A program made the translations under genes and the position numbers. Below the pieces are notes generated by a model. It searched no databases. It saw only the letters and a program-made list of their open reading frames with translations, and had not been told where the DNA came from. 41,385 bases of DNA from an uncultured Methylococcaceae bacterium (lineage in GTDB: Bacteria > Pseudomonadota > Gammaproteobacteria > Methylococcales > Methylococcaceae): the NCBI GenBank assembly GCA_903911305.1, contig CAIWDB010000226.1:1-41385 (forward strand). The letters are read 5' to 3'. Positions 1 to 41,385 of the stretch are shown here, piece by piece (the first letter of the stretch is position 1; the number at the start of each line of letters is the position of its first letter).

Positions 1-168
1 GCCCGCGCCCAGAAGAACCACATCGGCTGCGCGATACTGGCATGGCACTGCCTGACAAAACTCGCCAGAAAGTTGAAAACCAATATCTACGCCCTCAAAA
101 ACAGCCTATTGTCAGAGTATATGAAGGAGGAACTTAAAAACCCGTCAATACCCATGTCTTTCGCATGA
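1..168 (+). pseudogene. Transposase C-terminal fragment (cut by window edge)
   Basis: An open frame runs from base 1 to a TGA at 166-168 and encodes 55 residues. It begins ARAQKNHIGCAILAWHCL and ends in KNPSIPMSFA. The RAQ-NHI-G-A pattern followed by a basic helix and a short PSIPM tail is typical of the C-terminus of DDE transposases of IS4/IS701-like type. The 5' part lies outside the window, so I cannot tell whether the element is intact. The exact IS family is uncertain. Confidence 0.6.
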
Positions 169-368
169 CCTGAAAGCGTGAACCGCAGGGGTTCTGCGGG
201 AGCTTCAAGCTGTTGCGTAAGTCCTATTAATATAACCCGCCGATGTAACCCATGGCTATGCCGAGTAAATTGAATGTGCCTTGACTTGTTTAATACCTCC
301 CATATGGGAGTGATTGATGGTTGAGATTTGTTGATCTCAAATGTAGGATAAAGTGCGCGTTACCGCTA
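169..368. other. Intergenic region between transposase end and efflux gene
   Basis: No gene is visible. A perfect 14-bp palindrome CTCCCATATGGGAG lies at 297-310, 59 bases past the stop of the minus-strand tolC-like gene. It is not followed by a T-run, so I do not call it a terminator. The rest probably contains the right end of the transposable element, but I could not define an inverted repeat. Confidence 0.4.
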
Positions 369-2159
369 CTAATCTGGCAATGTGGATTTAAGGTTTACGT
401 CAGATGACTTGCCTAAATTTACGCGACTATGTCCAAGAACTGTACCCGTCGCAAAAGCAAGATCGACGAGCGCGATTTGGTAATCGCCTATTGCACGAAC
501 CTCTCGCAATTGTGCCTCGCCCAAGCGCGTCAGCGTCTCCAACACTTCAGTCATGGTTCGTAGCCCTTCGCTGAACTGTTTTAATTCTGCATCGTAATTT
601 AATCCGGCAAGCACTACGTTTTGCCTTGCAGCGAGAATGCGCTGCCAATTCTGGCTAAGTTGATCCAATGCGTCATAGATTTCCCTGCGCACGGTGAGTT
701 CGCGCAATTGCTTAGTTGATAACCTTTGCATCCTCTCTTGCACCGCACGTTCCAGACGTGAACGGCGTAATTCGTTGCTGAGTTGGTATTCCATGCGCAT
801 TCCTATCGACCAATCGGAAAAATCTCCGTCCAAGGTCTGATTGAATGCACCGCCGAATGAAGTCGTATCGCGACCCAGCGAGGAATAGCTGTAGTCAAGC
901 ATAAATAAAGGCAGAGTCTGATTGCGCAGATATTCGACCTTGGTCAAATCGGCAGCCAGTTTCAATTCCAATTCCAGCAGTTCGAGCCGCCCATCCAAAG
1001 CCTGGCGGACAAGTTGTTCGCGATCGAACTCGAAACTGGTCATGGTTGGCTGGGTTTGCGGAACCAGCACCGTTGGCGAGGCTATATCCAATTTTGCGTC
1101 GTTAAGCAGCAGTTTCAATTGGCGTTGGCGAAGCTTAAGGGAGGTTTCGGCGACGATCAACCCCTCCATACGCTCGGCGACACCGATTTCCGCACGGTTG
1201 GTTTCCACCGCCGCCGTCAGACCTTCCGCAACCCGCTTTTTCACCATAGCCAAATTATCCGCTGCATTTTCATATTGTTGCCGACGAACATCCAACTCGC
1301 CCCAAGCCACGTACAAGCCCCAATAAGCCCTGTCTATAGCCGCCAATACGCGAATCGACTGCAAGCGGGTTTTCAGGTTCACCGCTTCCTGTTCGTAGCG
1401 GGCAATGCGGATACCGGCGACATTATTGTCAATGCCGGCATCGCGCAATAAAGGCTGGCTGATGGAGAAGCGCAAAGCGCTTAAATACTGGTCGGACTGC
1501 ACCCCCTTGAATTGTCTTTTCTCGTCGAATGGCACACTGAGCGTGACCTTGCCACCGGTGCGCAACGGAATCACCACACCCGCCTCCAACTCAAGTGTCT
1601 CGGTTTCCTGTGGGATCGCAGTCAGTTTAGCCGCTTGATTTTTTAATGACGATTTCGGATCGACCGGGGTGAAAGTCACCACATCAAGATTATAAGCCGG
1701 GGTGTTTTTATTGGCGTATTTGGCTTTGGCAAAAATCAGGTCGTCGAACTTTGCCTCTTCCTCGCTGACTTGGGTGGCGGCAATTTTTGGATCAATGCGG
1801 GCGATTTGTAAATCCAAGTTGTTTTCCAGCGCCAAAGCCCGCGCCTCGGCAATGGACAACGGCTTGCTGGCTTCCGGCGCAGGTTTGGGAGTGGTGGTTC
1901 CGTCAGGCTTTTCCGGCGGCAGTCCCCGTTCTGCTGGGGGGCGACGTTGGTTAAATTTAGGCAGCGCCTGTTCGGCACTCTCCGGCGGGCTTTTCGTCAG
2001 TACCTCCAATCTCAAGCCTTCATCGGTCACTAGGCGCGCCTCGACACGACGGGCCACCGATCTTTTTGGGGCTGTGTCGAAATAATAGGCACAGGCACTT
2101 AATGCACCGGACAGGGTCAGTAGCAAGATTAGACGGATGGATTGGATGGGTTTATTCAT
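369..2159 (-). CDS. TolC-family outer-membrane efflux lipoprotein
   Basis: This 596-residue protein is the likely outer-membrane channel of a tripartite exporter. It starts with a signal peptide and a lipobox (LSAC, Cys23), so it is probably a lipoprotein. A low-complexity proline-rich stretch follows at about residues 60-100. The rest has the two long alpha-helical and beta-strand repeats of the outer membrane efflux family (SIAEARALALENNLDL; LRFSISQPLLRDAG). The start codon overlaps the stop of the upstream HlyD-like gene (ATGA), which implies translational coupling. It is the last gene of the minus-strand operon ABC-HlyD-TolC. The exported substrate is not evident from the sequence. Confidence 0.85.
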   Translation of the reverse strand: MNKPIQSIRLILLLTLSGALSACAYYFDTAPKRSVARRVEARLVTDEGLRLEVLTKSPPESAEQALPKFNQRRPPAERGLPPEKPDGTTTPKPAPEASKPLSIAEARALALENNLDLQIARIDPKIAATQVSEEEAKFDDLIFAKAKYANKNTPAYNLDVVTFTPVDPKSSLKNQAAKLTAIPQETETLELEAGVVIPLRTGGKVTLSVPFDEKRQFKGVQSDQYLSALRFSISQPLLRDAGIDNNVAGIRIARYEQEAVNLKTRLQSIRVLAAIDRAYWGLYVAWGELDVRRQQYENAADNLAMVKKRVAEGLTAAVETNRAEIGVAERMEGLIVAETSLKLRQRQLKLLLNDAKLDIASPTVLVPQTQPTMTSFEFDREQLVRQALDGRLELLELELKLAADLTKVEYLRNQTLPLFMLDYSYSSLGRDTTSFGGAFNQTLDGDFSDWSIGMRMEYQLSNELRRSRLERAVQERMQRLSTKQLRELTVRREIYDALDQLSQNWQRILAARQNVVLAGLNYDAELKQFSEGLRTMTEVLETLTRLGEAQLREVRAIGDYQIALVDLAFATGTVLGHSRVNLGKSSDVNLKSTLPD

Positions 2160-3463
2160 TTAAGTTTCTGCCGCGCCAAATCCACAGTCGGGCTTTCCGG
2201 CGTCAACAAGGGCGGGAAGGCATTCAATTGCCGCCATAGTTCGTAAGCCATGGTGACTCGGTTTAGCAACACCCAGCCTCTCACGCGCACGCCTTGGCGC
2301 AGGAATCGCGCCGACGGCCAGGGTCGATCAGACTCGTCTGGCACGATCATGACGCGGAATTTACCCTTGCCGTCGTCGCTGGCATCGATAAACACGACCC
2401 GTCCGCCAAAGGTGCCGACAGCGACCTCCGGCCAGCCGACGAATTGCAGGGCTGGCCAGCCTTCAAATTGTAACCGCGCAGGACGGCCCGGTGCGATCAA
2501 GGCGGCATCGTTACCGTCCACCCATAATTCCACGGCGCGGACATCGACATCCGGAACCAGTATCAATAAACCTTCACCTTGGCGCACGATGTCGCCTTGC
2601 GGGTTTGCCAACAGCCGCAGCACGGTGCCGTCCCGTGGAGCCGTCACCGCTTGGGATTGCTGGCGCGACACATCTATTTCGCTTTTCAACAGGCTAGTGC
2701 GGCTGTCTTCCAACTCGCCTTGGGTTTTATTGGCCGTCGCCGCCGCCGAGTCGATGCGCGACTGGGCATCGGCGCGGATGCGTCCGATTTCCGCATCGAC
2801 GGCCCGCTGCTCGGATAGAGCCGCGTCCATGGCCGCTTTGGCACCGGCCACGCTACGCTGGGCGATAGTGTTGTCGCGTTCGCCGATTTCGTAATCGCGC
2901 CTGGACACCAGTCCATCGCCTAGCAACCGCCTTAAGCGTTCGGTTTGCAGCGTGGCTGTCTCTAAAGTCGCTTGTGCCGAGGCCCATGCCTCACTGGCCG
3001 AACGCACCCGCTGGCGGGCACCATCCAACCGATATTCAGCGGCAGCGACTTGCAAGTTGCGGGTGGCGGTTAGATCGTCTATTTGCCGACGGTAGGCGCG
3101 TAGCTCCTCGCCCTTCGATGCCAGCTTAGCGGCACTGGCCTCACGTTGCTGGCGCAGGCGTTGCAACAATTCAGGATCGACATCGGCGATTTCCACCAGC
3201 ACATCCCCGGCCTTCACCTTCGCGCCCTCTTTTGCGAGCCAACGGGTAATCCGCCCGGACACCGTGGCATCGACTGTTTGTTGGCGCTCGGCCGGCACGA
3301 ACGCCGACACCCTGCCCGCACCGGAAATATTTTGCTGCCAAGGCGACAGCAGCAGGGCCGGCGGGGTCAGCAAGAACAGCCAGACGCAAACTCGCGCCAT
3401 GACGCTAACTGAGCGCGGCGTCTGCGCGGCGCTGAGGGCGGACAAGCGGGATGCTTCACTCAT
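2156..3463 (-). CDS. HlyD-family membrane fusion (periplasmic adaptor) protein
   Basis: This is the adaptor linking the inner-membrane ABC protein to the TolC-like channel. One N-terminal membrane segment (ARVCVWLFLLTPPALLL) is followed by a half-lipoyl motif (VSGRITRWLAKEGAKVKAGDVL), a long coiled-coil hairpin at about residues 110-260, a second half-lipoyl motif (SQAVTAPRDGTVLRLL) and a beta-barrel. I chose the ATG at 3463 (MSEASRLSAL), which gives 435 residues and an 8-base overlap with the ABC gene. An upstream in-frame start at 3514 would overlap the ABC gene by 59 bases and adds a residue run with no domain character. The 3' end overlaps tolC by 4 bases. Confidence 0.82.
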   Translation of the reverse strand: MSEASRLSALSAAQTPRSVSVMARVCVWLFLLTPPALLLSPWQQNISGAGRVSAFVPAERQQTVDATVSGRITRWLAKEGAKVKAGDVLVEIADVDPELLQRLRQQREASAAKLASKGEELRAYRRQIDDLTATRNLQVAAAEYRLDGARQRVRSASEAWASAQATLETATLQTERLRRLLGDGLVSRRDYEIGERDNTIAQRSVAGAKAAMDAALSEQRAVDAEIGRIRADAQSRIDSAAATANKTQGELEDSRTSLLKSEIDVSRQQSQAVTAPRDGTVLRLLANPQGDIVRQGEGLLILVPDVDVRAVELWVDGNDAALIAPGRPARLQFEGWPALQFVGWPEVAVGTFGGRVVFIDASDDGKGKFRVMIVPDESDRPWPSARFLRQGVRVRGWVLLNRVTMAYELWRQLNAFPPLLTPESPTVDLARQKLK

Positions 3464-5564
3464 TGCTTGAACCACACCCCGGCAATTTGACGATACGCCC
3501 GCACCATGCGGCAACCTGCGGCGAGCGGGTCAACACCAATAGTGTCCACGGTGCGTTACGGGCGCGCAGCCCAGACACCACACGTTCACGCACAGTGTCA
3601 TCCATTTCGTCCAATATGCCGTCCAATACCAGCAAACCGGGCCGGCCAGCCATTGCCCGCGCCAATTGCAGCCTGATCGCCTGGGCATGGGATAACGGTG
3701 CGCCGTTGGGACCGAGATCGATATTAATAATAGATTCCGGTGACAGCGCCAACTCATCAAGCAGGCCAACCGCGTCCAAGGCTTGCCGAACTTCGTTCAA
3801 ACCGATGCCGGGCCGGCCGACCCGCACATTCTCGAACAGGCTGTCTTCGACGATTTCCAAGCGGCTAACTAAGGCTACCCGTGTGCGCAATGCGTCCAAG
3901 CGCCATTCACCCAGATCCAATCCGTCCAACTCAATCTGACCGGCATCCGGTTGGCGCAAGCCGCTCAGCAATTGCGCCAAACTGCTCTTACCGCTGCCGT
4001 GACCACCGAACACCGCTATCCGCTCGCCGGGGCGGGCGTTGAAATCCAAGCCCAGCAATGCGGGTCGCTTTGCCCCGTAGCCAAAGCTCAAGCCTCGCAC
4101 TGACAGTGCCGCCGCACCCTCTGCCTGTGGTGTCGATCCTGTCCCTCGCTCCAGAGGCAAATCCAGCAAATGACCGATCTTGTCCACGCCGGCCATCAAA
4201 TCGTAAAAGCCCTCCAACTGTTTGCCAAATTTAATCAGCGAGGCAAGCACCGACGAGACAATCAACTCGGCAGCGACCAATTGGCCCAATGTCAACTGAC
4301 CGTCGATCACCAAATAGCCGCCAATCGCCAGCAAAGCAGTGCTGGCGATTGCATACAATGCCAAGGAACCGATGGTTTGCCTCAGCAACACGCGATAATG
4401 GGTACATTTGGCCCCCAGATAGGCATGGGCCAGCGCGTCGGCGCGGTCAGTCGCCCAGCCAGGTCCGCCGGACGATTTGAAGGTCAGCAAATTGCGGGCG
4501 ATGGTTTCCAACCACGCCGCCAGTGCGTATTTGGATTTTGATTCTTCAATCGCGGTGTCCACACCGCCCCGGCCCAGTGCCAATAAGATGAAGCCAATGG
4601 ATAGCAACAACAGGGCGTCAAAGGCCAGCAGGAAGGGATGGTAGAACGCTAGCAGTGCCAGCCCGACGATGGCTTGCATCGCCAGGCTCACCCCGTCGAG
4701 TAGCAGCGAGGAACCGGCTTTTTGCACGGTCAGTACATCGAAGAAGCGGTTCACCAATTCCGCACCGTTGCGGTTGTCGAAGACTTCGTTGCGAACTTTC
4801 GGCAGTCGGTGGGCCAAATCCGCCGCGAGGCGCACAAAGACGCGCCGCTGCACCAGTTCCACCAAATACGACTCCAGTACATACACCGCGCCGGAAAACA
4901 ACAAAAAAAGAAATAGGATCACCGACAACACTACGAGCGGCTGGCCCATGCCACCCATTGCCACCGAGTTCACTAGCGCCTGAACGGCGATAGGGGGAGC
5001 CAAGGCCAACAGGCTGGAACCGGCCGCAAGCCCAAGCACTCGCCACAAATCAGCAAGCTCCGGGCGCATCAATTCAATCAATCGGCGCAACGGAGTGATG
5101 TGGTGGTGATGATTGGGACTGACCGCCCCGGCAAGCAGTGCTTCGGGTTGCACCGACAACCAATCCACTGGCTGGCCTTCCGGCACATCGCACAGCGCGG
5201 CAATCCCGGCGATGCCTAACAGCCGCAGCTTGACCGTTCCGCCTTCTGCGATGGCGACGCGCACCTTGCCGGCGTGGAACCCGTACATCGCGAACCAGCC
5301 TTGTTCATGGCCTAAAGCACCCAACAGCGCCACTTGCGAACCGCAAGTCTGTGTAGCCTCGACCGCCGACAAACTGACTTGGGTCGTGCGCAACCCAAAC
5401 GCCTCGCCCAAGCCGGGCCAGTCCACCCTATCGCCATCAATTTCCAGACCAACCCGGCGCCATGCTGTATCGTCAGTGGTCAAATTAAATTGATCAAGCA
5501 GAAAACCAAGCAGCGCCCGGAAATTTTGTTTACGCTGTTCTGAAAAATCTAAGGGTACGTTCAT
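3456..5564 (-). CDS. ABC exporter (type-1-secretion-like) with degenerate NBD
   Basis: This 702-residue half-transporter is the first gene of the export operon. An N-terminal domain of about 160 residues sits where the C39-like domain of type 1 exporters is found. A six-helix ABC transmembrane domain follows (about 170-460), then a nucleotide-binding domain. Walker A is intact (GGHGSGKSS, about residue 520). Other ATPase motifs are not: the Q-loop reads VSRLEI without Gln, the signature is LSHAQ (about 624) instead of LSGGQ, Walker B is LLVLDG with Gly649 where the catalytic Glu belongs, and the switch His is Thr in VLTRSPQ. It may bind ATP without normal hydrolysis, or be an unusual family. 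The substrate is unknown. Confidence 0.82.
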   Translation of the reverse strand: MNVPLDFSEQRKQNFRALLGFLLDQFNLTTDDTAWRRVGLEIDGDRVDWPGLGEAFGLRTTQVSLSAVEATQTCGSQVALLGALGHEQGWFAMYGFHAGKVRVAIAEGGTVKLRLLGIAGIAALCDVPEGQPVDWLSVQPEALLAGAVSPNHHHHITPLRRLIELMRPELADLWRVLGLAAGSSLLALAPPIAVQALVNSVAMGGMGQPLVVLSVILFLFLLFSGAVYVLESYLVELVQRRVFVRLAADLAHRLPKVRNEVFDNRNGAELVNRFFDVLTVQKAGSSLLLDGVSLAMQAIVGLALLAFYHPFLLAFDALLLLSIGFILLALGRGGVDTAIEESKSKYALAAWLETIARNLLTFKSSGGPGWATDRADALAHAYLGAKCTHYRVLLRQTIGSLALYAIASTALLAIGGYLVIDGQLTLGQLVAAELIVSSVLASLIKFGKQLEGFYDLMAGVDKIGHLLDLPLERGTGSTPQAEGAAALSVRGLSFGYGAKRPALLGLDFNARPGERIAVFGGHGSGKSSLAQLLSGLRQPDAGQIELDGLDLGEWRLDALRTRVALVSRLEIVEDSLFENVRVGRPGIGLNEVRQALDAVGLLDELALSPESIINIDLGPNGAPLSHAQAIRLQLARAMAGRPGLLVLDGILDEMDDTVRERVVSGLRARNAPWTLLVLTRSPQVAAWCGRIVKLPGCGSSNE

Positions 5565-6044
5565 GCGAAGCTAATAACACTGTAAAAATGCAGGCAATCA
5601 TCGAACATTATCATCGCCATTTTATCTTATTTTCTTCTATTCAGAGACTTCCCGACAACTATCGCCTATTTCGCATTCTTATGACGAGGTACTGTGCAGA
5701 AGACCAAGTCCGGTTCTTCAGCGGACATTGATCGTCTGACATGATTGATGGACAATGTATTTTATTGAAAAATCCCACGGCAATGAATCGAACCGATCCA
5801 AGTACAAGTTGATTTGCTGAATTGATGGGGTTTACGCGAACGATCTTGCAGTTACCATGAGGGGGTTGACAAACACACCCTTGCCTACCGCAGGAAGATA
5901 CAAAAGTGATTTACGCACGAAAATGCTGACACATTTAGGGTCGGCATACGAATTGGAAAATGGAGTGCAAATATTACATTACACTCCATTTGAACGGATT
6001 AGAGACGGATAGTGGATTACATCCTCATTGCAAGTTGGCCGAGT
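5565..6044. other. 480-base intergenic region, no gene seen
   Basis: This separates the 5' end of the export operon from the 3' end of nifB. I find no convincing coding frame. The open frames present lack a ribosome binding site and family resemblance. The promoter of the export operon should lie near 5570-5700 on the minus strand, but no clear -35/-10 pair stands out. The only defined structure is the inverted repeat at 5958-5991. Confidence 0.4.
5958..5991 (-). terminator. Possible terminator hairpin after nifB
   Basis: The arms AAATGGAGTG (5958-5967) and CACTCCATTT (5982-5991) form a perfect 10-bp stem with a 14-base loop. On the minus strand it lies 54 bases past the nifB stop and its right arm runs into TTTTCC. 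The stem is only moderately GC-rich, so termination is plausible but unproven. Confidence 0.4.
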
Positions 6045-7532
6045 TTAGCCCACTGCACGGCTGGAATGGGCGGACTTTTCCGCAAGCTGCCCCGTCTGAT
6101 ACATCTCCAGATAAACCGCCATCACCGCTTCTTCGATGGTTTCCATGGCATGCTCACCATTAGGGACGATGCCAGCTTCTTCCAGCAATTCCCAAGGCTC
6201 ATAGCCAATCTTCGAACAGAGGACTGCCTCACAACCTTCCAGCGAACGGATCGTCTGGGCCAACGCGGATTCGGCTTTGCCACAGGTGGAATCGCCCGAA
6301 CAATACTGGTCGGTTTTGCGATGGGACATAAATTTCACACCATCCGGTGAAGCTTGGTAAATCTGGAATTCCTTGGCATGTCCAAAGTGTTGGTTGATGA
6401 TGTTCTGCCCGGAAGTCGCCACCGCCATCAAAACAGGCCGGCTACCAGCGGGAATGTGCGGTTTGGCCTTGGCAGCTTGAGCTACGCGCTTTTCCTCCAT
6501 TTCGGCCAATATGCCTTCATGCACCACTTTGCGCACTTCCATTGCAGACTGGTAATCTATCTCCATAGCGTCAATTTTGTCCAATGTGAATTCCGACCCA
6601 CGATCCTCACCCAACAGGCCCACCGCGTCGGCACGGCATTGACGGCAATGGCGCATCATGTTCATGTCGCCCGAGCAAGCTTCCTGCAAGTCCATCAATT
6701 CATCCGGTGTCGGACCCCGTTGGCCCATAACCCCATAAAACGTCCCGTGTTCCGCTTCGGCTATAAGCGGCATCACATTATGCAAAAAGGCTCCTTTGGC
6801 TTTGACAATACGGCTGACTTCTGCCAGATGCTGATCGTTGATGCCGGGGATCATCACTGAATTGACCTTGACTAGGATGCCACGCTCCACCAGCATCTCC
6901 AACCCCTTTTGCTGTTGGTCGATCAGTATTTGTGCGCCCTTTTTGCCTTTGATGCGGCGATTTTTCCAGAATATCCAAGGATAAATTTTGGCACCAATTT
7001 CCGCGTCCACCGTATTGATGGTAATAGTGACATGGTCGATGTTGTGCTTGGCCAATTCATCAACCGATTCCGGCAGGGCCAAACCATTTGTGGATACACA
7101 CAGTTTGATATCAGGTGCGTCTTTGCTCAATTGCCTGAAAGTCTCGAATGTGCGTTCTGGGTTTGCCAGCGGATCGCCAGGCCCTGCAATGCCCAACACC
7201 GTCATCTGTGGGATTTTCGCCGCCACCGCCATGGTTTTTTTCACTGCTTGGGTCGGGGTAAGCAATTCAGAAACCACGCCCGGGCGAGATTCGTTGGCAC
7301 AGTCGTATTTGCGGTTACAGTAATGACATTGGATATTGCAAGCCGGGGCCACCGCCACATGCATTCGGGCAAAGTAATGGTGCGCATCTTCCGAGTAGCA
7401 AGGGTGATTCTGAACCTTTTCACGGATGTGATCCGGTAGTTGATTAACCTGATCGTCGGTCGATCCACAGGATGAAGCGCTGCACCCGCCATTAGCAGCG
7501 GGTTGAGGGGTATTCAAAACAGGTAGTTCCAT
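6045..7532 (-). CDS. nifB: NifB, FeMo-cofactor biosynthesis radical SAM protein
   Basis: NifB fuses [4Fe-4S] clusters with a SAM-derived carbon and sulfur to make NifB-co, the core precursor of FeMo-co. The 495-residue protein has the N-terminal radical SAM core with CxxxCxxC at Cys65, Cys69 and Cys72 (PACNIQCHYCNRKYDC). Its C-terminal part, about residues 370-475, is a NifX/NafY-like cofactor-binding domain containing HFGHAKEF. This two-domain form and length match proteobacterial NifB. The ATG at 7532 is preceded by GGAG at a good distance. A sigma-54 promoter and a NifA site lie directly upstream, and the gene appears to be transcribed alone. Confidence 0.97.
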   Translation of the reverse strand: MELPVLNTPQPAANGGCSASSCGSTDDQVNQLPDHIREKVQNHPCYSEDAHHYFARMHVAVAPACNIQCHYCNRKYDCANESRPGVVSELLTPTQAVKKTMAVAAKIPQMTVLGIAGPGDPLANPERTFETFRQLSKDAPDIKLCVSTNGLALPESVDELAKHNIDHVTITINTVDAEIGAKIYPWIFWKNRRIKGKKGAQILIDQQQKGLEMLVERGILVKVNSVMIPGINDQHLAEVSRIVKAKGAFLHNVMPLIAEAEHGTFYGVMGQRGPTPDELMDLQEACSGDMNMMRHCRQCRADAVGLLGEDRGSEFTLDKIDAMEIDYQSAMEVRKVVHEGILAEMEEKRVAQAAKAKPHIPAGSRPVLMAVATSGQNIINQHFGHAKEFQIYQASPDGVKFMSHRKTDQYCSGDSTCGKAESALAQTIRSLEGCEAVLCSKIGYEPWELLEEAGIVPNGEHAMETIEEAVMAVYLEMYQTGQLAEKSAHSSRAVG

Positions 7533-7576
7533 CGTCGGCTCCGCAATTCGGGGTTTGAATAAGTATAATCCTTTCT

Positions 7577-7592
7577 AGCATCCCCCGTGCCA
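7577..7592 (-). promoter_or_regulatory. Sigma-54 (-24/-12) promoter of nifB
   Basis: On the minus strand the sequence is TGGCACGGGGGATGCT. This keeps the GG and GC dinucleotides 10 bases apart and differs from TGGCACRNNNNTTGCW at only one informative position. It lies about 45 bases upstream of the nifB ATG, downstream of a NifA-type site. Confidence 0.8.
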
Positions 7593-7636
7593 TATTTCAT
7601 GTCCATGAAAATGAAAGACAAATTTTGATCTTTACC

Positions 7637-7652
7637 TGTCGGGTAAACAACA
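7637..7652 (-). promoter_or_regulatory. NifA upstream activator site of nifB
   Basis: TGTCGGGTAAACAACA fits the TGT-N10-ACA consensus of NifA binding sites exactly. Its centre is about 78 bases upstream of the transcription start predicted from the sigma-54 element at 7577-7592, within the usual range for such enhancers. Confidence 0.7.
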
Positions 7653-7660
7653 GCAAGCAG

Positions 7661-7690
7661 CAGCGCTTGTCGCCTTGCCGACAAGCGCTG
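7661..7690. terminator. Strong hairpin between the ABC gene and nifB
   Basis: The arms CAGCGCTTGTCG (7661-7672) and CGACAAGCGCTG (7679-7690) form a perfect 12-bp stem with a 6-base loop. It lies 40 bases past the stop of the minus-strand ABC gene and just upstream of the nifB NifA site. It probably ends ABC transcription before nifB. The T-tract on the minus strand is interrupted, so it may instead be a palindromic repeat. Confidence 0.5.
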
Positions 7691-7730
7691 AAAACTTAGA
7701 ATCTAACGGCGAATCATCTGGATGACCACA

Positions 7731-9419
7731 TTAATTTTTATTCAGTATCCAACTGCCATCCACTTTGATTTCAAGAATCATGTCGTAAAGTTGCGGCATA
7801 TTAGTCGCTTCATCCAATGCAATGTAGGTAATCGAGTGCATACTTAGCATCAGAAGTAATTGTGATGCTTGATCAGGGGTCATGGCAGTGTAAACTCGGT
7901 CTAGGAAGGCAAATTGTGGGGCTGCAAGCACGAGTCGCGTAAATGCCAAAATCTGTTCTTCACCGAGTGAAAGTATGCTTTCCCAATCTTGTTCCACATC
8001 CAAGTCACCCACTCTTGACAGAACCGAACCTAATCCTAATTCCCTCATCGTATTGACCATACGCTCATCGGAAACGGTGTGCTCTTCTCCGCTACGCATC
8101 AGCAATTCGCGCAAAGTACCCGGATACAGGTAGGCTCTCTGTGGCAAAAATCGAATACTATCAAGGCTTGGCCTGATTATTTTCCCTTCTCCACGACCAA
8201 AGATACTGGCTGTTGCCCTGAACAATGCCAATTTAGCGTCTTCGTTTGGTCCTGTGATTAGAAGTCGGGTTCCATGTGGAATTACCAGCGATAAGTCGTT
8301 TAACAACAAACGCCCATTTTCAGAAGAACGTAGCGTCAAGTTCTCGTACTTGATTTGTTTGTCATTCGTCTCAACCGTCTCGATTGTAGAGTCGTTCACG
8401 CTTTGCGGGTGGTCTATGGCTTCCCAAAGATGGTTCAACCTTGACAAGACGGCCGTGAACGAGGAAATAGGCTGGAACTGGCTAACAATAAGCGAAAATG
8501 CGCCAACCAACTGGGCAAAAGCCATTGCCGATTGGGTGATGACTCCAAATTCAACCTCAGAACGAAAATACAGGGGGGCAACTACCAAAATGGGAATCAC
8601 TTGGATCAAGTTGAAATAGCCTGTGGAGAAAAAATTCAGGTTACGATTCACAATGAAAATTTGGCGCATGTTGCTCGTCAGTCTGTCGATTCTTTGGAGC
8701 AGTCGGACTTTTAATCTTCCTTCCCTTCGTGATAAAGCGATGGATTCGGCATTTGCCCTAACATGAATCAGGGTAGCCCGAAAATCGGCTTCTTTGTCCA
8801 GTTGCATGGAATTCAATCCAATTAAGGGGTGGCCCAGTTTAATTGCAAAAATAGAACCCAAAAGTGCGTAAGTGATGGCAATGAAAAATAACGCAGGGCT
8901 TATCGTCCACAATACACTGGAAAATGCAATGACGGTGACGCTTGCATTTAGGAGCATCAGTGCTATGGAAAGCGTAGTAACCGTATAGGTTCGGACGTCA
9001 TCAGCAATACGTTCGTCAGGGTTTTCGACGACCCCATCAACTTTTAGACGGTAGTATGTGCGGCTATCTAGGTAGGCATTAGTCAAATGTTTGGTTAACC
9101 ACTCTCGGAATAAAATGCCCAGTGTGTCCTCAGCATAGCGGTGAAGTACGACCACTATGGTGGAGGCTGCAAAAACACCTATATATAAGATTGCTTTCCA
9201 CATAAAAGCGTTTTGGTCGCGCTCAGCAATGGCGCTCATGAAATCGCGGCCAACATAACTATTTAAGACATTGAAGCCATTCACTGCTAGAAGCAATGCT
9301 AACAATGCAAAGCAAAGCCAAATTGCTTTACCACCAACGTTTGATGTGCCAAATGCTTTTACCACATCAACAAAACGAAGCCAAATTTGCCTGTTTATTG
9401 GAGAATTTATCCCACTCAT
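7731..9419 (-). CDS. SbmA/BacA-like ABC protein with degenerate NBD
   Basis: This resembles the YddA/SbmA-BacA class of fused permease-ATPases (562 residues from the chosen start). Several membrane helices lie in about residues 20-330, with SbmA-like segments such as DNPDERIADDVR-type (here ENPDERIADDVRTY) and QLDKEADFRATLIHVR. The C-terminal domain keeps the ABC fold but lacks catalytic residues. The Walker A position reads GPNEDAKLAL (about residue 390) instead of GPNGxGKSS, Walker B reads FAFLDR with Arg for Glu, and the switch His is replaced (YIALDEAT). The signature LSLGEEQ is kept. I chose the ATG at 9419, preceded by AGAGAAAAAA. An upstream TTG at 9446 has no ribosome binding site. 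The ligand is unknown. Confidence 0.78.
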   Translation of the reverse strand: MSGINSPINRQIWLRFVDVVKAFGTSNVGGKAIWLCFALLALLLAVNGFNVLNSYVGRDFMSAIAERDQNAFMWKAILYIGVFAASTIVVVLHRYAEDTLGILFREWLTKHLTNAYLDSRTYYRLKVDGVVENPDERIADDVRTYTVTTLSIALMLLNASVTVIAFSSVLWTISPALFFIAITYALLGSIFAIKLGHPLIGLNSMQLDKEADFRATLIHVRANAESIALSRREGRLKVRLLQRIDRLTSNMRQIFIVNRNLNFFSTGYFNLIQVIPILVVAPLYFRSEVEFGVITQSAMAFAQLVGAFSLIVSQFQPISSFTAVLSRLNHLWEAIDHPQSVNDSTIETVETNDKQIKYENLTLRSSENGRLLLNDLSLVIPHGTRLLITGPNEDAKLALFRATASIFGRGEGKIIRPSLDSIRFLPQRAYLYPGTLRELLMRSGEEHTVSDERMVNTMRELGLGSVLSRVGDLDVEQDWESILSLGEEQILAFTRLVLAAPQFAFLDRVYTAMTPDQASQLLLMLSMHSITYIALDEATNMPQLYDMILEIKVDGSWILNKN

Positions 9420-9554
9420 TTTTTTTCTCTGTTGTTGTCTAATCAAAAAGGATTAGTCGCTAAAGGATATTCTTTGAATCTTAACAGATTTCATTGTTTG
9501 AAGCCTCTTTCGGCATTTTTTTATTCTTCTAGCGTAAGCTATCGTCCATGAACG

Positions 9555-9606
9555 GTACTTAAAACATGTACTTAATGTTGGTACTTAAAGATAGTACTCA
9601 AGTTGT
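9555..9606. repeat. Four tandem 13-bp repeats (origin 13-mers)
   Basis: The core GTACTTAA begins at 9555, 9568 and 9581, and the variant GTACTCAA at 9594. This is an exact 13-base period over four units. AT-rich 13-mers next to DnaA boxes and iterons are a known layout of the unwinding region in bacterial and plasmid origins. Confidence 0.75.
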
Positions 9607-9612
9607 GGATAA
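9603..9612 (-). promoter_or_regulatory. DnaA box
   Basis: TTGTGGATAA reads TTATCCACAA on the minus strand, a perfect DnaA box. It overlaps the last 13-mer. Confidence 0.7.
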
Positions 9613-9660
9613 GTCTTGAAACCCTTGCCCCTTAAGCCTTCCCGCATTGAGTGGTTGTTG

Positions 9661-9748
9661 GATACCTCCCAGTGGCATGTGTGAAACCTCCCAGTGGCAT
9701 GTGTGAAACCTCCCAGTGGCTTGGCTGAAACCTCCCGCTACATAGTTA
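9661..9748 (+). repeat. Four tandem 22-bp iterons
   Basis: Units start at 9661, 9683, 9705 and 9727 with a 22-base period, two helical turns. The shared core is AAACCTCCCAGTGGCATG. The first two are nearly identical (one base differs), the third diverges at its end, and the fourth keeps only GAAACCTCCC. Such arrays bind the cognate Rep initiator. Copies are also seen outside the array. Confidence 0.8.
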
Positions 9749-9750
9749 GG

Positions 9751-9759
9751 TTATCCACA
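9751..9759 (+). promoter_or_regulatory. DnaA box
   Basis: TTATCCACA matches the DnaA-box consensus exactly. It sits directly after the tandem iterons. Confidence 0.7.
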
Positions 9760-9767
9760 GCTACTTG

Positions 9768-10216
9768 TCTAAATCCTCCCAGTAGAATTTATTCCTCTCA
9801 CTATTATAGACTTGTCAGAAACCTCCCAAGATCGAAGCAGGATGAAACATAGCTTTGTAAGATGCAAGAATATAGCAGTCAAGTGTTATTTTTATTGGCT
9901 AATTAGAAAGGTTGATCATATATCACGAACCAACCACAACTACTTATCCGAACCAATCGGTTTTGAATGGTCAAATTAGTTCTCAGACCTAATACGGCTC
10001 AATGTTAAATTAAATGGTTGAGCATGTAGCAGGATTGAGGAACAGTGAATAAATAAATATAAACAAGCTAGAAATGGATTTGATTGAATTTTATTTTACT
10101 TAAAAAATTTGTTTTTGAAATATTTAGCCAAATAGAATTGTTCCATCCGCCTACAAATAAAATATAGACTTGCTTGTACGGTGAATCAATGACTTGTCTG
10201 AAACCTCCCTGAGAAG
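9768..10216 (+). repeat. Dispersed iteron-like copies
   Basis: Single copies of the iteron core occur as TCTAAATCCTCCCAGTAG (from 9768), TCAGAAACCTCCCAAG (from about 9815) and TCTGAAACCTCCCTGAG (from about 10197). Each is preceded by the word CTTGTC. They extend the iteron set up to the 3' end of rep. Confidence 0.6.
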
Positions 10217-10224
10217 GAAGTTGC

Positions 10225-11457
10225 CTATGATATGTTTGCTGGTCTAAATTTGCAGTCAGTAGGGCAGGGTTTGATCCATTCAAACCGATGCTGGTGGGCT
10301 AACCGATGCATAATTGCTGTAAAAATTTTAGCGGAGTGTATCGGGGATTTGACGTCGGCTTTAAATTCCGCAATAGCTTGGTAAATTAAGTTTGCTGGAT
10401 AGTGAATTGCAAACAATTCGTAGAGACGCTGCTTTTCAGGATACCACCCCACAACATTACCTATATCCTTCCCAATCAGGGAAACTATCTCTTTGGAGTT
10501 AGCGGGTGGGGAGCGTTTGAGTTTAGGGAAATGCTTCTGAGCATTCGATTTTGAAAGAGCCTGCAATTTCCTCGCGACAAGCTTCCAATCGCTGCCGTCC
10601 ACAGTCTTTTCCACTCTAAGATCAAGCATCCCAGTGGATATTGCTTTGCCGTTGATTTCGCGAACGGCCCGGTCGAGTATGCGTTTGCGCCCCGCAGGAT
10701 AACGGTATTCAAGCTCTTTGTCTATCTGAATGTCTTCGAAAAGCCCTTTGCTCGTTCTCTCGTAATGAGTTTTGTCTGCGAGAATGATGTCTAGCCGGGC
10801 GTAGAGCACGGCTGCCAGTTCCCCTTTGATAGCTAGAATAACTTCAATATTGGTGGGTTTAGTGCGGTTGGCTTTTAGGTTGCTGAGGATGACTTCGCTA
10901 AAACGAATTGCGTGCATCGACTGGAAACGGTCGCTTATTTTATCGCGGTCTTCCAAAGCAACATAGGAAAAACGGTCTAGGATGTTTACATGGTCGAGCA
11001 AGTCGACTTTTTTACCTTCGGCGTTAATGAAGGAATACCTCCAAGTAAACATAGTCGCTCGAAGGGTTTGAATCTCACGGTAGATATCTTCTGCCGTCTT
11101 TTTACCCGCCCATTTGATGCCCAATTCGTCTGCGATTTCGCGAACAGAGAATACCACGACATCGTCGTCCCTAGTGCGTGCCTCCCAAAGTTTCACTAAT
11201 ACTAAGTATACTTTCCTAGTCTTAGTCGTCGGTGTCTTTCCCCCATAAATGGGTTCGATGAGTAAGTAAGAGGCTGCTTTACGACCCCCATCAATTTCAG
11301 TTGCCCACATTTTTTTTCTGGGTTCTCTGATTCGTTTGGAATGTGATGGGGCGAAGATAAAGTCTGCATGCTTTTCAATATTCAGTTCAGGCCGAATAAT
11401 TGCTCGGACTTGATCGATAGCCGTTTCGTCTTTGATGGCAGGGCTATTCTCTGCCAT
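10225..11457 (-). CDS. Plasmid-type replication initiator protein
   Basis: This 410-residue protein probably binds the adjacent iterons and opens the origin. It resembles the replication initiator protein A class of proteobacterial plasmids: an N-terminal segment (KKMWATEIDGGRKAASYL, then KTRKVYLVLVKLWEAR) leads into a winged-helix part at about residues 110-270 (FSVREIADELGIKW; LFEDIQIDKELEYRYPAGRK). A second, less clear domain follows. The assignment rests on this resemblance and on context: iterons lie directly downstream, parB overlaps its start by 14 bases, and parA precedes parB. All three read the same way and probably form one operon. The exact family is uncertain. Confidence 0.75.
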   Translation of the reverse strand: MAENSPAIKDETAIDQVRAIIRPELNIEKHADFIFAPSHSKRIREPRKKMWATEIDGGRKAASYLLIEPIYGGKTPTTKTRKVYLVLVKLWEARTRDDDVVVFSVREIADELGIKWAGKKTAEDIYREIQTLRATMFTWRYSFINAEGKKVDLLDHVNILDRFSYVALEDRDKISDRFQSMHAIRFSEVILSNLKANRTKPTNIEVILAIKGELAAVLYARLDIILADKTHYERTSKGLFEDIQIDKELEYRYPAGRKRILDRAVREINGKAISTGMLDLRVEKTVDGSDWKLVARKLQALSKSNAQKHFPKLKRSPPANSKEIVSLIGKDIGNVVGWYPEKQRLYELFAIHYPANLIYQAIAEFKADVKSPIHSAKIFTAIMHRLAHQHRFEWIKPCPTDCKFRPANIS

Positions 11458-12433
11458 CTGATTTTACCTCATCCGCCGTTAACTCAATTAGTCTGTCCCG
11501 AAGCGTGGAAAAATCATTAGCCATAGTGCCGGGCCATTCAAGCTTATATTGAATATTTTCGAGCAGTGACTTTAATTCAACGGCAACTTGCCACAAGCGT
11601 TCCTCGGGCGGATACAAATTTCCAATTTGCTGATTGATCTTGTCGTGAAGGGAGATAATCTCGCTAGCGTCTGTGGTGTTGGCAAATATATCCGCCCTTT
11701 GAAGCAAGTTGAGCCGATAAGAGAACAATTTCCCTGCTGACAGCGTCTGTTTGACTAAGTGGGGTGGTTCTCGGACTTGAGTTTTTTCCTTTTTCGCCTG
11801 CCGGGCTGCGCGCACGGTCGCATTGCCAAATTTAACGGAATCCCACAGTCTTAGCTGTTCGCTATGGTTTTCGTGCCGGGCGATTTCCATCAACAGTGAT
11901 TTTGATACTTTGCTATTCGACGTCGAATATTCCCTTTTGATCTGGTCGGGCAGTTTGTTCAAGTTCAGGATATTGCTAATGGTCGCCTGCGCCTTTCCGA
12001 CCACTTTCCCAAGCGCCTCTTGGGTATACTGGTAGCGATCCATTAGCTTCGCCAGTGCCTCCGCTTCCTCAATAGGGTTAAGGTCTTCGCGTTGAAGATT
12101 CTCAATAATTGCTAGTTCGTCAATATTGCCGCTAGTCAGGACGATTCCCAATATCTTAGTTCTACCGAGAAGTTGGTGAGCGCGAAAGCGCCGTTCCCCC
12201 GCGACGAGTATGTAGCGGTCTTGATCGTCTTCTTTTCGTTTTACTGTGACGGGCTGCAATAAACCGTGCTGTTCGATTGATTCGGCTAATTCACGAAGAC
12301 TTTGCTCGTCAAAGGTCTTCCTTGGTTGGGCGGGGTTTGGGAGGATATTGAAAATGTCGATATCCTTGATCTTAGGCGTGTTCGGTGAGACGTTCCCGAA
12401 CAGGTTTGCCGCGAGTTGAGGTTTCTGTTCCAT
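11444..12433 (-). CDS. parB: ParB-family partition protein
   Basis: This is the DNA-binding CTPase of a ParABS partition system (329 residues). The ParB/Srx N-terminal domain is at about residues 25-115, with LRELAESIEQHGLLQPVTV and the GERRFRAHQLLG box. An HTH domain follows (YTQEALGKVVGKAQATISNILNLNKLP) and then a C-terminal dimerisation region. I place the start at ATG 12433; a TTG immediately upstream is also possible. It lies 12 bases after parA. A 16-bp palindrome matching two others near parA lies within this gene at 11914-11929. Confidence 0.92.
   Translation of the reverse strand: MEQKPQLAANLFGNVSPNTPKIKDIDIFNILPNPAQPRKTFDEQSLRELAESIEQHGLLQPVTVKRKEDDQDRYILVAGERRFRAHQLLGRTKILGIVLTSGNIDELAIIENLQREDLNPIEEAEALAKLMDRYQYTQEALGKVVGKAQATISNILNLNKLPDQIKREYSTSNSKVSKSLLMEIARHENHSEQLRLWDSVKFGNATVRAARQAKKEKTQVREPPHLVKQTLSAGKLFSYRLNLLQRADIFANTTDASEIISLHDKINQQIGNLYPPEERLWQVAVELKSLLENIQYKLEWPGTMANDFSTLRDRLIELTADEVKSDGRE
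11914..11929. promoter_or_regulatory. Putative parS site (inside parB)
   Basis: TATTCGACGTCGAATA is a perfect 16-bp palindrome. It matches the two other sites (13291-13306 and 13622-13637) at all but the two central bases. Its placement in a partition module suggests a ParB binding site. Confidence 0.65.
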
Positions 12434-12445
12434 CAATGTCGATGA

Positions 12446-13219
12446 TTAGGGTACGTTAATAAGTGCTTCCGCTACCTGATGGTACGAAAGGACGCTTGCG
12501 CTGCCAGGTGTGATGGCGACGGTAGGGATGCCGAGTGAGGTTGCCTTATCAAACACAGTGCTTCGGTTGACAGGATCGAAAATAGTCACTGACTGTCCTG
12601 AAAGCGCGCTTTTCACACCATTCAAGATTTGATTGTCGTGTAGATTACGCGGATTGTACTGGGTCGGAAGGATGCCCAGTACCCTAAGTGTTGGGTTAAG
12701 ATCAGCCTGGATTTGCTCAATGGTCTGGAATAGTCTGGCAACACCATGAAAAGAAAGGTTATCTGTCTTAACCGGGACGAGAACCAAGTCGGCGGCAACC
12801 AGCGCATTGATGGTCAGAAGCCCTAGGGAAGGTGGGCAGTCTATAAGGATATAATCATAATGGTCGCGGATCCCTTTTAGCTTATCGCGTAAAACTTTTT
12901 GCGAACTTAGCATTATTTTCACCAGCAACTCTGGCTCCGCATTGGCAAGAGATATGCTGGCTGGTATGAGTGCAGGGTTTTCCCCGAGTATCAGAGATTC
13001 CATCGGCTTGTCGCCGATCAGCGCGGCGTACATTGTGGAATTCGAGTCTTCAAGTTCGTCTGGGCTGAAGCCAAAGTAAATGGTGAGGCTACCTTGTGGA
13101 TCACAATCCACAGCAAGTGCGCGCTTGCCCTTTTGCGCGAGCGCATAGGCAAGATTTATCGTTGAAGTGGTTTTTCCAACCCCCCCTTTTTGGTTTGCCA
13201 ATGCTACAACTTTGCTCAT
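12446..13219 (-). CDS. parA: ParA-family partition ATPase
   Basis: This 257-residue protein is the ATPase that drives segregation of the replicon. It has the deviant Walker A motif KGGVGKTT at residues 11-18, the DCDPQGS motif, and DYILIDCPPSLGLLTINAL as Walker B region. It is short and has no N-terminal HTH, so it is of the chromosomal/type Ib-like form. The ATG at 13219 has AAGGA upstream at good spacing. It is first in the parA-parB-rep unit, with a putative parS 72 bases upstream of its start, which suggests autoregulation through ParB. Confidence 0.95.
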   Translation of the reverse strand: MSKVVALANQKGGVGKTTSTINLAYALAQKGKRALAVDCDPQGSLTIYFGFSPDELEDSNSTMYAALIGDKPMESLILGENPALIPASISLANAEPELLVKIMLSSQKVLRDKLKGIRDHYDYILIDCPPSLGLLTINALVAADLVLVPVKTDNLSFHGVARLFQTIEQIQADLNPTLRVLGILPTQYNPRNLHDNQILNGVKSALSGQSVTIFDPVNRSTVFDKATSLGIPTVAITPGSASVLSYHQVAEALINVP

Positions 13220-13290
13220 ATTTCCTTGGTATGGCTTTGATATATATAGTTTTTAGTTATCTCATTGACAGGGGAATGAGTGATTTTCAA

Positions 13291-13306
13291 TATTCGACAT
13301 CGAATA
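13291..13306. promoter_or_regulatory. Putative parS site upstream of parA
   Basis: TATTCGACATCGAATA has 7-bp inverted arms around a two-base centre. It lies between parA and the AbrB-like gene and is the second of three near-identical copies. Confidence 0.7.
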
Positions 13307-13319
13307 GTTTAGAATAAAG

Positions 13320-13520
13320 TCATGCATTTACGACTTTTGCATCTGTATTCTCATGATCTGCCAGTTCCAATGCCCTATCTACAAGTGCTTTGGGCGTGAG
13401 GACGATCTCGTTGTCGCGGATGCTCGCCTCCAAGAAGTCTCCCTGCGCAATATTGAGATGTTTGCGCACCTCCGCAGGCAATGTGATCTGGAAGTTCTGT
13501 TTAATCCGAACTAGAGTCAT
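13320..13520 (-). CDS. AbrB/MazE-like swapped-hairpin DNA-binding protein
   Basis: This small protein (66 residues from ATG 13520) has the SpoVT/AbrB fold signature: MTLVRIKQNFQITLPAEVRK, then LNIAQGDFLEASIRDNEIVL. Such proteins are transition-state regulators or antitoxins. No toxin gene follows or precedes it, so it is either an orphan antitoxin or a small regulator of the replication module. A frame extending to a TTG at 13553 is possible, but the family start fits the ATG. It lies between two putative parS palindromes. Confidence 0.75.
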   Translation of the reverse strand: MTLVRIKQNFQITLPAEVRKHLNIAQGDFLEASIRDNEIVLTPKALVDRALELADHENTDAKVVNA

Positions 13521-13621
13521 TATGGGTTCACCCGTCGCGTGTAAAATTCGCAATTTATCAATTTCAAAGATTTATAATAGCGCAGAAAGATACAGAGTCA
13601 AGAAAAAAATTGGCTTGATGT

Positions 13622-13637
13622 TATTCGATGTCGAATA
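13622..13637. promoter_or_regulatory. Putative parS site upstream of AbrB-like gene
   Basis: TATTCGATGTCGAATA is the third copy of the 16-bp palindrome, identical in both 7-base arms to the other two. Confidence 0.68.
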
Positions 13638-13808
13638 ATCGCAATTCATAGATTCAGAGTCGCAGACAAAGCAACTCAGGCTGACGGAGTGATTGAAATA
13701 AGGTATGAATGTGTGGCTGTGGTTTGGCGGGATAGGATTTGATAAATATAACCGGGAATAATGCCATCAAATAGCTGATTAACTGATGTTACGCAGTGGC
13801 CTAGGTTG

Positions 13809-13865
13809 GAGCGTCAAAGCAAGCTTTGACGCTCTTGGGACGCGCGAAAATTAGCAATTTTCGCG
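13809..13865. repeat. Twin palindromic repeat
   Basis: The first hairpin, GAGCGTCAAAGC (13809-13820) with GCTTTGACGCTC (13823-13834), has a two-base loop. The second, CGCGAAAATT (13843-13852) with AATTTTCGCG (13856-13865), has loop AGC. Related CAAAGCAAGC palindromes occur at 17862-17885, 20923-20962 and 32001-32048, so this is an intergenic repeat family. Confidence 0.7.
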
Positions 13866-13943
13866 TCTGTCCGTAAAATGAGTGATTAAGCGGGACAAGT
13901 ACCCTGATGTAGGGCAAAGACATTGAATGAGGTTTGGAAACGA

Positions 13944-13967
13944 CCGGCTTGGCATTGTCCAAACCGG
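13944..13967 (-). terminator. Possible terminator of the 13978-14550 gene
   Basis: CCGGCTTGG (13944-13952) and CCAAACCGG (13959-13967) pair over 9 bases with one G-T pair. On the minus strand the hairpin lies 10 bases past the stop. Only a weak T-rich tail follows. Confidence 0.4.
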
Positions 13968-13977
13968 CCTGTTGAAT

Positions 13978-14550
13978 TTAAACTGCTCCGCGCAATTCCT
14001 TTTTCACTTCCACCACGAGTCCAAGTGCGTCTTCAAAAGAGACTTCTGGGTATTTCGGGTGGTAATCCGTCATCACGGCCTGATAGACGGTTATCACTTT
14101 ATCGCCCGCGCTTTGGCCTTTGAAATCGGTTTTTTCTAACGCCAATTCTTCGTTTAACTCGTTCCATACGGTACCGTCGCCTTCGATCATTGGCATTAAA
14201 ACGTGGTGAATGCCATGAAATTTAGTTTGAATAGGTTTTGATATGTTTTCCACATAAAACACGGCAGCCAAATCATCTGCGATATCCGCTGCATATTTTT
14301 CATAAAACAACGGCAAAGACTCAAGTTTTTCCAAAAAGCCCGAGATGAAGGTTATTTTGTCTGTGCCTGCCAGCAGAGCCACCTGCTTGATGACAGATAG
14401 CGGGGGTTTGCGTCTACCTAGAGAATCCGCTATTTCGCCTTCCTCCAATACCAAGTCACCGCGATAGGCATCTAAGTTTGGTGTGGTTGTCTTTTCTTTG
14501 ATATTGACATTGGTCAGCAATGCGTTTTCGTCGTACCGATTAAGCAGCAT
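13978..14550 (-). CDS. Conserved-looking protein of unknown function, probably NifA-regulated
   Basis: I do not recognise this 190-residue protein. It is soluble, without signal peptide or membrane helices, acidic, and rich in alpha-helix-forming residues (ADIADDLAAVFYVENISKPI). It contains one His-His pair (FHGIHHVLMP) and no cysteine clusters. The ATG at 14550 has a good ribosome binding site (GAGAGGAA). A TGT-N10-ACA site at 14686-14701 and a weak -24-like element at 14598-14613 lie upstream, and clpX of the nif operon ends 224 bases upstream. I infer a nitrogen-fixation-related role from this context only. Confidence 0.6.
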   Translation of the reverse strand: MLLNRYDENALLTNVNIKEKTTTPNLDAYRGDLVLEEGEIADSLGRRKPPLSVIKQVALLAGTDKITFISGFLEKLESLPLFYEKYAADIADDLAAVFYVENISKPIQTKFHGIHHVLMPMIEGDGTVWNELNEELALEKTDFKGQSAGDKVITVYQAVMTDYHPKYPEVSFEDALGLVVEVKKELRGAV

Positions 14551-14597
14551 GATTATTCCTCTCTGTTGGGTTGATGGTTTAGCTTATGGATATGACT

Positions 14598-14613
14598 AAC
14601 AGATTACATGCCA
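14598..14613 (-). promoter_or_regulatory. Weak sigma-54-like element
   Basis: On the minus strand TGGCATGTAATCTGTT has a good -24 half (TGGCA) but GT instead of GC at -12. It is the best candidate between the NifA-type site and the start at 14550. Confidence 0.3.
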
Positions 14614-14685
14614 TTGATAAATATTCATAAATAACAGACAGATATATGTTATGGTAGGTATTGAAAAGCGACAGTTTTGGATGAT

Positions 14686-14701
14686 TGTCGGGTATGCGAC
14701 A
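14686..14701 (-). promoter_or_regulatory. NifA-type upstream activator site
   Basis: TGTCGGGTATGCGACA fits TGT-N10-ACA exactly. It shares TGTCGGGTA with the nifB site at 7637-7652. It lies in the gap between clpX and the unknown gene at 13978-14550. Confidence 0.5.
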
Positions 14702-14773
14702 ATTCACCACAACGATTCTTTTGCTTGCCATTATGAGGATGGATGGATCCATTGGGTGGATTCTCGCTATCGC

Positions 14774-16099
14774 TTAACCACCTGAAGCCAGCCTTTGCAA
14801 ACCTTCTTCGTCGCTAGAGTCCGAGGCTTCCCCAATGGTAGCCAGATCGACTGAACTAATTTTGACATCAGCCTTCCCTTCAATAACCTCCTCATCAACG
14901 ATGCAGTGTGCGATGTCGGATAGGGAGGGGATTTCAAACATGGGTTTGCGTAACACTTGCTCCAAAATGCTGCGCAAGCCACGCGCCCCGGTGTCGCGCT
15001 CAATGGCTTTTTGGGCAATGCGTTTGAGGGCTTCTTCGGTGAATTTCAAACTGACACTTTCGTAGGCAAACAGCTTTTGGTATTGTCGGATGAGCGCGTT
15101 TTTAGGTTCTGTGAGGATGCTGATTAGGGCATTCTCGTCCAGCGGTTCCAACGGCGCGAGTATTGGGAATCGACCAATGAATTCCGGTATCAGACCGAAT
15201 TGACGCAAGTCGCTGGGTTGTGTTTCACTGAGCAAGGCTTCCAAGTCTGGTTTTGCTTCCACGTCCACTGGGCTGGCATGAAAACCGATTCCAGTCTTGG
15301 CTGGGGTTAGTCGTTTTGCCACATGCTTTTCCAAGCCGGGGAAAGCGCCACCGGCGATGAATAAGATGTTGCGGGTGTCGATGATGACTTCGTCTGAATT
15401 ATTGTCCCGACGTTTCCCTTTCAATGAAATTTTTATTTGGGCGCCTTCCACCAATCGCAACAACGCCTGTTGCACGCCTTCGCCTGAAATATCTCGGGTG
15501 TTGGTGGCCATTTCCGGGCTGCGAGCCAATTTATCGACTTCATCCAGATAGACAATCCCCCATTCAGCACGGCCTACGTTGCCTTCAGCCACTTCCAACA
15601 GGCGCACAAGAATATGTTCAACATCATCGCCGACGTATCCCGCTTGAGTGAGTGTGGTGGCATCGGCAACCACGAAAGGAACCCCGACAATTTTAGCGAG
15701 AGTGGATGCAAGCAAAGTTTTGCCGGTTCCAGTGGGTCCCACTAGTAGGATGTTTGATTTCCCCAACTCTACTTCAGTATGCATGTGGCTGAAGCCTGCA
15801 TCACCGCTCTCGTGCTTTAGTCGCTTGTAGTGGTTATAGACCGCCACGGCGAGTATCTCCTTTGCCAAAGCTTGACCAACCACGTAGCCGTCTAGAATCT
15901 CCTTTAATTTTGACGGCTTGGGAATGTTGCCGTGTAATTCGTTGAGGATGCGTTTGCGCCCCCAGTTGGAGACGACTTGATCCGCCAAATGGACACAGGC
16001 TTCGCAGATGGAGCCTTCCAGTCCCGTGATTAATGGTGTGGAGGGGGATTGTTCGATTCCGCAGAAAGAACAACGGGCATGGCGGCTGGTCTGGGTCAT
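14774..16099 (-). CDS. clpX: ClpX-type AAA+ unfoldase in nif operon
   Basis: This is the ATP-dependent substrate-recognition subunit of ClpXP (441 residues). It has the N-terminal zinc-binding domain (Cys10, Cys13, Cys32, Cys35), Walker [11 protein letters not shown], the pore loop AGYVGDD, Walker [11 protein letters not shown], sensor region FIAGGAF, and a C-terminal [14 protein letters not shown] box. The start is the ATG at 16099, which overlaps the nifM stop (ATGA). A longer frame starting at 16246 would lie within nifM. A second, nif-linked clpX after nifM is known in Azotobacter vinelandii (clpX2), so this copy is probably dedicated to nitrogenase-related protein turnover rather than the housekeeping one. 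Confidence 0.93.
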
Positions 16100-16983
16100 G
16101 GTTTCTGTTTCTCCTGCGTGGTTGGCATCAAACCCGCGATCCATTGACGGCGAATGGTCTCGCGGATGCGTTCGGTTAGGATATTGCGGATATGAGGCGT
16201 GGCATTTTTTAATGAGAGTGTATGGGGCGGCTGTATGGCTTTGCAAAACACAACATGAAACCCAATGTCCGATTCGAGTATCTTGCTGAGTTGACCGGGG
16301 CTAAGCCGAAACAAGGCATCATCAAGCTGCGGATATAATTGACCTTTGCGCACCAAGCCTATGCGACCGCCTCGCATCGCGGTTGGGCATTCGGAGTGGC
16401 GTTGGGCCAAGTCCCCGAACTGCCAAGGCTTGCGTTCTAGTTTTATCGCTAACGCGTTGATTCGCTCCAATGCCCTAGGCCGGGAATTTTCGGGAAAGTC
16501 TTCATTGATGCTGATGAGGATATGGTAAGCATCGCGTCGTTCCGGTTGTCGGAATTGGTTGAAATGCGCGTAATAGTAAATGCCAATTTCCGATTCGGAA
16601 ATTTCCACTGGATTGGCGGCATCCACTTTGTCGAGCGTGCTGTTGACCTTGCATTGCCTCGCCAAGGCCAGCAACAAATCATTTTCGTCCATTCCTGCTG
16701 CTTCAAGCCCTAGGCGAAATGACTCTTCGTCTGGGTATTTGCCTTTTATTTCAGTCAAGGCGCGGCTTAATTCTACATCACCAACCATGACACCCACCGC
16801 TTCGGGGGCTTCCAAAATGCACTGTTCGATGGAGAATTCCCTTTCCGCTTGGGCGTAGACGCGCTGTTTTTCATCTGGTTCCAATTCGGCAGGCGGTTTC
16901 CCAAATAGCGCCAACGCGGTACGCAAGCGGTTGTAGTGCATTTCTTGGCGAATAGAATCAGGTTGGCTGTGCGCTTGAATCAT
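16096..16983 (-). CDS. nifM: NifM, nitrogenase Fe-protein maturation peptidyl-prolyl isomerase
   Basis: NifM is required for maturation of NifH and belongs to the parvulin-type PPIases. The 295-residue length equals that of known NifM proteins. The N-terminal half is helical. The C-terminal half has the rotamase pattern: RDAYHILISINEDFPENS, then LAQRHSECPTAMRGGRIGLVRKGQLYPQLDDALF and SDIGFHVVFC. The start at 16983 lies inside the nifZ 3' end (26-base overlap) and the stop overlaps clpX, so nifZ-nifM-clpX are translationally coupled. Confidence 0.93.
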   Translation of the reverse strand: MIQAHSQPDSIRQEMHYNRLRTALALFGKPPAELEPDEKQRVYAQAEREFSIEQCILEAPEAVGVMVGDVELSRALTEIKGKYPDEESFRLGLEAAGMDENDLLLALARQCKVNSTLDKVDAANPVEISESEIGIYYYAHFNQFRQPERRDAYHILISINEDFPENSRPRALERINALAIKLERKPWQFGDLAQRHSECPTAMRGGRIGLVRKGQLYPQLDDALFRLSPGQLSKILESDIGFHVVFCKAIQPPHTLSLKNATPHIRNILTERIRETIRRQWIAGLMPTTQEKQKP

Positions 16984-17449
16984 CGGATTCCTCTTCTTGC
17001 CCTAAAGACATTAAGACGTTTTCGGGGACTTGCAAAGTTCGGTTTGGAAACCGTACATGGTATTGGACTCGTTCTGGATCGTCATTCCGCAGCACTTTGA
17101 TGACTTCGCCTGGTGTTCCGATAGGTGCCACGATTTCACCTTCGACGGCCAGATTGACCCGGCTGGTCACTTTGTCTCTAAACTCGAATCGACTAGGCGT
17201 CCATGGTGCATCGGCAGGAATCAATTCTTCCTCGCGGCAACCGACTAGCCGTTGCTCCGAGAGGAAATGAACGGAATAAATCACTTGATCTTGCAAAAAT
17301 GTCCCGACATTGACGACATGGCCCACCGAGCCTCGCCGGATCAAAAATGCACCCACATCAAGCCCTGGATAAGTGCCATCGTTACGGACATTGCGGATGA
17401 CTCGCACCTTATCGCCATAATCGTAGCGTTCGTAGCCTTCTTCGCACAT
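16958..17449 (-). CDS. nifZ: NifZ, P-cluster assembly/stabilisation protein
   Basis: NifZ helps P-cluster formation in the MoFe protein. The protein contains two SH3-like NifZ repeats: YGDKVRVIRNVRNDGTYPG with VHFLSEQRLVGCREEELIP, and FRDKVTSRVNLAVEG with YHVRFPNRTLQVPENVL. I chose ATG 17449 (163 residues) because AGGA lies at the right distance. ATGs at 17455 and 17458 are alternatives, and a TTG at 17500 is unlikely. It lies 55 bases after nifW and overlaps nifM. Confidence 0.92.
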   Translation of the reverse strand: MCEEGYERYDYGDKVRVIRNVRNDGTYPGLDVGAFLIRRGSVGHVVNVGTFLQDQVIYSVHFLSEQRLVGCREEELIPADAPWTPSRFEFRDKVTSRVNLAVEGEIVAPIGTPGEVIKVLRNDDPERVQYHVRFPNRTLQVPENVLMSLGQEEESDDSSAQPT

Positions 17450-17504
17450 AGTCATCATCCTATTAGACCCGCTCGGTTGGTCAAAACGGGTCGGTCTCAA
17501 CTCG

Positions 17505-17819
17505 CTATTTCAACAGATCACCCACAGGCACGAAGACTGTCTGTGGTTCATGCATGTGAAATACTTTGAATACTTTTTCGGTAAGGGCATCGGATTCCAC
17601 AAAGTCTTGGTAGGCGCGCGCCAGCAGTTGCTTGTAAGCTTCGCGCTTGGCTTCGTCATCCTCCGGGAAAGCTTTTTCGCCCTTGGAGAGATAGTCATGA
17701 AAACGCTGCAAAATATGCAGGCGGTTCACCTGCACAATCCCTGCATCGTATTCCAATTCAAAATAGTCAAGGAATTCCTCGGCTGATTCCAACGTTTCCA
17801 GATCGTTTTCAAGGCTCAT
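17505..17819 (-). CDS. nifW: NifW, nitrogenase stabilising/protective protein
   Basis: NifW binds the MoFe protein and helps protect it from oxygen. The 104-residue protein matches the NifW pattern with SAEEFLDYFELEYDAGIVQVNR near the N-terminus, LHILQRFHDYL in the middle and VFKVFHMHEPQTVFVPV at the end. The ATG at 17819 is preceded by AGGA at good spacing. A hairpin repeat (17862-17885) separates it from the upstream TPR-like gene. Confidence 0.94.
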   Translation of the reverse strand: MSLENDLETLESAEEFLDYFELEYDAGIVQVNRLHILQRFHDYLSKGEKAFPEDDEAKREAYKQLLARAYQDFVESDALTEKVFKVFHMHEPQTVFVPVGDLLK

Positions 17820-17861
17820 GTTGCATTCCTAAATTTAGATTATTGAGAAAGACTTATTCAA

Positions 17862-17885
17862 AGCGACAAAGCAAGCTTTGTCGCT
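17862..17885. repeat. Palindromic repeat inside the nif operon
   Basis: AGCGACAAAGC (17862-17872) and GCTTTGTCGCT (17875-17885) form an 11-bp stem with an AA loop. It shares the CAAAGCAAGCTTTG core with the repeat at 13809-13834. It lies between two minus-strand genes of one operon and could stabilise or attenuate the transcript. Confidence 0.65.
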
Positions 17886-17887
17886 CA

Positions 17888-18379
17888 TCACGACACTGCT
17901 TCTGCCACGTCCAGCAATTGTTTGGCTCCCAACCGGTTGTGGCTGTCCAGTTCCAGCAATTTCACCAATATCGCACGGCCTTCTGCCATCTGGCCTAAGC
18001 GCAATTGTAAATAAGCCTTTGCTTTAAGGGATAAAAGATGGAAGCGGACTAAGGCCATGGCAACCGGCCCAGCTTGGCTGACATGTGCCATGTTCAACAG
18101 TTTCCAGTCTAGTGGAATGTTTAGGCGTTGGGCTGTCACCGACAGGGCAACATTCGCGATGTTCAGTGCGTCTTCCAGCCTGTGTTGGTAGTAGTAAAAG
18201 CGATACACCGCCACCAGAACATTAAGCGACTCGGGAGCGAGTCCTAATGCCTGTTCTAGCGGTTGTTCCGCTTTGCCGTCTCCGTACATTTCGCCTGCCC
18301 GTTGGAGCAAATCCTCGACTTCAGGCGAAAGGGATTCTTCAAAATAAAGCTTTTCACCTTCAAAATCCATCAAGTCCAT
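17888..18379 (-). CDS. TPR-like helical repeat protein in nif operon
   Basis: This 163-residue protein has helical repeat pairs resembling tetratricopeptide motifs: EQALGLAPESLNVLVAVYRFYYYQ, HRLEDALNIANVAL, and AKAYLQLRLGQMAEGRAILV with LLELDSHNRLGAKQL. It has no signal peptide or cysteines, so it is probably a cytosolic scaffold. I chose ATG 18379, which has GGAGGACAACTG upstream and overlaps the cysE stop by one base. Its place between cysE and nifW, where Azotobacter vinelandii has no gene, suggests a role in nitrogenase assembly, but this is inference. Confidence 0.75.
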   Translation of the reverse strand: MDLMDFEGEKLYFEESLSPEVEDLLQRAGEMYGDGKAEQPLEQALGLAPESLNVLVAVYRFYYYQHRLEDALNIANVALSVTAQRLNIPLDWKLLNMAHVSQAGPVAMALVRFHLLSLKAKAYLQLRLGQMAEGRAILVKLLELDSHNRLGAKQLLDVAEAVS

Positions 18380-19155
18380 CAGTTGTCCTCCATAGCGTTT
18401 GAATGTTCGGTCCGGGCGTGGACATGGCAAGCATCGTCTGCTTCACAGTGGGTGCAGTCTTTTTTAATTGGACGAGCAGTCTTGCTGATACGCTTTTCCA
18501 TCTTGTCCATTCGGTCTACTAGGCAATGCAAGGCTTTTCCAACCGGGTCGGGAATGAGGTGGTGATCCAACTCAATGCCAAAGGCATTTTCAATTTGCAC
18601 GCCTTTACGATGGACAATCCGGCCGGGTATGCCCACCACAGTGCAACAGGCCGGTACATTTTTATTCACCACCGAATTGGCTCCGACACGGACATTGTCG
18701 CCTAGGCGAATCGGCCCTAAGATTTTTGCGCCCGCGCCGACCAGCACGTTGTTGCCTAGCGTGGGATGGCGTTTTTCTTTGTTCCATGAAGTCCCCCCCA
18801 AGGTCACGCCGTGATAAAGCGTCACATCGTTGCCGATCTCGGCGGTTTCGCCGATGACCACGCCCGCCCCATGGTCGATGAACAGGCGATTGCCGATTTT
18901 CGCTCCGGGATGAATGTCCACATTGGTCAGCCAGCGCCCTAGGAAAGACAACCATCGGGCGACAAATTTCCACTCTGACAACCATAGCCTGTGGCTAACC
19001 CGATAAATCAACACGGCGTGAACTCCGGGGTAAACCAACAAGACTTCCGGTAAATTCCGGGCTGCCGGGTCGCGGGCGAACACGCAATTGACATCCTCTT
19101 TCATTTGCTCCAACAGCGATTGCTTGAGCGGTCCATGGGCGATGAACAAGTTCAC
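18379..19155 (-). CDS. cysE: Serine O-acetyltransferase, nif-linked CysE
   Basis: CysE makes O-acetylserine for cysteine synthesis. Nif-linked copies help supply sulfur for nitrogenase clusters. An N-terminal helical domain includes [18 protein letters not shown] left-handed beta-helix of hexapeptide repeats follows with the catalytic block [40 protein letters not shown] and VVGIPGRIV. The C-terminal tail has several His and Cys residues ([14 protein letters not shown]), which is unusual. The start is uncertain: GTG 19155 overlaps the stop of the small upstream ORF (GTGA); ATG 19104 with GGAG and GTG 19173 are alternatives. Confidence 0.9.
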
Positions 19156-19307
19156 CACGGTACGATGCTCCACGCGGTTTGACCCGGTATTGGAGGCGGT
19201 AAGATCAGGGGCTTGACAAATTCCATAGGCTCGGGCTTGGAAACCTCCGTCGCTGCTTGGTTTCGCAGGTCAAGAGTGTCTTCTGGTTTTGATTCAGTCG
19301 TCATCAT
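19152..19307 (-). CDS. Small ORF between nifV and cysE (51 aa)
   Basis: A minus-strand frame starts with ATGATG at 19307 behind a good ribosome binding site (GGGGAATTAACC) and ends with a TGA at 19152-19154. That stop overlaps a GTG start of cysE. The product is polar at first ([17 protein letters not shown]) and ends proline- and tryptophan-rich ([18 protein letters not shown]). No family is recognised. The coupling and the ribosome binding site make real translation plausible. Confidence 0.5.
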
Positions 19308-19374
19308 GGTTAATTCCCCGATTTCTCTTGTAAAAATGGTATGGTCAATGGATTAAATCCGATATGGCATTGCC

Positions 19375-20499
19375 CTAGCCGCCTCTATGCCGATGCAGTG
19401 CAAGCAGTTCAAAGTTTTCCGGGGAGCGCTTATGGCGAGCGACGAATTGCCGAACTTTGCCTAGCAATGCCGTGGCCTCGGGTTTTTCCAAGGACAGCCC
19501 CAACTCCGCAAACACGCTCATGACGGCACTAGAGCCAGAATGCTTGCCAAGAATGAATTGATGTTTGCGCCCCACCACGGCGGGGTCAACGCCTTGGTAG
19601 TTGGCTAAATCTTTCAGCATCCCATCCACATGGATGCCAGCCTCGTGACTAAACACCCGCTTGCCGACTAAGCTTTTGCGCCACCCCAAAGGTTCGCCCG
19701 ATGCCGATTCGACTCGGGCTGACAGTTCAGGAAATTCGCGAAGATCGACCCCGGTTTCAATTCCGTATAATTGGCGCAAGCCCACCACGACTTCTTCCAG
19801 TGCGGCATTGCCGGCCCTTTCGCCCAAGCCATTGACGGTGGTGTTCAGATGTGTGGCGCCTGCCAAAGCCGCCGCCAAGGTGTTGGCAGTGGCAAGGCCA
19901 AGGTCGTCATGGGCATGCATTTCGATATCCAAATCGGTGGCGGCACGCAAGGATTTAATCGTTTCCAACACCCCAAAGGGTTCCATTACGCCCACGGTAT
20001 CGGCGAAACGGATGCGCTCTGCCCCGGCTGCTTGGGCAGTTTCTGCGATGTGTAGTAGAAAATTGCGGTCGGCCCTTGATGCGTCTTCCATTCCTACGCA
20101 GACCGATAAGCCGCCATCGCGGGCCTGTTTTACACAGGCTTTGATTGTCTCTAAAGCCCATTTTTCGTCACGCTGCAATTTTTGTTTGATTTGCTGGCTG
20201 GACACTGGAATCGATAAATCCGCAAACCCAATCCCTAAATTCAAGCATTCATGTATGTCGTCATGGCGCATCCTCGACCAGACTAACATTCTCGCGTTTA
20301 GGCCAAGCCCTGCGAGAATGCGGATTTCCTCGCGTTCCCGAACGCCCATGGCAGGAATGCCGATTTCCAATTCGGCCACGCCGAGACCGTCTAAGCGAGT
20401 GGCTATGTCGATTTTTTCCTCAAGGGAAAAGGCCACGCCTGCCGATTGCTCGCCGTCGCGAAGAGTGGTGTCGTCTATTGTCACGGTGCGAGGGTTCAT
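19375..20499 (-). CDS. nifV: NifV homocitrate synthase
   Basis: NifV condenses acetyl-CoA and 2-oxoglutarate to homocitrate, the organic ligand of FeMo-co. The 374-residue protein has the HMGL/isopropylmalate synthase TIM barrel: TLRDGEQSAGVAF at the N-terminus, the EMHAHDDLGLATAN metal-binding motif, GLGERAGNAALEEVV, and KSLVGKRVFSHEAGIHVDGM toward the end. The length matches NifV rather than longer LeuA. The ATG at 20499 has GAGAG upstream. It is the first gene of the minus-strand nif operon ending in clpX. Confidence 0.95.
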   Translation of the reverse strand: MNPRTVTIDDTTLRDGEQSAGVAFSLEEKIDIATRLDGLGVAELEIGIPAMGVREREEIRILAGLGLNARMLVWSRMRHDDIHECLNLGIGFADLSIPVSSQQIKQKLQRDEKWALETIKACVKQARDGGLSVCVGMEDASRADRNFLLHIAETAQAAGAERIRFADTVGVMEPFGVLETIKSLRAATDLDIEMHAHDDLGLATANTLAAALAGATHLNTTVNGLGERAGNAALEEVVVGLRQLYGIETGVDLREFPELSARVESASGEPLGWRKSLVGKRVFSHEAGIHVDGMLKDLANYQGVDPAVVGRKHQFILGKHSGSSAVMSVFAELGLSLEKPEATALLGKVRQFVARHKRSPENFELLALHRHRGG

Positions 20500-20729
20500 T
20501 TTGCTCTCTCGGATTAAAAGCTTGCCGCCTATGGGGATTAGCCTATGTTAATGCGGTCAAGTCATAGTCATGACTGCTTCAGATTCAACCAACCCGCTCT
20601 TCGGTTTAAGGCATTCAGTTAACTAGACGTTTTGCGAACGGCCAATGACTGGCTGTGTCGCTTTGGCTAGTTGCAATAGCCTACCGAAGTGGATGACATG
20701 AGAATGTCTGATGCATTTACTGGGTTTAC

Positions 20730-20745
20730 AGCAACCACTGTGCCA
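20730..20745 (-). promoter_or_regulatory. Sigma-54 promoter of the nifV operon
   Basis: On the minus strand TGGCACAGTGGTTGCT matches the sigma-54 consensus at every conserved position. It is about 230 bases upstream of the nifV ATG. Confidence 0.82.
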
Positions 20746-20833
20746 CCCGACGCAGACTGTGTAATTATCTGAATATACAAGTGTTATCAAACAAGGAAGA
20801 ATTTACCGATGCCGACAAAAGTAAATCTTGTTG

Positions 20834-20849
20834 TGTAAGCTTTGTGACA
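20834..20849 (-). promoter_or_regulatory. NifA upstream activator site of the nifV operon
   Basis: TGTAAGCTTTGTGACA fits TGT-N10-ACA exactly. Its centre is about 120 bases upstream of the predicted transcription start. Confidence 0.7.
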
Positions 20850-20922
20850 ATCCAAGCAGGTTTTGGCCTTTCTAAGCTTAATCAGCTAATATTTCGCAGA
20901 GGCTTAGGTTTGGATGGGATAA

Positions 20923-20962
20923 TCAAAGCAAGCCCTTCGACTTCGCTCAGGACTAGCTTTGA
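20923..20962. repeat. CAAAGCAAGC palindrome with inserted segment
   Basis: TCAAAGC (20923-20929) pairs with GCTTTGA (20956-20962). Between the arms lies CCTTCGACTTCGCTCAGGAC, a REP-like word also found, slightly changed, in the copy at 32001-32048. Confidence 0.6.
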
Positions 20963-21034
20963 CGATCCAACCCTAGTCCGGTGTGTTACATCAGTATATA
21001 AATAGTAAGCTAAGCATTAGGTGTTGATAGCTAC

Positions 21035-24000
21035 ATGCCGGAACAATCCGCTAGCAAGAATGACCCATTAAAGGTACTGATCGTCGATGACAGCCCAGAA
21101 GACCGGGAGGTGATGCGGCGGTTGTTACTGACTGGGTCGAAACGTTCCTACCAGTTCATCGAGTCCGACAACGGCAAGGATGGGCTTCGCGCTTGCTTAC
21201 ACAACGGGGAAAAACCGCCCGATTGCATCCTACTTGATTTCCACCTACCCGATTACGATGCCCCTGAATTTTTGCTGGCATTGGGAGGGTCCGAGTCGCC
21301 CCGTTGCCCTGTGGTGGTGGTGACAGGTTTGTCTGGTGGACTGGATGGCACTGCCATTCTGAGGCTGGGCGCCCAAGATTTCATCGGCAAGGGTTGGATG
21401 AATTCGGAAAGCCTGACCCGCTCCGTGGAAAACGCTATTGAGCGGTTCGCGATGAACCGCAGCTTGCGTAAAAAAGAACACATGTTGTCAGAATCCCAAC
21501 GCATCGCCCATATAGGCAGTTGGATTTATGCCCTAGACGGCAGTATCACGTGGTCTGAGGAGTCCTATACGCTGTGGGGTGTGTCACCAGACACCTTCAC
21601 CCCAAATGCCGAGTCGTTTGAAAATTTGATTCATGTTGAAGATCGTCCAGCAATGCAAGCGTGGATCACTGCTTGTCTGGCAGGGGAGAATCCTGACGAA
21701 TTAGTGATTCGCCGCATTTTGCCTGACGGCAGTTTGCAATATTTGTGCGGCCGGGGTGAATTGAAAAGGGATGCCGAAGGCAAGCCTGTCCACATGGCGG
21801 GTACGGTGCAGGATATCACCGAGCGAAAACAAGCCCAACTTACCTTAAAAGACAGCGAAGAACGACTTCGCCTCGCCTTGGATGCGGCACAAATGGGTAT
21901 ATTCGATTGGGACATCGTCCACAATCACATCACGTGGTCACCCCGGCATCAATATCTTTGGGGGTTCGGGACTGGGGATTTCACCCCCCGCTACGATGAT
22001 TTCGCAAGCCGCGTTCATCCAGAAGATTTACCTTTGGTCGAGAACGAAATGGCCCGATGCAGAACGGAACGGGTTCCTTACACCTGCGAATACCGGGTCA
22101 TTTGGCCTGACGGCAGCTTGCACTGGGTCAATGGACGAGGTGAATTCGCTTACGATGAAAACGGTCAGCCATTACGGATGCGCGGCACTGTCGTGGAAAC
22201 TACGGAACTCAAGCAAAAGGAAGAAGCGTTGCGGGAACATGAAATCATTCGAGAACTTTACCATCGACTTAACCATATCGCCTCCCGCGTCCCCGGTGTC
22301 ATTTACCAATACAAGTTGCGACCCGACGACAGTTCCTGCTTCCCCTACGCCAGCGAAGCCATTCGTGACATTTACCGGGTTAAGCCCGAAGACGTCCAAG
22401 AAGATGCGTCTGTGGTATTTGGCATACTTCATCCTGATGACTATGACGGAATCGTCGCTTCCATACAGCAATCGGCCGCCACGCTCCAAATTTGGAAATA
22501 CGAATACCGGGTGCGGTTTACGGATGGAACCGTCCGCTGGTTGGCAGGGAATGCCATACCCAACCCTGAAAAGGAACCGGACGGGTCTGTCATCTGGCAT
22601 GGGTTTATTACCGACATTACCGACATTAAGCAAGCCGAACAGTCTTTACGCGAGAGCGAGAAAAAGTTTTCCAAGATATTCCAAGGCAGTCCGATTGGCA
22701 TTGCGATATCGAGTGCTGCCGACGGTAAGTTTATAGATGCCAATGCTGCCTTTTTAGATATTTATGGCTATGAGCGTGAAGAAATCATTGGTCATTCTTC
22801 GGTCGAGTTGGGGTTATGGGACAATCTCCAGCATCGCGAAGCCATTATCAAGAGAGTATTGAATCAGGGGTTTGCATCCAATATTGAGGTTAAGTATCAC
22901 CGTAAATCCGACAACATCTCCCGTGTCCTTTTGGCATCCATGGAGACTATCGACGTGGCCGGTGAGCCTTGCATGATGGGCTTTGTCATCGACATCACCG
23001 ACCGTAAGCGAGCCCATGAATACTTGCAAGAAAGTGAGCGGAAATTCCGTTTGTCTAGCCAAAGACTTGCTCAACTCATTTGGGGCACCAATGTAGGCAC
23101 GTGGGAATGGACTATCCCGACGGGTGACGTGCAATTCAATGAACGCTGGGCTGAGATGCTCGGCTATACCTTGGCCGAACTCGAACCGGTCAGTTTGGAC
23201 ACATGGATTAAACTTGCCCATCCCGATGACCTTCAGCGTTCAACTGAACTGCTGGAACGCTGTTTTAGCCGCGAAATCGATACCTATGAATTAGAAGCCC
23301 GGATGCGACATAAGAATGGAGATTGGGTTTGGGTGTTAGACCGTGGGAGAGTGGTCGAATGGTCTGTAGACGGTCAGCCTTTGCGGATGTCGGGGGCACA
23401 TCAGGACATTACCGAGCGCAAGCAGGCTGAAATGGCGATAGCTGAATCAAGTAATCTGCTCCAGACAATTATTAGTACTGCACCAATTCGGGTATTCTGG
23501 AAGGATCAGAATTTACGCTATCTCGGGTGCAATATTAATTTTGCCAAGGATGCAGGAATGACTCATCCGAATGATGTGATTGGCAAAGACGATTTTCAAT
23601 TGGCATGGGTAGAACAAGCAGAGTTGTATCGTGCCGACGATAGGCTTGTCATAGAGTCGGGCATCCCCAAACTGTCGTATGATGAACCTCAGACAACTCC
23701 GAAGGGTGAGACAATTTGGTTGCGAACCTCCAAGGTTCCACTGCGGCACCCAGAAGGTGAAATTTTCGGAATGTTGGGGATTTACGAGGACATCACCAGA
23801 CGCAAGGAATTAGAAATACAACTCATCGTTTCGAAGGCAGAAATCGAAGACCTCTATGACCACGCGCCTTGTGCTTATCATTCCTTAGGCCCAGACGGCA
23901 CTTACCAGCGCATTAATGCGACGGAACTGGCATGGTTGGGTTGTAGCCGGGAGGAAGTGATTGGCAAGCTTAAACCATCTGATTTTTTTACTCCCGCAGG

Positions 24001-25900
24001 AAAAAAACAATTCAAAAAAGCCTTTGCCAAGCTTAAGCAATATGGACATGCCGAAAACGTAGAGTATGACTTGGTAGGCAAGCAGGGCATTACCCGGCAT
24101 GTCAGCTTTAGCGGCAGCGTCATCAAGGATGCCGATGGACAATTCCTAGCGACGCGTTCGGTGTTATATGACATTTCCGAATTGAAGAAAGTCAAAAACA
24201 TGCTAGAACAATTATCTTACGAACAGCAAGCGATGCTGGATAACGAATTGATCGGCATTGTAAAAGTGATTAACCGTCGCATTATTTGGAAAAACAAGGC
24301 GTTGGATCGCATCTTTGGTTACGGGCCAACAGAACTGAAAAACAAGTTGACTAGAACCTTATACTTAGACGATTCGACTTACCAATCAGTGGGCGAAGCT
24401 GCTTATCCGGTTTTGGAAGCCCACGGCGTTTACCGGACGCAATTGAAGATGAAGCGGAAGGATGGAAAGAAAATCTGGATCGATTTAAGTGGGGTGCAAT
24501 TGTGTGGTGGTCGTAACGAGTCACTATGGTCTTTAGGGGAAATTACGGAAATCAAGGAATATCAATATAAAATTGAAGAAATTGCCTTCCATGATGCCTT
24601 AACCGGATTGCCAAATCGCTTGCTGACAGCCGACCGGCTAGGCCAGGCACTGGCCCAGGCGAATCGCACCAGCGGGATGTTGGCTGTGTGCTACCTCGAC
24701 TTGGACGGCTTTAAGCCAGTCAACGACACTTACAGTCATGCCGCCGGGGACAAGCTATTGATCGAGATTGCCCACCGGCTGAAATCCAGTATTCGGGCCA
24801 ACGATACGGCAGGCCGTCTAGGCGGGGACGAGTTTGTATTGTTGCTAACCGATTTGGATAGTGCCGAGGAATATCAAACCATACTTCATCGGGTTGCTGA
24901 AGCCATCAAACAACCTGTGATGATTGACGAAACTCACCAGGCCATGGTCACCGCCAGTATTGGCGTTGCGTTGTTTCCACAAGATGCCACCGACGCGGAC
25001 ACTCTGCTGCGCCACGCCGACCAGGCTATGTATGTCGCCAAGCAGTTGGGCCGGGACCGTTGCTTCCTCTTTGATGCGGATCAAGATGCTGCGTTGAAAG
25101 CCGGGCTAGAAAATCTGGCGAGTATCCGTCGTGCCTTGGATCGGCAAGAGTTCGTGCTACATTTCCAGCCCAAGGTTAACATGAAAACCAAGACGGTCAT
25201 TGGCGTTGAGGCGCTGATCCGATGGCAACATCCCGAGCGGGGCTTGTTGAAGCCGGCCGATTTCCTCCCCTTCGTCAAAAGCCATCCGCTTTGCATCGAA
25301 TTGGGCGACTGGGTGCTTGACACGGTATTCGATCAAATGGCCGAATGGCACGGGCAAGGGTTTGACATTCCGGTGAGTGTGAATGTCGATGCCTACCATT
25401 TACAATGTGAAGGTTTCGCGCTGCAAATGCAAGAACGCATTGCCACCCATCCGAGCATACCACCCAACCACATTGAGCTTGAAGTGTTGGAAACTTATGC
25501 GTTGAACGATTTGGTCGATGCCTCCAAAATCATGCATGCCTGCCGCAAAATCGGTGTTAATTTTGTCTTGGACGACTTTGGCACCGGCTATTCATCGCTT
25601 ACCTATTTAAAGCACCTTCCCCTGACGATGTTGAAAATCGACCAAACTTTCATACACGATATGCTGAACAACCCGGAAGACCTTTCCATTGTTGAGGGCG
25701 TGATCGGGTTGGCGCGAGCCTTCCACCACCAAGTGATTGCAGAGGGCGTGGAAACGGCAGGGCAAGGCGAATTGCTGTTGACGTTGGGTTGCGATCTTGC
25801 GCAGGGTTACGCCATTGCCGAACCTATGCCCGGTGAGAAAATGCAGAGATGGGTGAACAACTGGCAAAAATCGCGGCATGAACCGTCTGGAGGGGCATAG
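21035..25900 (+). CDS. REC-PAS(x8)-GGDEF-EAL c-di-GMP signalling protein
   Basis: This 1621-residue cytosolic protein likely makes and/or degrades c-di-GMP in response to phosphorylation and several sensed signals. An N-terminal receiver domain (residues 12-130) has acceptor Asp68 and Lys119. About eight PAS/PAC units follow between residues 150 and 1210, several ending in DITERKQA-type linkers. The GGDEF site is intact (1263-1267) and is preceded at the right distance by an RxxD inhibitory motif (RAND). The EAL domain is also intact (EAL at 1392-1394; DDFGTGYSSLTYL; AEGVET). No membrane segment is seen. Two phytochrome-like kinases follow in the same direction. The stop codon lies in a MITE-like repeat. 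Confidence 0.92.
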   Translation: MPEQSASKNDPLKVLIVDDSPEDREVMRRLLLTGSKRSYQFIESDNGKDGLRACLHNGEKPPDCILLDFHLPDYDAPEFLLALGGSESPRCPVVVVTGLSGGLDGTAILRLGAQDFIGKGWMNSESLTRSVENAIERFAMNRSLRKKEHMLSESQRIAHIGSWIYALDGSITWSEESYTLWGVSPDTFTPNAESFENLIHVEDRPAMQAWITACLAGENPDELVIRRILPDGSLQYLCGRGELKRDAEGKPVHMAGTVQDITERKQAQLTLKDSEERLRLALDAAQMGIFDWDIVHNHITWSPRHQYLWGFGTGDFTPRYDDFASRVHPEDLPLVENEMARCRTERVPYTCEYRVIWPDGSLHWVNGRGEFAYDENGQPLRMRGTVVETTELKQKEEALREHEIIRELYHRLNHIASRVPGVIYQYKLRPDDSSCFPYASEAIRDIYRVKPEDVQEDASVVFGILHPDDYDGIVASIQQSAATLQIWKYEYRVRFTDGTVRWLAGNAIPNPEKEPDGSVIWHGFITDITDIKQAEQSLRESEKKFSKIFQGSPIGIAISSAADGKFIDANAAFLDIYGYEREEIIGHSSVELGLWDNLQHREAIIKRVLNQGFASNIEVKYHRKSDNISRVLLASMETIDVAGEPCMMGFVIDITDRKRAHEYLQESERKFRLSSQRLAQLIWGTNVGTWEWTIPTGDVQFNERWAEMLGYTLAELEPVSLDTWIKLAHPDDLQRSTELLERCFSREIDTYELEARMRHKNGDWVWVLDRGRVVEWSVDGQPLRMSGAHQDITERKQAEMAIAESSNLLQTIISTAPIRVFWKDQNLRYLGCNINFAKDAGMTHPNDVIGKDDFQLAWVEQAELYRADDRLVIESGIPKLSYDEPQTTPKGETIWLRTSKVPLRHPEGEIFGMLGIYEDITRRKELEIQLIVSKAEIEDLYDHAPCAYHSLGPDGTYQRINATELAWLGCSREEVIGKLKPSDFFTPAGKKQFKKAFAKLKQYGHAENVEYDLVGKQGITRHVSFSGSVIKDADGQFLATRSVLYDISELKKVKNMLEQLSYEQQAMLDNELIGIVKVINRRIIWKNKALDRIFGYGPTELKNKLTRTLYLDDSTYQSVGEAAYPVLEAHGVYRTQLKMKRKDGKKIWIDLSGVQLCGGRNESLWSLGEITEIKEYQYKIEEIAFHDALTGLPNRLLTADRLGQALAQANRTSGMLAVCYLDLDGFKPVNDTYSHAAGDKLLIEIAHRLKSSIRANDTAGRLGGDEFVLLLTDLDSAEEYQTILHRVAEAIKQPVMIDETHQAMVTASIGVALFPQDATDADTLLRHADQAMYVAKQLGRDRCFLFDADQDAALKAGLENLASIRRALDRQEFVLHFQPKVNMKTKTVIGVEALIRWQHPERGLLKPADFLPFVKSHPLCIELGDWVLDTVFDQMAEWHGQGFDIPVSVNVDAYHLQCEGFALQMQERIATHPSIPPNHIELEVLETYALNDLVDASKIMHACRKIGVNFVLDDFGTGYSSLTYLKHLPLTMLKIDQTFIHDMLNNPEDLSIVEGVIGLARAFHHQVIAEGVETAGQGELLLTLGCDLAQGYAIAEPMPGEKMQRWVNNWQKSRHEPSGGA

Positions 25901-25979
25901 GTATCTACACAAGTTATAAATCATTGATTTGGCTACTCTCTCCCTCCCGGAGGGAGAGGCACTCGTGTAGATACCTATA
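25896..25979. mobile_element. MITE-like element, copy 1
   Basis: Terminal inverted repeats CATAGGTATCTACACAAGT (25896-25914) and ACTCGTGTAGATACCTATA (25961-25979) enclose an inner palindrome of CTCTCCCTCC and GGAGGGAGAG. A second copy with the same ends lies at 36578-36673. The left end overlaps the last codons of the GGDEF-EAL gene and supplies its TAG. Confidence 0.7.
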
Positions 25980-26029
25980 CTGGAGAGGGGGAAGGGCTGA
26001 ACTTAATTTGATTAATTTGAATTTAGGCA

Positions 26030-26087
26030 GGGAGTGCAAGGCTTGCCTTGCCTGTACGCGCACTTGCAAGGCAAGCCTTGCACTCCC
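26030..26087. repeat. Perfect 22-bp inverted repeat
   Basis: The arm at 26030-26051 begins GGGAGTGCAAGGCTTGCC. Its exact complement lies at 26066-26087, with a 14-base loop. It lies in the gap before the first phytochrome gene. It could end upstream transcription or be a REP-type repeat. Confidence 0.75.
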
Positions 26088-26165
26088 TCATCACTTTTAA
26101 TCCCACCCGAAACATTATGCTTACGCTTAATCTCAGTTAACCTATACGAATTTAGTGATCTACTC

Positions 26166-28439
26166 ATGAACTCACCACAAAACCCGGTTTCTAGCGATAC
26201 AGTAATTGACCATCAAACTTCCACAGTATTCATGATGAATTTCACAAATTGCGACCGGGAACAGGTGCAATTTCTGGGGGCGATCATGCCGCATGGTGTG
26301 CTGCTAGTCTTGAGCCTTCACCCATTTAGTATTCTAGGTGTCAGTGCAAATGCCCATTCTTGGTTAGGCGTTGACGTGGATAGCCTGTTGAATGGGCATT
26401 TGGGGCAGATTGTTGCAGCGGATGTCAGGCAGACTTTGGAGGACGGCTTAGCCAGTCTGACCGAGCCGTTTCACCCGAAATACTTCGGTTGCTTTCAAAC
26501 CTTGCAAAACATTCATCGCTTCGATGTGTTTGCCCATCGGTCCGGTGATGTCATCCTGCTTGAGTTTGAAGCTATTCCACCCGGTGTTTCGGATCGCTCG
26601 GCAACGGAACGATTTGCAGATGTGAGTGAATGCATCGCCGCGTTGCAATCTGCCGAAACATGGCAGGAGGGAATGTCCATCGCGGTTCGCGAATTGAAAC
26701 GGCTGAGCGGCTTTGATTCCGTTATTGGGGTTCGCTTTCTAGCCGATGGTTCGTTTCACGCCATGGCCGAAGCCTGCGAAGAACATTTCGCGTCTTTTCT
26801 CGACAAGCGCTTCCCCCGGTCGGACATTCCAGAGCCTGGACGCAAGCAGATGATATTGATGCCGCTGCAATATGGGCCAGACCTCACCCATGAACCCGTG
26901 CCACTGGTCATGGCAGAGCAACAGCTTAAACCTTTGAAGATTGACCTTGGCCTCTCGGTTTTGCGCAGCATATCACGCATGTGCAACCGCTTTTATCTGA
27001 ATATGGGTGTGCATTCAAGGTTGGTGTTGTCGCTGGTGGACCGTGGCGAGTTGTGGGGCTTTTTCAATTGTAAGAATGCCACCCCGCGTTACGTGGCTTA
27101 CTCAGATCGGCTTGCTTTCCAATCGTTTGCCAAAATGGCAGCCATGTTGTTGGTTGAAAAGGAAAAATCAGAACAGGATAAGTGCTTGCTGGAGTCCATG
27201 CGCAACATCACCGAAATTGCCGCCGAACTCTCCTCAATCGAGGCGTTCCCAACAGCTTTTCGCAATCTGCCCGCACGGTCGCTGGAGAAATTCGACATCG
27301 GCGGGTCCGCATTATGTAATGGTCAACACATCATCAGCGCAGGTGTCACTCCCGACAACGACATGATCAAAGCCTTGCTTCCGTGGCTGGATGGTCAGGT
27401 CGAATTGTTCGTGACGGACCGATTATTAGCACTATTCGAGCCAGCAGCCCAGGATGGCGATAGCGCTACAGGCTTAATTGCCATGCGGCTCATGGAGCCT
27501 AGGCAATATCTGCTGGTTTTCCGCCCTGAATGGGTGCATGAAGTCCATTGGGCGGGTGATCCCCGCAAGCCGGTGGAGATGGATGCCTCCTCTGGCGAAG
27601 AGCGTTTGACAGCGCGTGGATCGTTCGAGGTATGGAAAGAGGATGTGCGGGGTAGGGCGAGACCTTGGCAAGCTCATGAAATCGAGGCGATGGCCGACTT
27701 GCAAAGGGTGGTCATTTTATCGCAACATGCGGATAAGCAGCGGGCCTTACAATCAATGTTGGAAGCCAGCAATGTTGAACTGGAAGACTTTGCCTACATA
27801 GTCTCCCATGACTTGCAAGAACCATTGCGTGGCATTCGCAATTTCACCCAATTTTTGGAAAATGAAGTTGGTGAGCGTTTGGAGCCACAACAACGTGGCT
27901 GGCTTGATACTATCATGAAAATGGGCGTTCGGATGAGTAACCAGATTGACGCCATGCTTCAGTATTCACGCGCAGGACAGTTGAGCCTTGACAGGCAATC
28001 GGTGGATATAAATAAGTTATTACAGGCTATCATAGACGACCTGTCCGTCGGTATTGGCTTAACGGGAACCAAGATTGAAATACTCAAGCATTTGCCTACT
28101 GTGATGTGCGATCCCATTCGCACGGCGGCTGTATTGGAGAATTTAATTGTCAATGCAATCAAATACAACGACAAAGCGGAGAAGCAAGTCGAAATTGGTT
28201 GCCTTGAAGGCATCCCCACGACATTCTTTGTCAGGGACAATGGCATAGGCATTGCCGAGAGGCATCACGAGGCCATTTTCACGATTTTCCGCCGTTTGCA
28301 TGGCCGCACTGAATTTGGCGGCGGCACGGGGGCCGGTTTGACGATTGCGCGCAAGCATATCGAGCGGCAAGGCGGGCGTCTGTGGCTGGAATCCACTGTG
28401 GGCCTTGGGTCAAGCTTTTACTTCACATTGGGTTTTTGA
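26166..28439 (+). CDS. Bacteriophytochrome-like sensor histidine kinase 1
   Basis: This 757-residue protein has the phytochrome layout PAS-GAF-PHY followed by HisKA and HATPase domains. The biliverdin-type cysteine is present (NCDREQVQFLGAIMPHG, Cys29), and the GAF DIP motif is kept (RFPRSDIPEPGR). Two pocket histidines conserved in typical bacteriophytochromes appear to be missing: the usual SPxHxEYL reads SRMCNRFYL and the CHH motif reads CKNATP. The PHY tongue is present (VHWAGDPRKPVEM; GSFEVWKE). The kinase H-box is SHDLQEPLRG (His548), with an intact N-box and DNGIGI and GGGTGAGL boxes. I chose ATG 26166; frames further upstream include the repeat. Confidence 0.88.
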   Translation: MNSPQNPVSSDTVIDHQTSTVFMMNFTNCDREQVQFLGAIMPHGVLLVLSLHPFSILGVSANAHSWLGVDVDSLLNGHLGQIVAADVRQTLEDGLASLTEPFHPKYFGCFQTLQNIHRFDVFAHRSGDVILLEFEAIPPGVSDRSATERFADVSECIAALQSAETWQEGMSIAVRELKRLSGFDSVIGVRFLADGSFHAMAEACEEHFASFLDKRFPRSDIPEPGRKQMILMPLQYGPDLTHEPVPLVMAEQQLKPLKIDLGLSVLRSISRMCNRFYLNMGVHSRLVLSLVDRGELWGFFNCKNATPRYVAYSDRLAFQSFAKMAAMLLVEKEKSEQDKCLLESMRNITEIAAELSSIEAFPTAFRNLPARSLEKFDIGGSALCNGQHIISAGVTPDNDMIKALLPWLDGQVELFVTDRLLALFEPAAQDGDSATGLIAMRLMEPRQYLLVFRPEWVHEVHWAGDPRKPVEMDASSGEERLTARGSFEVWKEDVRGRARPWQAHEIEAMADLQRVVILSQHADKQRALQSMLEASNVELEDFAYIVSHDLQEPLRGIRNFTQFLENEVGERLEPQQRGWLDTIMKMGVRMSNQIDAMLQYSRAGQLSLDRQSVDINKLLQAIIDDLSVGIGLTGTKIEILKHLPTVMCDPIRTAAVLENLIVNAIKYNDKAEKQVEIGCLEGIPTTFFVRDNGIGIAERHHEAIFTIFRRLHGRTEFGGGTGAGLTIARKHIERQGGRLWLESTVGLGSSFYFTLGF

Positions 28440-28441
28440 AA

Positions 28442-30724
28442 ATGAATAGTCAAATGGTGACCGCGACGAATGTCGATATCAGTAATTGTGACCGTGAGCA
28501 AATCCATCTTGTCGGTGCGATACAGCCTCACGGCGCATTATTGGTGCTAACAGAGCCTGACCTACACATCGTACAGGTCAGCGCGAACACCGATAGTTTC
28601 CTCGGATTTCAAGCCGATGCCTTGTTGGGCCAAACGATTGATGTGTTGCTCGGTGCTGCGAACACTGAAATTCTGCTTACAAAACTTGACGGTGCCGATT
28701 TGACCGACATGCTAGAGCATCTGATGATCTTGCCGTGCCTGCCTCACCTTGATGCGCGGTTTCATCTGTTTGGCAATCGCACAGACGGCCTCTTGTTATT
28801 AGAGTTTGAACTTGCCGTTGAAATGACCCAAACGCTGGAGAATGAAGGTTTTTCCCATCTCAGGGACACGATTCATAAACTGCAAAAAACCCCGTCATTA
28901 CGGGTTTTCTTGAATGTAGCCGTTGAAGCGGTGCGTGCCTATACCGGCTTTGAGCGGGTGATGGCCTACCAGTTCGATGCTGAAGGCAGCGGGGAGGTTG
29001 TTGCGGAAGCCAAGGACCCTGATTTGGAAACCTATCTAAGTTTGCATTATCCCGCCAGTGACATCCCTGCCCCGGCCAGGCGTTTGTTTGCCCTCAGCCC
29101 ACTACGGCATCTTCCCAATGTGGATTACATACCCATCCCACTCATATCCAATTCCCAGTCAGGAACCGGCAGTTTGTCTGTGGATCTGAGTTATTCTTTT
29201 TTGCGCAGCGTTTCTTTGATGTATACCGGGTATCTGCGCAATATGGGGGTGAAGGCCACGATGGTGATGCCCTTGCTAAAGGACGGCAAACTTTGGGGGT
29301 TGATCTCTTGTATGAATCATAGTGTGCCTAAATTACTTAGCTATGAAAACCGCACCAAGGTTGAACTGCTTATCCAAATGCTATCCATGCTGATGGGGGA
29401 TAGGGAAAGACTGGATTATTATGCCTATCGCATGAGCCTTAATCTGGCGTTTGAAAAACTGGTTAGTTTGATGGGGCTGGTCGATAATTTCCACAAGGCA
29501 TTGCTCGCAGGGGAAACCAACCTGCTATCGACGATTGATGCCGAGGGATTGGCGCTTATCGCCGACGGGAAATTGACGCTGCTAGGCACAACGCCGACCG
29601 AGGAGCAAGTCGGCCTATTGGCTGACTGGCTCTCGCAGAAAAAAGAAGTGGTGTTTTCCACTCACAGGCTCGTGCATGATTTTCCCGAATCCGAAAGTTT
29701 TTGTTCCGTGGCAAGCGGCTTATTGTCCGTCCGGATTTCCCGTATGGATTCTGAACGTGTCATTTGGTTCCGCCCGGAGGTGCTACGTGATGTGCATTGG
29801 GCGGGTGACCCGAACAAACCAGTGGAAATTAGTCAAATCAATCAAGAGATCAGATTGCAACCGCGTACCTCTTTCGCATTGTGGAAAGAAACCGTCCACG
29901 GCCAATCCCGGCCTTGGCTTGTGTGTGAACTCGATTATGCAAGTCGATTGAGGCGGGCTATCTTGGATGTGATTGTCGAGCGGTCCAAATTGTTGGCGCG
30001 TACCAATGCGGAACTTGAACGCAGCAACCAGGAATTGGATTCCTTCGCGTATGCTACTTCCCACGATTTGAAAGAGCCACTTCGGGGTATTCACAATTTT
30101 GTTGAATTTTTAAAGGAGGAAGAAGGTGGGCAATTGACGGAGCGAGGGCTTCAACGGATCGAAACCATCCTTCGACTCGCTGGCCGTATGGACAATATGC
30201 TGGATTCGCTGCTGCAATATTCTCGGATAGGCAGGAACGAATTGGATTTAAAAACTCAGTCCATCGGGGCTTTGGTGGGGCAGACTGCTGAATTAATCCT
30301 GCAAGTCATGCCTGAGCAAAATGTCAGTATCCAGATTCAGCCCCTTTTGCCGTATATTCGCTGTGACCGGATAAGGGTGGCGATGATTTTTCATAATTTG
30401 ATCATGAATGCCATCAAGTATAACGACAGGGTCGAGAAAAAGATTGAAATTGGCTGTGATGCATCCATTAACCCGCCGGTTTTTTTCGTGCGCGATAACG
30501 GGATTGGGATTGTGCAAAACCAGCACGAACTTATTTTCCATCTGTTTCGCCGACTGCATGGGCGCAACGAATATGGGGGCGGCGCAGGCGCGGGTCTGGC
30601 CATAGTCAAACAGGCGGTTCATAAGCACGGTGGACGTATTTGGCTGGAGTCACAGATTGGTATGGGATCAACATTTTATTTTACACTGACGACTATGCGG
30701 GATGCCGACAGGGAGTACAGATAA
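28442..30724 (+). CDS. Bacteriophytochrome-like sensor histidine kinase 2
   Basis: This paralogue of the preceding gene starts two bases after its stop (760 residues). The biliverdin-type cysteine is Cys16 (NCDREQIHLVGAIQPHGALL). The GAF domain has the more canonical LHYPASDIPAPARRL. The histidine in SPxHxEYL is Tyr here (SLMYTGYLRNMG), and the CHH region reads CMNHSVP. The PHY domain includes VHWAGDPNKPVEI and TSFALWKETVHG. The kinase core has SHDLKEPLRG (His541), NLIMNAIKYND, DNGIGI and GGGAGAGLAI. There is no receiver domain. Light sensing is expected for the family, but the altered pocket leaves chromophore use open. Confidence 0.9.
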   Translation: MNSQMVTATNVDISNCDREQIHLVGAIQPHGALLVLTEPDLHIVQVSANTDSFLGFQADALLGQTIDVLLGAANTEILLTKLDGADLTDMLEHLMILPCLPHLDARFHLFGNRTDGLLLLEFELAVEMTQTLENEGFSHLRDTIHKLQKTPSLRVFLNVAVEAVRAYTGFERVMAYQFDAEGSGEVVAEAKDPDLETYLSLHYPASDIPAPARRLFALSPLRHLPNVDYIPIPLISNSQSGTGSLSVDLSYSFLRSVSLMYTGYLRNMGVKATMVMPLLKDGKLWGLISCMNHSVPKLLSYENRTKVELLIQMLSMLMGDRERLDYYAYRMSLNLAFEKLVSLMGLVDNFHKALLAGETNLLSTIDAEGLALIADGKLTLLGTTPTEEQVGLLADWLSQKKEVVFSTHRLVHDFPESESFCSVASGLLSVRISRMDSERVIWFRPEVLRDVHWAGDPNKPVEISQINQEIRLQPRTSFALWKETVHGQSRPWLVCELDYASRLRRAILDVIVERSKLLARTNAELERSNQELDSFAYATSHDLKEPLRGIHNFVEFLKEEEGGQLTERGLQRIETILRLAGRMDNMLDSLLQYSRIGRNELDLKTQSIGALVGQTAELILQVMPEQNVSIQIQPLLPYIRCDRIRVAMIFHNLIMNAIKYNDRVEKKIEIGCDASINPPVFFVRDNGIGIVQNQHELIFHLFRRLHGRNEYGGGAGAGLAIVKQAVHKHGGRIWLESQIGMGSTFYFTLTTMRDADREYR

Positions 30725-30880
30725 ACCTCGGCGGATTCAAAACCGCTGACCCACAGAAATCAGGCGATCAAAGCCATAGCGGCGCAGTTAGGTTTTAGTG
30801 ATGTCAGTAGTTTCATCAAAGCATTTACCAAGCGTTTTGGCTACCCGCCCGGAAGTTTGCGTAGGGAAAGAGGGGTTTAA
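30725..30880 (+). pseudogene. AraC-type regulator C-terminal remnant
   Basis: A frame ending with TAA at 30878-30880 encodes AIKAIAAQLGFSDVSSF and IKAFTKRFGYPPGSLRRE. This is the second helix-turn-helix of AraC/XylS regulators. An in-frame stop lies at 30722-30724 and no N-terminal part is present, so this is a gene fragment. Confidence 0.65.
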
Positions 30881-30957
30881 TCCCCAATGCTGTTGAATAA
30901 ATGCGTTTTTTCGATGTTTTCCAAATGAAGTGAACCCAAATATTAAAGAACCCCGTC

Positions 30958-31812
30958 ATGATCCAACTTTCCAAACAGGCAGTGCCATTCAGTTTTTTTC
31001 TGGCCTTTATCATAGCTGCCATGCTGTCGGGTTGCGCTGGTCATAAGAAGGGAGCGGTAGAGCCTGTGAAAACTGTGTTTGGCAAAGATTCGCTGAAGGG
31101 TTACTTGCCAGCCAAGGCACTACCGGACAGTATTGCCTTATTGCCACCACCGCCAAAGGCCGGTTCGGTTGCGTATGCCTTGGACGAGGAGTTCAGCAAA
31201 AAAAGCTTGGCTTTACGAGACACTCCGGCTTGGGCATTGGCGAAGTTGGATGCCGATAAGTCGTTTCCAAATGCGGCAGGCACGTTCTCTTGTGCTTTGA
31301 ATGCCCCCGTCAACGAACAGGATACCCCGCGTCTTTATGCTTTGTTGCGCCGCACATTGTCGGATGCGGGCGCATCGACGGATGCCGCCAAGAAGCAATA
31401 CCAACGCCCCCGCCCTTTCATCGTAAATCAGCAACCCACTTGCACACCCGAAGAGCAAGAAAGAATGGCGAAAGAGGGGTCTTACCCGTCCAAGCATAAC
31501 GCAGTTGGGATGGCATGGGCATTGATTTTTGCCGAGATTTCCCCGGAACAGGCCGACGCGGTCTTGGCACGGGGTCAGGCGTATGGCTTAAGCCGGATGA
31601 TTTGCAACGCTCACTGGCACAGCGACACGCTAAATGGCCGTTATCTAGGGGCTTATACGCTGGCGGTTTTGCATTCCGACCCTGAATTCCGCGATGATCT
31701 GGAAGCCGCTGGAGACGAACTTAAAGCAGTTCGGGCCAAGGGCTTGAAACCGACACGCGACTGCCAAGCCGAAAAATCGGGGATGGATTTGCAACAGTCA
31801 TTGTATCGCTGA
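30958..31812 (+). CDS. Class A acid phosphatase-like (PAP2) lipoprotein
   Basis: This 284-residue exported protein resembles PhoN-type nonspecific acid phosphatases of the PAP2 superfamily. It has a signal peptide with lipobox LSGC (Cys26). Phosphatase motif 1 is KKQYQRPRP (K-x6-RP) and motif 3 is SRMICNAHWHSD (SR-x5-H-x3-D), both intact. Motif 2, normally PSGH, reads PSKH in GSYPSKHNAVGMAWAL. The family cleaves phosphomonoesters in the periplasm. Activity may be altered by the Gly-to-Lys change. The gene stands alone. Confidence 0.83.
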   Translation: MIQLSKQAVPFSFFLAFIIAAMLSGCAGHKKGAVEPVKTVFGKDSLKGYLPAKALPDSIALLPPPPKAGSVAYALDEEFSKKSLALRDTPAWALAKLDADKSFPNAAGTFSCALNAPVNEQDTPRLYALLRRTLSDAGASTDAAKKQYQRPRPFIVNQQPTCTPEEQERMAKEGSYPSKHNAVGMAWALIFAEISPEQADAVLARGQAYGLSRMICNAHWHSDTLNGRYLGAYTLAVLHSDPEFRDDLEAAGDELKAVRAKGLKPTRDCQAEKSGMDLQQSLYR

Positions 31813-31841
31813 CCCTGTTGAGTCTTAGGGCAAGGTTTGCT

Positions 31842-31961
31842 GGAAACCTCGAAAAACCCCGCACTTCGACATGCTCAGTGCGAACGGTATTAAGTTAATC
31901 ATGTGGTTACGTTCGTGGTGAGCCTGTCGAACCATGAACGTAACCGGTTTTTCGAGGTTCC
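31842..31961. mobile_element. 120-bp inverted-repeat (REP/MITE-like) element
   Basis: The ends GGAAACCTCGAAAAACC and GGTTTTTCGAGGTTCC are near-perfect inverted repeats. Inside lie two smaller hairpins, CCGCACTTCGACATGCTCAG with GTGCGAACGG, and TTACGTTCGTGG with CCATGAACGTAA. The CTTCGACATGCTCAG-type word is common in REP elements of proteobacteria. Confidence 0.6.
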
Positions 31962-32000
31962 CTACTCTTAACGGATGAAACGCACTGAACCGACAATTAG

Positions 32001-32048
32001 AGCGTCAAAGCAAGCCCTTAGACTTCGTTCAGGACAGACTTTGACGCT
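32001..32048. repeat. CAAAGCAAGC palindrome with inserted segment
   Basis: AGCGTCAAAG (32001-32010) pairs with CTTTGACGCT (32039-32048). The loop carries CCTTAGACTTCGTTCAGGAC, related to the insert in the copy at 20923-20962. The word GCGTCTATCCGT follows, as GCGTCTGTCCGT does in the copy at 13809. Confidence 0.6.
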
Positions 32049-32078
32049 TCCTGTTTTTGCGTCTATCCGTACTTAAAA

Positions 32079-32094
32079 TGTCGTCTTTCCGACA
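32079..32094 (+). promoter_or_regulatory. NifA upstream activator site of the ferredoxin-nifQ operon
   Basis: TGTCGTCTTTCCGACA fits TGT-N10-ACA exactly and is centred about 108 bases upstream of the predicted start of transcription. Confidence 0.7.
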
Positions 32095-32169
32095 ATCCCT
32101 CCGACTGCCTTTGTTGGGCTTGCTACAGCTTCAAAGCGCATAAATTCTTAAAATTCATAATGTTATATC

Positions 32170-32185
32170 TGGCACGGCGAGTGCT
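32170..32185 (+). promoter_or_regulatory. Sigma-54 promoter of the ferredoxin-nifQ operon
   Basis: TGGCACGGCGAGTGCT has the GG-N10-GC spacing and one mismatch to the consensus. It lies about 50 bases upstream of the first gene. Confidence 0.78.
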
Positions 32186-32235
32186 TTATCTCTGTTGAAA
32201 AATCCTTTTGGACGACTAAGCAGGAGAAAGTGCCA

Positions 32236-32514
32236 ATGGCTTTGAAAATCATCGAATCCTGTGTCAATTGCTGGGCTTGCCTTCCGCTGTGCCCTAGCGA
32301 GGCCATCTACGAGGCCAAGCCGCATTTTCTGATCGACCCAAAAAAATGCACCGAATGTGAGGGTGCGCACGCCGATCCCCAATGCGCCACCATTTGTCCC
32401 ATTGAGGGGGCTATTCTCGACGCGTTGGGAGAACCCATCAACCCGCCGGGATCTTTGACCGGCATCCCGCCAGAGCGAATGGAACAAGCCATGGCGGAAC
32501 TGAGAGCACATTAG
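32236..32514 (+). CDS. Nif-associated 2[4Fe-4S] ferredoxin (FdxN/FdxB type)
   Basis: This 92-residue ferredoxin likely carries electrons for nitrogenase or for NifB-dependent cofactor synthesis. It has two cluster motifs: CVNCWACLPLCP (CxxCxxCxxxCP) and CTECEGAHADPQCATICP, the second with the CxxC-x8-CxxxC insertion typical of Alvin-type nif ferredoxins. ATG 32236 has AGGAG upstream; an in-frame GTG at 32230 is less likely. It is the first gene of the operon and is followed two bases later by the NifO-like gene. Confidence 0.9.
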   Translation: MALKIIESCVNCWACLPLCPSEAIYEAKPHFLIDPKKCTECEGAHADPQCATICPIEGAILDALGEPINPPGSLTGIPPERMEQAMAELRAH

Positions 32515-32516
32515 TC

Positions 32517-32965
32517 ATGGCCATCATTGAATTTTATGAAAAGCCCGGCTGCGTCAACAATGCCAGGCAGAAAAAACTGTTACAGGATGCGGGTCACGAA
32601 GTCATCGAACGCAATTTGATGGCTGAGCCTTGGGATACCGAAACCCTCAAGCGCTTCTTCGGGGATTCGCCGATCACCGAGTGGTTCAATCCCAGTGCCA
32701 AAGCGATGAAACTGGGCTTGATCTTCCCGGAATGCCTGACCGAAAGCCAAGCCTTGCGCTTGCTGGCAGCCGACCCGGCATTGATCCGCCGACCGTTGCT
32801 AAAAGTGGGCGAACGCCATGAAATGGGTTTCGATCCCGAACTCATCAAGGCGTGGATTGGTCTGGATGCAAAGGGTGCGACCCGGCAGGAATTGGAGACC
32901 TGCCATAAGGAAGGCATCAACTCACCAAGGTCGGCTGAAGCCGACCCTACAGGTGAATTGCATCC

Positions 32966-32969
<4 letters not shown>
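32517..32969 (+). CDS. nifO: NifO-like nitrogenase-associated protein (ArsC/Spx fold)
   Basis: This 150-residue protein has the thioredoxin-like ArsC/Spx fold of nitrogenase-associated proteins such as Azotobacter NifO: IIEFYEKPGCVNNARQKKLL, then RFFGDSPITEWFNPSAKAMK and RRPLLKVGERHEMGFDPE. A single Cys (CVNN) replaces a CxxC pair, as in the family. NifO is reported to affect molybdenum/nitrate metabolism in Azotobacter. The last 12-13 residues (RSAEADPTGELHP) are encoded by a palindromic repeat at 32929-32946. The stop overlaps the flavodiiron gene (ATGA). Confidence 0.82.
32929..32946. repeat. Palindrome in the NifO-like C-terminus
   Basis: GGTCGGCT, GA, AGCCGACC form a perfect 8-bp hairpin inside the coding sequence, just before the stop. 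Confidence 0.65.
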
Positions 32970-34562
<1,593 letters not shown>

Positions 34563-34579
34563 TTAAGAGGTAAATCATC

Positions 34580-34927
34580 ATGGCATTAGTCACTTTTAGC
34601 AGTCCCGAATATAAAGATAAAACCGTTTACGCAGTGGCCGGTAGCCACACCCAAACCTTATTAAAACTAGCCTTGGAAAACAAAGTTCCAATCCAATTTG
34701 AATGTAAGGACGGGGAATGTGGCACCTGCTTGGTCAAGGTCAGCAGTGTGGATAACAAACCGAGGATGAGCGGCCACCTGACCGCCAAGGAAATTACCGT
34801 ACTCAAACAACTAGGCAAAATCACCCAGAAGGAAATTGACGAGATTGCCGTCACTGACATGCCGGCCACTTGGCGCTTGGCGTGTCAGTTCATTGTCCGC
34901 GATGAAGATATTTTGGTCGAGTACTGA
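34580..34927 (+). CDS. Shethna FeSII-like [2Fe-2S] protein
   Basis: This 115-residue ferredoxin resembles the Azotobacter FeSII (Shethna) protein, which locks nitrogenase in an inactive, oxygen-protected complex. It shares an FSSP start, PIQFECKDGECGTCLVKV, a loop region with SGHLTAKEITVLKQLGK, and the closing MPATWRLACQFIVRDED with LVEY. The inserted loop between the third and fourth Cys is the feature that separates FeSII from ordinary ferredoxins. The gene lies 17 bases after the other ferredoxin and has GAGG upstream. Confidence 0.88.
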   Translation: MALVTFSSPEYKDKTVYAVAGSHTQTLLKLALENKVPIQFECKDGECGTCLVKVSSVDNKPRMSGHLTAKEITVLKQLGKITQKEIDEIAVTDMPATWRLACQFIVRDEDILVEY

Positions 34928-34964
34928 TTCTAATGCCAATGTGGGGGTGGATTGAGCAGCCGAA

Positions 34965-34982
34965 GGGCGAATTAATTAGCCC
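34965..34982. repeat. Small intergenic hairpin before nifQ
   Basis: GGGCGAATTAATTAGCCC is an imperfect palindrome in the 95-base gap between the FeSII-like gene and nifQ. It may be a short repeat or lower downstream expression. Confidence 0.4.
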
Positions 34983-35022
34983 CTACAGATTCTTAGTTGA
35001 TTAATGTATGGAATAAAACTTC

Positions 35023-35607
35023 ATGAACGCCATCCCCAAGTCCGCCGCCCCGGGCCGCGAACAGTATCATCGGTACTTCAAGCGTCATTTGACCAAACTT
35101 TCGCCCAATTCGGAATGGGTTTGTCAGATGTTGGCAAGTTGGAGTGTCGGCTTGGGGTCCTTGCCTGATGGCTTAGGCTTGGAGGCAACAGAATTTCATG
35201 GGCTGGTCAATGATTATTATCATACGCTGGTGATGCCAGCCCAAGCGCCTTCGGGTAAAACGGCTGATTTTAGCCGCATGTTGGAAAAGGATGATCTGAC
35301 CCGCTATCTGCTCGCCCGTGCCGCCTTCCCAGAGCGGCTGGAAACCGCTTGGATCGCCTCGATACTGGTGGCAGGATGTTTGGGGGAAGACCATCTTTGG
35401 CAAGACTTGGGGCTATGGTCGAGACAGGATTTAAGCGGCCTAATTGCTTATAACTTCCCGGAAATTGCCGCCACAAACATCCACGATATGAAGTGGAAAA
35501 AGTTTCTGTACAAGCAATTATGCGAAGCGGAGGGCATTTATGTGTGTCGAGCGCCTTCTTGCGCCGTTTGTGTTGATTATTCACGTTGTTTTGGATCGGA
35601 GGAATAA
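35023..35607 (+). CDS. nifQ: NifQ, molybdenum donor for FeMo-co synthesis
   Basis: NifQ is an iron-sulfur molybdoprotein that passes molybdenum to NifEN/NifH. The 194-residue protein has the diagnostic C-terminal cluster motif C-x4-C-x2-C-x5-C, seen as CRAPSCAVCVDYSRC. The body contains LARAAFPERLETAWIASILVAGCLGEDHLWQDLGL, typical of the family (quoted in part: HLWQDLGL). The stop overlaps the next ATG by one base, so it is coupled to the SIR2-like gene. Confidence 0.94.
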   Translation: MNAIPKSAAPGREQYHRYFKRHLTKLSPNSEWVCQMLASWSVGLGSLPDGLGLEATEFHGLVNDYYHTLVMPAQAPSGKTADFSRMLEKDDLTRYLLARAAFPERLETAWIASILVAGCLGEDHLWQDLGLWSRQDLSGLIAYNFPEIAATNIHDMKWKKFLYKQLCEAEGIYVCRAPSCAVCVDYSRCFGSEE

Positions 35608-36470
35608 TGAGTAAAATTGATGACATCTTAGCCGGTTTGTACGAAAACCGAATTGTTCCTTATCTAGGTCCTGGGGTGTTGGCCGATGTGACCCAATTGG
35701 AGACGGGCGCACCCATGCCCGCCGATAGCGACAGCCTGATTATCGCCATGAACGACGGTAGGCCAATGGCCCCGAAGCTAATGTACGAATTTCCACGCGC
35801 CGCGATGAATTTGGAACTCAAGCGGGGGCGTAGCTTCGTTGAGCGTTTTTTGGAGAAGACCTACGGTCAAACCCGCTGGACACGTGCGGCCCTGCATGAT
35901 TGGCTGGCAAGCTGGAAACCCAGCTATGTCATCGACATCAACCGCGACACTCAGTTGCAAGAAACCTATGCCGGCCAGCCGCATACCTTGATACGTGGCA
36001 TCGCTCGAATTGCCGGGACGGATTTCCGTTTCACCATCCATCAATTTGAAGATGGCGTTTATCGGGAAATCCGCCAAGAAGAGTCCGATCCCAATTTGCC
36101 GATATTATTTAAGCCTATGGGCAGTCCGCTGCCTTCGCCTAAATTCATCGCATCGGATGCCGATTATGTCGATTACATTAGCGAGCTGATGGGTGGGTTT
36201 GCGATCCCTTCCTTCTTGAAGGAATATCGTCAAGGCAAGCAATACCTATTGATTGGTTTGCCGCTAAACCGGGATTCCGAGCGCATGGTCATGTCCGATA
36301 TTGTTTATAGTGCCGCCGAACCCAAAGGTTGGGTACTGAACAAGTCCCCCACGAATAAGGAAAAGAAATACTGTGCTAAGATAGGCTTGGAAATTCTCGA
36401 CATCGGCGTGGAGGATTTACTGACTGCGGCGGGTTGGATGGGTAGCGTTGACGAGAAGGCAGTGGCTTAG
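35607..36470 (+). CDS. SIR2-like domain protein in nif operon
   Basis: This 287-residue protein resembles SIR2-like NAD-binding proteins. It has an N-terminal nucleotide-binding turn (RIVPYLGPGVL), a middle region with LPILFKPMGSPLPSP and DADYVDYISELMG as in the K-hGS-p and dY elements of the family, and QYLLIGLPLNRDSERM near the end, like the l-fiGysl-D motif. The ATG at 35607 overlaps the nifQ stop and has GGAGGAATA upstream. It is therefore co-translated with nifQ. NAD hydrolysis or sensing is possible, but catalytic residues cannot be confirmed from the sequence. The role in nitrogen fixation is unknown. Confidence 0.7.
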   Translation: MSKIDDILAGLYENRIVPYLGPGVLADVTQLETGAPMPADSDSLIIAMNDGRPMAPKLMYEFPRAAMNLELKRGRSFVERFLEKTYGQTRWTRAALHDWLASWKPSYVIDINRDTQLQETYAGQPHTLIRGIARIAGTDFRFTIHQFEDGVYREIRQEESDPNLPILFKPMGSPLPSPKFIASDADYVDYISELMGGFAIPSFLKEYRQGKQYLLIGLPLNRDSERMVMSDIVYSAAEPKGWVLNKSPTNKEKKYCAKIGLEILDIGVEDLLTAAGWMGSVDEKAVA

Positions 36471-36577
36471 ATACAAACTGCCAAACCGGGGGGAACTAAG
36501 GTGTTGCGAGCGGCATACCATTCGACAGGCTTTCTGTTCAGCCTAAATGCCGTTGACAAACACCTTTCTCCACGGGG

Positions 36578-36673
36578 CATAGGTATCTACACAAGTCCCT
36601 CTCCCCACTGGGGAGAGGGATTTAGGGAGATGGGAGCAAAATCAATGCTTTGTGAGTTGTGTAGATGCCTATG
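36578..36673. mobile_element. MITE-like element, copy 2
   Basis: The ends CATAGGTATCTACACAAGT (36578-36596) and AGTTGTGTAGATGCCTATG (36655-36673) are inverted repeats matching copy 1 at 25896-25979. Inside is a perfect inner hairpin, CCCTCTCCCC-ACT-GGGGAGAGGG. The interiors of the two copies differ while the ends are conserved. Confidence 0.72.
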
Positions 36674-36678
36674 CCACA

Positions 36679-36709
36679 GGGGAGGGAACTTAGAGCTTAA
36701 TTCAACAGC
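36679..36709 (+). repeat. Repeat shared with selB insertion
   Basis: GGGGAGGGAAC, then TAGAGCTTAATTCAACAGC, recurs almost exactly at 39727-39759 inside selB. Confidence 0.75.
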
Positions 36710-36738
36710 CGTGCGGGTTTAACCCACCACGGCACATT

Positions 36739-36837
36739 TTAGGATGTCCCGCTTGGGTGGCGCAAACGCTCGGTTTCCTTGCGCAACCGAGCCAATTCTT
36801 CGCGTTCAGCAAGATTCCAAGCATGTGGCTTTGGCAT
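36739..36837 (-). pseudogene. Possible transposase (IS3 OrfA-like) remnant
   Basis: A 32-residue frame contains EREELARLRKETERLR, a heptad-like pattern like the C-terminal leucine zipper of IS3-family OrfA. There is no visible ribosome binding site. It may be chance. Confidence 0.25.
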
Positions 36838-36889
36838 CGAGGATCGTGTATATATTGGTTTTAATGCCTTTTGACCAAAATATCCCCCC

Positions 36890-37732
36890 ATGCAACCCCC
36901 ACTCATCGTCCTACCCAAGCCACAAACCCTTTTCCAGCAGCGTGCCGCCCGTTTCCGCGAACTGGCTAAAGCCCATGCCTCTCTGTCTGATTACCTAAAC
37001 CTGATGGCGGAGTTGGCTGATTGCCAACACACATTGGCGAAAAATTTCCTCGACACCCTGTTTCCAGTCGCCTATTCAAAATCCCCGGTGGATATTTCAA
37101 ATTGGCAACCGGATTCGGTTTGGCGTGAAGCGTTGCATTTGATTGTCGAGCATTTCAAGCCTGAAGACGGTCCTCTTGCCTTAATTCGAAATCGTATCCA
37201 TCAAGCCAAAGACGACGAACTGGAAACTTGGGCCGACTGGTTGCTGACAGGGGAAGTGGAAAGTCTAGATCCCGGACTTGCACCCTTTTTGGGTACCGCT
37301 TTGCAAACGTATTGGGTGTCGCTCGCCGCTCGTTTGGATGTGGAAAAAATCAGGCCACCCGAGATTGCTTATGTCTGCCCAGTCTGCGGCTCATTGCCGG
37401 TGGCAAGTGTGTTGCAAACTGGCGGTTCCATCCAAGGCTTGCGTTATCTCTGTTGTGGTTTGTGCGCGACCGAGTGGAACCGGACCCGCATCGATTGTAT
37501 CCATTGCGCTACCAGCAAGGGTATGGCCTATTTTGGGGTCGAAGGCAAGGGTGACGTTGTCAAAGCGGAAGCTTGCTCCGAGTGCAATATTTATATCAAA
37601 TTAATGAACCGTGAAAAAATGTTCAATCTTGACCCTTGCGCCGATGATCTTGCCACGCTGTCGCTGGATATGTTGATGGCAGAGGAAGGTTATCAGCGTT
37701 TGGGGTTTAATCTGTGTCTGATTGCGGTCTAG
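36890..37732 (+). CDS. fdhE: FdhE, formate dehydrogenase accessory protein
   Basis: FdhE is a cytosolic iron-binding protein needed for maturation of respiratory formate dehydrogenases. The 280-residue protein has its rubredoxin-like cysteine pairs: YVCPVCGSLPVAS, RYLCCGLCATEW, IDCIHC and EACSECNIYIK. The signature GLRYLCC and the C-terminal DLATLSLDMLMAEEGYQRLG also match. It precedes selA and selB in the same direction, which fits a selenocysteine-dependent formate dehydrogenase encoded outside this window. Confidence 0.93.
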   Translation: MQPPLIVLPKPQTLFQQRAARFRELAKAHASLSDYLNLMAELADCQHTLAKNFLDTLFPVAYSKSPVDISNWQPDSVWREALHLIVEHFKPEDGPLALIRNRIHQAKDDELETWADWLLTGEVESLDPGLAPFLGTALQTYWVSLAARLDVEKIRPPEIAYVCPVCGSLPVASVLQTGGSIQGLRYLCCGLCATEWNRTRIDCIHCATSKGMAYFGVEGKGDVVKAEACSECNIYIKLMNREKMFNLDPCADDLATLSLDMLMAEEGYQRLGFNLCLIAV

Positions 37733-37871
37733 TGGAGTGGGTTATTAATTTCGACCATTTCGAGTATCCGACGGAAAAGCAACCATCACGTTTGAAATCC
37801 GTTCCCACGAATCGGCACATTCCCGTTAGAATAGCGCTTCCATCAAGACCTTAACCCGCCTGAACCAAGCC

Positions 37872-39272
37872 ATGACTGATCCTGCCAATCCATTCTCCCG
37901 TTTGCCGTCGGTGGATAGTCTGTTGGCTCAACCGGAAATGATTGGCTTGAAGCAACGCTACGGACATTCTGCCGTTGTTGCCTGTTTGCGTTTTGAACTG
38001 GCAAAATTGCGCGAAGCTTTATCCATTCAACCCAGTTTTGAATATGACTTGGGCAAGCTGATTCAAGATTGTCGCCAACACTTGGCCGCCCAATTCAAAC
38101 CCTCGTTGCAACCCGTTTTCAACCTTACGGGAACGGTGCTGCATACTAATCTAGGACGGGCATTGTTGGCTGAAGAAGCCGTTCAAGCGGTGTTGGCGGT
38201 GTTGGCAAGCCCTTGCAATTTGGAATATGACCTCGCCAGTGCCGGCCGGGGTGACCGGGATGACCACATTGTCGGTCTGATCCGCGAATTGACCGGGGCG
38301 GAAGCGGCAACCGTGGTCAATAACAATGCGGCAGCCGTGTTCCTGTTGCTGAATACTTTGGCTATGCGCAAGGAAGTGATCGTGTCACGCGGCGAGTTGA
38401 TCGAGATCGGCGGGGCTTTTCGGATACCCGACATCATGTCACGCGCCGGGGCGAAACTGCGTGAAGTAGGCACGACCAACCGCACTCATCTAAAGGATTA
38501 TGCCGAGGCAATCAGTCCACGCACTGCATTGATTATGAAAGTGCATCGTAGCAATTATGCCATTGAAGGCTTCACCGCTTCGGTAGCCGAAGAAAAATTG
38601 GCGGAACTGGCCCATGAAAAGGCTTTGCCTTTTGTTGAGGACTTGGGCAGTGGAACCTTGATTGACCTTAGCACTTACGGTTTGCCCAAGGAACCGACAC
38701 CACAACAGGCATTGGCCCTTGGCACGGATTTGGTTTCTTTCAGCGGCGACAAACTGTTGGGCGGGCCACAAGCGGGCATCTTAGTGGGAAGCAAGGCATT
38801 GATAGGCAAGCTCAAGCGCAATCCGCTCAAACGCGCTTTGCGGGTGGACAAGTTGACCCTTGCCGCACTGGAAGCCACTCTCAGCTTGTATCGCAGCCCT
38901 GAGTTATTGGCCCGGCAACTGCCTACCCTACGACTGTTGACGAGGACGCAAGAGGATATTCAGGGGTTGGCGCAGCGCATCTTGCCCGCCGTGCAATCAA
39001 CCCTTAACGATCATGCCGTAGTGTCCGTCGCCCCTTGTCGCAGCCAAATCGGCAGCGGCTCCCTGCCCGTGGACCTTTTGCCTAGCGCCTGTTTGGTCAT
39101 TGCTCCAAAGGGTAAGGGCGGTGGAAAATCGCTCAACCGACTCGCAAATGCTTTCCGCGAATTGCCCATTCCGGTCATCGGTCGCTTGGAAGACGGGGCT
39201 TTGCGTTTCGACTTGCGATGTTTGGAAGATGAAACAACATTTGTCGATCAGTTGAAGGCGTTAAATCCGTGA
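37872..39272 (+). CDS. selA: SelA, L-seryl-tRNA(Sec) selenium transferase
   Basis: SelA is the PLP enzyme that converts Ser-tRNA(Sec) to Sec-tRNA(Sec) with selenophosphate. The 466-residue length matches bacterial SelA. It has the N-terminal [17 protein letters not shown], the [17 protein letters not shown] block, and the PLP lysine in [14 protein letters not shown]. The GTG start of selB overlaps its stop (GTGA), so the two are translated together. Confidence 0.96.
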
Positions 39273-41260
39273 TTATTGGAACCGCCGGACACATCGACCA
39301 CGGCAAAACCGCTTTGGTCAAAGCGCTAACCGGAGTGGATGCTGACCGCTTGGCCGAAGAAAAGGCCCGTGGCATCACTATCGACCTAGGCTATGCCTAT
39401 ATGCCACTCCTCAATGGTGAAATCCTCGGTTTTGTCGATGTACCCGGTCATGAAAAATTTATCCACAACATGCTGGCGGGCGTGACCGGCATAGACTTTG
39501 CCCTGCTTGTCGTTGCCGCCGATGATGGCATCATGCCGCAGACTTTGGAACATCTGCAAATCATTAAGCTTCTTGGCATCCGTCGCGGGGCTGTGGCTTT
39601 GACCAAGAGCGATCTTGTCAGTCAAGACCGCATTGCTCAAGTCAGTGCGGACATCCGTGCATTGTTCGGTGGAACTGGTAGCGAAGCCTTTGATTTAACT
39701 CGCCCCCACCCTAACCCTCCCCCGTCGGGGGAGGGAACCGTAGAGCTTAATTCAACAGCACCGGAACTCGCCAATTGCCCCATCTTTCCCGTTTCCGCCA
39801 TCACCGGAAACGGAATCAGGGAATTATGGGCCTATTTGGAAAAAGCCAGCACGGTTAATGGCACAAAGCCAAACCATGGCCATTTTCGTCTCGCCGTAGA
39901 TCGCTGCTTCACGGTCGCCGGCGCGGGGACCGTCGTGACAGGCACGGTGTTCTCCGGGCGGGTTGCCATTGGGGACAAACTAATGGTTTCCCCTTCGGGC
40001 CGGGAGGTGCGGATTAGAAGCATCCATGCACAAAACCAAGCATCCGAAACCGGCATGGCAGGGCAACGCTGCGCACTTAATCTCGCCCATATGGAAAAGC
40101 AGGATATTCATCGTGGCGATTGGATTCTTAACCCTACATTGCATCTGCCAACTCATCGTTTGGATGTCCGAATCAAACTGCTAGCCAGCGAGACCAAACC
40201 CTTGCGGCACTGGACCCCCATAAGTTTTCATCTGGGTGCTTTCCGTGCCAGTGGACGTATTGCGTTATTGCGGGACGAACCCTTGGAACCCGGCGACAGC
40301 ACCTTGGCACAATTGGTATTGGACAAACCCACATGCGCAGTCAATGGTGATCGCTGCATCCTCCGCGATACCTCGGCGCAAAGAACCTTGGCCGGCGGCA
40401 TCGTGTTAGATACTCAGCCGCCGATGCGTGGTCGCCGCACAGCACGTCGATTGGCAATTTTGTCAGCTTGGGAACAGTCCGACCCGCAAACCAAACTTCA
40501 AACTTTGCTTGCGGTCTCGCCCGACGGGGTTGATCTCAAAAGTTTTGCCGTGAATGCCAATTTGAATAGCGTCAATCTGGAAGGGCTTTGCCAAAACTTG
40601 ATCCTACGACGTTTTGAGGGCGGGAAACTAATCGCGTTTGCGCCCGAACATTGGACACAACTCAGCATGGCTGTCGTCGAGACACTTCGGCGAGAACATG
40701 AAAAAGTGCCCGATTCCTTGGGGCTTAATGCTGAACAATTGCGCTTGCGGGTCGCCCCCCGGTTGGCACGGGCGATTTTTACCCAAGTGCTGACGGAAAC
40801 CTTGAGCCTTGGGCAATGTGCCAAGGATGGTTCTTGGTGGCATCTGCCGGGGCATAAAATCATCCTGACAGAACAAGATGAAAAACTATGGCATCGAATC
40901 TCTCCCTTGTTGCTAGCCTCGCCTTTCCAACCGCCGCGTGTGCGCGATATTGCCCGTATCGAATCCCTGGATGAAGCGGTCGTGCGTAAATTATTGATCC
41001 AAGTCGCCCGGATGGGTCAAGTTTACCGGATTGCCCACGATCATTACTTCGACCGGGCTGCGGTCGCCCAACTAGCCGACGCATTCCGCTCGCTCGCTCA
41101 GGCATCCTCCGACGGCTTAGTGACTGCCGCCAAGTTTCGTGACCAGATAGGCACGGGCCGCAAACTAGCCGTTCACATCCTTGAATTTTTTGATCGGATA
41201 GGCTTCACTCGACGCTTGGGTGACTTGCATCGACTGCGTGAAGATTCACTTCAGTTCTGA
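39269..41260 (+). CDS. selB: SelB, selenocysteine-specific elongation factor
   Basis: SelB carries Sec-tRNA to UGA codons next to a SECIS hairpin. The 663-residue protein has G1 [25 protein letters not shown] and SAITGNG in the GTPase domain, EF-Tu-like domains 2-3 after about residue 210, and C-terminal winged-helix domains (about 430-660). The start is GTG 39269. At about residues 149-164 the sequence [17 protein letters not shown] interrupts the GTPase domain. It is encoded by an intergenic-type repeat (39705-39759) inserted in frame between G4 and G5, which explains part of the extra length over typical SelB. Confidence 0.95.
39705..39759 (+). repeat. Palindromic repeat inserted in frame in selB
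   Basis: CCCTCCCCCG and CGGGGGAGGG form a hairpin, followed by TAGAGCTTAATTCAACAGC. The right part repeats the intergenic copy at 36679-36709. The reading frame of selB is kept. Confidence 0.75.
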
Positions 41261-41288
41261 TTTCGGTACAATGTCACTCCTTCCCCTT

Positions 41289-41384
41289 GGAAGAGCATCG
41301 TCCCCGGTGGGGCGGCCGGTCTTCAAAACCGGTTGAGTTCGTGAGACGGACTCGGGCGGGTTCGACTCCCGTTCTCTTCCGCCA
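41289..41384 (+). tRNA. selC: tRNA-Sec (anticodon TCA)
   Basis: This 96-base tRNA has the long selenocysteine-type acceptor arm (GGAAGAGC paired with GTTCTCTTCC), the extended D stem, and the anticodon stem CCGGT/ACCGG around loop CTTCAAA with TCA at 41323-41325. It also has a long variable arm and GGTTCGACTCC in the T arm, and ends in GCCA, so CCA is encoded. It closely resembles known bacterial selC. It lies 28 bases after selB, and the window ends one base later. Confidence 0.95.
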
Positions 41385-41385
41385 A

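Follow-up and report, generated by a model that had tools for sequence, protein, structure and literature searches.

A SIR2-like protein, very probably of the PnfA family, with a degenerate catalytic site in a Methylococcaceae nif operon

Described nif-linked relatives

It has been reported that pnfA (PST1325) of Pseudomonas stutzeri A1501 is transcribed divergently from nifH and activated by NifA and sigma54, and that its homologues, which form two subfamilies (close and distant, about 20% identical), are confined to diazotrophs, Klebsiella pneumoniae being described as a species without the gene (PMC2820453). At 0.5% O2, the nitrogenase activity of a non-polar pnfA mutant was down to 23%, while nifH transcription did not change significantly; complementation restored activity (data not shown in that paper). 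Nitrate-supported fixation was lost in the mutant, which grew on nitrogen-free semisolid medium (data also not shown there); in plain anaerobiosis it was similar to the wild type, whose own activity was much lower under this condition (PMC2820453). Part of PnfA was likened in the same paper to UspA and ETF-like proteins. The term SIR2 is absent from its text, and a broken catalytic site is therefore not discussed there. PST_1325 has since been annotated as SIR2 family (PMC11332353), PST1325 was upregulated about ninefold when the island was expressed in E. coli (PMC6053447), and the pnfA result has been repeated in a review (PMC5923616).

Similar genes have been described in other diazotrophs. 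For example, the SIR2-family protein Rcc03262 of Rhodobacter capsulatus, which is encoded in the operon nifB1-rcc03265-nifZT-rcc03262, was detected in the wild type and not in a nifA1-nifA2 double mutant (PMC6925177). ZMO1821, a gene of the nif island of Zymomonas mobilis, was upregulated under N2 fixation and predicted to encode a deacetylase, and the same study reports that NifA, NifH and NifK are acetylated (PMC8600466). As a SIR2-family gene of a nif cluster, ZMO1821 resembles the gene studied here in description (PMC8600466, PMC8594446). SIR2-like nif genes were also listed in PMC8594446 and PMC9412634. The gene family is already in print; in the available text of the open-licence literature we found no link between PnfA and a catalytically degenerate SIR2 domain, and no description of a broken SIR2 site in PnfA or of a PnfA partner, which is weak evidence of absence.

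The Methylococcaceae locus

We analyzed a 41,385-nucleotide stretch (the window) from an uncultured Methylococcaceae bacterium (contig CAIWDB010000226.1, assembly GCA_903911305.1). The gene of interest (35607–36470, + strand) encodes a protein of 287 aa, which we assigned from its open reading frame, predicted fold and family comparison to the nif-linked SIR2-like proteins of PnfA type (type I, see below); its closest named relatives were found in methanotrophs of the Methylococcaceae. It is preceded by nifQ (35023–35607, + strand; Pfam NifQ, E 1.9e-49), and the A of its ATG at 35607 is also the last base of the nifQ TAA (35605–35607). A ribosome binding site, GGAGGA (35598–35603, + strand), was read from the sequence within the 3′ end of nifQ. 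The first-pass annotation had proposed both the overlap and a strong ribosome binding site, and each was borne out, with a single shared base.

The SIR2-like gene is the last of a seven-gene run on the + strand (32230–36470). The run opens with a 4Fe-4S ferredoxin gene (32230–32514; Fer4, E 1.7e-5), followed by genes for an ArsC-like nitrogenase-associated protein (32517–32969; TIGR01616, 142.6 bits against a cut-off of 109) and a flavodiiron protein of the flavorubredoxin type (32966–34258; ODP, E 2.1e-25, and flavodoxin, E 2.4e-13), two 2Fe-2S ferredoxin-like genes (34275–34562, Fer2, E 4.4e-15; 34580–34927, Fer2, E 3.9e-10), and nifQ. Motif scans placed two sites of the NifA upstream activator type, TGT-N10-ACA (32079–32094 and 32112–32127, + strand), and a sigma54 −24/−12 promoter-like site with one mismatch, TGGCACGGCGAGTGCT (32170–32185, + strand), directly 5′ of the first gene. 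This arrangement agrees with the earlier suggestion of a NifA-type operon. Over the whole window neither pattern was enriched (29 TGT-N10-ACA sites versus 28.6 expected, and 11 −24/−12 sites versus 8.0), so the support comes from the arrangement of the sites and not from their number. Elsewhere in the window, a perfect −24/−12 site (20730–20745, − strand) and a TGT-N10-ACA site at 20834 lie 5′ of a homocitrate-synthase-like gene (19375–20499, − strand) that was recognized by eye.

Predicted SIR2 fold and catalytic site

The window protein matched PF13289 (SIR2_2) only weakly, with E 4.4e-4 and 20.8 bits, which is below the curated cut-off of 24.5 bits; this cut-off was passed by all ten family members scanned (38.2–75.7 bits). 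When the family was compared by profile with four canonical SIR2 proteins encoded in the window's genome and elsewhere in its order, the match had E 1.1e-14. A search of PDB sequences with the family profile recovered ThsA and KomC (five sequences with E between 8e-4 and 6e-3, two more at 0.5–0.6); the protein alone gave a single unrelated weak match there, and no PADLOC or NCBIfam model matched it. The structure model built from a diverse alignment had a pLDDT of 92.5 and a pTM of 0.91 (an earlier model built with 32 close relatives had reached a pLDDT of 74). Its best match among solved structures was chain E of the KomBC complex (Z 18.6, rmsd 3.4, 239 residues), followed by ThsA (Z 18.3) and DSR2 (Z 17.9), also over 239 residues each. 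At the level of the predicted structure, it was thus confirmed that the protein is one complete SIR2 domain over nearly its full length, as the first-pass annotation had supposed.

Phage-defense SIR2 NADases such as ThsA, DSR2, KomC and AVAST5 act in defense, most of them with further domains or partners. The window protein has their domain fold over nearly its whole length, and the best solved structural matches were such NADases, as would be expected of a phage-defense gene riding in the nif region. However, it consists of a single domain whose active site is broken, and no PADLOC model matches it, whereas in the alignments the His and Asn motifs are preserved in KomC and ThsA. The NifA-type promoters, the co-occurrence with nifD described below and the nitrogenase phenotype of the presumed orthologue also argue against a defense role, which we consider extremely improbable. 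Sirtuin deacetylases (SIRT3 and archaeal Sir2) have the same core fold but match the model less closely, at Z about 12, and the window protein differs from them in lacking the catalytic His.

The Asn of the TTNYD motif of SIR2 proteins is catalytic, as known from work on ThsA and DSR2. A catalytic role of the His of K-x-H-G can be seen from deposited structures in which it was altered: in KomC(H146N), the residue changed relative to KomC is the His of KFHG, and PDB entry titles name DSR2 H171A as the protein in NAD+ complexes. In the window protein, the counterpart of TTNYD is YVIDINRDT (residues 107–115; 35925–35951, + strand), in which Asn112 is kept and the first Thr is replaced by Asp110, and the counterpart of K-x-H-G is KPMG (residues 169–172; 36111–36122, + strand), in which the catalytic His is replaced by Met171. 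The profile alignment likewise paired N112 with the Asn of TTNYD and M171 with the His of KLHG. A Rossmann/SIR2 core was present in the prediction, as had been anticipated, and an intact catalytic pair was not.

We found the same pattern throughout the family. Among 42 rows of the wider family, the Asn/His pair read N/M in 26, N/L in 3, W/H in 7, W/L in 4, W/Y in 1 and W/W in 1; in the close set (the window protein and 79 relatives, excluding the truncated L068) it read N/M in 65 and N/L in 15, so that the His position was Met or Leu in all 80. No intact pair was present in either set (0 of 42 and 0 of 80; 13 rows are common to both sets, and L008 and L086 are identical in sequence). In a quick tree, the nif-linked proteins fell on one side of a branch with an SH-aLRT of 99, although control branches were long and the root was assumed, and they formed two groups: type I (29 rows, SH-aLRT 99) and type II (13 rows, 90), members of the latter being 20–26% identical to the window protein. 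All 29 type I rows have the Asn and all 13 type II rows have Trp in its place, while the His was kept in 7 of the 42 rows, all of them type II (7 of 13) and all lacking the Asn.

The controls behaved differently. GAG-S, TTNYD and KLHGD were all present in four canonical SIR2 proteins of the window's genome and order (L141, L144, L145 and L146), and of 17 non-nif SIR2 loci of the order, 11 had TTN[YFW]D, each with HG 35–44 residues downstream; the exact motif was missing in the other six (L142, L143, L173, L175, L176 and L177). By comparison, it occurred in 0 of 17 nif-linked loci. Judged by these residues, the NAD-cleaving site is broken across the family rows examined, and catalysis by the window protein is probably absent. 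An unusual activity relying on other residues may exist, since the Asn survives in type I proteins and a His in 7 of the 13 type II proteins.

An active NAD-dependent enzyme, either a deacetylase or a NADase that deacetylates or otherwise modifies nitrogenase or NifA, would fit the SIR2 fold as well as the upregulation and predicted function of ZMO1821 and the acetylation of NifA, NifH and NifK (PMC8600466). However, with Met or Leu in place of the His in all 80 close rows, and with no row of the 42 combining the two catalytic residues, this is quite unlikely, and the deacetylase label of ZMO1821 rests on the family name, with no activity given in the available passages of PMC8600466. The same losses speak against NAD cleavage and against covalent modification of a nitrogenase component, and so against this part of the first-pass annotation, which had proposed that the protein may adjust NAD state or modify such a component.

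Some remnants of a nucleotide site were retained: G21 and G217 were conserved in 42 of 42 rows and D114 in 41 of 42. Such remnants would suit a sensor that binds NAD(H) or ADP-ribose, leaves it uncut, and makes the activity or assembly of nitrogenase depend on the redox or energy state. A link to respiration would also fit the pnfA mutant, whose defect was seen with O2 or nitrate and not in plain anaerobiosis (PMC2820453), but this dependence on conditions may merely reflect low activity, as the wild type is much less active in plain anaerobiosis (PMC2820453). In addition, the GAG loop had another residue in place of its third glycine in 8 of 42 rows, and only 1 of 42 retained the loop serine. 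We regard a sensor as possible, with odds well below even. A broader and similarly tentative idea is that a defense-type fold was domesticated in the proteobacterial nif regulon and lost its catalytic pair by two routes (the His in type I and the Asn in type II), and that it may now read NAD(H) or ADP-ribose and thereby couple nitrogenase to respiration.

Gene order, distribution and proposed role

Among 80 close-relative loci, the SIR2-like gene was divergent from nifH within 1.5 kb in 50, on the same strand behind nifQ in 7 and near another labelled gene (nif, rnf, Fe-S or glutaredoxin) in 11; in the remaining 12, several of them on short contigs, the available stretch contained none of the labelled queries, which numbered 44 and included three SIR2-like ones. 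A −24/−12 match was present 46–65 bp before the ATG in 49 of the 50 nifH-divergent loci (0.56% in shuffled sequences) and an upstream activator site between −185 and −120 in 41 of 50 (1.6% in shuffled sequences). The promoter criterion had been tightened after inspection of the relatives' loci and the shuffles preserved base composition only; moreover, the 50 loci are related and therefore are not independent observations.

PnfA (PST1325) resembles these relatives in being diazotroph-specific, in having both close and distant subfamily members, in being controlled by NifA and sigma54 and, like 50 of the 80, divergent from nifH. We conclude that the gene in the window very probably belongs to the PnfA family, based on the position, orientation and promoter of most of its relatives, on size and on the later SIR2 annotation. 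The gene in the window differs in that its neighbor is nifQ and it is not divergent from nifH: it closes a nifQ operon, whereas PST1325 neighbors nifH. Divergence from nifH is a matter of where PST1325 lies and does not define the family by sequence. Similarly, the NifA and −24/−12 sites of PnfA type, recognized here as sequence motifs, are at the operon level in the window, whereas 49 of 50 nifH-divergent relatives have their own promoter. In the seven relatives with nifQ directly upstream, the genes are separated by 30–179 nt, versus the one-base overlap in the window; the overlap is particular to the window genome, and adjacency to nifQ is local. In four of these seven (L002, L003, L006 and L008), the space between nifQ and the SIR2-like gene is filled by an open frame of 49–60 aa with a hydrophobic stretch, overlapping the start of the latter by 1–8 bases, and the window has no such frame.

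On symbiotic plasmids of rhizobia (Rhizobium etli p42d, R. jaguaris and Sinorhizobium fredii), type II genes were found behind nifB-fdxN-nifZ-nifT, and on the plasmid of Methylococcus sp. EFPC2 they lie downstream of nifA, nifB, nifZ and nifT. The gene order around Rcc03262 is similar, and Rcc03262 would be expected to be type II from its gene order. In eight nif clusters (L083, L120, L121, L123–L126 and L128), the type II gene has a gene for a DegT-type aminotransferase on its upstream side, within about 650 bp. A suspected fusion in L114, a 590-aa open frame, proved to be an overlapping frame, the other long frame there being aminotransferase-like with a DegT match. A Geobacteraceae-binned contig (L056) carries a 70% identical methanotroph-type gene adjoining nifH and is possibly a misplaced contig.

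We examined the distribution of the gene in three samples, the order Methylococcales (201 genomes), the class Gammaproteobacteria (321) and the phylum Pseudomonadota (398), some genomes being in several samples and E limits varying between searches. In the order, 106 genomes had both the SIR2-like gene and nifD, 1 the SIR2-like gene only, 3 nifD only and 91 neither (103, 4, 2 and 92 if nifD was counted solely above the family cut-off); this co-occurrence with nif, whose absence the first-pass annotation had named as a refutation, supports a functional link of the gene to nitrogenase, as does the mutant phenotype of the presumed orthologue PnfA (PMC2820453). The corresponding numbers were 25, 2, 4 and 290 in the class and 15, 2, 26 and 355 in the phylum. 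NifQ was found in four of the five genomes with the SIR2-like gene only (G087, G279, G577 and G757), which are therefore probably nif genomes with nifD unassembled or below the limit. G363 was rejected as a genome with the gene but without nif, its protein being a canonical SIR2 with TTNYD and KMHG. With the exceptions resolved in these two ways, occurrence in diazotrophs only holds within the order, class and phylum samples. The converse does not: among the 41 genomes with nifD in the phylum sample, 26 were without the gene at the sensitivity used, and it was also missing from nifD-bearing G083 and G075, which belong to the window's genus and family, respectively.

Three genomes (G148, G156 and G166) lacked nifD above the cut-off and had a fragmentary or interrupted SIR2-like match. 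Three stops interrupt the nifD-model match of G148, and that of G166 covers a 3′ portion that also contains a stop; in G156 it was an intact frame scoring 313 bits, which resembles the NifE-like matches that come second in other genomes. This is suggestive of decay of the SIR2-like gene along with loss of intact nifD. The reading of all three as remnants of both genes was rejected because the match in G156 is an intact NifE-like frame.

The one-base overlap with nifQ could suggest that the protein works specifically with NifQ or NifB in making FeMo-cofactor, as could the position of the gene after nifB-fdxN-nifZ-nifT on the three plasmids from rhizobia and its presence in the nifB regions of several further genomes. 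However, far more close relatives adjoin nifH than follow nifQ (50 versus 7 of 80), and NifQ was found whether the SIR2-like gene was present (41 of 42 genomes tested) or absent (30 of 32 nif genomes). Since NifQ occurs in 71 of the 74 genomes tested, it was rejected as a partner that would set the distribution of the gene. These figures do not support a special tie to NifQ, and we find such a partnership rather doubtful.

The SIR2-like protein is probably a non-cutting nitrogenase helper, given its incomplete cutting site and its near-exclusive travel with nitrogen-fixation genes. In our proposal, a single SIR2-fold domain with a broken NAD-cleaving site would have been recruited into the NifA/sigma54 regulon, and the resulting PnfA-family protein would be co-produced with nitrogenase and act post-transcriptionally for full nitrogenase activity. 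Its most likely action would be to bind a nitrogenase component or maturation factor through its strongly conserved surface, with neither NAD cutting nor deacetylation; we infer this mode of action, the target and the functional equivalence of the gene in the window to PnfA. To the reading as a whole, a PnfA-type, NifA-controlled and catalytically degenerate SIR2 protein that helps nitrogenase post-transcriptionally by binding and not by NAD cutting, we assign a probability of about 0.62. The presumed orthologue PnfA was needed for about three quarters of the nitrogenase activity of P. stutzeri at 0.5% O2 (PMC2820453), and a SIR2 fold with a broken site would replace the published guesses (UspA/ETF-like, PMC2820453; deacetylase, PMC8600466) with a testable one, a binding protein. 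Because 25 of the 29 genomes with nifD in the class sample have it, the SIR2-like gene is a candidate for a missing part in the transfer of nitrogenase to new hosts.

Several other features of the window were observed. Two phytochrome-like sensor kinases, recognized by eye, lie side by side and are flanked by nif genes (26034–30724). Genes resembling parA, parB and a replication protein, also identified by eye from translations, are located close to nif genes (10225–13219), which suggests that the DNA may be plasmid-derived. Besides, an in-frame stretch of selB (39700–39770) partly matches a repeat-like element at 36679–36709, and similar short repeats are present near 25900.
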